Positions 1 to 64,000 of a stretch of 64,000 nt of DNA are shown in pieces (the first letter of the stretch is position 1; every line of letters begins with the position of its first letter). The translations under genes were made by a program, and so were the position numbers. Below the pieces are notes generated by a model. It had not been told where the DNA came from. It ran no database searches and saw only the letters and a list, made by a program, of their open reading frames with translations. The stretch is from Leeia aquatica (GTDB lineage Bacteria > Pseudomonadota > Gammaproteobacteria > Burkholderiales > Leeiaceae), in contig NZ_JABAIM010000001.1 in assembly GCF_012641365.1 (NCBI RefSeq), positions 310,001 through 374,000 on the forward strand. The letters run 5' to 3'.

Positions 1-2
1 CT

Positions 3-41
3 GGTTGCTGCTGTGGTCGGCAGCCTGAACCCGCAGCAACC
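3..41. other. Inverted repeat downstream of mltA
   Basis: Nine-base arms GGTTGCTGC (3-11) and GCAGCAACC (33-41) are perfectly complementary around a 21-base loop, just past the mltA stop. A terminator role is possible, but no T-run follows on the minus strand within the window, and the window edge cuts off context. Confidence 0.3.
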
Positions 42-45
42 ATTG

Positions 46-1221
46 TCAAGGAATGGCGGTCACGCCGGCAGGTATTGCGGCCCCGGCAGGCCATACAACC
101 CAGTACTGCAAGGGCAGGCGCATCTTGCCCGCCAGCTCTCCCGCGGCCTCGCCAAAACCGGTAAACAGGTCAGCCCGCACCGTGCCGCGGATAGCGCCGC
201 CAGTATCCTGCGCCATCACCAGGCGCCACACCGGCTGCTCCAAACCCGGCAAGCGGGTGGACAGCAGCACTGGCGTACCCAGCGGAATGCTTTGCGGATC
301 GACTGCAATGCTGTAGCCCGCCGTCAGCGGCACACCCAGGCTGCCCAGCGGGCCATCGTTACTGGCCGGCATGGGTTTGAAGAACACATAGCTAGGGTTG
401 CTGCCCAGCAGCGCAGCCACCCGGTCCGGATTACGTTGCGCCCATTGCTTGATGCCCTGCATGGAGGCACTGGCGGCGGTCATCTCGCCACGCTGCACCA
501 GCTCGCGACCAATCGACACATAAGGGTGGCCATTCTGCTCGGCATAGCCCAGGCGCAGTTGCCCGCCTTGCGCCAGCTGGATACGCCCCGACCCTTGTAC
601 GTGCAGAAAGAACAAATCTACCGGATCGTCCACCCAGGCCAGAATCGGGGTATCGGCAGGCAGTTTGCCAGCATCGATCTCGGCACGGCTCAAGTAAGGC
701 ACCACCCGCTTGCCCTCCAGCCGGCCCCGAATACGATTGCCTTTGAGCGTGGGATACAAGGCTCCCAAATCAACCGTCAGCAGGTCTTTCGGTGTGCCAT
801 ACACCGGATAACGAAAGCGGGCGGTCTGATTGGTACTACCTTGCAGCAAGGGCTCATAGTAGCCGGTCAGCATCCCCTCTGCCTGCCCTTCGGTGCTGCT
901 GACCCGGTACAGGGTGAAGCGAGCCGGGTCTTGCAATACGGAAAGCGGTAGCACCGGCCATTGCTGGCAGGCTGCCCGCAAGGCTTCGTGCAGTTTGCTG
1001 CCCCCCTGGCAATTAAGCTGCCAAGCTTGTTGCAGGCCTGCCGTCTCCAGCTGCCCTGCAGCTACAGGCCACGGCACCGCTTGCCAGCGAATACCCGGCG
1101 GAGCTGTGGGCTCAGCCACCGGTTTGGGCATGGCTTCCGCCTTGCGTCCCCCGCCTGGCGGCACTGCGCTGCAGGCCAGCAGAAACGCACTCAATACCAG
1201 TACCACACCCCACCCTCGCAT
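46..1221 (-). CDS. mltA: Membrane-bound lytic murein transglycosylase A
   Basis: Lytic transglycosylase that cleaves the glycan strands of peptidoglycan with formation of 1,6-anhydromuropeptides, anchored to the outer membrane. The 391-residue product starts with a lipoprotein signal ending L-L-A-C (Cys about residue 17), followed by the MltA barrel domain. The C-terminal 3D domain carries the AQDTGGAI...RAD signature with its conserved aspartates. I chose the ATG at 1221, with GAGGAGG four bases upstream. A GTG one codon earlier (1224) is in frame but too close to that ribosome site. The gene lies downstream of the porin gene on the same strand, separated by a strong terminator, so it probably has its own promoter. 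Confidence 0.93.
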   Translation of the reverse strand: MRGWGVVLVLSAFLLACSAVPPGGGRKAEAMPKPVAEPTAPPGIRWQAVPWPVAAGQLETAGLQQAWQLNCQGGSKLHEALRAACQQWPVLPLSVLQDPARFTLYRVSSTEGQAEGMLTGYYEPLLQGSTNQTARFRYPVYGTPKDLLTVDLGALYPTLKGNRIRGRLEGKRVVPYLSRAEIDAGKLPADTPILAWVDDPVDLFFLHVQGSGRIQLAQGGQLRLGYAEQNGHPYVSIGRELVQRGEMTAASASMQGIKQWAQRNPDRVAALLGSNPSYVFFKPMPASNDGPLGSLGVPLTAGYSIAVDPQSIPLGTPVLLSTRLPGLEQPVWRLVMAQDTGGAIRGTVRADLFTGFGEAAGELAGKMRLPLQYWVVWPAGAAIPAGVTAIP

Positions 1222-1240
1222 CACACCTCCTCAAAACAAA

Positions 1241-1264
1241 CAAGGCACGCCGAGGCGTGCCTTG
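1241..1264 (-). terminator. Rho-independent terminator of the porin gene
   Basis: An 11-base perfect stem (CAAGGCACGCC / GGCGTGCCTTG) lies just past the porin stop. On the minus strand it is followed by TTTGTTTTG. It also sits immediately before the mltA ribosome site, so it should separate the two transcripts. Confidence 0.8.
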
Positions 1265-1286
1265 TTCATTCTAACCCTAACCGCGA

Positions 1287-2783
1287 TCAGAAGGTATGCT
1301 GGATACCGATCTGGATGCTGCGCGGGTCCGAACCACGGGCAGTGGTGAAGGTGCTGCTGTTGTTGCCGCTGTAATCCACACCCGGTGCGCGACCGTTGAT
1401 GAAGAAGTTGTATGCGGCGTTCTTCTGGTTCTTGAACTGGGCATAGGACGCGTACAGCGTGGTGCGCTTGGACAGGTCATAGGCGTATGACAGACCCAGA
1501 TACTGGGAGCCAGTTTCAGTGGTACCTGACAGGTTTCCAGCACGCCCATAGGTCGCATAGACGTTATTTTTGCCCCAGCTGTGGCTAGCCGTCAGCGCCC
1601 ACGCTGTACGGGATGGTGCGAGGTTGACGGAATAGCCATTAGCCCTTACCTTATTGACCAGCCCCATCAACTTCGGGTTAGGGTTGGCATTGTACTTAAC
1701 CCGCTCAACAATAAAGCCAATGCGAGTAGCACCATTGAACAGGTAGCTGGCTGACAGCTTCACGCCAGTCTGAGTTGACTGGTTCCCGCCACCGACTGTT
1801 GCATTAGCATTAAGGATGGAGGGGCTCAGAGCTGTACCATTAGGATCTAGCGCAATATGCCTCGTACCAAAAGAATTGAATAGCATGTCGGCCAAGGCTG
1901 TGCCCAGCGAGCCATTCGAACCATGACCCGGTTCCAAGCCTGAGCCAGTAATGACGGTAGCTCCATCCAAACGGCGGATATAATCCAAGCCCAGTGCAAA
2001 CGGGCCACTGTTATAGCCACCATGCAAAGCCCATGTCCGCTCGTTCGTACCATTGGTACTCTTGTTTTCAGCCGTTGCGTAAGCAGCGCGGAACTGGAAA
2101 CCACCAAACTTCGGTGTGGTGTATTCCAGTACATTATCGAGGCGACCGCCTATGTAGCCAGCTGACCCACCCACGCCTGTCTTCGCTGCATTAGCAAGGA
2201 AAGGGACATACTGCTCGCCCGCACTATTGAATAGCCCCATCGTAGTCAACGAAATGGAGGATTTACCGCCGGCCAAATCACCCACAAACAGGTGCTCATG
2301 GTAGTAAACCGGCAGATGCCCCAAGCGGACCTGACCATAATCGTCCGACTTCAGACCAACAAAGGTGGTTGAGGAGCCCAGTTTGGTGGAAGAGTTACTG
2401 GTGTACGTCCCGTTGGCATCAATATTGTTGGTGCCCAGACCCGACCCATCAGGACTGATGGCAGATTCAATCTGCCAGATAGCTTCCAAGCCGTTCCCCA
2501 GATCTTCACGCCCTTTAAAGCCCAAGTTGGAAGCGTTATCGGTTACGCGCATCATGGATGGCGTATTCTGCCCACCAATGTTTACCGTACCAAAGGTAGG
2601 TGTTGACCCGTTCATCCCTGTAAAAGCAGCAGAATACGTGACTGGCGTACTCGCGCCCTTGGCGCTGATGCTCTCCACCGACATATTGATCTTGCCGTAA
2701 ATCTCCACATTCTCGCTGTCTGCCAAGACAGACAGGCTGGCGCATGCGCCGAACACTGCCAAAGCAATCTTGCTGTGTTTCAT
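1287..2783 (-). CDS. Gram-negative outer membrane porin
   Basis: Predicted outer membrane beta-barrel porin for passive diffusion of small hydrophilic solutes, of the betaproteobacterial (Neisseria/Burkholderia) general porin type. The start is the ATG at 2783, preceded by AAGGAG. The first about 21 residues form a signal peptide (MKHSKIALAVFGACASLSVLA) followed by the typical first strand ENVEIYGKINMSVE. The protein ends in IQIGIQHTF, the C-terminal phenylalanine used as a BAM recognition signal. At 498 residues it is longer than the usual 350-400 residue members; the extra length looks like long Asn/Gly/Thr-rich loops. Single-gene transcript closed by a strong hairpin. Confidence 0.9.
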   Translation of the reverse strand: MKHSKIALAVFGACASLSVLADSENVEIYGKINMSVESISAKGASTPVTYSAAFTGMNGSTPTFGTVNIGGQNTPSMMRVTDNASNLGFKGREDLGNGLEAIWQIESAISPDGSGLGTNNIDANGTYTSNSSTKLGSSTTFVGLKSDDYGQVRLGHLPVYYHEHLFVGDLAGGKSSISLTTMGLFNSAGEQYVPFLANAAKTGVGGSAGYIGGRLDNVLEYTTPKFGGFQFRAAYATAENKSTNGTNERTWALHGGYNSGPFALGLDYIRRLDGATVITGSGLEPGHGSNGSLGTALADMLFNSFGTRHIALDPNGTALSPSILNANATVGGGNQSTQTGVKLSASYLFNGATRIGFIVERVKYNANPNPKLMGLVNKVRANGYSVNLAPSRTAWALTASHSWGKNNVYATYGRAGNLSGTTETGSQYLGLSYAYDLSKRTTLYASYAQFKNQKNAAYNFFINGRAPGVDYSGNNSSTFTTARGSDPRSIQIGIQHTF

Positions 2784-3007
2784 CGTATCTCCTTCGTTAT
2801 CGGACTGCTTGCCACTAACTGATGTAGGGGTCGATTTGATTCTGCCGAACGCAGGTTCACCAATCAAGCGCTTTGGTAAAAAAAAGTAAATGCTGATTCA
2901 CGGTGTTGCGGGGCTGCAACCCCATGATTTTACTTAGCATACAAAGTCATGCAGCACACATGAATGCCAATTCACATATCTGTCATGCAGCCATCATGGC
3001 GTGTCGG

Positions 3008-3013
3008 TATAGT
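3008..3013 (+). promoter_or_regulatory. Candidate -10 box for the RNase T2 gene
   Basis: TATAGT lies 33 bases before the ATG at 3047 and just upstream of the AAAGGAGGA ribosome site (3032-3040). I see no good -35 hexamer at the right distance, so this is weak. Confidence 0.3.
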
Positions 3014-3046
3014 GGGGGAGAAACTGGACCTAAAGGAGGAGTTCCG

Positions 3047-3724
3047 ATGCGTTACTTCGGTATGCTGCTGACCCTGCTGTTCAGCCTGTCTGCATCGGCT
3101 GGGGAGTATGTACTGGCGTTGAGCTGGCAGCCCCGTTTCTGTGCTACGCACACCGACAAGCCGGAGTGCCCTGCCACGGCAGCACGTCACCCGCTGACCT
3201 TGCACGGGTTGTGGCCGCAGCAGAACGAATACTGCCAGATACCCGCTGAGACCATTGCCAACGATCGCCAGCATCGCTGGGAGGCCCTACCGCAGCCCGC
3301 CACACAAACCGATACCCAGGCACAATTAGCGCAGGTGATGCCGGGGGTGCAGTCCTACCTGGACCGCCATGAGTGGGCCCGTCATGGCAGCTGCGCTGGC
3401 ACGGATGCGGATACCTATTTCCGTCAAGCCATACGGCTGACCGAGCAGGTGCAGCAATCTCGTCTGGCCACCTTGTTGCGGCAGCAGCAAGGGCAAGCCA
3501 TTCCCTTGCAAAGCTTGCAAAATGCCGCACGTGAACTGAATAGCCAGCGCAACAGCGTAGAGTTTCTGTGCGAGCAGCAGCAACTGACTGAGATCCGATT
3601 GCAGCTGCAGGCCGGGCAAGTGCAGCAGCTGCGGCTGGACATGGGCAATCCCCGCCCTTCTCGCCCGGCTCCACGCAAAGCCTTATGCCGCAGCGGGCTG
3701 GTGCAGCTGGCCCCCGTTCAGTGA
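3047..3724 (+). CDS. Secreted ribonuclease T2 family enzyme (RNase I-like)
   Basis: Exported endoribonuclease of the RNase T2 family, which cleaves RNA through 2',3'-cyclic phosphates, probably in the periplasm or outside the cell. From the ATG at 3047 (ribosome site AAAGGAGGA) the protein has 225 residues. Residues 1-18 are a signal peptide ending SASA. The two catalytic blocks of the family are present: LTLHGLWP (His53) and HEWARHGSC (His108, Glu109, His113). Several cysteines fit periplasmic disulfides. It stands alone, divergent from the porin and convergent with argG, and ends at a bidirectional terminator. Confidence 0.92.
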   Translation: MRYFGMLLTLLFSLSASAGEYVLALSWQPRFCATHTDKPECPATAARHPLTLHGLWPQQNEYCQIPAETIANDRQHRWEALPQPATQTDTQAQLAQVMPGVQSYLDRHEWARHGSCAGTDADTYFRQAIRLTEQVQQSRLATLLRQQQGQAIPLQSLQNAARELNSQRNSVEFLCEQQQLTEIRLQLQAGQVQQLRLDMGNPRPSRPAPRKALCRSGLVQLAPVQ

Positions 3725-3741
3725 TCAGTACGGGCTAAACC

Positions 3742-3767
3742 AAAACGCCACCTTGCGGTGGCGTTTT
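3742..3767. terminator. Bidirectional terminator between RNase T2 gene and argG
   Basis: Perfect 11-base stem AAAACGCCACC / GGTGGCGTTTT around the loop TTGC. The A/T ends supply a U-tract in both directions, serving the convergent genes on either side. Confidence 0.85.
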
Positions 3768-3791
3768 GCTTGGGCAGAACCCGTTGCCCAA

Positions 3792-5012
3792 TCAGCGTTT
3801 GCTGTTCAAGCGCGAAGCAATGCGCATGCGCAAGGCGTTCAGTTTGATGAAGCCACCTGCGTCGGCCTGATTGTAAGCACCGCCATCGTCATCAAAGGTG
3901 GCAATGTTCATGTCAAACAGCGAGTTGCTCTTCGAATCCCGGCTGACCACGATCACATTGCCCTTGTACAGCTTGAGGCGTACCCAGCCATTGACGGTCT
4001 GCTGGGTGTGGTCGATCAACACCTGCAGCGCCTTGCGCTCCGGTGCCCACCAGTAGCCGTTGTAAATCAGGCTGGCATAACGCGGCATGAGGTCATCCTT
4101 CAGGTGCGCCACTTCACGGTCCAGCGTGATGGATTCGATGGCACGGTGCGCCCGCAGCATGATGGTACCGCCCGGGGTTTCGTAGCACCCGCGGGATTTC
4201 ATGCCGACATAGCGATTTTCCACCAGGTCCAGACGACCAATACCGTGTTTGCCACCCAGGCGGTTCAATTCGGTCAGCACCTGGGCCGGGCTCATGCGCT
4301 GGCCGTTCAGCGCCACGATGTCACCACGCTCGAATTCCACATCCAGATACTCTGCCTCATCCGGTGCCGCTTCCGGACTCACCGTCCAGCGCCACATGGC
4401 TTCTTCCGCCTCGGCGCTCGGGTTTTCCAGATGGCGACCTTCAAAGCTGATGTGCAGCAGGTTGGCATCCATTGAGTAGGGTGCGCCACCTTGCTTGTGC
4501 TTCATGTCAATCGGAATGCCCGCTTTTTCAGCATAGGTCAGCAGCTTCTCACGGGACAGCAAGTCCCACTCACGCCACGGTGCGACCACTTTCACATCCG
4601 GCTTCAAGGCGTAGTAGCCCAGTTCAAAGCGAACCTGGTCGTTGCCCTTGCCGGTGGCACCGTGGGACACCGCATCCGCCCCCACCTGGTTGGCAATCTC
4701 GATCTGACGCTTGGCGATCAGCGGACGCGCAATCGAGGTACCCAGCAGGTACTCACCCTCATAAATGGTGTTGGCACGGAACATGGGGAACACAAAATCC
4801 CGCACGAACTCTTCACGCAAATCATCAATGAAGATCTGCTTGACACCAAACATCTCCGCCTTCTTGCGGGCAGGCTCCAGCTCTTCACCCTGGCCAATGT
4901 CAGCGGTGAAGGTAACCACTTCACACTGATACGTATCCTGCAGCCACTTCAGAATCACCGAGGTATCCAGACCGCCGGAGTACGCCAGTACCACTTTTTT
5001 TACGTCAGACAT
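3792..5012 (-). CDS. argG: Argininosuccinate synthase
   Basis: Ligates citrulline and aspartate, with ATP cleavage to AMP, to make argininosuccinate: the penultimate step of arginine biosynthesis in the cytoplasm. The 406-residue protein begins [20 protein letters not shown], which contains the N-type ATP pyrophosphatase PP-loop SGGLDTS. Length and motifs such as [13 protein letters not shown] match the bacterial family. The start ATG is preceded by AAGG. It lies 45 bases downstream of argF on the same strand, so argF-argG are very likely co-transcribed and act one after the other. Confidence 0.97.
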
Positions 5013-5057
5013 GTTCTACCTTTCGTGCATCAATACCCGGTGGCGCTACGCGCCACC

Positions 5058-5978
5058 TCAATCATTCACCTGGCCCAGCAGCAGATACTCCATCAGGGCC
5101 TTCTGCGTATGCATGCGGTTCTCCGCCTCATCCCACACCACGCTTTGCGGGCCATCCAGCACCTCGGCAGAAACTTCCTCACCACGGTGTGCCGGCAGGC
5201 AGTGCATGAAGAGCGCATCCTTACGGGCCAGCGACATCAGCTCTGCTGTCACCTCATACGGCTCGAAGTCCACCTTGCGCTGCAGCGACTCCCGCTCAAA
5301 CCCCATCGACACACACACATCGGTCGTCACGATGTCGGCACCGGCCACCGCCTCACGCGGGTCGTGCAGCTGTACAAAGTGTTTGTCATCATAGGTAGCG
5401 CCATCCACATCCTTGAACATATAGCCCTTGGGGGTGGCAGCGCGCAGCTGGAAGTTGAACAGCTTGGCGGCCTGCCGCCAGGTATAGGAAATATTGTTGG
5501 CATCCCCCACCCAAGCCACCACCTTGCCTTCAATCGAGCCACGATGCTCGATATAGGTAAAGATGTCCGCCAGAATCTGGCAGGGGTGGAATTCATTGGT
5601 CAATGCATTGATCACCGGCACTTTGGACACCGACGCAAAGCGCTCGACAATACGCTGCTCAAAGGTACGCACCATGACGATGTCCGTCATGCGCGACACC
5701 ACGCGCGACACATCCTCAATCGGCTCGCCCCGCCCCAGCTGGGAGTCACTATTGGAAAGGAACAAGGCATGCCCGCCCAGCTGTGCCATCCCCGCCTCAA
5801 ACGCCACCCGGGTACGGGTGGAGTTTTTCTCGAAGATCATGGTCAGCACCTTGCCCAACAGCGGACGATACAGCTCCCCGGCTTTCCAGCGGCGCTTCAG
5901 CTCAGCGGTTCGTCGGAACAGGTACTGATGTTCATCCAGAGTGAAATCGCTGAACTGCAAGAAGTGCTTGACCGCCAT
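5058..5978 (-). CDS. argF: Ornithine carbamoyltransferase
   Basis: Transfers the carbamoyl group from carbamoyl phosphate to ornithine, giving citrulline for ArgG. The 306-residue protein has the carbamoyl phosphate-binding STRTR motif (FEKNSTRTRVAFE), the HPCQ motif and the ornithine-binding HCLPAHRG motif near the C terminus, all expected of the anabolic enzyme. The ATG at 5978 follows GGAG. First gene of the argF-argG pair. Its upstream region holds an AT-rich inverted repeat at 6068-6106 that could be a control site. Confidence 0.97.
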   Translation of the reverse strand: MAVKHFLQFSDFTLDEHQYLFRRTAELKRRWKAGELYRPLLGKVLTMIFEKNSTRTRVAFEAGMAQLGGHALFLSNSDSQLGRGEPIEDVSRVVSRMTDIVMVRTFEQRIVERFASVSKVPVINALTNEFHPCQILADIFTYIEHRGSIEGKVVAWVGDANNISYTWRQAAKLFNFQLRAATPKGYMFKDVDGATYDDKHFVQLHDPREAVAGADIVTTDVCVSMGFERESLQRKVDFEPYEVTAELMSLARKDALFMHCLPAHRGEEVSAEVLDGPQSVVWDEAENRMHTQKALMEYLLLGQVND

Positions 5979-6067
5979 ACCGGCTCCATTTCCCCAGAAA
6001 CCCCGCTACATCCATAGCGGAAACATTGGCCACATCCGTGGCATGACACAACCGGGACACACGTCCC

Positions 6068-6106
6068 ATGTCGCAAAAATATAAACTATTTCATAAAATG
6101 CGACAT
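6068..6106. promoter_or_regulatory. Inverted repeat with AT-rich spacer upstream of argF
   Basis: Arms ATGTCGCA (6068-6075) and TGCGACAT (6099-6106) are perfect inverted copies, centre-to-centre 31 bases, about three helical turns. The 23-base spacer is almost pure A/T and could contain the argF -10 region on the minus strand. It does not match the E. coli ARG-box well. An operator is inference. Confidence 0.4.
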
Positions 6107-6124
6107 CAGGGCAAGCTGTGGGCA

Positions 6125-8056
6125 CTACGGAGCGGAGGATGGTGCTAGAGGAATACCCATTCTGGTCTGCTCAACACATCGTTGCACTGCCCCCAACTGC
6201 CTATCACGAGACGCTGAGGCAGCTTCTTCACAAGCTTGTTTGATTGTCTGCACACTGGGGATCGCTCCGCGATATGGATGCTCAGGAGTCAAAACCGCCA
6301 AAAGCGTCAGTACCGTCGCAACCAGCCCCCCCATAACAAACAGCCAGATAGGTGTGTCATGCTCAGTACTGCCCTGCTCCGCCCTCACTTGGTTGAAGAT
6401 GCGTAGCCCACCTGCCCACAGTGCACTAAGCCCTCCCCAGATCGCATAAAGCAGAAACAGAAACATGCCTCCAACAAAAACCAGGGATATCAACTTGCCT
6501 ATGTATTCGCCTCGCACAACAAATACTATCGCCCCGAGTCCCAACACTCCCCAGAGCCCTACACTACGCCAGGTCAGTAACACTCGCCAACCACTTGCAT
6601 AGGCACGGGGGAAATGGGTATTGATCCAGCGCTCACTCAGGTCTTCATCCAAAGCCACAAACCAACCCACCAGAGCACGATTAAGCCGGATAAACCTTTG
6701 GAGCGCGAGTGCTGTAAAAAACCCCGATATAATTGCCAGTATTACATTCGCACTCAGCACGACAGGCAACGGTAGCAGCCCGGCGATACCATGGTTCAGC
6801 ATCAAACCGTTTGCCAGCCAGAACAACAGGAAAAAACAGATCATGCAGGAGATAGACAAGGACATGACGGGGTTCTGACCCAAGTGAGCATGCTTCTCAC
6901 GCCAGAACGCTATCCCTCGCTGGTTAAACATATCCTGAAACGGTTTGGGAAACTGCTCGATCTCCTCGATCCGCTCTTCGGCAAACAGCTGGGCCTTGTG
7001 GTTCAATGCCCACAGCTTGAGTCGCCATCGAGGAACGGGATAGAACAAGCTCTGCATCACCTGTTGCTGGTGCATTCTTCCCCATGGCAACCTTGTTTTG
7101 GCGTGAGCCCGCCAGTCACTGATCAATACTTCATAGTCCGCATTGGACTGTGCCTCCCGTCGCATGCTGTACAGATACTCGATTTGCTGTCGGCTGCTTT
7201 TGGGAAGATGCGAAGGGTAGTCCTCCCATCCCATTTTTTCAAAAACTGTATTCAGCACCTCAAGTGACAGTGACGCCTGGAGACACAAGACAGTAGCCAC
7301 ATGCTCCTCAAGCCATTCATATTCCTCGAGCCCACTAGCACACTGGCTCTGTAATATTCTCAAGGCCATTCTGAGTTTGAATGTGCCTTGGTGCAAAGCG
7401 CTGGACAGCGTCTCACTCACCTCGCACAGCAGCAATTGCTTGCGTAATACCACCCAAGCCTGATGATGGTACAAAGGCAACTCGGACCGGCCCTCACGCC
7501 AGCCGTAATGCGCATCCACAGCCAGCAGCAATGGCAGGCAGGCAGGGTTCTGGGCGCACAGATACAGCAGCGAGCGCTCCCACTCCTGCCCCAGACTGAG
7601 TTGCAGGCGCGGGTCGGTCCAGATCTCGTTCAACGCCGACAGCAAGGCCTCCGGCTGCTCCAGCAAGGCAAGCACTTGCTGATACCACTGTCCAAGCGTG
7701 GTGGTACTGTCAGCACTGTGCAGCTCAATGCGCTCATCTGCATCGGCGGGCGGGGGGTCCTCTTCTAGTGTGGCCGCAAACTCGTTCCGGATAACGTCTT
7801 CGCCAAGCGGGGTTACAGGTGACCCCAAAGGCGCCTCTTGGGTAGCGCTTTCGACAAGCTCAGCCTCACCCTCTTCCTCTTCTTCCAGCATCCAGGCTGC
7901 ACGTGCCAGCGCCTCATCATGCGCATCGCGCAGGCGCTGGAACGCCTCGGCATCGTCTTCCGGACGGTTGACTTTCAGCAACTTGGCATAGGCACGCTTG
8001 ATCAGCCGTGTATCCGAGGTCGCCTCAATACCCAGTATCTCCCAGCAGCGGCTCAT
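6125..8056 (-). CDS. Membrane-anchored J-like co-chaperone next to HscC
   Basis: Predicted partner of the adjacent HscC Hsp70. Residues 1-50 look like a J domain (CWEILGIEATSD...KRAYAKLLK), but the invariant HPD tripeptide is replaced by Arg31-Pro32-Glu33, followed by DDAEAFQRLRDAHDEAL. This RPEDD form is seen in some DjlB/DjlC-type proteins. A long cytoplasmic, acidic and helical region follows. About five hydrophobic segments fall in the last 240 residues, for example SLSISCMICFFLLFWLANGL, so the protein is probably in the inner membrane. Its ATG overlaps the hscC stop by four bases (ATGA), implying translational coupling. Client proteins are unknown. Confidence 0.8.
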   Translation of the reverse strand: MSRCWEILGIEATSDTRLIKRAYAKLLKVNRPEDDAEAFQRLRDAHDEALARAAWMLEEEEEGEAELVESATQEAPLGSPVTPLGEDVIRNEFAATLEEDPPPADADERIELHSADSTTTLGQWYQQVLALLEQPEALLSALNEIWTDPRLQLSLGQEWERSLLYLCAQNPACLPLLLAVDAHYGWREGRSELPLYHHQAWVVLRKQLLLCEVSETLSSALHQGTFKLRMALRILQSQCASGLEEYEWLEEHVATVLCLQASLSLEVLNTVFEKMGWEDYPSHLPKSSRQQIEYLYSMRREAQSNADYEVLISDWRAHAKTRLPWGRMHQQQVMQSLFYPVPRWRLKLWALNHKAQLFAEERIEEIEQFPKPFQDMFNQRGIAFWREKHAHLGQNPVMSLSISCMICFFLLFWLANGLMLNHGIAGLLPLPVVLSANVILAIISGFFTALALQRFIRLNRALVGWFVALDEDLSERWINTHFPRAYASGWRVLLTWRSVGLWGVLGLGAIVFVVRGEYIGKLISLVFVGGMFLFLLYAIWGGLSALWAGGLRIFNQVRAEQGSTEHDTPIWLFVMGGLVATVLTLLAVLTPEHPYRGAIPSVQTIKQACEEAASASRDRQLGAVQRCVEQTRMGIPLAPSSAP

Positions 8057-9759
8057 AGGTAGCTGTCACCCTCCACATCATCCAGTAGCCGTTTCAGGTC
8101 ACGCCTCGCTTCTGCGACAATACGTTCATCTTGGGTTTCCAGTGCAGCCTGGAAGTTGCGTATCCATTCTCCGATTGCGGCGCGCAGATTGCCTAGCGTC
8201 TGCTGGAACAGGCGCTCAGCCCGGTTCAGCAGCACGGTATTCGGCAATTGCTCACGCGGGTGCAGCTTGAGGTCTTTCAGCGCTTCCAGCCGAGCATTGA
8301 TCTCTTCCTGCGTGAGCAGGCCGGGGTTCTTTTCTACCACCAGCCGGTGCATCTCGCCCGTTGTGGGTACCTTCATCTGCGCTTCCAGCAGACCATCCAC
8401 ATCGTAGGTAAAGCGGATATCCAGGCTCACTTCGCCCGCCGGGCGACGGGGAATCGGCACATCCAGCTCACCCAGGAACACGTTGTCCTGCACCAGACGG
8501 GACTCGCCCTGAAAAATGCGGACTGACAGCAGCTCCTGATTGTCGTACATGGAGGAGACTGTTTTCTCCTTGCTGGTCGGCACCACCGCATTACGCTCGA
8601 TAATGGGCAGGAAGATGCCATGCTGATACCGCCCGTGCGACAACTCTTCCGAAACAGCAATGCCCAGCGTATAGGGGCAAACGTCCGTCATCACCACTTC
8701 GTCCAGCGCGGCATCGCGCATCTTCAGCCCGGCCTGTACCGCAGCACCGCGTGCCACGATTTCGTCCGGGTTGAGGTGTACTGCAGGCAGGCGGCCAAAC
8801 AGGCGCGCTACCAGTTTGCGCACGATGGGCATGCGGGTAGAGCCCCCCGCCAGCACCACCTGATCCAGCTCGGCAGAGCGAATCCGCGCATCGCGCAGGG
8901 CGCGCTCCACCGGGCCGCGCAGGCGGGTCAGCAAAGGCTCGGCCAGCACGGTAAACCGTGCTTCATTCACCGTCCAGCTATAGCTTTCGCCTTCCCACTC
9001 CAGCAGGAAGGTGGCTTCGTCCTGGCTGGTCAGCAGCCGCTTGACCCGCTCCCCTTCCTTGCGCAGCGCCTGCGCCAGCAGGGGTTGCGTGCCAATGCGG
9101 TCGATCAGGGGCTTGGCGGCTTCTTTCAGGAAGGCTTCGATCAGAATCTGCACAAAATCTTCGCCGCCCAGCTGGTTATCCCCGGCGCTGGCGCGAACCT
9201 CCATCACCCCGTCAAACAGCTCCAGCACGGAAACGTCAAAGGTGCCGCCGCCCAGGTCGAATACCAGAAACTTGCTCTCGACCGGGCCCAAGTGCAGGCC
9301 ATAGGCCAGCGAAGCGGCGGTCGGTTCATTGAGCAGGCGCTGCACATTCAGGCCGGCCATCTCACCCGCCACCCGAGTGGCTTTACGCTGAGCATCGCTG
9401 AAGTAGGCCGGGACCGTGATGATGGCTTCGCTGACACTCTCACCCAGATACCGTTCGGCATCTTCCTTCAGGGCCTTGAGCACAAAGGCAGACAACTCCT
9501 CGGCGCGGAAACTGCGCTTGCCCAGACGGACTTCATGGTTGGTGCCCATATAGCGCTTGAATACCGCGGCTGTGCGCTCCGGGTGAAACAGCAGCCGTTC
9601 CTTGGCGGCTTGGCCCACCAGAATGTGATCTTGCTCATCGAGCGCAACCACTGATGGCGTCAACACTTCGCCCAGCACATTGGGTATCAGTTCCGCTTTG
9701 CCATCGCGCCAGATGGCGACCAGGCTGTTGGTCGTTCCCAGATCAATGCCGATAATCAT
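8053..9759 (-). CDS. hscC: Hsp70-family chaperone HscC
   Basis: Specialised Hsp70 of the HscC (Hsc62) type: an N-terminal ATPase domain and a C-terminal substrate-binding domain, 568 residues, close to E. coli HscC and shorter than DnaK. Visible nucleotide-binding motifs are IDLGTTNS at the N terminus, [12 protein letters not shown] and [10 protein letters not shown]. The substrate domain ends without the long DnaK lid tail. HscC proteins work with their own J proteins rather than DnaJ, and the gene downstream, overlapping by four bases, encodes exactly such a protein. The start is ATG 9759, with only a weak ribosome site. Confidence 0.9.
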
Positions 9760-9768
9760 GATGCTCAG

Positions 9769-9804
9769 CTGAAAAAGAAAAGGGCCATTCTAGCAAATGG
9801 CCCT
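9769..9804 (-). terminator. Terminator after parC, directly in front of hscC
   Basis: Perfect 9-base stem AGGGCCATT / AATGGCCCT with loop CTAGCA. On the minus strand it is followed by TTTTCTTTTT. It ends only about ten bases before the hscC start codon, so hscC transcripts that begin upstream would have to read through it. Confidence 0.8.
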
Positions 9805-9845
9805 GACCGTGATACAGGCATATGCAAAACAGGATTACGCAACCG

Positions 9846-12200
9846 TCAGAACAAGCTGTCTGTCCGTTGCCCGCGCTTGAGGAAAGGCTTGCCCTTGCGC
9901 GCCCGCTTGCCGGTGTACTCGGTAAAGCGTTCACCTTCCAGCGTGACATTTTCTGACCGTCCGGTCCGCAAGGTGATATTGACCTCAAAGCGCGCACTAT
10001 CGCACCAGTACAGATTGGCCAGGCGGTCGTCCGCATCCAGCGTCGACAGAATCACGCCGCGCCCCTTGGGCAATTGCTTGATCTCCGGCGCAGACACCAG
10101 CAGCAGCTTGCCCGCGTCAGACAAGAAGCCAAACCAGCCTGCATCTCGTGCCTCCGGTACTGGCAACGGTGGCAATGGTACTTCGCCGGCTTCCAGCGAC
10201 ATGAACACTTTACCCGCGCGCTGACGGGTCATCAGGTCTGACGCCTTGCAGACAAAGCCATAGCCGCCGCTATTGGCCACCAGCAAGGCTTGTTCAGGAG
10301 CCGCGGAGAATACCTGCGCCACCTTGGCTTTGTCCTGCAGCTCTACCAGGGTGCTCAGCGGTACGCCGTCCCCACGCCCAGTGGGCACATCCACCGGGTC
10401 GATCTGGTAGCTGCGCCCCTTGCTGTCAATCAGCAGCAGCGGGTGAATGGTGCGGGTTTCCACCATTGCCAGCAGGCTATCGCCTTCCTTGAAGCCCAGA
10501 TTGGCCGCCTCAATACCATGGCCGCTGCGTGCGCGTAGCCAGCCGTTGCGCGACACAATCAGCGTCACCGGCTCATTCGGTACCACTTTGCTGCTGCCGG
10601 CCCGCTCAGCGGCTTCGATATGGGTACGGCGTGCATCGCCAAAGCGCTCGGTATCGGCACGAATCTCGTCGATCACCAGTTGACGGCGAGCGCCTTCGTC
10701 CCCCAGCAAGTGTCGCAGGCTGGCCTCTTCTTCGCGCAGTGCGTTCAGCTCGCTCTCGATCTTGAAGCCTTCCAGCCGGGCCAGTTGCCGCAGCCGGATC
10801 TCCAGAATGTCCTCCGCCTGAATCTCGGATAGACCAAACGCCGACATCAGTGCCGGTTTCGGCTCATCCGATTCACGGATCACCCGGATCACGTCCTCGA
10901 TATGCAGAAAGGCGATCATGCGGCCATCCAGAATATGGATGCGCTTTTCCACCTGTTGCAAGCGATGTTGCAAGCGGCGGGTCACGGTATCGCAGCGATA
11001 CTGGCCCCACTCGGCCAGAATCTGCTTCAGGTTCTTTTGCTGCGGTCGTCCGTCCAGCCCCAGCATCACCAGGTTCAGTGAAGCGGTCCCTTCCAGGCTG
11101 GTATGGCTGAGCAAGGCGGCCATGAAAGCCTGCGGGTCCACCGTGCGTGACTTGGGTTCCAGGATCAGCCGCACCGGGTTGTTCTGGTCGGAATCGTCGC
11201 GCACTTTGTCCAGCAGCCCCTGCATCAGGGTCTTCAGGGTTTGCTGCTCAGTGGTCAGGCTCTTCTTGCCGGCCTTGACCTGTGGGTTGGTGGCCTCTTC
11301 AATCTCCAGCAGTACTTTCTGCGCCGAAGTGCCCGGTGGCAATTCGGTGACGATCACCCGCCACTGCCCACGCGCCAGTTGCTCCACCTCCCAGCGGGCA
11401 CGCACCCGTATGCTGCCACGGCCACTCTCATAAGCCGACTGCAGCTCGGCATCCGTGCTGATGATCTGCCCGCCTCCCGGGAAATCCGGTGCCGGTACCA
11501 TGCTGCGCAAGGCCGCCACATCCAGCTCCGGCTGCTCCAGCAGTGCAATGGCCGCAGCGGCCACTTCCTTCAGATTATGCGGCGGGATTTCGGTCGCCAT
11601 TCCCACCGCAATGCCGGAAGCACCATTGAGCAAGACCATGGGCAAACGAGCGGGCAGCAAGGCCGGCTCCTGGCTAGTACCATCGTAGTTGGGGATGAAA
11701 TCGACCGTACCCTGATCCAGCTCGGACAGCAGCAGCTCGGCAAACGGCGTCAGCCGGGCTTCGGTATAGCGCATGGCAGCGGCACCATCACCGTCGCGGC
11801 TACCAAAATTGCCTTGCCCGTCCACCAGCGGGTAGCGCATCACAAAATCCTGCGCCAGGCGCACCATGGCATCGTAGGCTGCGGTATCACCATGCGGGTG
11901 ATAATTACCCAGCACCTCACCCACTACCTTGGCACTCTTCACGTGCTTGGCACCCGCCGTAAGCCCCATGCGGCGCATGGCGTACAGGATGCGGCGCTGC
12001 ACCGGCTTCTGGCCATCGGCCACTTCCGGCAGCGCGCGGCCCTTGACCACGCTCATCGCGTATTCCAGATACGCCCGCTCAGCGTATGCCCCCAGCGACA
12101 GTGCATCATCCGGCAAGCCCGCCCCCAGCACAGGAGTGGTCGTTACGGGCGGCGGTGCATCGCTGCCTTCTGCAGTGGGCAGATCATGCAAATCGTTCAT
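9846..12200 (-). CDS. parC: DNA topoisomerase IV subunit A
   Basis: Breakage-reunion subunit of topoisomerase IV, which decatenates daughter chromosomes with ParE. The 784-residue protein has the type IIA fold: [11 protein letters not shown] in the winged-helix region, and the catalytic tyrosine in [10 protein letters not shown] (Tyr145). A C-terminal beta-pinwheel region follows. The positions matching the E. coli quinolone-contact residues Ser80 and Glu84 are Thr106 and Asp110 here (motif [10 protein letters not shown]). The gene follows parE by 29 bases, forming a parE-parC operon that ends at the hairpin at 9769-9804. Confidence 0.95.
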
Positions 12201-12229
12201 TCTTGTTCTTCCTGTACTGCGTCACCGCT

Positions 12230-14206
12230 TCAGATGTCCACGTCCACTTCGTTGCCATGCCGTTCCATCCATTCGCGACGGCCCGCGGCTTCACCCTTGC
12301 CCATCAGCATGCCCATCAAACGCAAGGTCTCCGCCTCCGCGCCATCCTCAATCGACACCCGATACAAGCGGCGGGTATCCGTCGCCATGGTGGTTTCCTT
12401 CAGCTGGTCGGCATTCATTTCACCCAGGCCCTTGAAACGGCTGACGGTAATGGCTTCAGCCTTCACGCCCTCATCACGCAGGCGGGCCAGCATGCCATCC
12501 CGTTCATCCTCATCCAGCGCATACAGCTTGCGTGCCGGGCGCGCCTTGCCTTGCCCCGCCACATCCACCCGGAACAGCGGCGGCTTGGCGACGTAGAGGT
12601 GTCCGGCGGCAATCAGCTGCGGGAAATGGCGGTAGAACAGCGTCAGCAGCAGCACCTGAATATGCGAGCCATCGACATCGGCATCCGACAGAATGATGAC
12701 TTTGCCGTAACGCAGATTGGCCAGCACGCTGGCAGGTTCGCTCAGATCATGCGGGTCCACGCCGATGGACGCCGCGATATCCGCAATTTCCCGGTTGGCA
12801 AACAGCTGGTCACGCGGGGTTTCAAAGGCATTAAGTACCTTGCCGCGCAAGGGCAGTATCGCCTGATACTCCTTGTCGCGTGCCAGTTTGGCGGAGCCCC
12901 CGGCAGAGTCCCCTTCCACCAGAAACAGCTCGTTGCGTTCAATATCCTCCGAACCGCAATCGGTCAGCTTGCCGGGCAGGATGGCAATGCCGGAGCTCTT
13001 GCGACGTTCGACCTTCTTGCCGGAGCGCAGCCGGTTCATGGCCTGGGCGATAGCCAGCTCAGCCAGCTTGCGGCCCTCGTCCACGTGCTGGTTCAACCAC
13101 AGCTCAAACGGGGTCTTGACCATGCTGGCGACCAGCTTGAGGGCCTCACGGCTGTTCAGGCGCTCCTTGGTCTGGCCCTGGAACTGTGGGTCCAGCACTT
13201 TAGCGGACAACACGTAGCGCACCTTGCTCCACACATCCTCCGCTTGCAGCTTGACCCCACGCGGCAGCAGGTTGTGGTGGTCGATGAACTCGCGTAACGC
13301 CTCAAACAGGCCCGTACGCAGGCCCGCCTCATGCGTGCCACCCAATGCAGTCGGGATCAGATTGACATAGGATTCGCCACTACCGGCTTCCGGCGTCCAC
13401 GCCACCGCCCATGCTGCGCCTTCGCCTTCCGCAAAGGTGTCACTGTCGCCCGGTTTGCCACAGTAGCGTGCATCCGAAAAGATGGGTACCAGCAGCTCGC
13501 TCTCGGCACACAGCTCCGCCAGATAGCCGGGCAAACCTTGCGGGTAATTCCAGCTGCGTACCTCCTCAGTGCCATCGTGCTTTTCTACGGTCAAGTTGAC
13601 GGAAATGCCCGGCAGCAGCACGGCCTTGGCGCGCAGCAGGCGTTCCAGTTCCTGCATGGATACTTTGGGGGACTCGAAGTAACGTGCATCCGGCCACACG
13701 CGAACCCGGGTACCGCTACGGCGCTGACCACAGGTACCCGTCACCTGCAACGGCTCCACCACATCACCACCGGCAAACACCAGGCGATGAACCTGCCCTT
13801 CGCGCATCACCTCAACTTCCAGCCGAGTAGACAGCGCATTGGTCACAGACACACCAACACCATGCAGACCACCGGAGAAGCTGTAGGCGCCACCATCTTT
13901 CTTGTTGAACTTGCCCCCGGCATGCAAGCGGGTGAATACCAGCTCCACCACCGGAACCTGCTCTTCTGGATGCAGGCCGACCGGGATGCCCCGACCATCA
14001 TCGGCCACCGTGAGCGAACCATCCCGATGCAGGGTGACCTCGATCCGCTTGGCAAAGCCTCCCAGGGCTTCATCCGCTGCGTTATCAATCACTTCCTGAC
14101 AGATATGGGTCGGGTCCGTGGTGCGGGTATACATCCCCGGCCGTTCTTTCACCGGCTCCAGCCCTTTCAGGACCCGGACCGATGATTCGTCATATACCTT
14201 GCTCAT
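12230..14206 (-). CDS. parE: DNA topoisomerase IV subunit B
   Basis: ATPase subunit of topoisomerase IV, 658 residues. The GHKL ATP site is at residues 38-50 (EVIDNAADEALGG). Later come the TOPRIM motifs VEGDSAGGSA and SDADVDGSHI that hold the catalytic magnesium ions. It lacks the long insert found in many GyrB proteins, and pairing with a ParC-like subunit directly downstream supports ParE over GyrB. First gene of parE-parC, divergent from pepP across a 249-base region. Confidence 0.95.
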   Translation of the reverse strand: MSKVYDESSVRVLKGLEPVKERPGMYTRTTDPTHICQEVIDNAADEALGGFAKRIEVTLHRDGSLTVADDGRGIPVGLHPEEQVPVVELVFTRLHAGGKFNKKDGGAYSFSGGLHGVGVSVTNALSTRLEVEVMREGQVHRLVFAGGDVVEPLQVTGTCGQRRSGTRVRVWPDARYFESPKVSMQELERLLRAKAVLLPGISVNLTVEKHDGTEEVRSWNYPQGLPGYLAELCAESELLVPIFSDARYCGKPGDSDTFAEGEGAAWAVAWTPEAGSGESYVNLIPTALGGTHEAGLRTGLFEALREFIDHHNLLPRGVKLQAEDVWSKVRYVLSAKVLDPQFQGQTKERLNSREALKLVASMVKTPFELWLNQHVDEGRKLAELAIAQAMNRLRSGKKVERRKSSGIAILPGKLTDCGSEDIERNELFLVEGDSAGGSAKLARDKEYQAILPLRGKVLNAFETPRDQLFANREIADIAASIGVDPHDLSEPASVLANLRYGKVIILSDADVDGSHIQVLLLTLFYRHFPQLIAAGHLYVAKPPLFRVDVAGQGKARPARKLYALDEDERDGMLARLRDEGVKAEAITVSRFKGLGEMNADQLKETTMATDTRRLYRVSIEDGAEAETLRLMGMLMGKGEAAGRREWMERHGNEVDVDI

Positions 14207-14407
14207 CCCCTGCGCCTTGGTTGCTTCGCGGCCCAGACCGCAAACAGAACGATCGTACCATATTGCATATTTCCGCTCAAACGACCACCAAGCGGTGGGT
14301 CGTTGTCACAGATAGCGCCATGTCATGTCGGCACGCATTTTGCCATAGCTGGCTGGCGAACTGGGGATGCTGCACAACAGCAATGTGCAGGCGTTTTTTC
14401 GTGTGAC

Positions 14408-14436
14408 TTCACAAAATTTCATATTCAGTATATTGT
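14408..14436 (+). promoter_or_regulatory. Candidate sigma-70 promoter of pepP
   Basis: TTCACA (14408-14413), a 17-base spacer and TATTGT (14431-14436), 19 bases before the pepP ATG at 14456 and its AAGGAG site. The short distance implies a very short leader, so the call is tentative. Confidence 0.4.
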
Positions 14437-14455
14437 ATCCACACAAGGAGAATTC

Positions 14456-15805
14456 ATGCGCCGCCCTACCCCCCAGCAACAGCGTCGCAATGCCCTGCTC
14501 AGCCAGATGGAGAGCGGCATTGCCATTATTCCGAATGCCTTCCAGCCTCGCCGTGAGGATGACCCCTCACGCTACACGACCTGGATCTATGGCCTGAGCG
14601 TGTTCATGCCGGATAGCGACTTCTGGTACCTGACCGCTTTTCCGGAGCCCGAATCGGTACTGGTGCTGATCGCCGGTGCGCAACCGCAAAGCATCCTGTT
14701 CTGTCGGCCTCGGGATGAGGAACAAGAACTATGGTGGGGCAAGCGCATTGGCCCCGAGCAGGCCCAGGAACGGTTTGGCTTTGACGCCTGCTACAGCATG
14801 GATGAGCTGGATACTCGCCTGCCCCAGTTGATGCAAGGCCATTCCCGACTGCATTACGCCTTTGGCGCGGATGCAGGCTGGGATCAGCGCGTCTATCAGG
14901 CCCTGAACCAGCTGCGCCACCCCAAGGCCAGCCGCGGCGGCAGCGTTTTTCCGACGGAGACGGTCGACATCCGGCGCAACATTCACGCCATGCGCCGCAT
15001 CAAGGATGCTGCCGAGATCGACATCATGCGCAAGGCGGTGAACATCTCCGTTGCGGCACACCTGCGCGCGATGCGCGCCTGCCAGGCCGGCTTGTATGAG
15101 TACCAGCTGGAAGCCGAGCTGCAATATGTGTTCCGTCACCACGGTGCCTGGGGGCCGTCGTACAACAGTATCGTGGCATCCGGCCCAAATGCCTGCTTGC
15201 TGCACCATGTCGACAATGACCGCCAGATGCAGTCCGACGAGCTGGTCTTGATTGACGCCGGTGCTCGCTTTGATGGCTATTGTGCGGACCTGACCCGCAC
15301 ACTGCCCGTTTCCGGGCGTTTTACCGGCCCGCAGCGCGATATCTATGATCTGGTGCTCTCGGCCGAAGTCGCAGCCATCGACGCCATTCGGCCTGGCCGC
15401 CCCATGAATACCGCTCAGCAAACCCATGTTCGCATCCTGTCGCAAGGACTGCTGGACCTCGGGCTCTGCCAGGGCAGCCTGGATGGTGTGATCGAGCGTG
15501 AAGACTACAAGCGCTTCTACATGCATGGCCCGGGCCATTTCCTGGGGATTGATACCCACGATGCCGGGCGTTATCACAATGCTCAGGGTGAATGGCTGAA
15601 CTATCAGCCCGGCATGACCCTGACAGTTGAGCCGGGTCTGTACATCCGCCCGGCGGACAACATCCCGGAAGCCTTCTGGCACATCGGTGTGCGGGTAGAG
15701 GACAACCTGTTGGTTACCGAACATGGTGTCGAAGTCCTGTCTGCAGACTTGCCCAAGTCTGCGACAGACATCGAAGCCATCATGCGGGACGGCGCATTGC
15801 ATTAA
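14456..15805 (+). CDS. pepP: Xaa-Pro aminopeptidase (aminopeptidase P)
   Basis: Cytoplasmic metallopeptidase removing an N-terminal residue that precedes proline. The 449-residue protein has the N-terminal creatinase-like domain and the C-terminal pita-bread catalytic domain. Dinuclear metal ligands are visible in LIDAGARFDGYCADLTRT, HGPGHFLGIDTHDAG and the TVEPGLY and VRVEDN segments. The start is ATG 14456 with AAGGAG five bases upstream; longer in-frame starts upstream lack a ribosome site and run through the probable promoter. A GC-rich hairpin without a T-run (15828-15848) lies between this gene and the next. Confidence 0.93.
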   Translation: MRRPTPQQQRRNALLSQMESGIAIIPNAFQPRREDDPSRYTTWIYGLSVFMPDSDFWYLTAFPEPESVLVLIAGAQPQSILFCRPRDEEQELWWGKRIGPEQAQERFGFDACYSMDELDTRLPQLMQGHSRLHYAFGADAGWDQRVYQALNQLRHPKASRGGSVFPTETVDIRRNIHAMRRIKDAAEIDIMRKAVNISVAAHLRAMRACQAGLYEYQLEAELQYVFRHHGAWGPSYNSIVASGPNACLLHHVDNDRQMQSDELVLIDAGARFDGYCADLTRTLPVSGRFTGPQRDIYDLVLSAEVAAIDAIRPGRPMNTAQQTHVRILSQGLLDLGLCQGSLDGVIEREDYKRFYMHGPGHFLGIDTHDAGRYHNAQGEWLNYQPGMTLTVEPGLYIRPADNIPEAFWHIGVRVEDNLLVTEHGVEVLSADLPKSATDIEAIMRDGALH

Positions 15806-15892
15806 TCCGTCCAGCTGTACGCAGCCAGCCCCCCGGCATAGAGGGGGCGGCTTGAGGACTATCGCAGTTTGACAACATTGAGGACGCACCAC

Positions 15893-17485
15893 ATGAAACG
15901 TACTGCTCTCGCCCTGTGGGCCGGGATGGGCTTGCTCAGCCTGAACGCCTACGCTGCCAAAACCCTGACGGTTTGCACCGAAAACTCACCGCAAGGTTTT
16001 GATATTGCCCAGTATGACGCCATTGTCACCATGGATGCCTCCATGGAACCCCTGTACAACCGCCTGGTGGAATTTGAACGCGGCACCACCAAAGTCGTGC
16101 CGGGGTTGGCGGACAGCTGGGAGATTTCCCCGGATGGTCTGACCTACACCTTCAAGCTGCACAAAGGGGTGCAATTCCACAGTACGGACTACTTCAAGCC
16201 TACACGCCCGATGAATGCAGACGACGTGGTGTTCTCTTTTCAGCGCATGATTGACCCGAATCACCCGTGGCACAAACTGGCCAAGGCGGGCTTCCCCTAT
16301 GCGGAGTCCATGGAATTTTCCAAGCTGGTGAAGTCGGTAGAAAAGCTGGATGACTACACGGTACGCGTGACGCTGAATCGTCCGGAAGCCCCGATGATTG
16401 CAAACCTCGCCATGGGCTTTGCCTCCATCTTCTCCGCGGAGTATGCGGCCCAGCTGCTGAAAGACAACCGTTCAGAAGACCTGAACAGCAAACCGATTGG
16501 CACCGGGCCGTTCATCCTCAAGCGTTATGAAAAGGATGCACAGGTACGCTATGTGGCACACCCGACCTACTTCCGTGGTCGCGCCAAGCTGGACAACCTG
16601 ATCTTCGCCATCACCACCGACCCGATCGTTCGCATGCAGAAGCTCAAGGCCAATGAGTGCCAGATTGCACTGTACCCCAAGCCGACGGAAGTGCCGGTGC
16701 TGAAGGAAGACCCGAATCTGCGCGTGGTCAGCATGAATCAGCTGAACATCAGCTACCTGGCCTTCAACGTGGAGCACAAGCCGCTCAACAACAAGCTGGT
16801 GCGTCAGGCACTGTCACACGCAGTGGACAAGCAGAGCTATATCAAGGCGCTGTTTGGTGTTGGCAATGCCATCCCGGCCGTCAACCCGTTCCCGCCGTCC
16901 ATGTGGGGTTACAACAAGTCGACCAAAGACTACGAGTACAACCCGGAAAAAGCCAAGGAACTGCTGGCCAAAGCGGGCTATCCGAATGGCTTTGACCTGA
17001 CCATCTGGACCCGTATTGGTGGCGCCTCCAACCTGCCCAATGCCAAACTGGCTGCTGAAATGGTGCAGGCCGACTGGAAGAAGATCGGGGTGAATGCCAC
17101 CATCCAGCAGCTGGAATGGGGCGAAGTGCTCAAGCGTACCCGCAAGGGCGAACATGACACCATGTTCATTGGCTGGACCGGCGACAATGGCGATCCGGAC
17201 AACTTCATGACACCGATCCTGTCCTGCCAGGCCGCTCAGAGTGGTGACAACCGCGCGCGCTGGTGCAACCAGGAATTTGATACCTTGCTGGACAAGGCCA
17301 AAGCCACCTCAAACGTCAAGCAGCGCACCCAGCTGTATGAAACGGCGCAAAAACTGTTCAAGGATGAAGCGCCGTGGTTGACGTTGGTTCACCCGTCCGT
17401 GTTCGTAGCGACCCGCAAGAATGTCAGCGGTTATGTGATGAACCCGCTGGGGACCAACAACTACTACAAAGTTACCGTACAGTAA
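15893..17485 (+). CDS. Dipeptide ABC transporter periplasmic binding protein, DppA-like
   Basis: Family 5 solute-binding protein for peptide uptake. The 530 residues begin with a signal peptide (MKRTALALWAGMGLLSLNAYA) before KTLTVCTENSPQGFD. The middle contains the family motif region GLADSWEISPDGLTYTF and the C terminus resembles E. coli DppA throughout. No dppBCDF permease or ATPase genes lie nearby, so it must work with a transporter encoded elsewhere or as an additional binding protein. It follows pepP, fitting peptide use, although a hairpin separates them. The ATG at 15893 follows GAGGA. Confidence 0.9.
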   Translation: MKRTALALWAGMGLLSLNAYAAKTLTVCTENSPQGFDIAQYDAIVTMDASMEPLYNRLVEFERGTTKVVPGLADSWEISPDGLTYTFKLHKGVQFHSTDYFKPTRPMNADDVVFSFQRMIDPNHPWHKLAKAGFPYAESMEFSKLVKSVEKLDDYTVRVTLNRPEAPMIANLAMGFASIFSAEYAAQLLKDNRSEDLNSKPIGTGPFILKRYEKDAQVRYVAHPTYFRGRAKLDNLIFAITTDPIVRMQKLKANECQIALYPKPTEVPVLKEDPNLRVVSMNQLNISYLAFNVEHKPLNNKLVRQALSHAVDKQSYIKALFGVGNAIPAVNPFPPSMWGYNKSTKDYEYNPEKAKELLAKAGYPNGFDLTIWTRIGGASNLPNAKLAAEMVQADWKKIGVNATIQQLEWGEVLKRTRKGEHDTMFIGWTGDNGDPDNFMTPILSCQAAQSGDNRARWCNQEFDTLLDKAKATSNVKQRTQLYETAQKLFKDEAPWLTLVHPSVFVATRKNVSGYVMNPLGTNNYYKVTVQ

Positions 17486-17520
17486 GCTGAACTCTCGCTC
17501 TCTCCTCTCTCTGTACGTTA

Positions 17521-17609
17521 GGGTGGCGCAAGCCACCCGGGTCGCCAGCAGCACGTTGAACACCTTGGCCGGTGTCGGCGTGCCCCCCCCTGTTGGCGAC
17601 CCCTTTTTT
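17521..17609 (+). terminator. Structured terminator region after the dppA-like gene
   Basis: First a 7-base stem GGGTGGC / GCCACCC with a GCAA tetraloop (17521-17538). Then comes a 13-pair stem (17539-17551 with 17590-17602, one G-U) enclosing CACG/CGTG and ACACC/GGTGT stems and a seven-C bulge. It ends in TTTTTT (17604-17609). The T-run after the large stem supports Rho-independent termination on the plus strand. Confidence 0.75.
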
Positions 17610-17611
17610 GC

Positions 17612-18094
17612 TCAGCGCAGCAACAGATCAAGCGGCAAGCGACCCGCTGCCTTGGTCTCGCGCAGGGAAAAGCTGGAGTAAACCTCCTTGACGCCCGGCA
17701 AGGCGCGCAGCACCTGCCTGGCAAAATCGCCAAATGACGCGAGATCCGCTGCCACCACGGTCAGCAGAAAATCATAACGTCCGGTGACGTTATGGCAGGA
17801 CAGAATCTGCGGCACCTCGGCCACGGCGGCCTCAAACTCCTGCCCCAGATCGACGCGGTGGTTCTCCAGCATCACGCTGACAAACGCCGTCACGCCGAAG
17901 CCCAGCTTCACCGGGTCCAGCTCTGTGCGGTAGCCCCGGATATAACCCTCATCCTCCAGCCGCTTCACCCGCCGCCAGCAGGGCGAGGGGGTCAATGCCA
18001 CTTTCTCAGCCAGCTCGGCACTGGACAAGCGCGCCTGCCCTTGCAGCGCTTGCAGGATCCAGACATCGGTGCGGTCCAGCCGGTTTTCACTCAT
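17612..18094 (-). CDS. Lrp/AsnC-family regulator, likely of methionine gamma-lyase
   Basis: A 160-residue Lrp-type transcription factor: an N-terminal helix-turn-helix (about residues 20-42, SSAELAEKVALTPSPCWRRV) and a C-terminal RAM ligand-binding domain. It is transcribed divergently from the methionine gamma-lyase gene, the same arrangement as mdeR-mdeA in Pseudomonas putida, where the Lrp-like MdeR controls mdeA. Control of the neighbour in response to an amino acid such as methionine is therefore likely, but inferred. The shared intergenic region (18095-18275) is AT-rich and holds repeated GCAATAT elements. Confidence 0.88.
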   Translation of the reverse strand: MSENRLDRTDVWILQALQGQARLSSAELAEKVALTPSPCWRRVKRLEDEGYIRGYRTELDPVKLGFGVTAFVSVMLENHRVDLGQEFEAAVAEVPQILSCHNVTGRYDFLLTVVAADLASFGDFARQVLRALPGVKEVYSSFSLRETKAAGRLPLDLLLR

Positions 18095-18149
18095 GCCATC
18101 ACCTCAATCAGCGAGATGAAAAGATCATCCTGCATAACGGCAGTTCAAT

Positions 18150-18170
18150 GCAATATCTTTGCGCAATATT
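18150..18170. promoter_or_regulatory. Repeated GCAATAT and TTGCGCAA dyad in the lrp-megL intergenic region
   Basis: GCAATAT occurs at 18150-18156 and again at 18163-18169, and the perfect palindrome TTGCGCAA spans 18159-18166. AATAT and ATATT also form an imperfect dyad. This AT-rich spot between the divergent genes is the natural place for the Lrp-type protein to bind. The assignment is inference. Confidence 0.4.
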
Positions 18171-18275
18171 ATTTTTATGAACACTAAATCACATCATTTC
18201 TGCGCAGGGACAAACGTATCATGGCTTTAATAACACGCTGTGGCGGCGCGTATCCGCCCTCAACCGGAGAGAGAC

Positions 18276-19469
18276 ATGACTACCCCCAAGACTGCAGGTT
18301 TTGCTACCCGCGCCATCCATCACGGCTACAACCCGGCAGATCATCAGGGTGCACTGGTACCGCCGGTCTACATGACTTCCACCTTTGCGTTCCCGACTGC
18401 CGAATATGGCGGGCAGTGTTTTGCCGGTGAAGCGCCGGGTTACATCTACACCCGTATTGCCAACCCGACACTGAATTTGCTGGAGCAACGGCTGGCCGTG
18501 CTGGAAGGTGGCGAGGCTGCCGTCGCATTTGCATCCGGTATGGGTGCGGTGACCGCCACCCTGTGGAGCCTGCTGCAACCCGGTGATGAAATCATCGTCG
18601 ACGAAACCCTGTACGGATGCACCTATGCGTTCCTGCATCACGGCATTGGCCGCTTTGGTGTGCAGGTGCGGCATATAGACCTGACCCGCCCTGAATTGCT
18701 GAAAGAGGCCATGGGGCCGCACACCCGAATGGTGTATTTTGAAACCCCAGCCAACCCCAATATGCGCATGGTGGACATTGCGGCCATCAGCCAGATCGCC
18801 CATGACGGTCAGGCTTTGGTGGTGGTGGACAACACCTACTGCAGCCCTTACCTGCAGCAGCCCTTGCAACTGGGTGCCGATGTCTCCTTGCACTCCGCCA
18901 CCAAATACCTGGGTGGGCATGGCGACCTGACGGCCGGGATCGTGATCTGCAATGCTGAGCTGGCGCAGCGGATCCGCCTGGTAGGGCTGAAAGACATGAC
19001 GGGTGCGGTCATGTCACCGCAAGACGCCTACCTGATCCTGCGTGGCTTGAAGACATTGGCCTTGCGCATGGAGCGCCATTGCGACAATGCGGAGAAAATG
19101 GCCGCGCTGCTGGCGGCCCATCCCGCGGTGGAACAGGTGTATTACCCCGGCCTGCCGGGTTTCCCGCAACGCGAGCTGGCGGCACGGCAGATGCGCCGTG
19201 CTGGCGGCATGATTGCTTTTGAACTGAAAGGCGGCGAAGCCGCAGGGCGTCGCTTCATCAACGCACTGCAGATGGTGACCTGTGCCGTAAGCCTGGGTGA
19301 CGCCGAAACGCTGGCCCAGCATCCAGCCAGCATGACCCACTCCACCTATACACCGGAGGAGCGGGCTCAGCACTTCATCAGCGAGGGCTTGATCCGCCTG
19401 TCTGCCGGGCTGGAGGACGCCGAAGACATCTTGGCGGACCTTGAACAGGCGCTGGATCAGTTACGCTAA
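18276..19469 (+). CDS. megL: Methionine gamma-lyase
   Basis: PLP-dependent enzyme of the Cys/Met metabolism family that splits methionine into methanethiol, 2-oxobutyrate and ammonia. Of its 397 residues, Lys210 in HSATKYLGGHGD is the Schiff-base lysine. Cys115 in TLYGCTYAFL matches the active-site cysteine (Cys116 in P. putida) that separates methionine gamma-lyases from most cystathionine lyases. The start is ATG 18276 with GGAGAG upstream. The divergent Lrp-type gene supports inducible methionine catabolism. O-acetylhomoserine sulfhydrylase is the main alternative, made unlikely by Cys115. Confidence 0.87.
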   Translation: MTTPKTAGFATRAIHHGYNPADHQGALVPPVYMTSTFAFPTAEYGGQCFAGEAPGYIYTRIANPTLNLLEQRLAVLEGGEAAVAFASGMGAVTATLWSLLQPGDEIIVDETLYGCTYAFLHHGIGRFGVQVRHIDLTRPELLKEAMGPHTRMVYFETPANPNMRMVDIAAISQIAHDGQALVVVDNTYCSPYLQQPLQLGADVSLHSATKYLGGHGDLTAGIVICNAELAQRIRLVGLKDMTGAVMSPQDAYLILRGLKTLALRMERHCDNAEKMAALLAAHPAVEQVYYPGLPGFPQRELAARQMRRAGGMIAFELKGGEAAGRRFINALQMVTCAVSLGDAETLAQHPASMTHSTYTPEERAQHFISEGLIRLSAGLEDAEDILADLEQALDQLR

Positions 19470-19480
19470 GCATGTGACCC

Positions 19481-19502
19481 GGCGTGCCCCAGCGGGCACG
19501 CC
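19481..19502. terminator. Hairpin between convergent megL and pckG
   Basis: A perfect 9-base stem GGCGTGCCC / GGGCACGCC with loop CAGC separates the two convergent stops. Neither strand has a clear T-run after it, so it may be a weak or Rho-assisted terminator. Confidence 0.5.
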
Positions 19503-19507
19503 AACCC

Positions 19508-21346
19508 TCAAGCCGCCAGTGCGCGCTGGCAGGCTGCAATGGCATCCGACAGCTGCGCATGCCGCTGCTGCAAGGCAGCGGGCAGTTTGTTACCCAGCTG
19601 TGCCAGCCATGTTTGCTGGCGGCTCAGCTCCTGTGACCAGCGCGCGGCATCCACCCGGGTCAGTTGCTCGAACAACTCCGCCGGGAACTCGGTGCCATTC
19701 CAGTCCAGATCCTCATGCCGAGGCACAACGCCCAGCGCAGTCTGGCGACCTTGCGCTTGCCCCTGGCAGCGCTGGATGATCCATTTCAGCACCCGCATAT
19801 TGTCGCCAAAGCCCGGCCAGACGAAGCGACCTTCCGCATTGGTCTGAAACCAGTTCACGCAGAATATCGGTGGTACCTCGGCAATACCGTCCACCATGCG
19901 CAACCAGTGCTGGAAGTAATCACCCATGTGGTAGCCGCAGAACGGCAACATGGCAAACGGGTCGCGTCGCACCACGCCTTGCTCACCCACCGCTGCAGCC
20001 GTGGTGGCCGAGCCCAGGGTTGCCGCCAGATAGACACCGGAAGCCCAGTCTGGTGCTTGATACGCCAGTGGTACCGTGTCGGCACGGCGGCCACCAAAGA
20101 TGAAAGCCGAAATGGGCACCCCGGCCGGATCTTCCCAGGCATCATCAATGGAGGGGCACTGGCTGGCGGGGGCGGTAAAGCGGGCATTCGGGTGCGCCGC
20201 CTTGCGGCCACAATCCGGCGTCCATGCCTGTCCGGTCCAGTCTGTCAGGCGTGCGGGTGGCGTCTTGCTCATGCCCTCCCACCAGACATCCCCATCTTCC
20301 GTCAACGCCACGTTGGTGAAAATCACATTCTCGCGCAAGGTGGCCATGGCATTGCGGTTGGTGAATTCCGAAGTCCCCGGTGCCACACCAAAATAACCAT
20401 ACTCGGGGTTGATGGCACGCAGGCGGCCATCTGCACCCGGCTTGATCCAGGCAATATCGTCACCGACCGTGGTGACCTTCCAGCCCTCCATCCCCGCGGG
20501 CGGGATCAGCATGGCAAAATTGGTTTTGCCACAGGCCGACGGAAAAGCGGCCGCCACATAGTGCTTCTCCCCTTGCGGGCTTTCCACCCCGAGGATCAGC
20601 ATGTGCTCGGCCAGCCAGCCTTCATCCCTTGCCATGGTGGAGGCGATGCGCAAGGCAAAGCACTTTTTGCCCAGCAAGGCATTGCCGCCATAACCAGAGC
20701 CATAGGACCAGATTTCGCGGGTTTCCGGGAAGTGCACAATATATTTGGTCGGGTTGCAAGGCCAGCGCACGTCGGCCTCACCGGCTTGCAGTGGCACACC
20801 CACGGTATGCAGGCAGGGAACGAAGTGCCCCTCTTCACCCAATACCTCGTACACCGCCCGCCCCATGCGGGTCATGATGCGCATATTGAGCACCACGTAG
20901 GGGCTATCCGACAGTTCCACGCCGATATGAGCAATCGGTGAGCCAAGCGGCCCCATCGAGAACGGGATCACATACAGAGTACGCCCGCGCATGCAGCCTT
21001 TGAACAAGCCTTGCAAGGTTTCTCGCATCAGCGCTGGGTCTTGCCAGTTGTTGGTCGGACCGGCATCTTCCTCACGTGCTGAACAAATAAAGGTTCGATC
21101 CTCTACTCGCGCCACATCGTTGGGGTCCGAACAGGCCAGATAGGAATTGGGGCGCAGTTCAGGATTCAGGCGGACCAGTTTGCCAGCCACCACCATTTGC
21201 TCGGTCAAGGCCGCTTGCTCTTGTGGAGAGCCATCCACCCAGTGTACCTGGGCGGGCTCGGTCAGTTCGACCACCTGCTGCACCCAGGCAATCAGGCGAC
21301 GATGTTTAACGTAATCCGGAACATTCAAGGGGGGGAGCTGTGACAT
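19508..21346 (-). CDS. pckG: Phosphoenolpyruvate carboxykinase (GTP)
   Basis: Converts oxaloacetate and GTP to phosphoenolpyruvate, CO2 and GDP: the entry step of gluconeogenesis from organic and amino acids. The 612 residues match the GTP-dependent family in length. The kinase P-loop with the hyper-reactive cysteine is visible as [12 protein letters not shown], and the sugar/metal-binding context [10 protein letters not shown] and [10 protein letters not shown] is also present. The ATG at 21346 follows a GGGG-rich stretch. Gluconeogenesis fits the many amino acid and betaine catabolic genes in this window. The upstream region contains an inverted repeat (21408-21454). Confidence 0.95.
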
Positions 21347-21407
21347 GGGGGAAGGCCATTGCAGTCATTACAGAGGGACTACAATTTTACCCCCAAACCC
21401 ATTTTTG

Positions 21408-21454
21408 GTCGTCAAAAAAAGCGTTTTTTCGACTGTATTTTTGGATTTGACGAC
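21408..21454. promoter_or_regulatory. Inverted repeat upstream of pckG
   Basis: GTCGTCAAA (21408-21416) and TTTGACGAC (21446-21454) are perfect inverted copies with centres 38 bases apart. They flank an A-run/T-run hairpin around GCG that could also terminate the thpR transcript. Each arm contains a TTGACG hexamer resembling a -35 box, facing both ways. Function unknown. Confidence 0.35.
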
Positions 21455-21492
21455 ATAAAAATGCGCAACACTTCGCCTGAATTACAGTTCAA

Positions 21493-21993
21493 CTACAGAG
21501 ACCAACGGCCCAGCTCGGCATACGCGGGACCTTGCGCATCCAGCCTGGACTGGACCAGCACAAAATCCCGTACTTCCCAGCTCAAGGCCGGAACAGATTG
21601 CGTGGCCATGCGTTGCGGCATACGCCGACGCAGCGTGACATGGGGCTGAAAGGGACGTCGATCCACACTCACACCCAGCTGCTGCACGCCCTGCTGTAGG
21701 GCTTCGGCCAGCTGTAGTAACGCAGCCTGCGGCGCCGAGGGTGACAGATGGGCCACACCCGGCGGTGACCAGATGGCGAGCCGATCCAGCTGCAAGACAA
21801 ATGCCTCACACTGTATGCGGGATGCCATGTCCTGCAGCGCTGGCAGCACCGCCTCCGATACCTCGGACATGAAAGCCAGAGTCAGGTGCACCGTCTCCGC
21901 ACGCGCAGGCCGCCCGCCATCGAGCAGCTGCGCCGCCTGCAGCATACTCTGCTGCAAGGGCGCATCCGGCCACAAAGCAAAAAACAGGCGCAT
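21493..21993 (-). CDS. thpR: RNA 2',3'-cyclic phosphodiesterase (LigT family)
   Basis: A 166-residue 2H phosphoesterase that opens 2',3'-cyclic phosphates on RNA; E. coli ThpR/LigT also ligates tRNA halves in vitro. Both HxTx motifs are present: HLTL at His36 and HVTL at His118, spaced as expected. The ATG at 21993 begins one base after the rnr stop (21995), so translation is probably coupled to rnr. A ribonuclease R / cyclic phosphodiesterase operon makes sense as an RNA-turnover pair. Confidence 0.88.
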   Translation of the reverse strand: MRLFFALWPDAPLQQSMLQAAQLLDGGRPARAETVHLTLAFMSEVSEAVLPALQDMASRIQCEAFVLQLDRLAIWSPPGVAHLSPSAPQAALLQLAEALQQGVQQLGVSVDRRPFQPHVTLRRRMPQRMATQSVPALSWEVRDFVLVQSRLDAQGPAYAELGRWSL

Positions 21994-21994
21994 C

Positions 21995-24385
21995 TCAGCG
22001 GGGACTGCGCTTGCGGCGCTGGCTCGGTGCCTGGGTCTGCTCGCCCTGCAAGGCAAAGTCAATCTTGGTGGTTTCCAGGTCCACCCGCACCACCTGCACC
22101 TGCAAACGGTCCCCCAGCTGATAACCCAGCCCGGTTTTCTCCCCACTTAAACGATGGCGTACGGCGTCATAGTGGAAATAGTCCTTGCCCAGTTCGGAGA
22201 TGTGTACCAGCCCTTCGATATAGATTTCATCGAGCAGCACAAACAAGCCAAAGCTGGTAACCGCCGCAACCGTACCGGCAAACGACTCGCCCACTTTATC
22301 CTGCATGAAGTAGCACTTCAGCCAGTTGTCGACATCCCGGGTGGCCTCATCGGCGCGCCGCTCGGTCATCGAGCAGTGCTCACCCAGCTGATGCCAGTCG
22401 CCCGGCTTGTACTTCTTGCCCGCCAGCACCGCCTTGATGGCACGGTGCACCAGCAAATCCGGGTAGCGGCGGATCGGCGAGGTAAAGTGCGTGTAGGCCT
22501 CGTAACCCAGACCAAAGTGCCCGACATTGTCCGGTGCGTAGCGCGCCTGCATCAGCGAGCGCTGAATGACCGTTTGCAGCAGCTGGGCATCCGGACGAGC
22601 ACGCACCTTGTCCAGCAGACGGGTGTAGTCAGCCACCGAGGGGGCCTCTCCGCCTTCCAGACTCAAGCCAAAGTCTTTGAGAAAGGCCTGCAGGTTCTCC
22701 AGCTTTTCCGGTGACGGTACCTCATGGTTCCGGAACAGGCTGGGCTGCTTGTGCTTGAGCAGGAAATCCGCCGCCGACACATTGGCCGCCAGCATGCATT
22801 CTTCAATCAGGCGATGCGCGTCGTTACGCACCACCGGCACAATGCGCTCAATCTTGCTGTTGGCATCGAACAGCATCTGCGTTTCACTACCGGCAAAGTC
22901 AATTGCCCCGCGCGCCTCTCGCGCCTTCAGCAAGGCATGAAACACCGCTTCCAGATTTTGCAGCGCGGGCAACAGCTTGCGCAGTGTCTTGTCCTGAACC
23001 GCATTCGGTTTGGCCAGTGTTTCCGCCACCTGGGTATAGGTCAGCCGCGCATGGGAATGCATCACCGCCTCATAGAAGCGATAATGTTTGACCTGCCCTT
23101 TTTTGCTGATCTCCATGTCACACACCATGCACAGGCGGTCGACCTTGGGGTTCAGCGAACAAATTTCATTGGACAGCGACTCCGGCAGCATCGGGATCAC
23201 CCGCCGCGGGAAATACACCGAGTTCCCCCGGCTCAGCGCTTCCGCATCCAGTTCCGAGCCTGGCCGGACGTAATAGCTGACATCGGCAATGGCCACCAGC
23301 AAGCGCCAGCCCTTGCCTTTGGGCTCGCAGTAGACCGCATCGTCAAAATCGCGCGAGGTTTCACCATCAATGGTGACCAGTGGCAGGCCGGTCAGGTCCT
23401 CGCGGTCCTTCCAGTCCTTCTTGCGCACCTTGTCCGGCACCGGCTCTGCCAGCAGCGCCTCGGAGAACACATGCGGCAGGTCATGCTTGCGCAGGGCAAT
23501 TTCAATTTCCATGCCTGGATCAGCATAGTTGCCCAGCACTTGCTCCACCCGTCCGATCGGGCGGGCATGCTTGCCGGGCTGCTGCAGCAGGTTGACCATC
23601 ACCACCTGACCATCCTGCAAAGGCTCAGTCAGATGCTGGTGCTCCTCGTGGGGCAGCAGGATTTCATGCTGGATACGCTTGTCTTCCGCCATGGCAAAGG
23701 GTACGCCACGGTTCATGAACACGCGACCGACCAACTGCTGCTGAGCCCGCTCCAGTACTTCAACCACGCTGCCTTCGCGCTTGCCGCGGCGCTCTGGGCT
23801 GCGTCGGTCCTGCGTTACTTCCCGTACCAGTACGCGGTCACCGTGCATCACCTTCTGCATCTCGCGACTGTTCAAATACAGGTCCGGGCTGCCATCTTCG
23901 GGTACGCAAAAACCAAAGCCATCCACATGACCAAACACCTTGCCACGGATCAAATCCAGCTTGTCCGCCACACAGATGTCACCCTTGCGGTTGAACAGCA
24001 GCTCGCCATCACGCTCCATGGCGCGTAGCCGACGGCTGAACACACCCTCTTCTGCGGTCTGGATCTCCAGCAGGTTCATAAGCTCAATGGGCGCCACCGG
24101 CACCCCTTGTGCGGCCAGGATTTGCAGCACGTACTCACGGCTGGGTAGCGGCGAAGCATAGTTCTGGCGTTCACGCTCCAGCCAGGGGTCTTGCTGGCGC
24201 AGGCCAGTCGCAGGAGTAGCAGCGGATTTACGGGTTTTACTACGGCGAGGTGTGGCGGGTGGCGTGGTCGCCGGGGAGGTCACAACTTCGGTGACAGCTG
24301 CGGCGGGGGCTCGTTTACGAGAGCGCGTTGCTGGCTTAACTTCTGGGGTAGATGAGGTTGGGATTTCGTTTTGTTTTTTTTGCAT
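21995..24385 (-). CDS. rnr: Ribonuclease R
   Basis: Processive 3'-5' exoribonuclease of the RNB family that degrades structured RNA. Domain order in the 796-residue protein: a basic, low-complexity N-terminal extension (about residues 1-65, rich in Lys/Arg/Ala/Thr/Pro), cold-shock domains, and the RNB catalytic domain, with conserved aspartates in TSRDFDDAVYCEPKG. A C-terminal S1 domain follows, with GTVAAVTSFGLFVLLDEI. The start is ATG 24385 with only a weak AATCGG site; longer starts would run into the divergent tRNA promoter. It is followed immediately by thpR. Confidence 0.94.
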   Translation of the reverse strand: MQKKQNEIPTSSTPEVKPATRSRKRAPAAAVTEVVTSPATTPPATPRRSKTRKSAATPATGLRQQDPWLERERQNYASPLPSREYVLQILAAQGVPVAPIELMNLLEIQTAEEGVFSRRLRAMERDGELLFNRKGDICVADKLDLIRGKVFGHVDGFGFCVPEDGSPDLYLNSREMQKVMHGDRVLVREVTQDRRSPERRGKREGSVVEVLERAQQQLVGRVFMNRGVPFAMAEDKRIQHEILLPHEEHQHLTEPLQDGQVVMVNLLQQPGKHARPIGRVEQVLGNYADPGMEIEIALRKHDLPHVFSEALLAEPVPDKVRKKDWKDREDLTGLPLVTIDGETSRDFDDAVYCEPKGKGWRLLVAIADVSYYVRPGSELDAEALSRGNSVYFPRRVIPMLPESLSNEICSLNPKVDRLCMVCDMEISKKGQVKHYRFYEAVMHSHARLTYTQVAETLAKPNAVQDKTLRKLLPALQNLEAVFHALLKAREARGAIDFAGSETQMLFDANSKIERIVPVVRNDAHRLIEECMLAANVSAADFLLKHKQPSLFRNHEVPSPEKLENLQAFLKDFGLSLEGGEAPSVADYTRLLDKVRARPDAQLLQTVIQRSLMQARYAPDNVGHFGLGYEAYTHFTSPIRRYPDLLVHRAIKAVLAGKKYKPGDWHQLGEHCSMTERRADEATRDVDNWLKCYFMQDKVGESFAGTVAAVTSFGLFVLLDEIYIEGLVHISELGKDYFHYDAVRHRLSGEKTGLGYQLGDRLQVQVVRVDLETTKIDFALQGEQTQAPSQRRKRSPR

Positions 24386-24392
24386 CCGATTA

Positions 24393-24420
24393 TTGACACG
24401 TGGTTGGAAACCCTTATAAT
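24393..24420 (+). promoter_or_regulatory. Strong sigma-70 promoter of the tRNA-Leu pair
   Basis: Consensus TTGACA (24393-24398), a 16-base spacer and consensus TATAAT (24415-24420). The region after it starts GCGTGC, the GC-rich discriminator typical of stable-RNA promoters under stringent control. The first tRNA begins 58 bases downstream. The box lies just outside the rnr start on the other strand. Confidence 0.85.
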
Positions 24421-24477
24421 GCGTGCTTCTTCGCTGCTGCGCAACAGAAATCGCGGTTGAGCAGCAAAAGATGGCGG

Positions 24478-24564
24478 GCCCAGGTGGCGGAATTGGTAGA
24501 CGCACTAGGTTCAGGTCCTAGCGCCTTCACGGGCGTGGAAGTTCGAGTCTTCTCCTGGGCACCA
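24478..24564 (+). tRNA. tRNA-Leu (anticodon CAG), copy 1
   Basis: 87 bases including an encoded CCA. The acceptor stem GCCCAGG / CCTGGGC pairs fully. The anticodon arm CTAGG-TTCAGGT-CCTAG gives anticodon CAG, reading CUG. The long variable arm (GCCTTCACGGGC) is as expected of a class II leucine tRNA, and the T-loop contains GTTCGAGTC. Confidence 0.97.
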
Positions 24565-24596
24565 TCGACAACAAAGCGAAGCAAGTCTGGAATCGT

Positions 24597-24683
24597 GCCC
24601 AGGTGGCGGAATTGGTAGACGCACTAGGTTCAGGTCCTAGCGCCTTCACGGGCGTGGAAGTTCGAGTCTTCTCCTGGGCACCA
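24597..24683 (+). tRNA. tRNA-Leu (anticodon CAG), copy 2
   Basis: Base-for-base identical to copy 1, including the CCA end, and starting 119 bases after it. The 32-base spacer contains no promoter-like boxes, so both tRNAs should come from one transcript. I see no clear hairpin-plus-T terminator after it, only the pyrimidine-rich CCTTCCTTTTGTTT. Confidence 0.97.
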
Positions 24684-24793
24684 CGATTCAAATCACTCCT
24701 GCAGTAACCCTTCCTTTTGTTTGATTGCCCCAGCTTTGCGATGACCAGTTCGGTCAGGTAGCATGTTTGCGGTCCACTTCACCTGCAAATACC

Positions 24794-25426
24794 ATGCTGA
24801 TACCTGCTGATGATATTCATCGTGTGCTGCGACAAGCCCGTAAAGCCGCACTGGCCACGCATTCCGCACGCCACCCAGGTTTTCCGCATGCTTCCTGGTT
24901 GCCACTCTGTGTTGCCGCCGCAGGCGACCCCTTGCTGCTGTTGAGCCAGCTGGCCGAGCATACCCAGAATCTGCAGGCCAACCCGCAGGCCAGCCTCTTA
25001 CTTACCGCAGATGATCACCTCCCCGCGACAGAGCAGCGGCGGCTGACCTTATTGGGTAGCCTGACCCCGGTTGAACTGGAACCAGAAGAACAGGCGCGTT
25101 ACCTGCGCCTGCAGCCTGATGCAGCACAGTTTCTGGCTTTGGGTGACTTTCGTTTTTATCGCATGCAGGTAGCGCATGCGCGATTGATTGCCGGATTTGG
25201 CCGCATGGGCTGGCAAACCGGTGCACAAGCAGCAGGTTTGCCCTGGGATGCCCGGCAAGAACACGCCGTGCTGGCACAACTGGACCACCCTGCCGTATTG
25301 GGTATTGATCCCTACGGGCTGGACTATGACAACGCGGGGCAACGCAGCCGCCATGAATGGCCGCATGCTACCTCGGAAATGACGTCATTGCTGGCACAGG
25401 CACGCCTATGGTGTGACGCTCACTGA
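24794..25426 (+). CDS. HugZ-like pyridoxamine 5'-phosphate oxidase-fold protein
   Basis: A 210-residue protein of the split-barrel flavin/heme-binding superfamily. The N-terminal segment ALATHSARHPGFPHASWLPLCV...GDPLLLLSQLA is typical of HugZ/pyridoxamine oxidase-like proteins, some of which degrade heme to release iron. The C-terminal half FLALGDFRFYRMQVAHARLIAGFGRMGW has the GFG-A/R pattern of heme utilization HugZ-like members. Substrate cannot be assigned from sequence. The start is ATG 24794, without a clear ribosome site. It stands alone and converges on the next gene. Confidence 0.75.
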   Translation: MLIPADDIHRVLRQARKAALATHSARHPGFPHASWLPLCVAAAGDPLLLLSQLAEHTQNLQANPQASLLLTADDHLPATEQRRLTLLGSLTPVELEPEEQARYLRLQPDAAQFLALGDFRFYRMQVAHARLIAGFGRMGWQTGAQAAGLPWDARQEHAVLAQLDHPAVLGIDPYGLDYDNAGQRSRHEWPHATSEMTSLLAQARLWCDAH

Positions 25427-25430
25427 GCGT

Positions 25431-26468
25431 TCACACCATCAGGTCCAGCTGCTGCACGCTGCGCACCTGCCCGTCATCACCGATCGCAATGCCGCTACGC
25501 TGTATCTGCCCTTGCAGCTGATGCCCTGCGCCGTACAGGTCAAAGGGGGTGGCCAGCGAAGCCAGGCTGATGGCACCGACCCCCGCCTGCTTCAGGCTCA
25601 ACAGCTGATCTTTGCCATCCACGCCACGCGTCCACAGGCAAAGCTGCGCGAATACCGGGTCTGACTCATCAATCCAGCCATTGTGATCGCTGTCTTCCTG
25701 CGCCAGATCGGCAAACCCGTTGCCAGACTGGGGGCCAAACAGCTCGCGGCCATCATTGACCTTGCCGTCCTGATTGCGATCCAGCGCCAGAAAACCACTC
25801 CCCGGCTGCAGCAGGTGAACCTGCTCTCGCTGCCCGTCTGCGTCCAGATCAAAAGCGACGGTCTGCTCAGACAGGGCTGCCGCATTGCCGGCATAGTTAA
25901 TGATCAGGGGATCCTTGCGTACGGCATTGCCGATGGTGAGCCGCTCGTGTCGCTCTTCGTGGTATTGCCGGGCCAGCGTGAGCGACAGGTCGAAGCGGAT
26001 GTGGGCACCATCCTGCGTCACCAGCTCGCCTTGCGCGCTGAACTGGCTGAGCTCCCGCTCATCACGCACCTCATGGTACTCGTACTCGGCACCGAAGCCG
26101 GGATCGTTATTGGTCGCTGCGACCGCCTCTGCCGCAGGCTGGGCGCTATCCGCCTCGGCACCAGGCAGTTTGCCCTCAAACAGGTCCAGCTTGCGCCCGG
26201 TCAGGATTTCCACCAGTTGCCGCAAGACATCCAGCGGCGAGCCTGACACGGTTCCCCTGCACTCATCCGGCTTGGGCTGCGGCGCTGCTGCGTCCGCCTG
26301 CGCCGCCAACCGTCGCGCCTCCTCTCCCAGGGTCACCTGATCGCGGCCCCGCTCTGGCGCATCAGACGGACGCGGCCCGGTCCAAAACCGCAAGTGCTCG
26401 CGCACCTCTGTCTGCTCGAGTTTGACATGCGATGCACTCATTTGCAGCGTGGCTGATTCGATCTTCAT
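25431..26468 (-). CDS. Protein of unknown function with EF-hand-like calcium motifs
   Basis: I do not recognise a named function. The 345-residue protein has no signal peptide or membrane segment. Residues 1-200 are hydrophilic, with a Pro/Ala-rich linker (about 60-125). Residues 206-275 hold three calcium-loop-like stretches: FDLDADGQRE, LDRNQDGKVNDGRELFG and EDSDHNGWIDESD. These resemble the repeat block found in many proteobacterial proteins of the same unnamed family. The C-terminal 60 residues end in a hydrophobic VQQLDLMV. Location and partners are unknown. It is monocistronic and convergent with the HugZ-like gene. Confidence 0.7.
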   Translation of the reverse strand: MKIESATLQMSASHVKLEQTEVREHLRFWTGPRPSDAPERGRDQVTLGEEARRLAAQADAAAPQPKPDECRGTVSGSPLDVLRQLVEILTGRKLDLFEGKLPGAEADSAQPAAEAVAATNNDPGFGAEYEYHEVRDERELSQFSAQGELVTQDGAHIRFDLSLTLARQYHEERHERLTIGNAVRKDPLIINYAGNAAALSEQTVAFDLDADGQREQVHLLQPGSGFLALDRNQDGKVNDGRELFGPQSGNGFADLAQEDSDHNGWIDESDPVFAQLCLWTRGVDGKDQLLSLKQAGVGAISLASLATPFDLYGAGHQLQGQIQRSGIAIGDDGQVRSVQQLDLMV

Positions 26469-26530
26469 GGCACACTCCGATAGCCGCCGACCTGTACGGT
26501 CTATCGGGTGATTCCAGCATTACTTTAGCC

Positions 26531-27406
26531 TCAGCAGCTGGACGGCATCACCACCAGCGCCACCCCGGCAGCGGCCAGCCCGATGCCCAGCAGCATCAAG
26601 GCGGTCAACGGCTCATCCAGAATCAGTGAGGCCATCACTGCAGTGGTAGGCGGCACCAGATAGAACAGGCTGGACACCTTGCTCGCCTCACCCTGCCGAA
26701 TCAGCCAGAACAGCAAAAAGATGGCCGCCAGCGACAACACCAGCACCAACCAGGCCATGGCCAGCCCAAATTGCATCGTCCATACGACCGGACGCGTCTC
26801 CAGCAGTGACAAGGGCAATAACACCAGCGTCGCTGCCAGATACTGGATCAGGGTCGTGATGCGGAAATCCAGCCCACCGCCAAAGTGCTTTTGGTACAAG
26901 GTGCCAACAGACATGCCCAGCATGGCCATGACCGTCAGCGCGAACCCCAGTAACGAAAATTGGCCGCTACCCCACTTGCTGGACAACACCAGCAGCACCC
27001 CGGCCAAACCCAGTGCCAAACCCAGCCAGTGCCGTGCAGGCGGACGCTCTTTCAGCAACCCGGCACCAATCAGGTTGACCACCAGCGGTTGCAAACCTGC
27101 AACCAGCGCCACCAAGCCAGCGGGGACGTGATGATCTATGGCACTGAACACCCCTCCCAGATAGGTGGCGTGCAGCAAGACCCCCGCTACGGCAACATGC
27201 GCAACCACTCTCCAGTCACGCGGCCACGACACGCCCGCCAGCAGAATGAACGGCGTCAGCAACGCTACCACCAGCACAAAGCGGATCACCAGAAAGGTCA
27301 GCGGTGGGGCAAACGGCATGCCCAGCTTGGTGAAGATGAAGCCCGTGCTCCACAGCAGTACAAACAGGAACGGCGCCAGACGTGGCAATACGCGTGAAGC
27401 AGGCAT
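26531..27406 (-). CDS. EamA-family (DMT superfamily) exporter
   Basis: Inner-membrane transporter of the drug/metabolite family with two EamA repeats and about ten transmembrane helices; members export amino acids or other small metabolites. About 291 residues if started at ATG 27406 (MPASRVLPRLAPFLFVLLWSTGFIFTKLG). An in-frame ATG at 27439 is also possible and neither has a strong ribosome site. Substrate cannot be read from sequence. It lies downstream of phaR on the same strand but separated by the phaR terminator. Confidence 0.85.
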   Translation of the reverse strand: MPASRVLPRLAPFLFVLLWSTGFIFTKLGMPFAPPLTFLVIRFVLVVALLTPFILLAGVSWPRDWRVVAHVAVAGVLLHATYLGGVFSAIDHHVPAGLVALVAGLQPLVVNLIGAGLLKERPPARHWLGLALGLAGVLLVLSSKWGSGQFSLLGFALTVMAMLGMSVGTLYQKHFGGGLDFRITTLIQYLAATLVLLPLSLLETRPVVWTMQFGLAMAWLVLVLSLAAIFLLFWLIRQGEASKVSSLFYLVPPTTAVMASLILDEPLTALMLLGIGLAAAGVALVVMPSSC

Positions 27407-27550
27407 GCTCAACCCAAAAATAAACCCTGATGTCTGCATGGTGACATACTCGACCGGGCGTGACACGGCACGCGACAGGAGGATTGGACTCGACTGTCTC
27501 CGTCAGATCCGGGGCGTTGTACCGGTCCCACTACCATGACAGCAACAAAT

Positions 27551-27574
27551 GAAAAAGCGGCCCGCAGGCCGCTT
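27551..27574 (-). terminator. Terminator of phaR
   Basis: Perfect 8-base stem AAGCGGCC / GGCCGCTT with loop CGCA. On the minus strand it is followed by TTTTTCATTTG. It closes the phaR transcript before the EamA gene. Confidence 0.75.
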
Positions 27575-27597
27575 GGTCTGAGCCGGGTACCGATGGC

Positions 27598-28164
27598 TTA
27601 CTTGTCCTGCTTCTCCGGGGGGGTAAAGCCCGGCATGCCAGGAAAACCCAGCCCGCTGAACAGGTTGCGGGTGCGGTCCTGCATCTGCTGCTGCATGTCC
27701 ACAAACATATTGGTGCTCTGCTCCAGGTAGGTGGACAGCATGCCTTGCATGGCAGGGCCCTGAAACTTGAGGAACTCGTTCCACAAGCCGGAGTTCATCA
27801 CCGGGTTCTCACCATAGAGCTGCTTGGTCTGCTCCTGCAGGCGGTTTTGCATCTGGGCGAACATTTGCATGTTCTTTTCCAGATACGTGCCCATCATGCC
27901 CTGCATCGCATTGCCATAGAAGCGGATGATCTGGGTCAGCACGTCGTAGGAAAACATTGGCATGCCACCGGACTCTTCTTCCAGAATGATCTGCAGCAGC
28001 ACACTGCGGGTCAGATCATCGCCACTCTTGGCATCCAGCACCTGAATGTCCACATTGTCCAGAACGAGGCGCTTCACATCATCGAGGGTGATATAGCAAC
28101 TGGTCGCCGTATCGTACAACCGGCGGTTAGGGTATTTCTTGATGATGCGCTTTTCTTGCGTCAT
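27598..28164 (-). CDS. phaR: Polyhydroxyalkanoate synthesis repressor
   Basis: DNA- and polyester-binding repressor that represses phasin genes until PHA granules titrate it. The 188-residue protein opens with the diagnostic PHA accumulation DNA-binding domain RIIKKYPNRRLYDTATSCY. Two repeats of the PHB-binding type follow (QGMMGTYLEKNMQMF and QGMLSTYLEQSTNMF), and the C terminus is Met/Gln/Pro-rich. The start ATG 28164 is preceded by GGAAGG. It is divergent from its expected target phaP. Confidence 0.93.
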   Translation of the reverse strand: MTQEKRIIKKYPNRRLYDTATSCYITLDDVKRLVLDNVDIQVLDAKSGDDLTRSVLLQIILEEESGGMPMFSYDVLTQIIRFYGNAMQGMMGTYLEKNMQMFAQMQNRLQEQTKQLYGENPVMNSGLWNEFLKFQGPAMQGMLSTYLEQSTNMFVDMQQQMQDRTRNLFSGLGFPGMPGFTPPEKQDK

Positions 28165-28258
28165 GCGTGCCTTCCCTTGTCGGCTTGTTTCTTCGGATTC
28201 TATCACCATTTTACGCTGCTGCGACGCGCAAGCACACCCCCTTGAAATATTGTTGCAA

Positions 28259-28313
28259 TGCACAAATATATTTGACATCACGTTGATATCAATAATATTA
28301 TTCAAATTGTGCA
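28259..28313. promoter_or_regulatory. phaR-phaP control region with phaP promoter and dyads
   Basis: On the plus strand TTGACA (28272-28277), 18 bases and TATTAT (28296-28301) form a good phaP promoter. TGCACAA (28259-28265) and TTGTGCA (28307-28313) are inverted copies bracketing it, and the perfect palindrome TTGATATCAA lies inside the spacer. These are candidate PhaR sites; the assignment is inference. Confidence 0.55.
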
Positions 28314-28340
28314 CCGCACCAACAACCAAGGAGCAAGACC

Positions 28341-28880
28341 ATGCAAGCGAATGAAGCCCTGAAAGCCTTCAGCCTGAAGCAGCTGGAATCCGCGCTGCAA
28401 CTGGCGCAAATCTCCCTGCAAAGCACCGAACAACTGATCCGCCTGCAACTGGACGTCGCCAAGAGCACGCTGGAAAGCCAGGCACAGAAGGCCCAAGCCG
28501 CTACCGAATTGAAGACCCCGGAGCAGCTGGCCCAATACAACAAGGACAGCATCAAGGCGGGCCTCGAAAGTGTCCTGAGCTACTCCAACTCGCTGTACGA
28601 ACTGGCCAGCCAGACCCAGAGCGAACTGGGCAAGCTGGGTGAAAGCCAGCTGACCGCGCTGAACAAGGACATCATCAGCACGCTGGACCAGACTGCCAAG
28701 CACGCCCCGGCCGGTTCGGAAACCGCGGTTGCCGTCGCCAAGCAAACCGTGCAAGCCACCGCTGCCGCCATTGACAGCCTGACCAAGGCTGCCAAGCAAG
28801 TGGCTGACTTTGCCGAAGCCAGCGTCAAGGCTGCTGCAACCGCCACGACGGACGCCGTACGCCAGGCTGCCCGCCTGTAA
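28341..28880 (+). CDS. phaP: Phasin (PHA granule-associated protein)
   Basis: A 179-residue phasin that coats polyhydroxyalkanoate granules and controls their size. The sequence is almost entirely amphipathic helix, Ala/Gln/Lys-rich, without cysteine or tryptophan. It starts MQANEALKAFSLKQLESALQLAQ, typical of the betaproteobacterial phasin family. The ATG follows AAGGAG. Divergent from phaR and convergent with the thiolase gene, with a strong bidirectional hairpin between. Confidence 0.92.
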   Translation: MQANEALKAFSLKQLESALQLAQISLQSTEQLIRLQLDVAKSTLESQAQKAQAATELKTPEQLAQYNKDSIKAGLESVLSYSNSLYELASQTQSELGKLGESQLTALNKDIISTLDQTAKHAPAGSETAVAVAKQTVQATAAAIDSLTKAAKQVADFAEASVKAAATATTDAVRQAARL

Positions 28881-28896
28881 TCCGGTAAACACTGTC

Positions 28897-28930
28897 AACA
28901 AAAAGGCGACCTGATGGTCGCCTTTTTGTT
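28897..28930. terminator. Bidirectional terminator between phaP and phaA
   Basis: A 15-base perfect stem AACAAAAAGGCGACC / GGTCGCCTTTTTGTT with loop TGAT, giving a T-run on both strands. It serves convergent phaP (plus) and phaA (minus). Confidence 0.88.
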
Positions 28931-28944
28931 TGCGCGCCCCCGCC

Positions 28945-30126
28945 TTACGGGCGTTCCACCGCCAGCGCCACACCCATGCCACCGCCAATGCACAGGGTCG
29001 CCAGGCCTTTTTGTGCGCCGCTGCGCGCCATTTCATGCAGCAACGTCACCAGTACGCGGCACCCCGAAGCACCGATGGGGTGACCCAGCGCAATCGCCCC
29101 CCCATTCACATTCACCTTGCTGGCGTCCCAGCCCAGTTCGCGCCCCACACCCAGCGCCTGCGCGGCAAAGGCTTCGTTAGCTTCAATCAGGTCCACCTCA
29201 CCCAGTGACCAGCCCGCGCGGGCCAGCACACGTTGCACGGCAGACACCGGCCCCATGCCCATGATGGCCGGCTCAACACCAGAGGAGGCATAGGCCTTGA
29301 TCCGTGCCAGCGGCTTCAGCCCCAGTTGATCCGCCTTGGCTGCAGACATCATCATCACGGCGGCAGCACCATCGTTGATACCCGATGAACTGCCCGCCGT
29401 CACCGTACCGTCCTTCTTGAAGGCAGGGCGCAACTTGGCCAACAGCTCTGCCGTCGCATCGGTGCGGATGAACTCGTCGGTTGCAAACGGCACCGGGTCA
29501 CCCTTGCGCTGCGGGACCAGCACCGGCACGATCTCATCCTTGAACTTGCCCGCAGCCTGTGCAGCGGTCGCCTTCAGCTGGGAAGACAAGGAGAATGCAT
29601 CCTGCTCTTCGCGGCTGATGCCGTATTTTTCGGCAATGTTTTCAGCGGTGATGCCCATCGGGTACTGGTTGTATACGTCGGTCAGGCCGTCGTACATCAT
29701 GCTGTCCACCAGCGTGCCATTCCCCATGCGGATACCGTCACGGCTGTTCATCAGCACGTGCGGGGCCAGGCTCATGCTTTCCTGACCACCGGCAATCACG
29801 ATCTCATTGTCGCCGCAGGCAATCGACTGTGCGGCGAGGTGAGTGACCTTCAGGCCGGAACCACAGACCTGATTGATGGTCAGTGCTGGCACTTCGACCG
29901 GGATACCGGCCTTGATCAGGGCCTGCCGGGCCGGATTCTGGCCCAGACCTGCGGTCAGCACATTGCCCATGATCACTTCACTGATCTGGCTACCTTGCAC
30001 CCCGGTACGCTCGAGCAAAGCCTTGATGACGGTCGCACCCAGCTCTGGTGCGGACACCTTGGCCAGACCGCCACCAAAATTGCCGATAGCAGTACGAACC
30101 GCTGCAACGATGACAACTTCCTGCAT
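28945..30126 (-). CDS. phaA: Acetyl-CoA acetyltransferase (beta-ketothiolase)
   Basis: Condenses two acetyl-CoA to acetoacetyl-CoA, the first step of polyhydroxybutyrate synthesis; it also works in reverse. The 393-residue enzyme has the acylated cysteine region [15 protein letters not shown], the [15 protein letters not shown] motif with its catalytic His, and the C-terminal [13 protein letters not shown] with the second active cysteine. The start is ATG 30126 with GAAGGAG. Placed 57 bases downstream of phaC across a hairpin, so phaC-phaA probably form an operon. No phaB reductase is in the window. Confidence 0.92.
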
Positions 30127-30152
30127 GTTTGACTCCTTCATTCCAGACAGAA

Positions 30153-30174
30153 CGGGCACCCAGAGGGGTGCCCG
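30153..30174. other. Intercistronic hairpin between phaC and phaA
   Basis: Perfect 9-base stem CGGGCACCC / GGGTGCCCG with loop AGAG and no T-run. More likely an mRNA-stabilising or partial attenuating structure between phaC and phaA than a full terminator. Confidence 0.55.
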
Positions 30175-30183
30175 TGATGAGGA

Positions 30184-31920
30184 TTACTCGGCACGCATCT
30201 TCACATACCGCCCCGGTGCAGGCTCGATGGCCTTGTATTGTCGGTTGCCCGCTGACTTGGGCGCCTTGACCTTCTCGCCCGAGTGCCCGGCCAGCCAGGC
30301 CGAATAATCCGGCCACCAGCTACCCGGCTTGCTCTGCGCGCCTTCCAGCCATAGATCGGCCGAAGCGGGCAATTGATCATTGACCCAGAAATTGCGCTTG
30401 TTGGTGGTCACCGGGTTGATGGTGCCGGCAATATGGCCGGACGCACCCAGCACAAAGCGCTGCGGTCCGCTCAGGTACTGCGTGCTCAGGTAGGCCGACT
30501 TCCATGGCACGATGTGGTCTTCCTGTGCGGCAAACAGATAGGACGGGATGTCGATCTTGCGCACGTCGACCGGCACGCCGCACAAGGTCATCGCGCCGGG
30601 CTTGGTCAGGTTGTTTTCCTGATACATGTTGCGCAGGAAATAGGTGTGCATCGGCAGTGGCAGATTGGTGCCGTCCGAGTTCCAGTACAGCAGGTCAAAC
30701 GGCGGCGGGGTCTTGCCCTTCAGGTAATTGTTGACCACGTAGTTCCAGATCAGGTCATTGGCGCGCAGGCTGGAGAAGGCGGTTGCCAGCTCCTTGCCCT
30801 TGACCAGCCCGCCCTCCGAGGCCCGCGCCTCGCGGAAGCGCAGCATGTTCTCGTCAATGTACACCTTGATCTGGCCCGGATCGGTGTGGTCGATCATCGA
30901 GGTCAGATAGGTGGCGGACGTGACACTGTTGTCACCCTTGGCCCGCAGTACGGCCAGCGCGGTGGTCAGGATCACGCCACCAATGCAGAAGCCCAGTGCA
31001 TTGATGTCTTCGCGACCACTGATGGCCTTGACCACCTCAATCGCCTTGAATGCCCCCCGCTCGAGGTAGTCATTCCAGTCAAAGTGCTTCATGTCTTCCG
31101 TGGCACTGCGCCAGGAGACGAGGAAGGTGGTATAGCCTTCGGACACCAGATAGCGCATCAGCGAGTTCTCAGGCTGCATGTCCATCAGGTAGTACTTGTT
31201 CACACAAGGCGGGATCACCAGCAGCGGACGCTCGTAGACCTCTGCCGTGGTCGGTGTGTACTGGATCAGCTGGAACAGCTCATTCTCAAACACCACCGTG
31301 CCAGGGGTAACCGCCATGTTGCGACCGACTTCGAATTTCGATTCGTCGGTCATAGTGATATAGCCCTTTTGCATGTCCTCCAGCATGTTCTTCATGCCTT
31401 CGACCAGGCTTTCACCCTTGGTGTCCACCGCCAGCTTCAACACTTCCGGATTGGTCAGTGCAAAGTTGCTCGGGCTCATGGCGTCGATGAACTGCTTGGT
31501 AAAAAAGCGCAGGCGCTCCTTCTGCTCCTCATCGTTCTGCGTTTTGTCCACCATGTCCATCAGCCACTTGGAGGTGTTCAGATAGCTCTGACGCACGTAG
31601 CTGAAGAAGGGGTATTGTTCCCACTCGGGCGCCGAAAACCGCTTGTCCTTGAGCGGTACCGCAGCGTCCTGCGTCTGGCCAGAAAGCCCCTGCCAGGCCT
31701 GCATCTGCTGCTGGTACAGTTGCTGCTGCAACTGGCCCAGCTGGCTGGCACCTTGCCAGAAGCCCGAGAACAGCTGGGCATAGGGATTGGTGGCTGCGGC
31801 ATTGGGATCAGCGGCGGCCGTGGTGCTGGCCTTGACCCATTGCTCAACGAACTGCTGATTGGCCCGCGTCATCTGCTCAAAAAACTGGGCAAGGCCGTTA
31901 CTTTGCTGCGCTTCACTCAT
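30184..31920 (-). CDS. phaC: Class I polyhydroxyalkanoate synthase
   Basis: Polymerises (R)-3-hydroxyacyl-CoA into polyester at the granule surface. The 578-residue protein has a Gln-rich N-terminal region typical of class I enzymes. The alpha/beta hydrolase core follows, with the lipase-like box GFCIGG (nucleophile Cys312). The catalytic aspartate lies in FAAQEDHIVPW and the histidine in LGASGHIAGTINP. Length and the lone synthase without PhaE support class I. Upstream of phaA on the same strand. Confidence 0.95.
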   Translation of the reverse strand: MSEAQQSNGLAQFFEQMTRANQQFVEQWVKASTTAAADPNAAATNPYAQLFSGFWQGASQLGQLQQQLYQQQMQAWQGLSGQTQDAAVPLKDKRFSAPEWEQYPFFSYVRQSYLNTSKWLMDMVDKTQNDEEQKERLRFFTKQFIDAMSPSNFALTNPEVLKLAVDTKGESLVEGMKNMLEDMQKGYITMTDESKFEVGRNMAVTPGTVVFENELFQLIQYTPTTAEVYERPLLVIPPCVNKYYLMDMQPENSLMRYLVSEGYTTFLVSWRSATEDMKHFDWNDYLERGAFKAIEVVKAISGREDINALGFCIGGVILTTALAVLRAKGDNSVTSATYLTSMIDHTDPGQIKVYIDENMLRFREARASEGGLVKGKELATAFSSLRANDLIWNYVVNNYLKGKTPPPFDLLYWNSDGTNLPLPMHTYFLRNMYQENNLTKPGAMTLCGVPVDVRKIDIPSYLFAAQEDHIVPWKSAYLSTQYLSGPQRFVLGASGHIAGTINPVTTNKRNFWVNDQLPASADLWLEGAQSKPGSWWPDYSAWLAGHSGEKVKAPKSAGNRQYKAIEPAPGRYVKMRAE

Positions 31921-32099
31921 GCGGTAAGCTCCCGTGAAACCGCCAAACAGTTAAACCATGTTGCGTTGCAGGAATGTATTCAGGTCGGATGACAATTTGA
32001 TGACCATGATGCATGCTAGCGGAAAGCCAGATTGCCGACAACGACATTCATCGTCTGTACATGGCCTGTTTGACGCAACGCAACAGAAACCCGTTTACC

Positions 32100-32312
32100 A
32101 TGCGCATCATCATTCTCATCGCCTGGCTTTATGTCGTCCTGCTGCTGGCCGCTGGCAGCGGCAATCTGGCCCGGGCCATCAATGTTTTCCTGTTTCTCGG
32201 CGTCATCCCGGTCGGCTTGATGCTGTGGGTCAGCCTGCGCAAAGTGCATCAACGGCAGCGTGCGCTGCGTGAAGCACGGGAGCAGGCGGCAGAAGCCGAT
32301 CAGGCCGAGTGA
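32100..32312 (+). CDS. Small two-helix membrane protein of unknown function
   Basis: A 70-residue protein starting MRIIILIAWLYVVLLLAAGS, with a second hydrophobic segment (VFLFLGVIPVGLMLWVSL) and a charged, helical C terminus rich in Arg, Gln, Ala and Glu. It resembles small inner-membrane proteins found near phaC or pgeF in betaproteobacteria, but no function is known to me. There is no obvious ribosome site, and an upstream in-frame ATG exists. It lies between divergent phaC and convergent pgeF, and its 3' end overlaps the pgeF end by 13 bases. Confidence 0.65.
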   Translation: MRIIILIAWLYVVLLLAAGSGNLARAINVFLFLGVIPVGLMLWVSLRKVHQRQRALREAREQAAEADQAE

Positions 32313-33049
32313 TCCAGCCAGATCAGGCTGGCCATCCGGCCAGTCACCCGGTCTCGCCGGAAGGAAAAGAAACGCGCCTGATCATGCCAGGTGCACAGCC
32401 CGCCGCCACTGATGTCAGCCACCCCGACCGCTTGCAGGCGCTGCCGGGCCAGCGCATACAGATCGCACCACCACTTGCCTGCGCCATGCGGCTGAAACGC
32501 TAGAGCAGCCGCGGCATTGTGCTGCAGGAAGGCCTCGCGCACCTCATCCCCCACTTCAAATGCTTGCGGGCCAATGGCAGGGCCCAGCCAAGCCAGCACC
32601 TCCTGCCCCGGCACCCGCATCGCAGCCAGGGTGTGCTCCAGCACGCCTGCACACAGCCCGCGCCAGCCCGCATGGGCAGCGGCAACCACCGTCCCCTGCC
32701 GATCGGTGAACAGAACAGGCAGACAATCCGCCGTTTGCACCACACACACCGCCGCCGGGCTTCGGCTCACCGCCGCATCCGCGTCCGGCTCACACGCCAG
32801 ACTTTCATCCAGATTGACCACCGTGGTGCCATGCACCTGGTTCAGCCATACCGGTTCTGCGGGGAGCAGTGCGGCCAGACGCTGCCGGTTCTGCGCGACC
32901 CGCAAAGGGTCATCCTGCACATGGGTGGCCGTGTTCAGGCTATCAAAGGGCGGCAGGCTTACCCCGCCCTGCCGGGTGGTGACCAGCGCACGCACGTGGG
33001 CGGGTGCGGCCCAGTCCGGACGAATCAGGTGTGAGTCAGTCAGCAGCAT
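32300..33049 (-). CDS. pgeF: Peptidoglycan editing factor / multicopper polyphenol oxidase fold (YfiH)
   Basis: In E. coli PgeF is a cytoplasmic amidase-like protein that removes wrongly incorporated amino acids from UDP-MurNAc precursors. The 249-residue protein has the metal-binding residues of the family: His73 in NQVHGTT, Cys109 in QTADCLPVLF and His126 in AAHAGWRGL. The start ATG 33049 overlaps the end of rluD by 14 bases, so it is translated downstream of rluD, a conserved pairing. Confidence 0.9.
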   Translation of the reverse strand: MLLTDSHLIRPDWAAPAHVRALVTTRQGGVSLPPFDSLNTATHVQDDPLRVAQNRQRLAALLPAEPVWLNQVHGTTVVNLDESLACEPDADAAVSRSPAAVCVVQTADCLPVLFTDRQGTVVAAAHAGWRGLCAGVLEHTLAAMRVPGQEVLAWLGPAIGPQAFEVGDEVREAFLQHNAAAALAFQPHGAGKWWCDLYALARQRLQAVGVADISGGGLCTWHDQARFFSFRRDRVTGRMASLIWLDHSA

Positions 33050-34028
33050 CTTCAGCCTCCAGCTCGTCGAGCAGGGTTTGCATGTCCTCCGGCAAGCTAC
33101 TCTCCCATTGCATGGACTGGCCGGTTTGTGGATGCTGCAAGCCCAGCCGCAAGGCATGCAAGGCCTGCCGCGGGAAACGCTGGCAGCTGTTGCCGCCACC
33201 GTAGACCGGGTCGCCAAACAAGGGATGGCCGATGGACTGCATGTGAACACGAATCTGATGCGTCCGCCCGGTTTCCAGTCGACACTCCACCAGCGTGGCA
33301 TGGCGGTACCAGTCCAGCGGTTCGTAGTGGGTCACCGCGGGCTTTGCTCCGGTCGAACCGGCAGGCAGGACACTCATCAGTGTACGCTCGCGCGGGTGGC
33401 GTCCCATCGCGGCATCCACCGTCCCGGCTTCGTTCAGGTGTCCACGCACCAAGGCGCAGTACTCCCGCTTGACGGTGCGAGCCTGCAACTGTCGCACCAG
33501 TTCGGTTTGCGCCGTCAGGGTCTTGGCGACCACCATCAGACCGCTGGTATCCTTGTCCAGCCGATGCACGATACCGGCACGCGGCACCTGAAACAGGGCC
33601 GGGCAGTGCGCCAGCAGGCCATTGAGCAAGGTGCCGGACCAGTTGCCATGCCCAGGATGCACCACCAGCCCAGCCGGTTTGTTGATCACCAGCAGCGCAT
33701 CATCTTCATGCACGATGGGCAAATCCATCACCTCGGCGCGAAAAGCCAGTTGCTCCGGCGGCAGCTCCGGCAAGACCAGCACGGTCTCACCGCCCCATAC
33801 CTTGGTCTTGGGCGTCGCCACATCGGCATCCAGCAGCACGCGCTCGGCCTTGACCCACTGCTGCAGGCGGCTGCGCGAATATTGGGGTAGCAAACGGGCC
33901 AATGCCTGATCCAGCCGCAGGCCCGCCAGATCAATGGGTACCACAAACTCCAGCGCATCCTGTTCCTCACCGTTCTCAGAAGGAAGGTTTGCGCTATAAT
34001 CGTCAGACTCGATTTCGGATACGGACAT
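33036..34028 (-). CDS. rluD: 23S rRNA pseudouridine synthase RluD
   Basis: Modifies uridines in helix 69 of 23S rRNA. The 330-residue protein contains an N-terminal S4 domain (GLRLDQALARLLPQYSRSRLQQWV) and the RluA-family catalytic domain with HRLDKDTSGLMVVAKT, whose Asp158 is the expected nucleophile. I chose the ATG at 34028. It shares bases with the bamD start on the other strand (CATG at 34026-34029), so the two genes diverge with no spacer, and the bamD promoter must lie inside rluD and vice versa. Confidence 0.92.
   Translation of the reverse strand: MSVSEIESDDYSANLPSENGEEQDALEFVVPIDLAGLRLDQALARLLPQYSRSRLQQWVKAERVLLDADVATPKTKVWGGETVLVLPELPPEQLAFRAEVMDLPIVHEDDALLVINKPAGLVVHPGHGNWSGTLLNGLLAHCPALFQVPRAGIVHRLDKDTSGLMVVAKTLTAQTELVRQLQARTVKREYCALVRGHLNEAGTVDAAMGRHPRERTLMSVLPAGSTGAKPAVTHYEPLDWYRHATLVECRLETGRTHQIRVHMQSIGHPLFGDPVYGGGNSCQRFPRQALHALRLGLQHPQTGQSMQWESSLPEDMQTLLDELEAEDAAD
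33995..34000 (+). promoter_or_regulatory. Candidate -10 box of bamD inside rluD
   Basis: A consensus TATAAT lies 27 bases before the bamD ATG, within the 5' coding part of rluD. The -35 region is poor. Because rluD and bamD start codons overlap, some promoter must lie inside coding sequence here. Confidence 0.45.
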
Positions 34029-34812
34029 GAAGAAACTTCTTTCTATCACCGTGGTGGCCTTGCTGCTGGCCGGTTGTGGCAGCAACGAGAAAAATGACCC
34101 CACGTTGAAGTGGTCGGCCAACAAGCTCTATGCAGAAGCCAAATATGAGCTGGAAGAACGGAATTATAGCCGGTCTATCGAGTACTTTGAAAAGCTGGAA
34201 GCCCGTTACCCCTATGGGCAGTATGCGCTGAGTGCCCAGCTGAACGTGGCTTACGCCAATTACAAGGATAATGAGCCGGCTGCAGCCATTGCGGCATGCG
34301 ACCGCTTCATCAAGCTGCACCCGACGCATCCGAATGTGGATTACGCCTATTACCTGAAGGGGCTGGCTTCGTTCAACGAAGACACTGGCTTCTTTGCCCG
34401 CTTCTCCAATCAGGACCAGACCCAGCGCGACCCGCAGGCCGCCCGGGACTCCTTTGAGGCTTTCAAGAAGCTGACCACGCTGTACCCCAACAGCAAGTAC
34501 ACCCCTGATGCCCTGGGTCGCATGCGCTATCTGGTGAACGCGCTGGCTGCCAGTGAAGTGCACGTGGCCCGCTATTACATGAAGCGGGGTGCTTACGTGG
34601 CTGCCGTGAACCGGGCCAAGTACGCGATTGAGCACTACCAGCACGCACCTGCCACGGAAGAAGCCATGGTGCTGATGGTGGCCGGTTACGAAAAGCTGGG
34701 CATGACCGATCTGCGGGATGATGCCAGACGGGTGCTGGACAAGTCCTTCCCCAACAGCAAGTACCTGAATGGTCCACAAGAAGAAAGCAAGCCTTGGTGG
34801 CAGATCTGGTAA
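34027..34812 (+). CDS. bamD: Outer membrane protein assembly factor BamD (ComL)
   Basis: Essential lipoprotein of the BAM complex, which folds beta-barrel proteins such as the porin in this window. The 261-residue product has a lipoprotein signal with lipobox LLAGC (Cys17). TPR-type helical repeats follow; YAEAKYELEERNYSRSIEYFEKLEARYPYG is the first. The divergent rluD-bamD (comL) arrangement is conserved in Neisseriales and other betaproteobacteria. The ribosome site is weak. Confidence 0.94.
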   Translation: MKKLLSITVVALLLAGCGSNEKNDPTLKWSANKLYAEAKYELEERNYSRSIEYFEKLEARYPYGQYALSAQLNVAYANYKDNEPAAAIAACDRFIKLHPTHPNVDYAYYLKGLASFNEDTGFFARFSNQDQTQRDPQAARDSFEAFKKLTTLYPNSKYTPDALGRMRYLVNALAASEVHVARYYMKRGAYVAAVNRAKYAIEHYQHAPATEEAMVLMVAGYEKLGMTDLRDDARRVLDKSFPNSKYLNGPQEESKPWWQIW

Positions 34813-34831
34813 GCGCGCATCATGCACCATG

Positions 34832-34858
34832 AAAAACCGGGCGAGAAGCCCGGTTTTT
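34832..34858. terminator. Bidirectional terminator after bamD
   Basis: 11-base stem AAAAACCGGGC / GCCCGGTTTTT with loop GAGAA and a further T-run on the plus strand. It separates bamD from the convergent NadR-like kinase gene. Confidence 0.88.
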
Positions 34859-35668
34859 TTATGGCTGATGTAGCGCGGCTACCGCCGCTTTCGCCTGCAT
34901 CAGACGCTGCTCACCCTGCCCGGCTACCCGCAGAAACCGACAACCGAAACGCTGCAAGGTGGCCACCGCCTGCGGGCTGCTGAGTTCGCGGCGGTCAGTA
35001 TGCGCCCGCTGATGATCCTGCTGATAGGCAATATCGGTTTCCAGCAACAGGTAGCAGTCGGCTTTCTCTTGCTGCGCCAAAGCCAGCATGTCGGCCGGTG
35101 CGGGACCATGGTAGTGCTCGTACCACATGACAGACGCCAGTGCGTCGGTATCCAGGAACAGCGGCCGCCCCGCTGCCAGCTTGGCCAGTGCCCGGTTGCT
35201 GGCCGCTTGTAGCCAGGCCATCCGCTTGGCATCCGCTGCACTGCACTGATTGTCATAGGCATCAAACCAGGTGCGTACCGCCTCGACGCCCGCTACGCCC
35301 CCCACGGCATCTGCCAGCGCGCGTGTGAGTGTGGATTTGCCAGTGCAGTCCGCACCAAACAGCACCACCGTCGGTGCCTTGCCCTGCCAGGGCGGCAACC
35401 CGGTCGGACCATGATCCAGCGGCAAGAATGGCAGGCGACCAGCCCGCGCACGATCCTGCCAATGGGCAGACAGCCATGCTTCACAGTTTTCTGCGCGGCC
35501 CTGATGTACACGATCCGGCCACGCGCCCTGCCCCATCTGCGCATCCGGAAGCATGACCTCATGGGCCAGCTGCCGTGCTACCTCCAGCTGATAGCGATGC
35601 TCGGGCCGCTCCAGCGCAAAACAGCCCGCCAGGGCAACCCGCCGATACAGCCTGAGCGCATTCGCCAC
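34859..35668 (-). CDS. NadR/AAA-type P-loop kinase-like protein
   Basis: A 269-residue protein whose C-terminal two thirds resemble the P-loop kinase domain of NadR (nicotinamide riboside kinase). The Walker A is GADCTGKST (residues 105-113), followed by an LFLDTDALASVMW strand and a DCYLLLETDI segment. The N-terminal 95 residues match nothing I recognise and lack the NadR adenylyltransferase motif. It starts with GTG at 35668, seven bases after the fdxA stop, so it is likely co-transcribed with fdxA. A nucleoside kinase role is plausible, but the substrate is unknown. Confidence 0.7.
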   Translation of the reverse strand: MANALRLYRRVALAGCFALERPEHRYQLEVARQLAHEVMLPDAQMGQGAWPDRVHQGRAENCEAWLSAHWQDRARAGRLPFLPLDHGPTGLPPWQGKAPTVVLFGADCTGKSTLTRALADAVGGVAGVEAVRTWFDAYDNQCSAADAKRMAWLQAASNRALAKLAAGRPLFLDTDALASVMWYEHYHGPAPADMLALAQQEKADCYLLLETDIAYQQDHQRAHTDRRELSSPQAVATLQRFGCRFLRVAGQGEQRLMQAKAAVAALHQP

Positions 35669-35674
35669 GGTGGA

Positions 35675-36013
35675 TCAACTGTCGTTACGGTCCAGATACT
35701 GCAGCTTGTCTTTGACATTGGCCCAGTCAGCATGGTCTGGCAGCGGATCCTTCTTCTCAATGATCGGGATCCAGTTGGGGTGCTTGGACAGCTCGGCATT
35801 CAGCTCGATATATGCTTCCTGGCCGGGTGGCACGTCATCCTCGGCATAGATGGCTTCCACCGGACATTCCGCCACACACAAGGTACAGTCGATGCACTCT
35901 TCCGGGTCGATCACCAGAAAATTCGGTCCTTCCCGGAAACAGTCCACCGGACAGACGTCTACACAGTCGGTGTACTTGCAACGGACACAGGCTTCGGTCA
36001 CTACGTAGGTCAT
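35675..36013 (-). CDS. fdxA: 7Fe ferredoxin FdxA
   Basis: Small electron carrier with one [3Fe-4S] and one [4Fe-4S] cluster. In the 112-residue protein, cysteines 9, 17 and 50 match the [3Fe-4S] ligands and 21, 40, 43 and 46 the [4Fe-4S] ligands of Azotobacter ferredoxin I; Cys12 and Cys25 are extra, as in that protein. The C-terminal extension of about 50 residues is also typical. The ATG follows GAGGAAG. The NadR-like kinase follows six bases later. Confidence 0.94.
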
Positions 36014-36145
36014 GGCTTCCTCAGATCAACAAACCGCCACTTGGCGCTATGAGCCAATTTTAACAGAGGCCCCGCCCCCACGCCCTGCCGTTTGCTTATG
36101 AGAAAAAACCGCCACGCTATATAGCAAGCATGATCAAGTCGCCTG

Positions 36146-37564
36146 TCAGGCGCGCAACATCCACCGCATGATGCGTGCAAAGCGTGGACCATACGGCGGT
36201 TTCATCAGCGCCAGGCCATTCCACCGGCGCTGGGTGTAAACCGGCTTGAGCTTGCTGAAGGTCAGGAAACCTTCATGACCGTGATAATGCCCCATGCCGG
36301 AAGGCCCCACACCACCAAAGGGCAGGTCATGCTGGCCGACATGGAGCATGGTGTCATTGAATGTCACGCCCCCGGAACAGGTTTCGACGAGGATGCGCTG
36401 CCGGTCTGCAGCGCGATTGCCCAGGAAATACAGGGCCAGCGGTCGTGGCCGGGCGTTCACGAAGGCAATGGCCTCACTCAGATCATCGTAGGGGATCACC
36501 GGCAGGATGGGACCAAAAATTTCTTCCTGCATCACCCGCATCTCGTCCGTGACCCCCAGCAGCACGGTCGGTACCAGTTGCCCTGGCGTCAGGCCGTCTT
36601 CGTCATGCAAAGGCACGGCACGCGCGCCTTTGGCGAGCGCATCGTCCAGATAGCCTTGCAAACGCTGGTGATGGGCAGCGTTGATGATATGGCTGTAATC
36701 CGTATTGCTTGCCAGCACCGGGTACAGGCTGCGCACCGCTTGCTCGGCGGCCTGAGGGAAGCTCGCCAGCCACTTGCGGGGCAGCAGCAGATAGTCCGGT
36801 GCCACACAGGTCTGCCCTGCGTTGGCGCACTTGCCAAACATCAACTGCCGGGCCACCGTTTCAACATCGAGATCGTCGCCCGCGATGACCGGTGACTTTC
36901 CACCCAGCTCCAGCGTTACGGGCGTGAGGTTGGCGGCGGCCGCCGCCATCACCTTGCGGCCAACGGCGGTCGAGCCGGTAAACAGCAGGTGGTCAAACGG
37001 CAGCGATGCAAACGCTGCAGCCAGTCCGGCATCGCCCTCCACCACCCGGACCTGGTCTTCAGGAAAACAATCGGCCAGCACCGTCCGCAGACAGGCATTA
37101 AAGGCAGGGGTGAATTCGGAGAGCTTGAGCATCACCCGGTTGCCCGCCGCCAGTGCCGCAGTCAAGGGCCCCACCGAAAGAAACAAGGGGTAATTCCACG
37201 GCACGATGATGCCTACCAGCCCCAAAGGCTGTTTATAGACATGGTTGCTGCCCGGCAGGTGCCATAGTCCGGTTGAGCGACGCTCTGGTTGCATCCAGCG
37301 CTTGAGGTGTTTCATGGTGTGGCGAATGCCATCCAGCGTGGGGAACAGCTCCAGCAGCTGGGTTTCATGGGGCGAACGCCCGCCAAAATCCTGTGAAATC
37401 GCATACTGCAGCCCTTGCTGATGTGCCAGCAAGGCTGCTTCCAGTCGCTTCAGTCCCTGCCGCCGCGCCATCAAATCCGGGGTGGGCTGGCTACGGCTCA
37501 ATGCGTGCATGTGCTGGAATGGTGCGTGTACATCCAGCAATGGTGCTCCTGACATGCTGTCCAC
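36146..37564 (-). CDS. Coniferyl aldehyde dehydrogenase-like NAD(P)-dependent aldehyde dehydrogenase
   Basis: A 472-residue aldehyde dehydrogenase. The catalytic cysteine is in NAGQTCVAPDYLL and the general-base Glu in TLELGGKSP. The Rossmann region is IIVPWNYPLFLS and GSTAVGRKV. The APDYLL and HVGQHDLPFGGVGPSGMG patterns and the C-terminal hydrophobic tail match coniferyl aldehyde dehydrogenase (calB) and fatty-aldehyde types; the true substrate is open. It starts at GTG 37564 (AGGAGG four bases upstream), with ATG three codons later as alternative. It stands alone, divergent from the TRAP protein. Confidence 0.83.
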   Translation of the reverse strand: MDSMSGAPLLDVHAPFQHMHALSRSQPTPDLMARRQGLKRLEAALLAHQQGLQYAISQDFGGRSPHETQLLELFPTLDGIRHTMKHLKRWMQPERRSTGLWHLPGSNHVYKQPLGLVGIIVPWNYPLFLSVGPLTAALAAGNRVMLKLSEFTPAFNACLRTVLADCFPEDQVRVVEGDAGLAAAFASLPFDHLLFTGSTAVGRKVMAAAAANLTPVTLELGGKSPVIAGDDLDVETVARQLMFGKCANAGQTCVAPDYLLLPRKWLASFPQAAEQAVRSLYPVLASNTDYSHIINAAHHQRLQGYLDDALAKGARAVPLHDEDGLTPGQLVPTVLLGVTDEMRVMQEEIFGPILPVIPYDDLSEAIAFVNARPRPLALYFLGNRAADRQRILVETCSGGVTFNDTMLHVGQHDLPFGGVGPSGMGHYHGHEGFLTFSKLKPVYTQRRWNGLALMKPPYGPRFARIMRWMLRA

Positions 37565-37828
37565 TCTACCTCCTGCACGATGCGGTTGTCCGTTAGACTG
37601 CCCTGCGCATACTGCGCAAAATCATTGTTGCGCCTTTATGACTGCCAGTCAATTATTTAGTGAATGTCCATTCTCGGCAGAAACTGGGGAAATCCCCAAT
37701 GCACGACTGTCCTTTGGATCGGCATACAATGCCGCACCAGACCCTACAATGAGCACGCTGCCGCATAGGCTATGCCTTTACTGGTATCCATCGCACCTGA
37801 TACAACAAAATTCATCGAGGAGAGCACT

Positions 37829-38911
37829 GTGGAAAGACGGTCATTTCTGAAGAAAGCAGGCGTTGGCGTTGCAGCAGCGGGCGTTGGCAGCGCCGCAGTT
37901 GCAGCAGACGGCCCCAGCATCAAATGGCGGCTGGCTTCCAGCTTCCCCAAGGGACTGGATACCATCTACGGCGGCGCAGAAACCCTGGCTGCCCGTGTCA
38001 AGCAATTGACCGGTGGCAAGTTTGAGATCCGCTGTTTTGCCAGCGGCGAGATTGCACCCGGCAATCAGGTGCTGGATGTGGTGCAGCAAGGCACCGTCGA
38101 GTGCGGCCATACCTGCAGCTATTACTATCTGGGCAAGAACAAGGCGTTTGCTTTTGATACGGCCATCCCCTTCGGCTTGACCGCGCGCCAGCAAAATGCC
38201 TGGATGTACTTTGGCAATGGCCTCTCCTTGATGCGCGAACTGTTCAAGGAATACAACATCATCAACTTCCCGGGCGGCAATACCGGGGTGCAGATGGGCG
38301 GCTGGTTCCGCAGTGAGCTGAAAGGGCTGGACAGCCTCAAAGGCCTGAAGATGCGTATTCCGGGCCTGGGTGGCGAGATCATGGGACGACTGGGCGCCGT
38401 ACCTCAGGCCATTCCGGGGAGCGATATTTACCCGGCGCTGGAGAAAGGCACCATTGATGCCGCCGAATGGGTGGGGCCTTATGATGATGAAAAGCTGGGC
38501 TTCTACAAGGTCGCCAAGAACTACTACTACCCGGGCTGGTGGGAGCCGGGCCCGCAGGTGTCGTTCTATGTGAACATCAACGAATGGAACAAACTGCCCA
38601 AGGATTATCAGGCAGCCTTTGAAGCAGCCGCTGCAGAGGCCAATGTGTTGATGATGGCAGAATACGATGCCAAAAACCCGCAAGCCTTGGTGCGCCTGAT
38701 CCAGAACGACGTCAAGGTGCGAGCCTACCCGCACGACATTCTGTCCGCCGCCCAGAAGGAAGCCTTCCAGCTGTATGAGGAAGAAGCCGCCAAAAATCCG
38801 AAGTTCAAGAAAATCTACGATGACTGGAAGAAATTCCGCACCCTGCAGCACGGCTGGTTCCGCCTGGCTGAAGGGACGATGGAAGATGTCATGTACAGCA
38901 GCAAGAAGTAA
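37829..38911 (+). CDS. Tat-exported TRAP transporter substrate-binding protein (DctP/TakP type)
   Basis: Periplasmic receptor of a tripartite ATP-independent (TRAP) transporter. The GTG start at 37829 has GAGGAGAG four bases upstream. It opens a twin-arginine signal ERRSFLKKAGVGVAAAG, cut before ADGPSIKWRL. The 360 residues carry signatures of the 2-oxo acid-binding TakP group: ALEKGTIDAAEWVGPYDDEKLG and YYYPGWWEPGPQ. No DctQ or DctM membrane subunits are nearby, so the partner is elsewhere. Likely ligands are 2-oxocarboxylates, by homology only. Confidence 0.87.
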   Translation: MERRSFLKKAGVGVAAAGVGSAAVAADGPSIKWRLASSFPKGLDTIYGGAETLAARVKQLTGGKFEIRCFASGEIAPGNQVLDVVQQGTVECGHTCSYYYLGKNKAFAFDTAIPFGLTARQQNAWMYFGNGLSLMRELFKEYNIINFPGGNTGVQMGGWFRSELKGLDSLKGLKMRIPGLGGEIMGRLGAVPQAIPGSDIYPALEKGTIDAAEWVGPYDDEKLGFYKVAKNYYYPGWWEPGPQVSFYVNINEWNKLPKDYQAAFEAAAAEANVLMMAEYDAKNPQALVRLIQNDVKVRAYPHDILSAAQKEAFQLYEEEAAKNPKFKKIYDDWKKFRTLQHGWFRLAEGTMEDVMYSSKK

Positions 38912-38920
38912 GCGGTCACA

Positions 38921-38960
38921 ACCCACAAAAAACCCCGCCAGCGCGGGGTTTTTTGTGGGT
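38921..38960. terminator. Strong bidirectional terminator
   Basis: 18-base perfect stem (38921-38938 with 38943-38960), loop CAGC, with A6/T6 runs inside the arms. It serves the convergent TRAP binding protein and response-regulator genes. Confidence 0.92.
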
Positions 38961-38976
38961 CAGCAGGCGAAGGGCT

Positions 38977-40170
38977 TTACGACTCTCCCAGCTGCTCCCG
39001 CAGGGAATCCATCGACCAGTCCAGCTGGAAGTAGGCACTGCCGAGCTCCAGCAGCGGCAGCAGCTCCTTCATCAGCGCCGGCAGAACCACCAGCACCTCG
39101 GTGTGGCGGCCATCCCGGATCAATTCCAGCGCCTGCTCCACGTTGTACTGCGCCGGCATGTCCAGCACATCCATGCTGCTGTCTTCCAGGACAGCAGAGG
39201 CCGTCGGCGCAGGCATGTTCTCCGGAATGGCCTGCCCTTCGATCCAGTTCCCGCCCTGATCCTGTGCCATGCCCAGCCGGGCTGAGGCCAGCGCCAGCAG
39301 GCCTTCAAAATCATGCTCCACCGCCTGGGAACTGCACGCCAGGCCAATGCTGCACGACAGCTTGATCACATCACCCCGGTAGGTGATTTTGGCACCGGCA
39401 GTGGCCTGGCAAACCCGCTCAGCGGCAATGATGGCCTGATTCAGGCTGGTGTTTGGCAGTGCAATGGCAAAGTACTGGTCTTCACAGCGTGCCACCACAT
39501 CCTCGCCACGGAGTTTGGCGGAGAGCATCTTGCCAAACATCTGCAGGATCTTGTTGCAGACCACATCCGGGTAGCGCTGGGTCAACTCGTCAAAACGATC
39601 CAGCCCGATGGCCAGCACCGCCACGGGCTCGTCATGCCGACGGGCATAGGCCATGAACTTCTGCCCTTGGCGGATCACATAGTTCTGGGTAAACAGGCCG
39701 GTCACCGGATCCGTGGTCGCTGCAAACTCGATGGTTTGCTGGGCCGTGCGCAGCTGTTTCTCGGCTTCGATACGGGACAGGTTCCCCTTGATCCGCGCTA
39801 GCAACTCCACCTGATCGGTAGACTTGGTGATGAAGTCATTCGCCCCCAGATCCGCCGCATGTTGCTTGGCGGCATCATCCTCATCACCGGAGATGATGAT
39901 GATCGGCAAGCTGCGCAAGGCTGGCAGGTCACACGCCCGGATCCGCTGCAGCAAACCGTGACCATCCAGCTTGGGCATGGACACATCGCTGATCATCAGG
40001 CGGATGGAGGCATCCTGCTGCAGGCGGGTCCAGGCGGCTTCGCCATCCGCCTCTTCAACCAGATCATAGTGCCCTGTCAGATGCTTGCGCAGCGAAGCGC
40101 GCACCATCCGTGAATCGTCCACGATCAGGATGCGTGGCAACTCCGAGGCCAGATTGTCTTCATTCAGCAT
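38977..40170 (-). CDS. Response regulator with degenerate GGDEF domain
   Basis: A 397-residue protein. An N-terminal receiver domain (residues 12-130) has phospho-acceptor Asp62 in LMISDVSMPKLDG, the acidic pair DD18-19 and Lys116. A GGDEF-fold domain (about 148-310) follows, then about 80 residues of unclear type. The active-site GGDEF is replaced by EDQYF at 230-234 (context VARCEDQYFAIALP), so diguanylate cyclase activity is not expected; it may bind a ligand or partner instead. No histidine kinase gene is adjacent. Start at ATG 40170. Confidence 0.85.
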   Translation of the reverse strand: MLNEDNLASELPRILIVDDSRMVRASLRKHLTGHYDLVEEADGEAAWTRLQQDASIRLMISDVSMPKLDGHGLLQRIRACDLPALRSLPIIIISGDEDDAAKQHAADLGANDFITKSTDQVELLARIKGNLSRIEAEKQLRTAQQTIEFAATTDPVTGLFTQNYVIRQGQKFMAYARRHDEPVAVLAIGLDRFDELTQRYPDVVCNKILQMFGKMLSAKLRGEDVVARCEDQYFAIALPNTSLNQAIIAAERVCQATAGAKITYRGDVIKLSCSIGLACSSQAVEHDFEGLLALASARLGMAQDQGGNWIEGQAIPENMPAPTASAVLEDSSMDVLDMPAQYNVEQALELIRDGRHTEVLVVLPALMKELLPLLELGSAYFQLDWSMDSLREQLGES

Positions 40171-40249
40171 GAGTAAGGCACCCGTTCCGGTTTAGTACAA
40201 TGTAATTTTCATTATAGTCCCCCCGCAAAGCCAGCCACAAGGCATCCGC

Positions 40250-41362
40250 TTACGCCAGATGCTGCAAAGCCAGATATTCGCTGCTTTGCATCTCCTGCAG
40301 ACGGCTGACAGTACGGACAAACTCGTTGGCAAAACGCCCTTCAGGATAGAGTTGCTCAGCAGGTACCGCCGCCGACATGAACAGCTTTACCCGTTGGTCA
40401 TAACAGATATCCACCAGCCAGGTAAACCGCCGCGCCGCATTATGCATGTTCTCGCCCATTTGCGGCACACCGGACAGCAGCACGGTATGATAACTGCGCG
40501 CCAATTGCAGGTAATCGACCTGTGAGCGATCGGTCTGGCAAAGGGCCGCAAAGTCAAACCACACGACGCCGGGCGCTGCACGTCGGGCCGTCACGGTACG
40601 CCCTTCAATGCTCAGCGCCGGTTTGTCATCACGCCCGGTGGCCACATCGTCAAACACCCGGCCCAGCTCGGCATCTGCCGATTCACCCGCCGGGGTCAGG
40701 TAGGTGGCAACGCGGGTCAGGCTGCGCATCCGGTAATCCCGGCCACTGTCCACATTGAGGATATCCAGCTGCTGTTTCAGCAGTGCGATGGTGGGCAGGA
40801 AATTCTCCCGCTGCAAGCCATTTGGATACAGGCCATCGGGTGGGTAGTTGGAGGTCATCACAAACACCAGCCCGCGCTCGAACAGCGCCTCCAGCAAACG
40901 CCCCAACAGCATGGCATCCGCAATATCCGAGACATGGAACTCGTCAAAGCAGATCACCCGGTACTTGCGGGCGATCCGGTCTGCCACCTGCAACAGTACG
41001 TCGTCGCTGCCGCGCAGTTCACGCAGCTCAGCATGCAGGTCGAACATGAAGTGATGAAAATGAATGCGTTGCTTGCGCTTGTAGGGCAGGCAGCTGAAGA
41101 ACGCATCCATCAGGAAACTCTTGCCCCGCCCCACCCCGCCCCACAGATATACACCGCGTGGCACCGCGGGGTCAGGCAGCAGCATGGCCAAGGGCCGGTG
41201 CCGTTTTTTCTTGAACACCAGCAAAGCCTGATACAGCTGCTCCAGCCGGTCGATGGCTGCAGCCTGGGCATCATCCGCCTGAAAACCCCGCATCTGCAAG
41301 GCTTGCTGGTACCACTCGCGGGGCGACTGATAGGGAGAAGGGGTAAAGGCGTGCTGAGACAT
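40250..41362 (-). CDS. zapE: Cell division protein ZapE (AFG1-like ATPase)
   Basis: P-loop ATPase of the AFG1 family; E. coli ZapE acts at the division ring late in constriction and under stress. The 370-residue protein has Walker A GGVGRGKS (75-82), Walker B VICFDEFHVSDIADAM, and the family's MDAFFSCLP and RIHFHHFM segments. ATG 41362 lies 11 bases after the pgpA stop. Last gene of the ribH-nusB-thiL-pgpA-zapE run. Confidence 0.9.
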   Translation of the reverse strand: MSQHAFTPSPYQSPREWYQQALQMRGFQADDAQAAAIDRLEQLYQALLVFKKKRHRPLAMLLPDPAVPRGVYLWGGVGRGKSFLMDAFFSCLPYKRKQRIHFHHFMFDLHAELRELRGSDDVLLQVADRIARKYRVICFDEFHVSDIADAMLLGRLLEALFERGLVFVMTSNYPPDGLYPNGLQRENFLPTIALLKQQLDILNVDSGRDYRMRSLTRVATYLTPAGESADAELGRVFDDVATGRDDKPALSIEGRTVTARRAAPGVVWFDFAALCQTDRSQVDYLQLARSYHTVLLSGVPQMGENMHNAARRFTWLVDICYDQRVKLFMSAAVPAEQLYPEGRFANEFVRTVSRLQEMQSSEYLALQHLA

Positions 41363-41373
41363 ACCGGATTTCG

Positions 41374-41907
41374 TCAGTGGGGCAACAAGGGAAGCAAACG
41401 AGGCCAAAGCAGGATATGCACAACCCAGGCAAACAGCATGGCCAGCAGGTCATCCAGCATCACGCCAAAGCCGTTCTTCATGCGCGCGTCCAGCCAGCGG
41501 ATCGGCCATGGCTTGCTGATGTCAAACAGGCGAAACAGCAGCAAGGCCAGTAGCTGGCTCCACAGGGCAGCGGGCGTCAATGCAAACAGCAGCCAGCAGG
41601 CCACCATCTCGTCCCATACGATGGCGCCGTGATCCACTACCCCCAGTGCTTTGCCGGTACGGGCGCAGCAAAACACGCCCAGCACAAACAGCGGCAAGCA
41701 GGCCCAGACAATCTGCATGGGCGTCAGCCAGTGTGCCATCAGCAGGTATAAGGGCCAGGACGCCAATGACCCCCAGGTACCCGGCGCAGGTCGCATCAGG
41801 CCACTACCCAAGCCCAGGGAGAGAAAATGAGCGGGATGGGATAGCAGCAAGCGCCAGTCCGGTACGCGGCGCAGGGAGGGCTGGACGGACTCAGGCAAAA
41901 TGGTCAA
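41374..41907 (-). CDS. pgpA: Phosphatidylglycerophosphatase A
   Basis: Inner-membrane lipid phosphatase that makes phosphatidylglycerol from its 3-phosphate. A 177-residue protein with four hydrophobic stretches and the family motifs GSGLMRPAPGTWGSLASWP, IVWDEMVACW and FDISKPWPIRWLD, which carry conserved acidic and polar residues. It overlaps the 3' end of thiL by 17 bases, the usual thiL-pgpA order. Confidence 0.93.
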   Translation of the reverse strand: MTILPESVQPSLRRVPDWRLLLSHPAHFLSLGLGSGLMRPAPGTWGSLASWPLYLLMAHWLTPMQIVWACLPLFVLGVFCCARTGKALGVVDHGAIVWDEMVACWLLFALTPAALWSQLLALLLFRLFDISKPWPIRWLDARMKNGFGVMLDDLLAMLFAWVVHILLWPRLLPLLPH

Positions 41908-42844
41908 ATCCTTGCAGCTCCCAGTCTACCGGTTGGCCGCCCTCCTGCCATTGCACACCGTTACCGGCCTGCATGTGACCGATCCGGGTCAACGGCAAAC
42001 CCAGCTGACGGGACAACGCCGACAACGCCTCCCGGTGCTGCGGGGCGGCTGTAAAGCACAACTCATAGTCATCGCCACCCGCCAGCACGCACTGCCAGTA
42101 CAGCGGGTGGGGGGACAAGACCTGCACCACCTCGGATACCGGCACCGTCGTCACCTCCACCACCGCCTGCAGGCCCGAGCAATGAGCCAGATGGCGCAAG
42201 TCACCCGCCAGCCCGTCCGAGACGTCCAGCGCGGCACTGGCCAGCCCGCGCAAAGCGGTACCGAGCGCCAGCCGGGGTTGCGGCTGCTCCAGCCGGAGGC
42301 AAAGCATGCTGGCTTCAACCGGGGTCAACCGCACTTTGCCCAGCAGCGATTGCAAGGCAAACGCGGCGTCGCCCAGCGTGCCACTCACCCACAGGTCATC
42401 CCCCGCTTGCGCACCATCACGCCGCAGGGCCTGCCCCGGTGGCACCTCTCCCATGATCTGAATGGACAGGTTGAGCGGCCCGCAGGTGGTATCCCCGCCA
42501 ATGAGGCTGACCGCATGCTGCTCTGCCAGTGCGCGAAACCCTTGGGAGAAGCCACCTAACCAGCCTTCATCCACCTCAGGCAAAGCCAACGACAGCATGG
42601 CCCAGCGCGGGGTCGCACCCATGGCGGCCATATCCGACAGATTGACTGCCAGCGCCTTGTGGCCCAAGCGAACCGGGTCAGTATCCGCAAAGAAATGACG
42701 CCCCGCCACCAGCATGTCAGCCGACACCACCAGTTGCTGGCCCGGCGAGGGCTGCAGCAAGGCTGCATCATCGCCAACACCCAGCACCGCATTGTGGGCG
42801 GGCCAGGTGAAATAACGCCGGATCAGGTCAAACTCACCGCTCAT
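41891..42844 (-). CDS. thiL: Thiamine-monophosphate kinase
   Basis: Phosphorylates thiamine monophosphate to the cofactor thiamine diphosphate. A 317-residue PurM-like ATPase. The N terminus MSGEFDLIRRYFTWP precedes the metal-binding GVGDDAALL. Other family motifs seen are VSADMLVAGRHF and the KALAVNLSDMAAMGA helix. A DVSDGLAGDL segment also binds metal. ATG 42844 lies 34 bases past the nusB stop. The order nusB-thiL-pgpA is conserved in many proteobacteria. Confidence 0.94.
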   Translation of the reverse strand: MSGEFDLIRRYFTWPAHNAVLGVGDDAALLQPSPGQQLVVSADMLVAGRHFFADTDPVRLGHKALAVNLSDMAAMGATPRWAMLSLALPEVDEGWLGGFSQGFRALAEQHAVSLIGGDTTCGPLNLSIQIMGEVPPGQALRRDGAQAGDDLWVSGTLGDAAFALQSLLGKVRLTPVEASMLCLRLEQPQPRLALGTALRGLASAALDVSDGLAGDLRHLAHCSGLQAVVEVTTVPVSEVVQVLSPHPLYWQCVLAGGDDYELCFTAAPQHREALSALSRQLGLPLTRIGHMQAGNGVQWQEGGQPVDWELQGFDHFA

Positions 42845-42878
42845 GGCTGGGGGTGCCCACGGTAGGGGTCTCGTCGTA

Positions 42879-43349
42879 TCAGGCGGGGTCGGTCTTGCGC
42901 GGCGCGCGGCCAGCGGCAACTTCCGGCGCGCGCAGTTCTGCGGCCAGCTTGTCCAGCACACCGTTGACATATTTGTGACCATCGGTACCGCCAAACGTCT
43001 TGGCCAGTTCAATGGCTTCGTTGATCACCACCCGGTAGGGAATTTCTGCCTGATGGCAAAACTCATAGGTTGCCAGCAGCAATACCGCCTTTTCAACCGG
43101 GCTGATGTCTTCGTAGGGACGATCCAGATAGCGGGTCACCTGCTGTTGCAGGGTTTCCACCTGATCAATCACCCCGCTCAGCAGGGATTTGAACAGCGGA
43201 ATGTCGCAACGGTTGAACTCGTCGGTTTCATCGCGCAGGTTCAGCTCGATGTGCATGGCATCGTGCTGGGTCATTTGCCATTGGTAGAGGCCCTGCACCA
43301 CCAGCTCGCGACTGCGGCGGCGTGCACTTTTCTTTTGGGGTTGGCTCAT
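42879..43349 (-). CDS. nusB: Transcription antitermination factor NusB
   Basis: All-helical RNA-binding protein that, with NusE, assembles rRNA antitermination complexes on boxA. From ATG 43349 the product has 156 residues. The Arg-rich start KKSARRRSRELVVQGLYQWQ and the signature C-terminal half LLATYEFCHQAEIPYRVVINEAIELAKTFGG (read in segments) are typical. The C terminus after VNGVLDKLA carries a short charged extension. It follows ribH by 80 bases, a gap containing two small hairpins. Confidence 0.94.
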   Translation of the reverse strand: MSQPQKKSARRRSRELVVQGLYQWQMTQHDAMHIELNLRDETDEFNRCDIPLFKSLLSGVIDQVETLQQQVTRYLDRPYEDISPVEKAVLLLATYEFCHQAEIPYRVVINEAIELAKTFGGTDGHKYVNGVLDKLAAELRAPEVAAGRAPRKTDPA

Positions 43350-43368
43350 GGTATCCGCTTTCTTGCCA

Positions 43369-43412
43369 GCACCCACGGCTGTGGGTGCCACCACCCGCCC
43401 GGACGAGCGGGT
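43369..43412. other. Two stem-loops between ribH and nusB
   Basis: GCACCCAC / GTGGGTGC around GGCT (43369-43388), then ACCCGC / GCGGGT (43393-43412). Neither has a T-run on the minus strand, so I read them as mRNA structures in the ribH-nusB leader rather than terminators. Confidence 0.45.
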
Positions 43413-43429
43413 TCAGGTTATCAGAAGGC

Positions 43430-43900
43430 TCAGGCGAGTCGCTTGAGCAGGTTCGCCATTTCCACCGCAACGCGAGCGGCATCGCTGCCCTTCTCGGCCA
43501 TGCGGACTTCGGCTTGTTCATCGGTTTCCGTGGTCAGGATGGCATTGGCCACCGGAATATCGTAGTCCAGCGCCACGCGTGTCACGCCCTGGCCCGACTC
43601 GTTGGCCACCAGCTCGAAATGATAGGTTTCACCCCGAATGACCGCACCAAGCGCGATCAGGGCATCAAAGCGAGCGCTTTGTGCCATGCGCTGCAAGACG
43701 AGTGGCACTTCCAGCGCGCCCGGTACCGTCGCCAGGGTAATGTGTTCACTGGCCACACCCAGGCGGGTCAGCTCATGGGTACATGCCGACAACAGGCCTT
43801 CGCAGACCTCGGTGTTGAAACGGCTCATGACGATGCCGATGCGCAAACCCGCGCCATTCAGCTGCGGCTCCAGTTCCTGGATGGCTGCATTGCGTGCCAT
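43430..43900 (-). CDS. ribH: 6,7-Dimethyl-8-ribityllumazine synthase
   Basis: Penultimate enzyme of riboflavin synthesis. The 156-residue protein has the substrate loop [15 protein letters not shown], the catalytic-site stretch [19 protein letters not shown] and the C-terminal [15 protein letters not shown]. The start ATG 43900 is chosen because GAGG lies eight bases upstream; an ATG at 43906 is too close to it. First gene of the ribH-nusB-thiL-pgpA-zapE series, divergent from thyA. ribBA is not adjacent. Confidence 0.94.
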
Positions 43901-43933
43901 GACCATTGCCTCATTTCGTGACGATAATTGGGC

Positions 43934-43942
43934 ATTATACCA
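43934..43942 (-). promoter_or_regulatory. Extended -10 promoter element of ribH operon
   Basis: On the minus strand the sequence reads TGGTATAAT, an extended -10 (TGnTATAAT), 33 bases before the ribH ATG. No good -35 is visible, as is common with extended -10 promoters. Confidence 0.5.
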
Positions 43943-44028
43943 TGAACCCCACCTCACTCGGCGGCGTCTGGCAGTTTCACCCGCAGGCTGAGGTATACTG
44001 GGCAGCTGTTATAGATGAGGGTGACTTC

Positions 44029-44823
44029 ATGCAGACTTACCATGACCTGCTTCGTCATGTCCTGGCCCACGGCCACCGCAAGACCGACCGCACCGGTACC
44101 GGCACCTTGTCGGTATTCGGTCACCAGAGTCGCTATGATCTGGCCGCAGGTTTCCCGCTGCTGACCACCAAGAAAGTGCACCTGAAGTCCATCATTCATG
44201 AGCTGCTCTGGTTCCTGCAAGGCAGCACCAATGTGCGCTACCTGCAAGAGAACGGCGTCTCCATCTGGGATGAATGGGCGCGTGAAGATGGCGAGCTGGG
44301 GCCGGTATATGGCTATCAATGGCGAAGCTGGCCCACCCCGGATGGCCAGCATATTGATCAGATCAGCCAGTTGCTGCAGCAACTGCGCAGCAACCCGGAT
44401 TCACGCCGCATGATCGTATCCGCCTGGAATGTGGGCCAGATTGATCAGATGGCACTGCCGCCCTGCCATGCCTTCTTCCAGTTCTACGTAGCAGAGGGCC
44501 GCCTTTCCTGCCAGCTCTATCAGCGCAGTGCCGATCTGTTCCTGGGGGTGCCTTTCAATATTGCCTCTTACGCCTTGCTGACCCTGATGGTGGCACAGGT
44601 GTGCGGGCTGCAAGCCGGTGAGTTCATCCATACCCTGGGCGACGCCCATATTTACCTGAACCACCTGTCGCAGGTGGAGGAACAGCTGGCACGCAGTCCA
44701 AAGGCTTTACCGGTGATGCGGCTCAATCCGGAGGTCAACGACCTGTTCGCCTTCCGCTTTGAGGACTTCACGCTCGAGAACTACGACCCGTGGCCCGCCA
44801 TCAAGGCCCCGGTCGCGGTATAA
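44029..44823 (+). CDS. thyA: Thymidylate synthase
   Basis: Methylates dUMP to dTMP using methylenetetrahydrofolate. The 264-residue length equals E. coli ThyA. Catalytic cysteine in [12 protein letters not shown]; folate and dUMP contacts in [33 protein letters not shown] and [17 protein letters not shown] 44029 follows GAGGGTGA. A TATACT (43994-43999) upstream could be the -10. It ends at a clear terminator. Confidence 0.96.
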
Positions 44824-44829
44824 GCCATC

Positions 44830-44855
44830 ATCCCGCCTGACTGGCGGGATTTTTT
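44830..44855 (+). terminator. Terminator of thyA
   Basis: 8-base stem ATCCCGCC / GGCGGGAT with loop TGACT, directly followed by TTTTT on the plus strand. It isolates thyA from the iron-regulated bfd-bfr genes downstream. Confidence 0.88.
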
Positions 44856-44858
44856 CGC

Positions 44859-44908
44859 TTGCAGTATTAACGAGATTTGTTATCATTACGTCATTGATTC
44901 TCAATCAG
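44859..44908 (+). promoter_or_regulatory. bfd promoter overlapped by two candidate Fur boxes
   Basis: TTGCAG (44859-44864), 16 bases, TATCAT (44881-44886). On the minus strand 44872-44890 matches the 19-base Fur consensus at 13 positions (core TAATGATAA), and 44890-44908 matches at about 11 (core TTGAGAATCA). The first box covers the -10. Iron-Fur repression of bfd is typical in proteobacteria; here it is inferred from these matches. Confidence 0.6.
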
Positions 44909-44921
44909 GCCAGCAATCGCC

Positions 44922-45134
44922 ATGTACGTTTGCATTTGCAAAGCGGTTACCGATCGTCAGATCAGCCAGGCTGTCGCTGACGGTGTCAGCAGCATGCGGG
45001 AGCTGCGCATGACATTGGGCGTAGCGTCTTGCTGTGGAAAATGCGCACCTGATGCGCGCGCCTTGCTGCTGGAAGGTCTGGCACGCCGTAAAGAAAGTGA
45101 ACGACAGGTCATCTGGCTGACGACTGCTGCCTGA
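44922..45134 (+). CDS. bfd: Bacterioferritin-associated ferredoxin
   Basis: A 70-residue [2Fe-2S] protein that reduces iron in bacterioferritin so it can leave the cage when iron is short. Cluster ligands are Cys4 and Cys6 (MYVCICKAVT) and the pair in ASCCGKC (Cys38 and Cys41), as in E. coli Bfd. The candidate Fur boxes upstream fit iron-starvation induction, and the bacterioferritin gene is next on the same strand, 105 bases on. Confidence 0.94.
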   Translation: MYVCICKAVTDRQISQAVADGVSSMRELRMTLGVASCCGKCAPDARALLLEGLARRKESERQVIWLTTAA

Positions 45135-45239
45135 CGCCTCCTCCCCGCGACCTTGCTTTCAGCAAAGCAAGCGTCTATCCTTTTGCTGATACCTTCCTCA
45201 AGGCGTAATCACGCCGTTCAGACAGCAAAGGACACCATC

Positions 45240-45704
45240 ATGAAGGGCGATGCCAAAGTCATCCAGTTTCTCAATCAGGCGCTGAAAAATGAGCTGACCG
45301 CCATCAATCAGTATTTCCTGCATGCCCGCATGTGTCGCAACTGGGGCCTGAAAAAACTGGATGAGCACGAGTATCACGAGTCTATCGACGAAATGAAGCA
45401 CGCCGACAAACTGATCGAGCGCATCCTGTTTCTCGAAGGCCTGCCCAATCTGCAGGAGCTGGGCAAGCTCTATATTGGTGAAAACGTGCCTGAGCTGCTG
45501 CAGTGTGACCTCAAGCTGGAGCTGGATGCCATTCCGACGCTGAAGGAAGGCATCGCCTACTGTGAAACGGTGAAAGACTACGTCACCCGGGAATTGTTCG
45601 AAGACATCCTCGAAAGCGAAGAAGAGCATGTCGACTGGATCGAAACCCAACTGGAACTGATCAATCAGGTTGGTCTGCCCAACTACCTGCAGTCCCAGAT
45701 GTAA
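45240..45704 (+). CDS. bfr: Bacterioferritin
   Basis: Heme-containing 24-mer iron store. The 154-residue protein has the ferroxidase ligands (Glu18 in [11 protein letters not shown], Glu51, His54 in DEMKHAD, and the EEEHVDW pair). The heme-binding Met52 is present, so subunits can bind heme at the two-fold interface. The ATG follows AAAGGA. Located between its partner bfd and a multicopper oxidase. Closed by the hairpin at 45744-45779. Confidence 0.95.
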
Positions 45705-45743
45705 AAGCCTTGCCGTAGCGGACTGCGGCAAGGGAACCTTTGC

Positions 45744-45779
45744 ACGGCTGGATACCCTAACAGGGTATTCAGCCGTTTT
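45744..45779 (+). terminator. Terminator of bfr
   Basis: 15-pair stem with one G-T (45744-45758 with 45762-45776), loop AAC, followed by TTTTC. A smaller stem CCTTGCCG / CGGCAAGG (45708-45733) precedes it. The multicopper oxidase ATG follows only 28 bases later. Confidence 0.75.
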
Positions 45780-45807
45780 CAATTGCAGATCACGTCATGG
45801 GGGGTAC

Positions 45808-47292
45808 ATGGATCGTCGTCAATTCCTGCTCGGGGCCAGCGCCAGTTGGGCCACACTGGCCTATGCTGAGGAAATGGCCATTGCTCATCATGGCCGCCCC
45901 ATGGTTGGCGATGTTGCGCAGTTTGTCGCCCCCGACCTCCCGCTTCCAGCCGGCCAACCATTACAGTCCTTGCCGCGTCTGCCACTGACTACCGCACCGG
46001 ATGGCACGCTGCAAGGCCAATTGATCGCTGCCCCTCACACCCGGCAGTTACTAGCCGGAAAGGACACCCTCTTCTGGGCTTACAATGGTCAGCTACCGGG
46101 GCCATTGATTGACGTTGCCGCAGGCAGCACCCTAGATCTGCACTTTGAAAACCGCTTGCCGCAGCCCAGCACCATTCACTGGCATGGCCTGCCGGTACCA
46201 GCCGATCAGGATGGCTTGCCACAGGATGCTGTTGCTCCCGGTGGTCAGCGTCGTTATCGCTTTACCTTGCCCGCCGATTTCAGCGGCACATGCTGGTACC
46301 ACCCCCATCCGCATCATCATACCGCCGAGCAGGTGTTTCGCGGCCTGGCTGGCGCCTTCATCATACGCCAACCCAACGACCCACTGGCCCACCTGCCAGA
46401 GCATCACTTGTTGATCAGCGACCTGCGGCTGGATGCGGATGCCCGTATCCCGGCCAATACCGCTGCTGACTGGCTGGATGGCCGCGAGGGCCAGTTCGTT
46501 CTGGTCAATGGTCAGTTGCGCCCCCAGCTCCATGTTGCACCCGGCAGCCTGCTTCGACTGCGCATCTGGAATGCCACCAGTGCCCGTCAGCTCCGTCTGG
46601 CCTTGCCCGGAGCGAGCTGGTATCAAGTCGGCACCGACGGCGGCCTGATTGAGCGCCCGCAGTCGTTGCAGCAGCTACATCTGGCCCCGGCAGAGCGGGC
46701 CGAGGTGGTCGTTCGCCTTCCCGCCACCCCCAGTTCTCCTTATACTCTGCAAGCGCTGCCGTATGCCCGCGGCAAGATGGTCGGCCGTGAACAGACCCAA
46801 TCCTTGCCGCTGATGCAGCTGGTTCCACATGGCCAGGCAGTTGTTACGCCCGCACTGCCCGAGCTGCTACGCCAGATCTCCCCCCTGCCCGCACCGGTAC
46901 GGGAACAGCGCGTATTGATGGCAGAAAAGGCCGCAGATGGCCCTGTTCCGGTCCAGTTTCTGATCAATGGGCGCAGCCATGACCCCGAGCGCATAGACCT
47001 CTACAGCGTGCAGGGTGAAACCGAGCAGTGGGAAATCATCAATGGCAGTGACATGGACCACCCCTTCCATATCCACGGCGCACAGTTTCAGCTGGTTTCC
47101 AGAATCCGTGATGGTGAGGAAACGCCGGAGCCCTGGCTGGCTTGGCGCGATACCGTTAACCTGACCCACGCAGAACGGGTCAAGCTACGCATTCGTCAGG
47201 ACTTGCCTGGCCTGCGCATGTTCCACTGCCACATTCTGGAGCATGAAACCCTGGGCATGATGGGCAACCTGATGGTCAAAGCCGCCGGGTAA
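45808..47292 (+). CDS. Multicopper oxidase (CueO/CopA-like)
   Basis: A 494-residue periplasmic blue-copper oxidase with a Tat-type start (MDRRQFLLGASASWATLAYA). All four copper-binding motifs are visible: HWHG, WYHPHPHHH, HPFHIHG and HCHILEHETLGMM (type 1 axial Met). The protein probably oxidises Cu(I), Fe(II) or phenols; CueO has this architecture, but its long Met-rich insert is not evident here. Position beside bacterioferritin suggests a role in iron or copper handling. It starts 28 bases after the bfr terminator, so a separate short promoter or read-through is needed. Confidence 0.88.
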   Translation: MDRRQFLLGASASWATLAYAEEMAIAHHGRPMVGDVAQFVAPDLPLPAGQPLQSLPRLPLTTAPDGTLQGQLIAAPHTRQLLAGKDTLFWAYNGQLPGPLIDVAAGSTLDLHFENRLPQPSTIHWHGLPVPADQDGLPQDAVAPGGQRRYRFTLPADFSGTCWYHPHPHHHTAEQVFRGLAGAFIIRQPNDPLAHLPEHHLLISDLRLDADARIPANTAADWLDGREGQFVLVNGQLRPQLHVAPGSLLRLRIWNATSARQLRLALPGASWYQVGTDGGLIERPQSLQQLHLAPAERAEVVVRLPATPSSPYTLQALPYARGKMVGREQTQSLPLMQLVPHGQAVVTPALPELLRQISPLPAPVREQRVLMAEKAADGPVPVQFLINGRSHDPERIDLYSVQGETEQWEIINGSDMDHPFHIHGAQFQLVSRIRDGEETPEPWLAWRDTVNLTHAERVKLRIRQDLPGLRMFHCHILEHETLGMMGNLMVKAAG

Positions 47293-47295
47293 ATG

Positions 47296-47325
47296 AAAAA
47301 CAGGCTGCCCAGGCAGCCTGTTTTT
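47296..47325. terminator. Bidirectional terminator
   Basis: Stem AAAAACAGGCTGCC / GGCAGCCTGTTTTT, about 13 pairs around CCAG, with T-runs in both directions. It lies between the convergent multicopper oxidase and choX genes. Confidence 0.9.
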
Positions 47326-47340
47326 CCGGAAAACGCCGCT

Positions 47341-48282
47341 TTACAGACCCAGCGACTTTTTCACCGCAGGCAAGCCTTCCTTGCCATCCAGTGTGGTCAC
47401 ACCGGCCAGCCACTTGTCCAGTACCGACGGGTTCTTGCGCAACCATTCCTTGGCGGCTGCATTTGGCTTGGTTTTGTTCATGATGGAACCCATCACCATG
47501 TTTTCCATCGGCAGCGTGAACTGCAGGTTGCTCAGCAGCTTGCCGACATTCGGGCAGCGGGTACTGTAATCGTTGGCAGTCACCGTGTAGACCTTGGCTT
47601 CGCCCAGGTTAGGGCCAAAATACTTGTCGCCGCCGGTCAGGTAGGTCATCTTGAACTTGACGTTCATCGGATGCGGTTCCCAACCCAGGAACACAACCCA
47701 CTTGTTCTGCGCCACCGCGCGCTCCACTTCAGCCAGCATGCCGGCCTCACTGGATTCAACGACCTTGAAATCCTTCATGCCGAACTCGTTGGCCTTGATC
47801 ATGTCCATGACCAGCTTGTTGCCATCGTTGCCCGGCTCAATACCGTAAATCTTGCCACCCAGTTTGTCCTTGAATTTGCCGATATCGGCAAAACTCTTCA
47901 GACCACCCGCGGCTACATAGCTGGGCACGGCCAGCGTGTACTTGGCCCCCACCAGATTCGGTGCAGGCAGAACCACCAGCTGCTTACCCTTGATGAACGG
48001 CTCGATCATCGGGGTCTGGCTTGGATTCCAGTAGCCCAGGTACACATCGAGTTGCTTGTGCTGCAAACCCGCAAACGTCACCGGCACAGAAGAAATGGTA
48101 GTAGAGGTTTTGTAGCCCAGGCCTTCCAGCACCGTCGAGGCCAGCCCGGTCGTCGCGGCAATGTCGGTCCAGCCCACATCGGCAAACCGGACTTTCTCAC
48201 AGCTCGCAGGATCGGCGGCCATGACCATGGGACTACATGCTGCAAGACTGAGAACCACAAACATCTGACGTGCTTTGCTCAT
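47341..48282 (-). CDS. Choline/betaine ABC transporter binding protein, ChoX-like copy 1
   Basis: Periplasmic receptor for quaternary ammonium compounds. 313 residues with a signal peptide (MSKARQMFVVLSLAACSPMVMAA read as two parts). The aromatic box that cages the trimethylammonium group in Sinorhizobium ChoX is matched by Trp38 (GWTD), Trp85 (LGYWNP), Tyr115 (AKYTLAVP) and Trp201 (GWEPHPMN). Last gene of the choV-choW-regulator-choX2-choX1 series, 242 bases after copy 2. Choline and betaine cannot be told apart by eye. Confidence 0.88.
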   Translation of the reverse strand: MSKARQMFVVLSLAACSPMVMAADPASCEKVRFADVGWTDIAATTGLASTVLEGLGYKTSTTISSVPVTFAGLQHKQLDVYLGYWNPSQTPMIEPFIKGKQLVVLPAPNLVGAKYTLAVPSYVAAGGLKSFADIGKFKDKLGGKIYGIEPGNDGNKLVMDMIKANEFGMKDFKVVESSEAGMLAEVERAVAQNKWVVFLGWEPHPMNVKFKMTYLTGGDKYFGPNLGEAKVYTVTANDYSTRCPNVGKLLSNLQFTLPMENMVMGSIMNKTKPNAAAKEWLRKNPSVLDKWLAGVTTLDGKEGLPAVKKSLGL

Positions 48283-48524
48283 CTTCCACTCTCCTGTGAG
48301 GTGCTTAACCTGAATTCAGCAAGATATTGTTGTCGTGCATGGCGTTCCACCCAACCGTCTGGAGACGGCGCAGGCTGGATCAGTACAACCGCACCGAACT
48401 GCGGTCGGTTACGGCCATCTGCGAGGGATAGCGTGACATGCCGGTGCACCTTGACTTGTATCAAGGCGACCGTGATTTGCCCACAGTCGCCGATGCAGCT
48501 ACACCGGCGCCCGGCCTGCGGGGA

Positions 48525-49484
48525 CTACTGCCCCAGCGAGGCCGTGACCGCAGCCAGCCCGTCCTTGCCGTCCAGGGTGGTCACACCATTGAGCCAGGTT
48601 TTCAGCACATCCGGATTTTTGGCCAGCCAGGCCTTGGCCGCAGCATCAGGCTTGACCTTGTCCATCAAGGCCCCCATGACTTCGTTTTCCATCTTCAGGC
48701 TAAATTGCAGGTTATTCAGCAGCTTGGCCACATTGCTGCAGCGCTGCATGTAGTCGGGAGCCACCACAGTGTAGACCTTGGCCTCGCCAAAGTTGGGGCC
48801 GAATACCTTGTCACCACCCGACAGATAAGTGAGCTTGTAGTTGACGTTCATCGGGTGGGGTTCCCATGCCAGGAACACGATCCAGCGCTTCTGGCCGACG
48901 GCACGCTGCACTTCAGACAACATGCCCTTCTCCCCCCATTCCACCAGCAGGAAATCCTTGAGGTTGAAAGTATTCTTGTCGATCATGTCCCTGATCAGGC
49001 GGTTACCGTCATTACCCGGCTCAATGCCATAAATGTTGTAACCCAGCTTTTCCTTGAACTTGACCAGATCGGCAAAGGCTTTCAGGCCGCCTTCTGCAGC
49101 ATAGCTCGGCACCGCCAGGGTGTACTTGGCACCCGTCAGGTTAGGCGTTGGCAAGACCTTGACATCCCCGCTCTTCACAAAGGGTGCGATATCCGCATCC
49201 ATGCTGGGCTTCCAGTAGCCCAGAAAGAAGTCATACTTCTTGCTCTTGAGGCCATTGAACGTGGCTTGCACCGTTCCGACCACCGGCAGCACCTTGTATC
49301 CCAGCCCGCGAAGTACCGTTGTCGTCAATGCGGTCGTCGCTGTGATGTCCGTCCAGTCCACCTCGGCAATACGCACCGAGGCGCATTGCTCCGACTCAGC
49401 CGCGCCAGCGGGCAAAGTGACCAACACACTGGCTGCAGACAGCAAGCTCAGACCAAGGGGTTTTGCACGTAAAGCAAACTGCAT
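48525..49484 (-). CDS. Choline/betaine ABC transporter binding protein, ChoX-like copy 2
   Basis: Paralogue of copy 1, clearly homologous along its full length. 319 residues from ATG 49484 (GGAGAG upstream), with a signal peptide ending PAGAA. The same aromatic cage is kept: Trp44 (VDWTD), Trp91 (GYWKP), Tyr121 (AKYTLAVP) and Trp207 (AWEPHPMN). Residues around the cage differ (GYWNPS versus GYWKPS, GWEP versus AWEP), so ligand choice or affinity may differ. It lies just downstream of the GbdR-type regulator. Confidence 0.88.
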   Translation of the reverse strand: MQFALRAKPLGLSLLSAASVLVTLPAGAAESEQCASVRIAEVDWTDITATTALTTTVLRGLGYKVLPVVGTVQATFNGLKSKKYDFFLGYWKPSMDADIAPFVKSGDVKVLPTPNLTGAKYTLAVPSYAAEGGLKAFADLVKFKEKLGYNIYGIEPGNDGNRLIRDMIDKNTFNLKDFLLVEWGEKGMLSEVQRAVGQKRWIVFLAWEPHPMNVNYKLTYLSGGDKVFGPNFGEAKVYTVVAPDYMQRCSNVAKLLNNLQFSLKMENEVMGALMDKVKPDAAAKAWLAKNPDVLKTWLNGVTTLDGKDGLAAVTASLGQ

Positions 49485-49550
49485 CGACACTCTCCAGTTC
49501 AATTGGAACAACGATGGCAGCCAGCCTGAATCACCGGCATGACAAACAGA

Positions 49551-50531
49551 TTACATCACAGAATGGTGGGTTTCTGGCTGCCTTTCCTTGCTGGGCGGAT
49601 AGCCGAACACCCCCCGGTAAGACTTGCTGAAATGCGAAGAGGACTGGAAGCCACAGGCGACCGTCACCTCCATCACCGACATACTGGTTTGCAGTAACAG
49701 CTCACGCGCCCGCCGCAAGCGTAAATCGAGGTAATACTGTGCCGGGGTGGTACCCAGGTAGCGTTTGAACAAACGTTCCAGATGTCGTAATGACAAACCC
49801 AGGTCCTCCGCCAGCTTTTCCAGCGAGACCGGATTCTCGATATTGTTTTCCATGGCAATGGCGGCTTCGAGCAGGGACTCGTGACCCGACCCAATACGCG
49901 CCACCAGCGGAATATGCTGCAGGTCCTTCTCATCGCGAATGCGCTCGACAATGAATTGCTCGGACACATCCGCCGCCAGACTCTTGCCGCCTTTCTGGCG
50001 AATGATGTTCAGCATGAGATCGAGCGGCGCAGTGCCGCCACTACAGGTAAAGCGGTCACGGTCCATCACAAACAGCTCACTGCTGAAATGAATGGCCGGG
50101 AACTCCTCGCGAATGGCAGACAGGTTCTCCCAGTGGATGGAGCAGCGATAACCGTTCAGCACCCCCGCCTTGGCCAGCGCAAAGGTACCCGTGCACAAGG
50201 CACCCAACGGCACCCCAGCTTGCGCATAACGGCGCAGCGTGCTGATCACCCGCTCGTCCACCACCTCACGGATGCCGGTACCACCACAGACAAACAACAC
50301 ATCAGGCTGCGGTACCTCTTCCGGCTTACAGGTAGGGGCCAGGGTCAAACCATTGCTGGCGGCCACCGGCGCATCGTGACAGCTGATCACCGACCAGCGG
50401 TACAACTTCTTGCGGCTCAGGTAATTGGCCATCCGCAAGGGCTCCACCGCATTGGTGAACGCGATCATGGAAAAATTCGGCAACACCAGAAACCCGATAT
50501 GGGCAATGTTGGCGATCTGTTGCGGTGACAT
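49551..50531 (-). CDS. GlxA/GbdR-type AraC-family regulator
   Basis: A 326-residue transcription activator. An N-terminal DJ-1/PfpI-like (GATase1) domain (about 10-190) contains GALCTGTFALAKAG, and a C-terminal AraC helix-turn-helix domain (about 225-320) contains SVMEVTVACGFQSSSHFSKSYRGVFG. GbdR of Pseudomonas has this architecture, senses glycine betaine and dimethylglycine, and activates gbc, dgc and transport genes. Lying within the betaine uptake genes, it is very probably the local GbdR. Start at ATG 50531. Confidence 0.87.
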   Translation of the reverse strand: MSPQQIANIAHIGFLVLPNFSMIAFTNAVEPLRMANYLSRKKLYRWSVISCHDAPVAASNGLTLAPTCKPEEVPQPDVLFVCGGTGIREVVDERVISTLRRYAQAGVPLGALCTGTFALAKAGVLNGYRCSIHWENLSAIREEFPAIHFSSELFVMDRDRFTCSGGTAPLDLMLNIIRQKGGKSLAADVSEQFIVERIRDEKDLQHIPLVARIGSGHESLLEAAIAMENNIENPVSLEKLAEDLGLSLRHLERLFKRYLGTTPAQYYLDLRLRRARELLLQTSMSVMEVTVACGFQSSSHFSKSYRGVFGYPPSKERQPETHHSVM

Positions 50532-50569
50532 GGCTTACTCCTTGTTGCGCGGTACGCGGAAACGACGGA

Positions 50570-50589
50570 GGGGCATCGTGCGATGCCCC
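50570..50589. other. Hairpin between choW and the gbdR-like gene
   Basis: Perfect 9-base stem GGGGCATCG / CGATGCCCC with GGAAAC/GTTTCC outer complementarity. No T-run on the minus strand, so likely an intercistronic structure or weak terminator between choVW and the regulator. Confidence 0.5.
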
Positions 50590-50616
50590 GTTTCCGGACC
50601 CAATGCCTGTTGGACC

Positions 50617-51498
50617 TCAGCTCATGGCTTGCTGCTTGCCACGGCCATTGCCAAAGGTCTCGGTAATACGATCCAGTATCACCGCCAACAAGACCACTGA
50701 CAAGCCCCCCTCTGCGCCTGGGCCGATCTGGACATTCGCCATCCCGCGCATGACAGGCTCCCCCAAACCACCCGCCCCCACAAATGAAGCAATAATGATC
50801 ATGGAGAGTACAAGCATAATGGTCTGATTCACCCCGGCCATGATGGAAGGCAATGCCGCGGGGATTTGTACCTTCAGCAGCAACTGCGTGCTCGTACAGC
50901 CAAAAGCATGACCTGCCTCCACCAATTCTTTGTTCACTTGGCGTAATCCCAGTGAGGTCATGCGCACAGAAGCGGGCATTGCAAAAATCATGGCCGCCAG
51001 CAGCGCAGGCACCAGTCCCAGCCCAAACAAGCTCACCGCAGGAATCAGGTACACAAAAGCCGGCATGGTCTGCATAAAATCCATTACAGGTCGCAACAAG
51101 GCTTCAACCGTCTTGTTGCGGGCGGCCCAGATGCCTAGCGGAATACCGCAAGCCAGACTGAGAATGCTGCTACTTAGCACCAAGGCCAAGGTCTTCATTG
51201 TGTCTTCCCACATGCCGATCACAATGATAAAGCTCAAAGAGGCCAACACGAACAGCGCAAATCGCCATCCTCGCCGCCAATACCCCAAAGCGATAAAAAT
51301 CAGAATTATCAGCCAACTTGGAGCATTGACTAGAACACTCTCAAAGGCAGTGGCCATAGACAGCACCTTCCCGCCGATGACATCCAGCACCTTCCCAAAG
51401 TGTTCAATGACATATTTGACCCCTGTTTCCGCCCCATCACCAACCGGCAAATTCTCATGGTGCCGTTCAAGCAGTTGACGCAATGCATCTTCAGACAT
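50617..51498 (-). CDS. choW: Glycine betaine/choline ABC transporter permease (ProW/ChoW)
   Basis: A 293-residue inner-membrane permease with about six helices and the ABC-coupling EAA loop (ASVRMTSLGLRQVNKELVEAGHAFG). The hydrophilic N terminus of about 60 residues precedes the first helix, as in ProW-type permeases. I chose ATG 51498, with GAGG upstream; it overlaps the choV stop by eight bases, so translation is coupled. Works with ChoV and the ChoX proteins. Confidence 0.9.
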   Translation of the reverse strand: MSEDALRQLLERHHENLPVGDGAETGVKYVIEHFGKVLDVIGGKVLSMATAFESVLVNAPSWLIILIFIALGYWRRGWRFALFVLASLSFIIVIGMWEDTMKTLALVLSSSILSLACGIPLGIWAARNKTVEALLRPVMDFMQTMPAFVYLIPAVSLFGLGLVPALLAAMIFAMPASVRMTSLGLRQVNKELVEAGHAFGCTSTQLLLKVQIPAALPSIMAGVNQTIMLVLSMIIIASFVGAGGLGEPVMRGMANVQIGPGAEGGLSVVLLAVILDRITETFGNGRGKQQAMS

Positions 51499-52669
51499 GG
51501 AGGCCTCGCTGTGCAATTTTGGAAAGGACGCTACCCGCCGTGATCACACCCAGGTAGTGGCCGTGATCATCCATCACCGGTACCGGCAAGCTTTGCCCGG
51601 TGACACGGGGCAGGATGGCCTGCAGCGCAGCCTGATGGCTGATGGGCTCGACCTTGATCAAATCATCCTGCGACAGAGAATTCCCTGCCTGCAAGCGGAG
51701 GCGCTCAGCGCTGACCAGCCCGAGGCAACGCTGGTCAGCGGAGAGACAGGCGCACCATGGGTGGCCGTTGACGCGCTGAATGTCCGGGGTTTGCCCCAGC
51801 TGCACCTGATGGGCCGCATGCTCGTCCAGCAGATCCTTGGCCAGCAGATAGCGCGAGGTATCTACGCTCTTGAAGAATTCACGCACATACTCATCCGCCG
51901 GGTTCTCGATGATGTCTTGCGGGGTGCCCACCTGTACCAGACGACCGCCCTCCATGATGGCGATGCGGGTACCGATGCGAAGCGCCTCTTCCAGATCGTG
52001 TGACACAAAGAAAATGGTGCGTTGATGCTCGCGCTGCAGGTTGAGCAGCACATCCTGCATTTCGTGCCGCTTGAGCGGGTCCAGCGCCGAGAATGCTTCG
52101 TCCATCAGCATCAGGGACGGATTGACCGTCAGCGCACGGGCGAGACCCACCCGCTGCTGCATGCCACCGGAGAGCTGATGCGGATACTTGTCCGTGACCT
52201 GCCCCAGCCCCACCTGCTGCAATACCTCAAAGGCCTTTTTCTCGCGCTCCTTGCGCCCGACCCCAGCCACTTCCAGACCAAATGCGGCATTGGCCAGTAC
52301 CGTACGGTGCGGCATCAGGGCAAAGCTCTGAAACACCATGCTCATGTCGGTGCGACGCAGTTTGACCAACTGCTTTGGTGACATTTTGGCGACGTCCTGA
52401 CCATCGATGATGATCTTGCCATCGGTGGGCTCGACCAGCCGGTTGATCAGACGGATCAAGGTGGATTTGCCGGAGCCGGACAGGCCCATCAGCACGAAGA
52501 TTTCCCCCGGATTCACCTTGAACGAAACATTATTGACACCAATCACTTGCCCGGTCTGCGAAAGAATATCCTCTTTCTTCTTACCTTGACGGAGCAGGTC
52601 GAGTGCCACTTTGGGCTGGTCGCCAAACACCTTGACCAGATTTTCGACAACGATCTTTGCTTCTGGCAT
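51491..52669 (-). CDS. choV: Glycine betaine/choline ABC transporter ATPase (ProV/ChoV)
   Basis: A 392-residue ABC ATPase: Walker A GLSGSGKST, signature LSGGMQQRVGLARAL, Walker B LMLMDEAFSALDP, and the N-terminal KVALDLLRQGKKKEDI extension typical of the OpuA/ProV family. The C-terminal about 110 residues resemble a CBS region, used for osmotic sensing in OpuA-type ATPases. ATG follows GGGGGAG. First gene of the transport series; upstream region 52670-52890 carries a perfect FNR-type palindrome. Confidence 0.92.
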   Translation of the reverse strand: MPEAKIVVENLVKVFGDQPKVALDLLRQGKKKEDILSQTGQVIGVNNVSFKVNPGEIFVLMGLSGSGKSTLIRLINRLVEPTDGKIIIDGQDVAKMSPKQLVKLRRTDMSMVFQSFALMPHRTVLANAAFGLEVAGVGRKEREKKAFEVLQQVGLGQVTDKYPHQLSGGMQQRVGLARALTVNPSLMLMDEAFSALDPLKRHEMQDVLLNLQREHQRTIFFVSHDLEEALRIGTRIAIMEGGRLVQVGTPQDIIENPADEYVREFFKSVDTSRYLLAKDLLDEHAAHQVQLGQTPDIQRVNGHPWCACLSADQRCLGLVSAERLRLQAGNSLSQDDLIKVEPISHQAALQAILPRVTGQSLPVPVMDDHGHYLGVITAGSVLSKIAQRGLHV

Positions 52670-52780
52670 ATCTCCCCCGTTGTCGATAGTGCGCGCACGG
52701 TCGCCCTATCGTTTCCTGATGTGAGGTCTCTTTTCTTGCCAGCCTTGGGACGTCGGCCTCATGCCATCGTCGGCTGTTTT

Positions 52781-52794
52781 TTGATCTGGATCAA
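52781..52794. promoter_or_regulatory. Perfect FNR/ANR-type palindrome upstream of choV
   Basis: TTGATCTGGATCAA matches the consensus TTGAT-N4-ATCAA at all ten fixed positions. It lies about 119 bases before the choV start. I do not see a convincing -10 at the standard spacing for class II activation. The rest of 52670-52890 holds no gene or other clear signal. Confidence 0.55.
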
Positions 52795-52893
52795 GTACTA
52801 CGATATAAGGCTGGGCGCTGCATGGGTAACGGGATGGCGACAGGAACATGACGCGATCCGACATGCCATCAACATGGTGAAACCGCATGAAAA

Positions 52894-52922
52894 AAGCGGA
52901 TGTTCATCACAAACATCCGCTT
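52894..52922 (-). terminator. Terminator of the dgc-etf-gbc operon
   Basis: 11-base stem AAGCGGATGTT / AACATCCGCTT with a 7-base loop. On the minus strand TTTTTT follows. It closes the series ending with gbcB and separates it from the choV promoter region. Confidence 0.85.
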
Positions 52923-52931
52923 CCTCTGCTG

Positions 52932-54023
52932 TTACCGATCCAGCACCACGTCTGACAATGGCACGCTGCAACAGGGTAAGATGAAGCCCTGATCAATTTC
53001 CCGCTGTCGAATTCCCCCTGCATGCTTCATGTCTACCTGCCCGGACAGCATTTTGGTCTTGCAGGTACCGCACAACCCTTGGGTACAGGACGAGGCCAAG
53101 CGCATGCCTGTGGCCTTGGCGGCCGCCAGAATGGTTTGCGGCGGTGCGCAGCGCACTTCATCGCCACTCTTGGCAAAACGGATGGTGTAACCCTCTCCCG
53201 CAGCCGCAGCAGGCGGCTGCGCCTCTTCCGCCCCGCCCATCAGGGTTTCAAAGGCAAAACTTTCCTCATGGTACTGCTGCATGTTGAAACCAGCCGCTTC
53301 CAGTATCTTGCGCACCGCTGCCATATAAGGCGCGGGACCACAGGTAAACACTTCCCGTTCACGGAAATCCGGTGCGATGTTGCTCAGCGTCGCCAGCGAC
53401 AGGAAGCCTTGATAACCCGCATAGTCACGGTCTGCACCAGCACGCTCGCAGATGACCGCGTGACGGAAGCTCGGGTTATTGCGGGCCAGTGCCTGCTGCT
53501 CACGGGCAAAGATCACGTCAGCCGGAGAGCGGGCACTGTGGACAAACACCACGTCCCGATCCAGCACCAGATCGGTCAATGCGCGAGACATCGACATCAG
53601 CGGCGTAATCCCGCTACCGGCAGACAGAAACAGATACTTCGGCCGGTCATGCAAAAAGCAGCTGAATTCGCCAGAAGGCCCCAGCACCTTGACCGTCTGG
53701 CCGACCTGCATATGGTCATGCAGCCAGTTGGACACCGGCCCATTCGGTACCCGCTTCACCGTAATCGAGACGGTATCCGGCCGGGTGGGTGTGCTGGAGA
53801 GCGTATAGCAGCGGTTGATGGCTGCCCCGTTGATCTCCAGCTCCAGGGTAATGAATTGCCCCGGCAGATAGCGAAAGCGCCGTGGCTGCTGGCTGCGAAA
53901 CACAAAGGTTTTCACATCATGGGTTTCGTCCCGCACCAGCACGCACTCCAGCGTGTCGTCCGTGCCGGGCTGCCACAGGGCAGGCTCCGCCATGTTGAAG
54001 TCGGGCAAAGGTGCAGCAGCCAT
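52932..54023 (-). CDS. gbcB: Glycine betaine monooxygenase reductase subunit
   Basis: NAD(P)H-dependent reductase that feeds electrons to the Rieske oxygenase GbcA. The 363-residue protein has an FAD domain (RFRYLPGQFITLE, RCYTLSS), an NAD domain (FLSAGSGITPLMSM, EVFTCGPAPYM) and a C-terminal plant-type [2Fe-2S] ferredoxin domain with SSCTQGLCGTC and a later CC pair. This order matches GbcB of Pseudomonas. It follows gbcA by 13 bases and is last in the operon. Confidence 0.92.
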   Translation of the reverse strand: MAAAPLPDFNMAEPALWQPGTDDTLECVLVRDETHDVKTFVFRSQQPRRFRYLPGQFITLELEINGAAINRCYTLSSTPTRPDTVSITVKRVPNGPVSNWLHDHMQVGQTVKVLGPSGEFSCFLHDRPKYLFLSAGSGITPLMSMSRALTDLVLDRDVVFVHSARSPADVIFAREQQALARNNPSFRHAVICERAGADRDYAGYQGFLSLATLSNIAPDFREREVFTCGPAPYMAAVRKILEAAGFNMQQYHEESFAFETLMGGAEEAQPPAAAAGEGYTIRFAKSGDEVRCAPPQTILAAAKATGMRLASSCTQGLCGTCKTKMLSGQVDMKHAGGIRQREIDQGFILPCCSVPLSDVVLDR

Positions 54024-54036
54024 GCACGGAACTCCC

Positions 54037-55302
54037 TTACTTGATGTAGGCCGACAGGCGGTTGATGTACCAGTTGCTGAACTTTTCGACCAGCGTCTCA
54101 GTATAGGGGGAGTACGGGCCAGGGCGATAGGCCGGGCTCTTCACCCCCAGATGAGACTCTTCAACCAGACGGCGGTCCTGTGCATTGGTGGCGTCCCAAA
54201 CAGCCGTCATGTTGTCGATCTGGTAATCCACGCCTTCCACGGCATCCTTGTGCACGAGCCACTTGGTGCGCACCAGTGTACGGTCTTGATCCAGCGGCAT
54301 CACCATGAAGGTCACAATATGATCCCCCATGAAATGGTGCCAGCTATTCGGCTGGGTCCAGAACGACAGGCCTCCGATTGCGCCATCTTCAAAATTCGCC
54401 AGCAAGCGATTACAGGCGCGGCGGGTATTGAGGGTCTGTGATTCGCCAGTCTTGTCCAGCGGCATGCGCTGGGTGCGGAAGCCAGAGATCATGCTGTCCA
54501 GACGGTCTACCTCCGCCGACGGCAAGCCCATGGACTCCCACTTGGCGTGGCGTTCTGCCACCATGGCATCATAGCGACGCACACCTTCATCGGTTTCCGG
54601 CGTAGGCGCGAAACCATAGCTGTAGGCATACAGGGAAATGGTCAGCTCGGGATGGTTGCCGGTGCAGTGGTAGCACTCCCGGTTGTTTTCCATCGTCAGC
54701 TTCCAGTTGCCCTGCTCGATGATGTCGATCTGCTTGGCAATCTTGGTATTCGCCACCTGGTGCGGGGCGATATACGGCGTCATGGTGGCGGCCAGTTCTT
54801 CGAAATCTGCAGGCGGCTCATCCGCCAGACAGATGAACAGCAGGCCTGCCACATTCTTCAGGTGCACCGTACCAAGGCGGTGTTTGGACGGATCAAAATC
54901 CGCGCCCATATGCTCAGCAAACAGCAACTGGCCTTGCAGGTTATACGTCCACTGGTGATAAGGACAGACCAGATTGCCCACCGCACCACGCTCATCGGCG
55001 CACAGACGCGAGCCCCGGTGACGGCACACATTGTGGAAAGCGCGAATTTCACCGTCATCATCACGGACAATCAGGATCGGTTTTTCACCGACCTGAACGG
55101 TCACATAGTCGCCCGGCTCAGGCACATCCGGCTCCACACCGACATAAATCCAGTGCTTGCCGAAGATATGCTCCATGTCGGCGTCAAAGACTTCGCGGCT
55201 GGTATAGAACGGCGCTTCCAGACTGTAGCCTTGCTGACGACGGGCCAGCATGTCAGCGAGGTTCAGCGGTTTGCCATGCAGGTGAATCGGGCTGGACGAC
55301 AT
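54037..55302 (-). CDS. gbcA: Glycine betaine monooxygenase, Rieske oxygenase subunit
   Basis: Rieske non-heme iron oxygenase that demethylates glycine betaine to dimethylglycine and formaldehyde. The 421-residue protein has the [2Fe-2S] Rieske motif CRHRG...CPYHQW in its first third. The mononuclear iron region follows as ENNRECYHCTGNHPE. Stachydrine demethylase and carnitine oxygenase are relatives. The neighbouring gbcB, dgcAB and etfAB genes make betaine the best substrate call. Start at ATG 55302, 30 bases past the etfB stop. Confidence 0.92.
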   Translation of the reverse strand: MSSSPIHLHGKPLNLADMLARRQQGYSLEAPFYTSREVFDADMEHIFGKHWIYVGVEPDVPEPGDYVTVQVGEKPILIVRDDDGEIRAFHNVCRHRGSRLCADERGAVGNLVCPYHQWTYNLQGQLLFAEHMGADFDPSKHRLGTVHLKNVAGLLFICLADEPPADFEELAATMTPYIAPHQVANTKIAKQIDIIEQGNWKLTMENNRECYHCTGNHPELTISLYAYSYGFAPTPETDEGVRRYDAMVAERHAKWESMGLPSAEVDRLDSMISGFRTQRMPLDKTGESQTLNTRRACNRLLANFEDGAIGGLSFWTQPNSWHHFMGDHIVTFMVMPLDQDRTLVRTKWLVHKDAVEGVDYQIDNMTAVWDATNAQDRRLVEESHLGVKSPAYRPGPYSPYTETLVEKFSNWYINRLSAYIK

Positions 55303-55332
55303 GTGTTCTGCACTCCCCTGTTAGATGTGTGC

Positions 55333-56097
55333 TCAGAAGTCGATGAGGCGATGTTCGCGCAGGTAGTCCAGAACAACTTGCGCTTTTTCGACCACCGTAC
55401 CCTGTTTCACGACTTGACCAGCACGTCCGCCTTCATCGCTGGCGATGGCGCCTTGCATGCGGGCATGGCCTGAGAGCTTGAGTTGCGCCTTCAGTGGCCG
55501 GGCCCGACGGTTCGCAGGCTCCACCTGCCAGCACTGTTCTGAAACCGACACGACAAAACCATGGCACTGCACCACGCGCCCGGCACGTGCCAAGGCGTAG
55601 GCATAGCGGGTCGTGCCATGTGCACGGGGATGCAGGGTGATCAGTGCCGGCAAATCCACCTCCAGCTCACGTCGCAAGCCTTTGGGCAGAAACTGCACCA
55701 CGCGGGCGGTACGCCCTCGCAAACTGACCTGCAAGACATCCTGAATCACCGGCATGCCAAGCGCTGCAGCCAGCTGAAACGGCAACATGCCGCTCGACAG
55801 CCCCCCATCCGCGCGACTGCCCATCAGCACCAGCTCCTGCCCCGCCAGCGCAGCCTGCAAGGTTTCGGCAACACGTTCGTCTGCTGTGGGAATCCACTCC
55901 AGCTCTGCCACCCCCAGACCCAGATAAGCGTCCAGATCAGCCGTTTTCCCCTGGCCCGCACTCATGACCCGTAGCTGCGTACCGGGCAGTTCACGCGCCT
56001 GACACAGGGCCGCAGCGTCAGCAGGCGAGACACGCGCCCGCCCGCTTACCGGGTGTCTGCCTGGCGAAACCAGCACCGTCAGTTTGACCCCACTCAT
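55333..56097 (-). CDS. etfB: Electron transfer flavoprotein beta subunit (dimethylglycine demethylation)
   Basis: A 254-residue EtfB-like protein; with EtfA it accepts electrons from DgcAB. The AMP-binding loop of the family is recognisable around LVLMGSRADGGLSSGMLPFQLAAALG, and the C terminus VVEKAQVVLDYLREHRLIDF is typical. It diverges from housekeeping EtfB in its start (VSPGRHPVSGRARVSP). The ATG overlaps the etfA stop by four bases, so the two subunits are translated together. Confidence 0.88.
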   Translation of the reverse strand: MSGVKLTVLVSPGRHPVSGRARVSPADAAALCQARELPGTQLRVMSAGQGKTADLDAYLGLGVAELEWIPTADERVAETLQAALAGQELVLMGSRADGGLSSGMLPFQLAAALGMPVIQDVLQVSLRGRTARVVQFLPKGLRRELEVDLPALITLHPRAHGTTRYAYALARAGRVVQCHGFVVSVSEQCWQVEPANRRARPLKAQLKLSGHARMQGAIASDEGGRAGQVVKQGTVVEKAQVVLDYLREHRLIDF

Positions 56098-57206
56098 GCT
56101 GCTTTCTCCTGTTTGGCCCGTGCAGCCTTGAGCAAGTCCGCCAACGCGGCCATGAAGTCGGTGCTGTCAGCAATCACCGACAGACTGGCGCGCTTCACGA
56201 TCGGCGCACTCTCATCCAGGTTGATGGCCACCACATGGCGACATTCCTTGATCCCCTGCAGATGCTGTACCGCGCCGGAAATACCGATCGCCATGTACAA
56301 GCTGGACTGCACGGTCTTGCCAGTGGCACCCACCTGTTTGCTGCGGGGGAAGCGTCCATCATCAACGGCCACACGAGATGCACCGGTTGCCGCTCCCAGC
56401 AGGCTGGCCAGTTGCTGGAACCCCGCCATGTCACGCATGCCGTTGCCTGCGGAAAGGATGGCGTCCGCCTCCTCCAGGTCAAGGTTCTCGGGTGCGCTGC
56501 TGCTCACGCCCAGGTCACGAATCCGTTCTGGCGGGCTCGTGAATGCGGGCAGCGATTGCACCTCGCCTTGTCCACGCCACGGCAACCGGGTTTCCACTGC
56601 GTTGCGCGCCAGCATCAGGACAAACGGCATGGCGGCCACTGCAAAGCGCGCACCCGGCAACAGGCGACGAACCAGCCCTTCGGCCACCTCGACCACATCG
56701 GTGGCGACCGACCAGCGCTGTCGCGTTGCCAGCAGTCGGCCCAGTTCTGCATCTGCCCCCCGGTCCGGCATCACCAGTTGCACCGGCGCATACTGCGTCA
56801 CCACCGCTTGAATCAAGGCCAAACGCCCTTCCGGCGCAAAGTGTTGCGGATCAAACGCTGGTGCACTCAACACCACATCGGCGCCTACGACAGAGAGTTC
56901 ATCCTGGCAACTGCCCAGCACCAGAACAAGCACAGCAGTCTTGCTGTCCGCCAGCAGGGCTGCTGCGGCAATGGCTTGCCGCCCGGCTTCATCGACTGCT
57001 CCGCGATCACTGTGCAAGACCACCAGGCTATAGCGCTCGGCAGCACCCTGCAGGCGCAGTGGCAATACCTGCGCACCATGGCTTGTCTCTGGTGCCAGCT
57101 GCCCCCGCTCTCCGGTTTCCGCCCCCAGCACAATGCGCTTGAGGCCAGATGGTCCGACTACCCAAGGCCGCCGTGGATCAATCCGCGGGATGGTTCCATG
57201 ACTCAT
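56094..57206 (-). CDS. etfA: Electron transfer flavoprotein alpha subunit (dimethylglycine demethylation)
   Basis: A 370-residue FAD-binding EtfA-like subunit. The C-terminal FAD domain is clear: GATGKTVQSSLYMAIGISGAVQHLQGIKE (in parts), then VVAINLDESAPI. The N-terminal about 40 residues (IDPRRPWVVGPSGLKRIVLG) are an extension seen in the DgcAB-associated type. It lies ten bases after dgcB and overlaps etfB. Dedicated to the Dgc pathway by position. Confidence 0.9.
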   Translation of the reverse strand: MSHGTIPRIDPRRPWVVGPSGLKRIVLGAETGERGQLAPETSHGAQVLPLRLQGAAERYSLVVLHSDRGAVDEAGRQAIAAAALLADSKTAVLVLVLGSCQDELSVVGADVVLSAPAFDPQHFAPEGRLALIQAVVTQYAPVQLVMPDRGADAELGRLLATRQRWSVATDVVEVAEGLVRRLLPGARFAVAAMPFVLMLARNAVETRLPWRGQGEVQSLPAFTSPPERIRDLGVSSSAPENLDLEEADAILSAGNGMRDMAGFQQLASLLGAATGASRVAVDDGRFPRSKQVGATGKTVQSSLYMAIGISGAVQHLQGIKECRHVVAINLDESAPIVKRASLSVIADSTDFMAALADLLKAARAKQEKAA

Positions 57207-57216
57207 GTTTGCCCCC

Positions 57217-59097
57217 TCAATCTGCCAGCCGGGCCGCGACCAGCTCGGCCAGTTCGATGACCTCGGGGCGATCCCCCACCACGCCTTCCAGCATTGCCGT
57301 GCAATTCGGGCAGGCTACCGCCACTTGCGAGCTACCACTCTCGCGGACATCCTGCATGCGCATGTCCGGAATACGCCGCTCGCCGGGGATATCGGTAAAG
57401 GATGCTCCGCCACCCCAGCCACAACAGCGGGAAGTCATGCCAGAGCGGCCCATCTCGACCACCTTGATGCCGATGCCCTTGAGCACAGCACGCGGCGCCG
57501 TGGTTTCACCGTTGTAGCGCCCCAGATAGCAGGGGTCGTGGAAGGTGAGGCTGGCGTCTGGCAAAACTTCCTTCAGGCGCAAGCGCTGCTGCTGCAACAG
57601 CTCGGCAATCAGCTGGCTGTGATGCAGTACCTGAAACTCGCCACCGAAAGCCGGGTATTCATTCTTCACACAGTGGAACACATGTGGGTCCGGTGTGATG
57701 ATGTGGCGGAACTGCAGCGTCTTCCATTGCGCAATATTCTCCTTGGCCAGACGCTGGAACGTCGCCTCGTCACCCAACCGTCGTGCCAGGTCACCACAGT
57801 CACGTTCTTCACTGCCCAGCACGGCAAAGGAGAGGCCGGCGTGCTTGAGGATCAAGACCAGCGCTCGCAGTGCGCGCTGATAACGCATGTCAAACGCACC
57901 CTCACCCGCCAGCAGCAGGTAATCCACCTGCTGCCCGGCTTGCAGCACCGGCACATTCAGGTCGATCGCCCAGTTGTAACGCACAGCAACCGGAAAACCA
58001 CCCACCGTATCGGTCTGCTGCAGGTTGTCCAGCGCCTCGCCCCCTTTATTGGGCACCTCGCCACGAGTGAGGGTGACATGACGGCGCAGGTCGACCACCG
58101 CATCCACATGCTCGATCAGCATCGGACATTCCTGTACACAGGCACGGCACGTGGTACAGGACCACAGCGTATCTGCGTCGATCAACTGACCCACGATCGG
58201 CTGATCCGGTGCGCCATGATGCTGGCCCAGTGGCTTGCCCGGGTAAGGACTACCGGCAAACTGCGCGTCCGAGCCGCCAGCCATGCCCACCACCATGTCC
58301 TGAATCAGTTTCTTCGGATTCAGCGGCTGGCCCGCAGCAAACGCCGGGCAGGCGGCCTCACACTTGCCGCATTGCACGCAGGCATCGAAGGACAGCAGGC
58401 GGTTCCAGGCAAAGTCGGCCGGCTTGCCGACACCGTAGTCCCCGGCATCCAGATCCAGTGGCCGCAATCCCGTGGAACGCTCGCCGGAGAAACGCTCGGC
58501 ACGCGGGTGAAACGCCAGATGCAGCAACCCGGCCACCGCATGCTTCATCGGCCCGCCCAGGCCAATGCCCAGCACCAGCTCAGCGGTACCCACCACCAGC
58601 AGCAGCAAGGCCAGGGCGGCGATCAATTGCGCCACCGGCTGGGCTGGCAGCAGCATCAGCAGCAACATGGCGGCCGCAAACGCCAGCAGGCTATACGGCA
58701 AGCGGTTCCACGCCCCTTGTGACAAGCGTGCAGGTGGGTTTTGCCGCCGCTGGCGAATCAGCAAGGCACCTGCAAACATCAACGCGGCAAACAGCACGAT
58801 ACCCCAGTCCAGCCAGCGCCAGTACAACGTCAGCCCGTAGTTGAGCGCCACCAGCAGCAGCACGGCCACCGCACCGCCCGCCACCGCCACGTGGGCGCGG
58901 GCAATAAAGGGATCACGCGCCACCACATGGTGCAGGTCGACAAAATAGCGCTTGGGTATCGCCAGCAGGCTGGGCCAATCCACCGCAGCCGGACGGCCCT
59001 GCCGCCACAGCACACTGCGCCGCAGCAGCCCGGCGACCAGCAGCAAGGCGGCCAGCCAGAACAGCCCGGTCAAGGCATGGGCAATCGAGGCAGTCAT
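57217..59097 (-). CDS. dgcB: Dimethylglycine demethylase Fe-S subunit DgcB
   Basis: A 626-residue membrane-bound iron-sulfur oxidoreductase. About five transmembrane segments occupy residues 1-180. Two [4Fe-4S] motifs follow, CVQCGKCEAACPAF and CTTCRACVQECP. The C-terminal half has two CCG-type domains (DPCYLGRYN...CCGWGGG and VACPNC) as in heterodisulfide reductase-like proteins. It takes electrons from DgcA and the EtfAB pair connects to the respiratory chain; the exact route is unproven. One base separates it from dgcA. Confidence 0.9.
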   Translation of the reverse strand: MTASIAHALTGLFWLAALLLVAGLLRRSVLWRQGRPAAVDWPSLLAIPKRYFVDLHHVVARDPFIARAHVAVAGGAVAVLLLVALNYGLTLYWRWLDWGIVLFAALMFAGALLIRQRRQNPPARLSQGAWNRLPYSLLAFAAAMLLLMLLPAQPVAQLIAALALLLLVVGTAELVLGIGLGGPMKHAVAGLLHLAFHPRAERFSGERSTGLRPLDLDAGDYGVGKPADFAWNRLLSFDACVQCGKCEAACPAFAAGQPLNPKKLIQDMVVGMAGGSDAQFAGSPYPGKPLGQHHGAPDQPIVGQLIDADTLWSCTTCRACVQECPMLIEHVDAVVDLRRHVTLTRGEVPNKGGEALDNLQQTDTVGGFPVAVRYNWAIDLNVPVLQAGQQVDYLLLAGEGAFDMRYQRALRALVLILKHAGLSFAVLGSEERDCGDLARRLGDEATFQRLAKENIAQWKTLQFRHIITPDPHVFHCVKNEYPAFGGEFQVLHHSQLIAELLQQQRLRLKEVLPDASLTFHDPCYLGRYNGETTAPRAVLKGIGIKVVEMGRSGMTSRCCGWGGGASFTDIPGERRIPDMRMQDVRESGSSQVAVACPNCTAMLEGVVGDRPEVIELAELVAARLAD

Positions 59098-59098
59098 G

Positions 59099-61159
59099 TC
59101 AGAAATCCTTGCTCAGCCGCAGGGCATCGTAAATCGCACCGTGGATGTTGTGCATGGAGACACAGTCACCCACCCGATACAGCAGGAACTGGCCCGCAGC
59201 CAGATTCTCTGCCAGTGCCGGTTGTGGCTGCGACGCGAACAGCGCGTGAATATCGGTCTGACCCCGGTTATGCGATCTGTCCTTCAAGGTCCAGTACAGC
59301 TCGTCATTTGGTGTGATGCCGTTTTCGATCACCACCTGGTCTACCGCACGCTCTTCCTGCGCCTCGGTATACTCATTGCGCAGCACGGCAATCAGCTTGT
59401 CGCCCTCCTGGTAGACCTTATCCAGCCAGTAGTTCGGCGTCGGGATCACCCCTTGCGCATACAGGCGACGGTAGAAGATCGGGAAAGTGGTTCCCCCCAC
59501 GTCGTCTGACACCTTGACGTCCGGCGTCACCACTTCCACCGTACAGCCACGACTGGCAAGAAAGTCTGCTGCGCCAAAACCCGCATGGGTACTCACCGCG
59601 TCATACACCAGCACATTGGTCTTGGGGGCCACCTTGCCGGAAAGGATGTCCCAACTGCTGACGGCCAATCCTTCCGCCACACCCCAGTCCAGTACCTGGT
59701 CGGTAAACGAACGCCCGCCGGTGGCCAGCACCACGATATCCGGCTGTTCGGCCAGAATCATCTCTGGCGTCGCTGCGACACCCAGGCGACGGTCCACGCC
59801 CAGTCGGCGGGTTTCCATGTCGAACCAGCGCACAATGCCAGCCATCTGCTCGCGCTGTGGGGCCTTGGCCGCCAGATTGATCTGACCGCCAACCTGCTCC
59901 TGCTTCTCGAACAGCACGACATCGTGACCACGCTCACGCGACACCCGCGCGGCCTCCAGACCGGCAGGCCCGGCACCAACCACCACCACCTTGCGCTTGC
60001 GAGCAGCTTTTTCGATGATGTGCGGCATGGTGGCTTCACGGCTGGTGGCGGCGTTCTGCACGCACAGCACATCCTGACCATGGTACTGCCGGTCGATACA
60101 GTAATTGGCACCCACGCATTGCTTGATCTGGTCTTCGCGACCATCACGGATCTTCATCACCAGATAGGGGTCGGCAATATGGGCGCGGGTCATGCCCACC
60201 ATGTCCACCAGACCGCTGGCCAGAATCCGCTCGGCCTGTACAGGGTCACGAATGCTTTGCGCGTGCATCACCGGCACCTTGGAGACCGACTTGATGCCTG
60301 CAGCAAGATGCACAAACGGCTCCGGCGGCAATGCCATCGGCGGCATGCAGTTGGCCAGCGTATTGTGGGTGTCCGCCCCGGAGCCGACCACCGAGAGATA
60401 ATCAATCAAGCCGGTTTCCGACATCGCCTGTGCAATGTCCTTCAGCATGTCGTGGCTGAGGCCATCCTCATGGAACTCATCGCCACACATGCGCAGGCCG
60501 ACACAGAAGTCCGGCCCGACCGCTTCTCGCACCGCCATCAGCACTTCCTTGCCAAAGCGCATGCGGTTTTCCAGGCTGCCGCCCCATTCATCCGTGCGGA
60601 AATTGGTGCGTGGGCTCCAGAATTGGTCGATCAGGTGCTGGTGGGCCGCCGAAATCTCGATGCCATCCATCCCTGCTGCCTTGACCCGTTTGGCGGCCGC
60701 CGCAAAATCCGCGATGATGCGGCGGATCTCTTCCACCTCGATGATCTTGGCGTTACCCCGGTGTACCGGTTCGCGAATACCGGACGGGCTGACCAGGTGC
60801 GGCCAGTGCTCACCATAGTAACTGGAGCGGCGACCCATATGGGTGGCCTGGATCATGATTTTGGCACCGTGGCGATGCATGGCCTCGGCCAGACGGTTCA
60901 GGGGCTCGATCACCTTGTCGGTGGTCAGATTGACCGATTTCCACCAGCTTTGCGGACTGTCGATCGACACCGGGCTGGAGCCCCCGCAGATCGCCAGGCC
61001 AAGGCCACCCTTGGCCTTTTCTTCGTAGTAGCGGATATAGCGGTCACCCGGCAAACCACCCGGCTCGGCATACACTTCGGCGTGGGCGGTGCTGACCACA
61101 CGGTTGCGCAGGGTCAGCTGGTTGAGGGTAATCGGGGCAAACAGGTTCGGATAACGCAT
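59099..61159 (-). CDS. dgcA: Dimethylglycine demethylase flavin subunit DgcA
   Basis: A 686-residue old-yellow-enzyme fusion: FMN barrel (1-about 345), a cysteine cluster, then a pyridine-nucleotide disulfide-type dinucleotide-binding half starting VVVVGAGPAGLEAAR (391-405). It oxidatively demethylates dimethylglycine to sarcosine in the Pseudomonas pathway. The barrel contains IQATHMGRRSS and the GIEISAAHQHLIDQFWSPRTN catalytic segment. Between the halves cysteines 348, 354 and 366 are visible; the usual CxxC pair reads CVGA here. Second gene of the operon. Confidence 0.92.
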   Translation of the reverse strand: MRYPNLFAPITLNQLTLRNRVVSTAHAEVYAEPGGLPGDRYIRYYEEKAKGGLGLAICGGSSPVSIDSPQSWWKSVNLTTDKVIEPLNRLAEAMHRHGAKIMIQATHMGRRSSYYGEHWPHLVSPSGIREPVHRGNAKIIEVEEIRRIIADFAAAAKRVKAAGMDGIEISAAHQHLIDQFWSPRTNFRTDEWGGSLENRMRFGKEVLMAVREAVGPDFCVGLRMCGDEFHEDGLSHDMLKDIAQAMSETGLIDYLSVVGSGADTHNTLANCMPPMALPPEPFVHLAAGIKSVSKVPVMHAQSIRDPVQAERILASGLVDMVGMTRAHIADPYLVMKIRDGREDQIKQCVGANYCIDRQYHGQDVLCVQNAATSREATMPHIIEKAARKRKVVVVGAGPAGLEAARVSRERGHDVVLFEKQEQVGGQINLAAKAPQREQMAGIVRWFDMETRRLGVDRRLGVAATPEMILAEQPDIVVLATGGRSFTDQVLDWGVAEGLAVSSWDILSGKVAPKTNVLVYDAVSTHAGFGAADFLASRGCTVEVVTPDVKVSDDVGGTTFPIFYRRLYAQGVIPTPNYWLDKVYQEGDKLIAVLRNEYTEAQEERAVDQVVIENGITPNDELYWTLKDRSHNRGQTDIHALFASQPQPALAENLAAGQFLLYRVGDCVSMHNIHGAIYDALRLSKDF

Positions 61160-61171
61160 GGAGAAACCTCG

Positions 61172-61705
61172 TTATTTCGGCTCAACCGTGAAGATGCAGT
61201 GATCGTGGCCTTCACCGGCGCACTGGGTTTCATCGCTGGTGGTGCGGTACTGGTAGCCACAATTCTCACCCACCCAGTCCATGGCACCGGCAAACCAGCC
61301 TGCAAACATGTAACAGGCCTTGCCTTCACTCTGCGGCACCCCAGCCACCCCTTGTGCCAGCACAAAGGCAGAGTTATCCAGACGGATGCGGGCATGGCCG
61401 GTTTCGGCGTTGGCTTCCACCACCGAAAATTGCCCCCAGCCACGTTGCGACAGGCGCATAAGATAGTGGTTGAACACATCCATGCCCTTCATCTGATGCG
61501 TTCTGGCTTCGCTGTCGCACCAGAAGTAGGCGGAACGATAGCCTGCATCGTAGAGAATGGAGCTGTACTCCGGCTTGCCCATCACCAGTTCGACCGCGCG
61601 GTGGTTGTTGACGAAAAAATGGCGCGGCACATACAGCATCGGCAGACCGTTGGTCGACCAGACGCCGGTTTGCGGATCCACATCAATCGGTACTTGGGGT
61701 TGCAT
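61172..61705 (-). CDS. DUF5943/V4R-like protein leading the dgc operon
   Basis: A 177-residue protein of unknown function that regularly accompanies dgcA (PA5397 in P. aeruginosa). The ending CAGEGHDHCIFTVEPK and the fold pattern resemble the V4R (4-vinyl reductase-like) small-molecule-binding domain. ATG 61705 follows GGAGAG; a longer frame starting at 61729 lacks a ribosome site. First gene of the seven-gene catabolic series. A sensor or accessory role is inference. Confidence 0.82.
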   Translation of the reverse strand: MQPQVPIDVDPQTGVWSTNGLPMLYVPRHFFVNNHRAVELVMGKPEYSSILYDAGYRSAYFWCDSEARTHQMKGMDVFNHYLMRLSQRGWGQFSVVEANAETGHARIRLDNSAFVLAQGVAGVPQSEGKACYMFAGWFAGAMDWVGENCGYQYRTTSDETQCAGEGHDHCIFTVEPK

Positions 61706-61832
61706 GGCGCTCTCCAGTAGGCACTGCACAACGGGGGATCACGGCCCGGATGGCACCGTATCCAGCATGCAGGCATACTGCCGCAGCCACTGTGGGTGGA
61801 ATACCGCGTGACCGACAAGTTTTTGCAGGGAG

Positions 61833-61850
61833 CCGACCAGCGCAGGTCGG
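61833..61850. promoter_or_regulatory. 18-base dyad upstream of the dgc operon
   Basis: CCGACC (61833-61838), a six-base spacer AGCGCA and GGTCGG (61845-61850) form a perfect dyad, a size common for TetR-family operators. It lies between the TetR-type gene and the first dgc-operon gene. The link is inference, and it could also be a hairpin. Confidence 0.35.
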
Positions 61851-61881
61851 AAAACCGCGGACGCGGTGAAATACGGCGGCT

Positions 61882-62436
61882 TTAGCAGACAGGCTGCAGC
61901 AATTGCCCGGGCAAATCATCCATCAATTGCTCATACATCTGCCAATCGTCCAGGCAGCGGCACAGCAAGCGGGTGCCCTCGATCCGGCTGATCGCATCCA
62001 CCGCCCGCTGCCGGGCGCATTCAGCGCTGAAGCCCTCATCTTGCAGCACGGTTTGCAAGGCAGCGATCCAGCGTCTGCTTGCCTCTCCCATGTGATGACC
62101 AAACCGTTCGCGAGCCTCGCCCATGGTATAGACATCAAGCGTACTGGCTTCCTGCCGACGCGCAGGATCCAGTCGCAACCGCTGAATGAAGCCTTGCAGG
62201 CGCTCCAGCGGGGTTCCGGCCTCCTGCAAGGCCTGCAGGCCATGATAGAAGTAATCTCCTTCAGCGGAGAGCACCACTGCGGCCATCTCGTCTTTTCCAC
62301 CCGGGAATTGAAGGTAGAGGCTGCCCTTCCCCAAACCGGTTTCAGCACTGATACGACTCAGCGTGGTGCCGTCATAGCCGTAGGTATGAAATACCCTTCG
62401 CAATTGCGCGATCAGGGCGGCACGATCAACAGCCAC
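61882..62436 (-). CDS. TetR-family transcriptional regulator
   Basis: A 184-residue regulator. The N-terminal helix-turn-helix is clear (ALIAQLRRVFHTYGYDGTTL, then SRISAETGLGKGSLYLQFPGGK), and the C-terminal ligand domain is helical. The GTG at 62436 has AGAGG seven bases upstream; the frame extends upstream without a start that fits. It follows the alpha/beta hydrolase gene by 11 bases and precedes the betaine catabolic operon. Its target may be the hydrolase, the operon, or both. Confidence 0.85.
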   Translation of the reverse strand: MAVDRAALIAQLRRVFHTYGYDGTTLSRISAETGLGKGSLYLQFPGGKDEMAAVVLSAEGDYFYHGLQALQEAGTPLERLQGFIQRLRLDPARRQEASTLDVYTMGEARERFGHHMGEASRRWIAALQTVLQDEGFSAECARQRAVDAISRIEGTRLLCRCLDDWQMYEQLMDDLPGQLLQPVC

Positions 62437-62447
62437 GCGATAACCTC

Positions 62448-63185
62448 TTAGCCGGAAGAAGTGAGCAGTGTAGCGCAGTCGTCCTGCTTCTGCCCGCCAG
62501 ACGGCAGCTGACCCAGAAAGTGCTGTATCGCTACCGCAGCCGCCTCCGGGCAGGTCTGCAGCAAAAAGTGTGGCCCGGCGATCTGCACATGTATCGCCTG
62601 TGGCAGGCTTGCACGCAAGCACTGTGTCGTCTTGCGCGGCAGCAGTCGATCAGCGGCAGGATGCAGGCATAGTATGGGTAGCGTCGGTGGCACAGGCGCC
62701 GCGCCTTCCCGCTCAACACTGATTGCCCGCAAGCGCTGCAAAATGTGCGCTCTCGGCTGCACGGACCAAGCCGCCTGCAGCCTTTGCCAATACACGCTGG
62801 GCAAGCGCCAGGGTGTCGTCAGGAAAAAACGCCCCCAGCGCAAAGGCACACGCTGCAGCGGCAGGCGTGACAGCAAGGGCAGCAGATAGCGCAGGAGTGG
62901 CCGGGGTGAGCGGACAAAGGTGGCGCACAGCACCAGTCCCTGCATCCCTGGTGGCGGTTGGCGTGCAATACGCAAGGCCACCGGGCCGGAGAACGATTCC
63001 GCCAGCAGCACAAAGGCTTGATCGGGTAGCTGCGTCCGAACCCATGCCGCCAGGGTGTCATAGTCCCCGGCCAGCTGGGCCGGGTAAGCCAGCACCTGCA
63101 CAGACAGCGATCCGCCCAGCGCACGCAGCAAGGGCTCAAACAGCAAACCGCTGCCATCCAGACCCGGCAATAACACCAATACCAC
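62448..63185 (-). CDS. Alpha/beta hydrolase of unknown substrate
   Basis: About 245 residues. The nucleophile sits in LLAESFSGPVAL, an ESFSG elbow instead of GxSxG. The acid is in LHPAADRLLP and the histidine in AGPHFLLQ, a complete triad in order. The opening LVLLPGLDGSGLLFEPL holds the oxyanion stretch. I favour a GTG start at 63185 with GGAAGGGGG upstream; an ATG at 63236 gives 17 more residues of unusual composition and no ribosome site. Probably an esterase or thioesterase, paired with the TetR gene. Confidence 0.75.
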   Translation of the reverse strand: MVLVLLPGLDGSGLLFEPLLRALGGSLSVQVLAYPAQLAGDYDTLAAWVRTQLPDQAFVLLAESFSGPVALRIARQPPPGMQGLVLCATFVRSPRPLLRYLLPLLSRLPLQRVPLRWGRFFLTTPWRLPSVYWQRLQAAWSVQPRAHILQRLRAISVEREGAAPVPPTLPILCLHPAADRLLPRKTTQCLRASLPQAIHVQIAGPHFLLQTCPEAAAVAIQHFLGQLPSGGQKQDDCATLLTSSG

Positions 63186-63279
63186 GCCGCCCCCTTCCGC
63201 TGCGGAGGAAACCCTCCCTTGACACCCTCTTGCCATGCAAGGACGATGTCATGATCAATATGCCCGAATGTCATACAGC

Positions 63280-63690
63280 ATGAGCCTGATTTCCCGCCTG
63301 TTCAAGCGCACGCCCCCAGACTTTGCCGTCGGCCAGGTCTGGACTTACCGACACCGTGCCGGAGAGCCCGGCTCGACCCTGCAAATCTGCCAGATCGACC
63401 AGGATGCACGGTTGGGGCGTATTTTCCATATCGGGGTACAGCGCGTACGCATCCCCACACCGGGTGGTGGTCTATGCGAAAACATGCCTCACCTGCCCGT
63501 ATCGCTGGAAACCCTGCAACAGAGTGTCACAGCCTGGCAGCGGGATGCCCCAGTGCCGGATGACTACCGTGAAGGCTATCAAATCTGGCGCGACGCCTTT
63601 GATCGGGGTGAGGCGGGCATTTTCACGATTCCGGTCGCTGACATTCTGGATGTTACGGCCCGCATGGCTGAGCAAGGTCAACCCGCGTGA
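63280..63690 (+). CDS. Conserved hypothetical protein
   Basis: I do not recognise this 136-residue protein. It is soluble: a basic start MSLISRLFKRTPPDF, a beta-rich first half (QVWTYRHRAGEPGSTLQICQ, in which FAVGQVW opens a barrel-like strand) and a helical C terminus. No signal peptide. ATG 63280 has no clear ribosome site, and ATG 63268 in the same frame is an alternative. Its TGA overlaps the next start (GTGA), so the two are coupled. Confidence 0.7.
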   Translation: MSLISRLFKRTPPDFAVGQVWTYRHRAGEPGSTLQICQIDQDARLGRIFHIGVQRVRIPTPGGGLCENMPHLPVSLETLQQSVTAWQRDAPVPDDYREGYQIWRDAFDRGEAGIFTIPVADILDVTARMAEQGQPA

Positions 63691-64000
63691 AGCCGATCCT
63701 GCTGCTGGCCCTGCTGACGCTGGCCGGTACGGCAGCACGAGCCCATCCACAGTTCGGTCTGGCTGCGCTGTCCCCGGATGGCAGCTGCGCCGCCTTTGCC
63801 ACGCCCTTGCCGCCGCAGGTCAAGCGCTTGCGCATGACACAATTGGATACAGCACATCGCCGCCAGTCGCAATGGGTCAGGCTGGGGCCCATGACAGATC
63901 AGCCCTGCCCTGCTGCGCAGGCGGCCATGCTGGAAGGTGCGGCTTATTATCCGCTGCAGCTGCCCAAGGCCGTACAGGCACTGAACTATCAGGTGGTCTA
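63687..64000 (+). CDS. Exported hypothetical protein, truncated by the window end
   Basis: An open frame from GTG 63687 runs to the window edge (about 104 codons). The start KPILLLALLTLAGTAARA is a good signal peptide, followed by a mature part with paired cysteines (DGSCAAF and DQPCPAA). The GTGA overlap with the upstream stop supports the start and co-translation. The rest lies beyond the window, so no function can be proposed. Confidence 0.65.
   Translation, partial: MKPILLLALLTLAGTAARAHPQFGLAALSPDGSCAAFATPLPPQVKRLRMTQLDTAHRRQSQWVRLGPMTDQPCPAAQAAMLEGAAYYPLQLPKAVQALNYQVV

Follow-up and report, generated by a model that had tools for sequence, protein, structure and literature searches.

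A glycine betaine catabolic cluster of Leeia aquatica with a predicted GbdR-type activator site for gbcAB inside etfB

A 64,000-nucleotide stretch of the Leeia aquatica genome (contig NZ_JABAIM010000001.1, positions 310,001 to 374,000 of the forward strand; hereafter the window) contains a betaine gene cluster that we predict to be under the control of a promoter upstream of a DUF5943 gene and, in addition, of a separate GbdR-type activator site for gbcAB embedded in etfB; we put the probability of this reading at about three in four. In the proposed scheme, CbcXWV would import the substrate and a GbdR-type regulator would sense it, the Rieske oxygenase and reductase GbcAB would convert betaine to dimethylglycine, and DgcAB with its own EtfAB would take dimethylglycine to sarcosine. 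Transcription of the seven genes probably begins at the DUF5943 promoter and reads through to a hairpin after gbcB, and gbcAB would additionally be served by its own activator site, a 21-bp repeat within etfB. If this is correct, the two demethylation steps could be set at different levels within an apparent single operon, one that annotation by gene order alone would treat as a single transcript.

The seven open reading frames lie on the minus strand from 61705 to 52932, in the order given by the first-pass annotation, and have the expected domains. The row begins with a DUF5943 and V4R-like protein (61172..61705; PF19367 162.9 bits, V4R 30.5 bits and just below the cut-off of 31), followed by dgcA, the OYE-type flavoprotein subunit of dimethylglycine demethylase (59099..61159; PF00724 and a Pyr_redox domain), dgcB, a DUF3483, 4Fe-4S and CCG subunit (57217..59097; PF11982 298.9 bits, Fer4, CCG), and the electron transfer flavoprotein genes etfA (alpha, 56094..57206; PF00766, PF01012) and etfB (beta, 55333..56097; PF01012), the latter with the proposed site in its 3' coding end. 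It is completed by gbcA, a beta-type Rieske oxygenase and probable glycine betaine demethylase (54037..55302; PF00355 and PF00848), and gbcB, its FAD/NAD/2Fe-2S reductase partner (52932..54023; PF00970, PF00175, PF00111; NF058606 386 bits vs 500). Here gbcA and gbcB are named from context, as both proteins fall short of the NCBIfam equivalog cut-offs. Successive gaps measure 12, 1, 10, -4, 30 and 13 bp, in agreement with the spacing of 1-30 bases and the four-base overlap described earlier. The strong terminator placed at the row's end is likewise present, as an intrinsic-terminator-like hairpin 3' of gbcB (52880..52932, minus strand) that folds at -23.5 kcal/mol against -10.6 +/- 2.4 for shuffled sequences (0 of 200 as low) and is directly followed by a T run; it was found by folding this segment and is not listed by a simple terminator scan. 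The one-strand order DUF5943-dgcA-dgcB-etfA-etfB, which marks a dgcAB-etfAB dimethylglycine demethylase locus, also occurs in one canonical gammaproteobacterial locus, and dgcA shares 63% identity with its counterpart in one such locus. The literature searched, subscription papers being mostly beyond reach, contained neither a paper on DUF5943 nor a report of a site within etfB.

The cluster runs on past 52932 on the same strand with cbcV, cbcW, gbdR and two copies of cbcX. These encode a betaine/choline ABC transporter ATPase (cbcV, 51491..52669; TIGR01186 398 bits, above the cut-off), a permease (cbcW, 50617..51516; TIGR03416 329 bits, cut-off 363), a GbdR-like GATase1-AraC regulator (49551..50531) and two choline/betaine binding proteins (cbcX1, 48525..49511, and cbcX2, 47341..48282; TIGR03414 431 and 470 bits, both above the cut-off). 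The GbdR-like protein has both a GATase1-like domain (DJ-1, PF01965) and an AraC-type helix-turn-helix (HTH_18, PF12833); it scores 394 bits with the GbdR model NF052371, short of the cut-off of 480, and the next-best model reaches only 162. In relatives, cbc genes lie behind gbcB in 21 and 16 loci. For the flanking steps, the Leeia genome has soxB, soxD and soxA (the last above its cut-off) as well as betBA and a glyA-sdaA pair, and the only other match to the GbcA model scores 63 bits. Domains and neighbours support the betaine and dimethylglycine demethylation pathway and the gene identities originally proposed.

This seven-gene row is an ordinary betaproteobacterial glycine betaine catabolic cluster. 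Of the 80 GbcA-anchored loci nearest to it, 64 show all seven genes in this order on a single strand, counted as consecutive best tblastn matches of the searched genes, between which unsearched genes may exist; four further loci are consistent with the order but broken by contig ends. The first-pass annotation had called the arrangement a notable variant, which is not supported because the arrangement is shared by these 64 loci, which include 12 of the 13 from Neisseriales. Its suggestion of a Neisseriales relationship holds, the nearest named genome being Leeia oryzae and Leeia being placed in Neisseriales. Loci from the window's own genome or with the same sequence as another locus (L001-L003, and L098, compared with L009) were removed before counting, and omission of one locus with a broken etfB frame (L084) reduced the etfB-gbcA junctions from 71 to 70, comprising 14 from Neisseriales and 56 others.

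In Pseudomonas aeruginosa, gbcAB and dgcAB-etfAB reportedly occupy two gene clusters, according to the title of Wargo et al. 2008. The window resembles the P. aeruginosa gbcAB and pepD-hp-dgcAB-etfAB clusters under GbdR in the two demethylation steps, the dgcAB-etfAB row and the GbdR regulator, but gbcAB here directly follows etfB, and the Leeia oxygenase falls outside the canonical GbcA clade. A Burkholderia choline catabolic locus is said to have been described for B. thailandensis by Nock and Wargo in 2016; in our sample, many Burkholderiaceae loci share the row as glyA-dipeptidase-DUF5943-dgcA-dgcB-etfA-etfB-gbcA-gbcB on one strand, whereas the window is without glyA and the dipeptidase gene in front and has cbcVW-gbdR-cbcX behind. 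A further paper (PMC12093977) places pepD and a hypothetical gene before dgcAB in P. aeruginosa, gives pepD-hp-dgcAB-fixAB with gbcA and gbcB for the Vibrio natriegens and V. fluvialis clusters, and reports that V. natriegens growth requires gbcA and dgcA. According to the same paper, gbcAB lies about 28 kb away in V. natriegens and is contiguous in some other vibrios (PMC12093977), whereas in the window it adjoins etfB.

Three direct repeats on the minus strand of the window each consist of two G(G/T)TCG-type half-sites with a 21-bp period, as expected for GbdR/CdhR-type sites, the one in etfB having a relaxed form. Two are of the form KGTCG-N16-KGTCG, one upstream of DUF5943 (61813..61838), with a similarly placed counterpart in all 14 Neisseriales loci, and one upstream of cbcV (52838..52863), matched in 12 of 14, the remaining two having TGTCG/CGTCG half-sites; at both places in Neisseriales the 21-bp spacing is far ahead of every other spacing tried. 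The third, GTCG-N17-GTCG (55389..55413), is the proposed activator site for gbcAB. It starts 81 bases before the end of the etfB stop codon and ends 86 bp before the gbcA start, and because its first half-site reads AGTCG, it matches only in the relaxed GTCG form. For CdhR, half-sites are given as GGTCGC with a 15-bp spacer (PMC5806209). The GTCG-N17-GTCG motif was read from aligned upstream regions and was therefore chosen after these sequences had been seen, the spacing and shuffle controls coming later; the first GbdR half-site pattern tried gave scattered matches and was dropped as wrong. With 84 occurrences of the loose motif in the Leeia genome, sequence by itself proves little, and the argument depends on conservation and position. 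A reversed-motif control is uninformative, the reversed word itself being common.

The etfB repeat is present at -81 in 56 of the 70 etfB-gbcA junctions, including 14 of 14 in Neisseriales. When etfB was shuffled synonymously 200 times, a mean of 7.1 junctions, and at most 14, carried the repeat; for the window's etfB alone, the pair arises at that place in 7.8% of such shuffles. The spacing is exactly 21 bp in 56 loci, with 0 to 2 loci at other spacings. Counted over the 70 loci, rare codons at the site are kept well beyond expectation: GTA in 52 of 60 (3.4 expected), AAA in 61 of 69 (16.7), CAA in 59 of 69 (18.6) and the second GTC in 57 of 57 (20.3). A rarity-weighted scan for synonymous constraint, designed once the rare codons had been noticed, ranks this stretch first of 2393 windows across the seven genes, at 11.7 sd, and GC3 is lowest there in both site-carrying groups; in an unweighted codon-identity scan it leads within etfB yet comes only 13th among all 2228 windows. 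Of the 14 junctions in which gbcA directly follows etfB yet the site is absent, one is a Paraburkholderia copy; the other 13 belong to Comamonadaceae, Sphaerotilaceae or an unplaced Burkholderiales MAG. A strict-pattern search of 60 relatives gave matches in two congeners only, the window's own etfB deviating from that pattern.

The pair appears to travel with gbcA. It is present in 0 of 9 etfB genes that lack gbcA directly behind them, although 8 of these are divergent proteins. In a Massilia locus (L072) where gbcA is apart from etfB, a pair is found 119 bp ahead of the gbcA match, and EtfB has alanine where the second half-site requires valine; among 20 gammaproteobacterial loci, 19 have a pair upstream of gbcA, spaced at 21 or 22 bp. 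Upstream of glyA as first gene, an even looser pair was found in just 1 of 40 loci. Together, the conservation of the repeat, the codon constraint and the Massilia and gammaproteobacterial placements make it probable that gbcAB is also transcribed from a separate betaine-responsive start within etfB; we infer both GbdR binding at this predicted site and the transcript start there. It is fairly likely that the last part of etfB does double duty, coding for EtfB and serving as a gbcAB activator site, under synonymous-codon selection in Neisseriales, Burkholderiaceae and Oxalobacteraceae, with the site in etfB where gbcA adjoins it and intergenic elsewhere. The first-pass description as one seven-gene operon fits the tight spacing but is probably too simple in view of the conserved activator-type site ahead of gbcA.

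A simple seven-gene operon with a single promoter would account for the 1-30 bp spacing, for the 14 of 70 junctions that manage without the etfB site, and for the finding of no sigma-70-like promoter match near that site (the scan gave 4 sites in 14 kb against 3.9 expected); the etfB tail would then be conserved for rare-codon translation tuning, RNA structure or an antisense frame. We regard this as quite improbable, given that the constrained bases form a repeat at exactly 21 bp, that this repeat recurs ahead of DUF5943 and cbcV, and with a period of 21 or 22 bp ahead of gammaproteobacterial gbcA, and that the Massilia pair accompanies gbcA rather than etfB. RNA structure was rejected as the source of the constraint: the three sets examined show no conserved fold, with 78, 37 and 100 of their 100 column shuffles folding equally well. 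It is also unlikely, if somewhat less so, that the site is real and is read by another GATase1-AraC regulator (SouR-, ArgR- or CdhR-like), gbcAB and dgcAB then answering different signals. The bases between the half-sites differ among the window's three sites, and the half-sites of SouR, ArgR, CdhR and GbdR are called 'very similar' in the CdhR study (PMC5806209); against this, a gbdR-like gene is present within the cluster and all three sites have identical spacing.

Least probable, with only a slight chance, is that stachydrine or some other betaine is the substrate of the Rieske enzyme and that the row serves a pathway other than glycine betaine breakdown. The window oxygenase belongs to a beta-type clade outside canonical GbcA, for which 15 rows fall on one side of a branch that excludes the beta type. 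With the GbcA model NF058607 it scores 492 bits, below the curated cut-off of 670, as do five beta-type relatives (461-496 bits) and one alphaproteobacterial protein (440); 17 of 145 genomes in one gammaproteobacterial order pass the cut-off, and a class-wide search of 369 genomes added only one at the strict limit. PDB entry 3vca, which we take to be the stachydrine demethylase Stc2, is a Rieske oxygenase of the same wider family, and the window protein is 48% identical to Stc2 and 46% to a canonical gammaproteobacterial GbcA; an Stc2-like protein reaches 469 bits with NF058607, about level with it. Stc2 nevertheless falls in a separate clade, and the tree gives no sister order among canonical GbcA, the beta type and the Stc2 group. 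Against another substrate, dimethylglycine demethylase genes are linked in 68 of 80 loci (contig-cut ones counted), relatives at 64% and 61.5% adjoin soxBDA and glyA, or dgc, glyA, betA and choline transport genes, and the neighbouring proteins scanned included none for proline catabolism. We infer glycine betaine as the substrate from context, through linkage to dgcAB. Caution is warranted before the name GbcA is carried over to betaproteobacterial proteins outside the clade underlying the curated name.

If dedicated to gbcAB as predicted, a coding-embedded activator site in three betaproteobacterial groups would provide a test case for independent control within a packed operon, and would also bear on the extent to which regulatory sites shape codon choice. 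In Burkholderiaceae, viewed without the spacing control, pairs are also seen between gbcB and the binding-protein gene.

The seven genes DUF5943-dgcA-dgcB-etfA-etfB-gbcA-gbcB are all on the minus strand (61705-52932), where the first-pass annotation had placed them, with gaps of 12, 1, 10, -4, 30 and 13 bases, and the strong terminator it described after gbcB is present as a hairpin that folds at -23.5 kcal/mol (0 of 200 shuffles equally low). Domain searches show a DUF5943 domain and a V4R-like end in the first gene, an OYE-type flavoprotein for DgcA, and DUF3483, iron-sulfur and CCG domains in DgcB; these, and the domains of EtfA and EtfB, agree with the gene names. The gbcA product is a Rieske oxygenase alpha subunit and that of gbcB an FAD/NAD/2Fe-2S reductase. 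Downstream of gbcB are cbcV, cbcW, a GbdR-like regulator gene and, behind it, two consecutive choline/betaine binding protein genes (47341-49511, both products over the TIGR03414 cut-off), and the cluster reaches 47341.

Relatives were collected from named genomes by a scan anchored on GbcA, whose query alignment combined the window's sequence with those of four plasmid relatives; the best 80 loci were kept and cover the nearest relatives only. The complete row, in the same order and on one strand, is present in 64 of these 80, and 4 agree with it as far as the contig extends. In 5, gbcAB is divergent from a dipeptidase-DUF5943-dgcAB-etfAB row, in 5 the flank lacks dgc genes, in one (L063) gbcAB comes first and is followed by dgcAB-etfAB on the same strand, and in one (L072) the two parts are split. 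Neisseriales have the row in 12 of their 13 loci among the best 80, the exception being the second GbcA copy of Leeia oryzae. The DUF5943 and V4R-like protein (61172-61705), for which we found no paper under the name DUF5943, heads the dgc genes in 64 of the best 80 loci, and does so too in one locus from Gammaproteobacteria. In 21 of the 80, gbcB is followed directly by cbcV-cbcW-gbdR, which is the window's arrangement, and in 16 of those 21 the series runs on to cbcX. One canonical gammaproteobacterial locus has the same dgc-etf row with gbcA further along on the opposite strand, and in Vibrio natriegens gbcAB is ~28 kb away (PMC12093977). The contrast drawn earlier with Pseudomonas, where these functions are spread over several transcripts, is therefore fair. 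Among the nearest betaproteobacterial relatives, though, the fused row is the rule, and its reading as a notable variant is not supported; the facts of the observation hold, and what it claims is ordinary.

What was not expected is a conserved site of activator type that lies within coding sequence and probably provides gbcAB with a start of its own. The half-sites of CdhR, GGTCGC separated by 15 bp, are described as 'very similar' to GbdR, SouR and ArgR sites (PMC5806209), and this arrangement gives a 21-bp period. The window has 3 copies of KGTCG-N16-KGTCG where 0.46 would be expected, a number reached by 1 of 100 shuffles. One copy precedes DUF5943 and another cbcV, both in gaps between genes; the last lies within cbcV on the other strand. 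Among 14 Neisseriales loci the pattern precedes DUF5943 in 14 (13 within the 250-base count frame and one just outside) and cbcV in 12, while other spacings from 10 to 32 yield 0-4. The relaxed form, GTCG-N17-GTCG, has 6 matches in the window against 1.62 expected (none of 100 shuffles as many) and supplies a third copy at the etfB-gbcA junction (55389-55413, minus strand), exactly -81 from the end of etfB. A further pair in this genome is located ~90 bp ahead of betB, taking its longest reading frame.

Of 70 junctions, 56 carry the etfB pair, comprising 14/14 Neisseriales and 42/56 others, with both Oxalobacteraceae junctions among the 42; other spacings are found in 0 to 2. When synonymous codons are permuted within each etfB, the pair turns up on average in 7.1 of the 70 and never in more than 14 (200 rounds); among the 14 Neisseriales it does so in 1.5 on average and in 6 at most (1000 rounds). 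Across the 70 loci the site is written in unchanging, rare codons: GTA at 52/60 valines (3.4 expected), AAA at 61/69 (16.7 expected), CAA at 59/69 (18.6 expected) and the second GTC at 57/57 (20.3 expected). These loci are related and the counts are not independent events, so the remaining parts of these genes serve as the control. When 9 Neisseriales were compared with 14 Burkholderiaceae and Oxalobacteraceae loci over all seven genes, etfB codons 229-240 ranked top of 2393 windows in rarity-weighted synonymous conservation, 11.7 sd above the mean, and held the GC3 minimum in both groups; against 11 loci without the site the same codons reach 2.0 sd, 103rd of 2408 windows, and their GC3 is unremarkable. 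An earlier unweighted score had placed this stretch 13th of 2228 windows. RNA structure was rejected as the cause of the constraint after a folding test. The evidence that the etfB site is a DNA element under constraint is good.

Its reading as a candidate GbdR-dependent promoter is moderately supported. The loose pattern is frequent (84 occurrences in this genome), which counts against it; a promoter scan recognised no core promoter; and the pair is absent from 13 Comamonadaceae/Sphaerotilaceae-type junctions and one Paraburkholderia copy although gbcA follows etfB there, 9 of the 13 having no exact intergenic pair elsewhere between the searched genes. Also against it, where glyA leads the row an even looser pair lies upstream of glyA in only 1/40 loci. 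Natural experiments are offered by loci in which gbcA is not directly behind etfB: the pair occurs in 0/9 such etfB genes, eight of these encoding divergent proteins. The ninth, Massilia sp. PDC64 (L072), has nearly the same etfB tail, except that an alanine stands in place of the valine required by the second half-site; it carries a pair in free DNA 119 bp upstream of its gbcA match. Only this one case is of the kind. Within one gammaproteobacterial order, with gbcA apart in the locus inspected, a GTCG pair is upstream of gbcA in 19/20 loci (21 bp in 11, 22 bp in 8), whereas the remaining spacings between 12 and 31 yield 0-1; the 19 include every one of the 17 loci whose GbcA exceeds the cut-off. 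In 40/42 Burkholderiaceae loci a pair spaced by 21 or 22 bp lies in the stretch that separates gbcB from the binding-protein gene behind it, a count without a spacing control.

On the GbcA equivalog model, which has a cut-off of 670, the window's GbcA reaches 492 bits, with five beta-type relatives at 461-496, an alphaproteobacterial relative at 440, a congener's Stc2-like protein at 469, a relative adjoining a pyrroline-5-carboxylate reductase gene (L008) at 389 and a canonical protein at 841. It is 46% identical to that canonical GbcA and 48% to Stc2. A 46-row tree keeps the beta-type, canonical and Stc2 sequences in separate groups, with no sister pair settled among the three, and L008 and L101, a congener's protein, fall on the beta-type side. 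Being outside the canonical clade and below the cut-off, the oxygenase owes its assignment to betaine to gene context; the window's DgcA shares 63% identity with one DgcA from Gammaproteobacteria. The chemistry of GbcAB and DgcAB is established, and we infer that the window's enzymes carry it out in Leeia aquatica. The genome has soxA (over cut-off) with soxB, soxD and a dipeptidase, a glyA-sdaA pair and betBA, so a route can be drawn from choline through betaine, dimethylglycine, sarcosine, glycine and serine to pyruvate. The GbcA model has a single other match in this genome, at 63 bits, and its search found no further GbcA-like Rieske proteins at the congeners' level; two Leeia congeners have 2 and 3 further such proteins (among L012, L100, L101, L102, L103 and L104), L103 being Stc2-like and L101 and L104 near the L008 type.

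A TetR-family gene lies directly upstream of the row on the same strand (61882-62439), with 0 matches by tblastn at the best 80 relatives' loci. Candidatus Burkholderia verschuerenii (L084), one of the 64, still has the row, its dgcB and etfB frames apparently disrupted, and retains the GTCG pair upstream of gbcA. A perfect FNR/ANR-like box, TTGATNNNNATCAA, lies upstream of cbcV at 52781-52794 (0.05 expected in the window), and a slightly relaxed pattern is present in the gap before cbcV in 7/14 Neisseriales loci.
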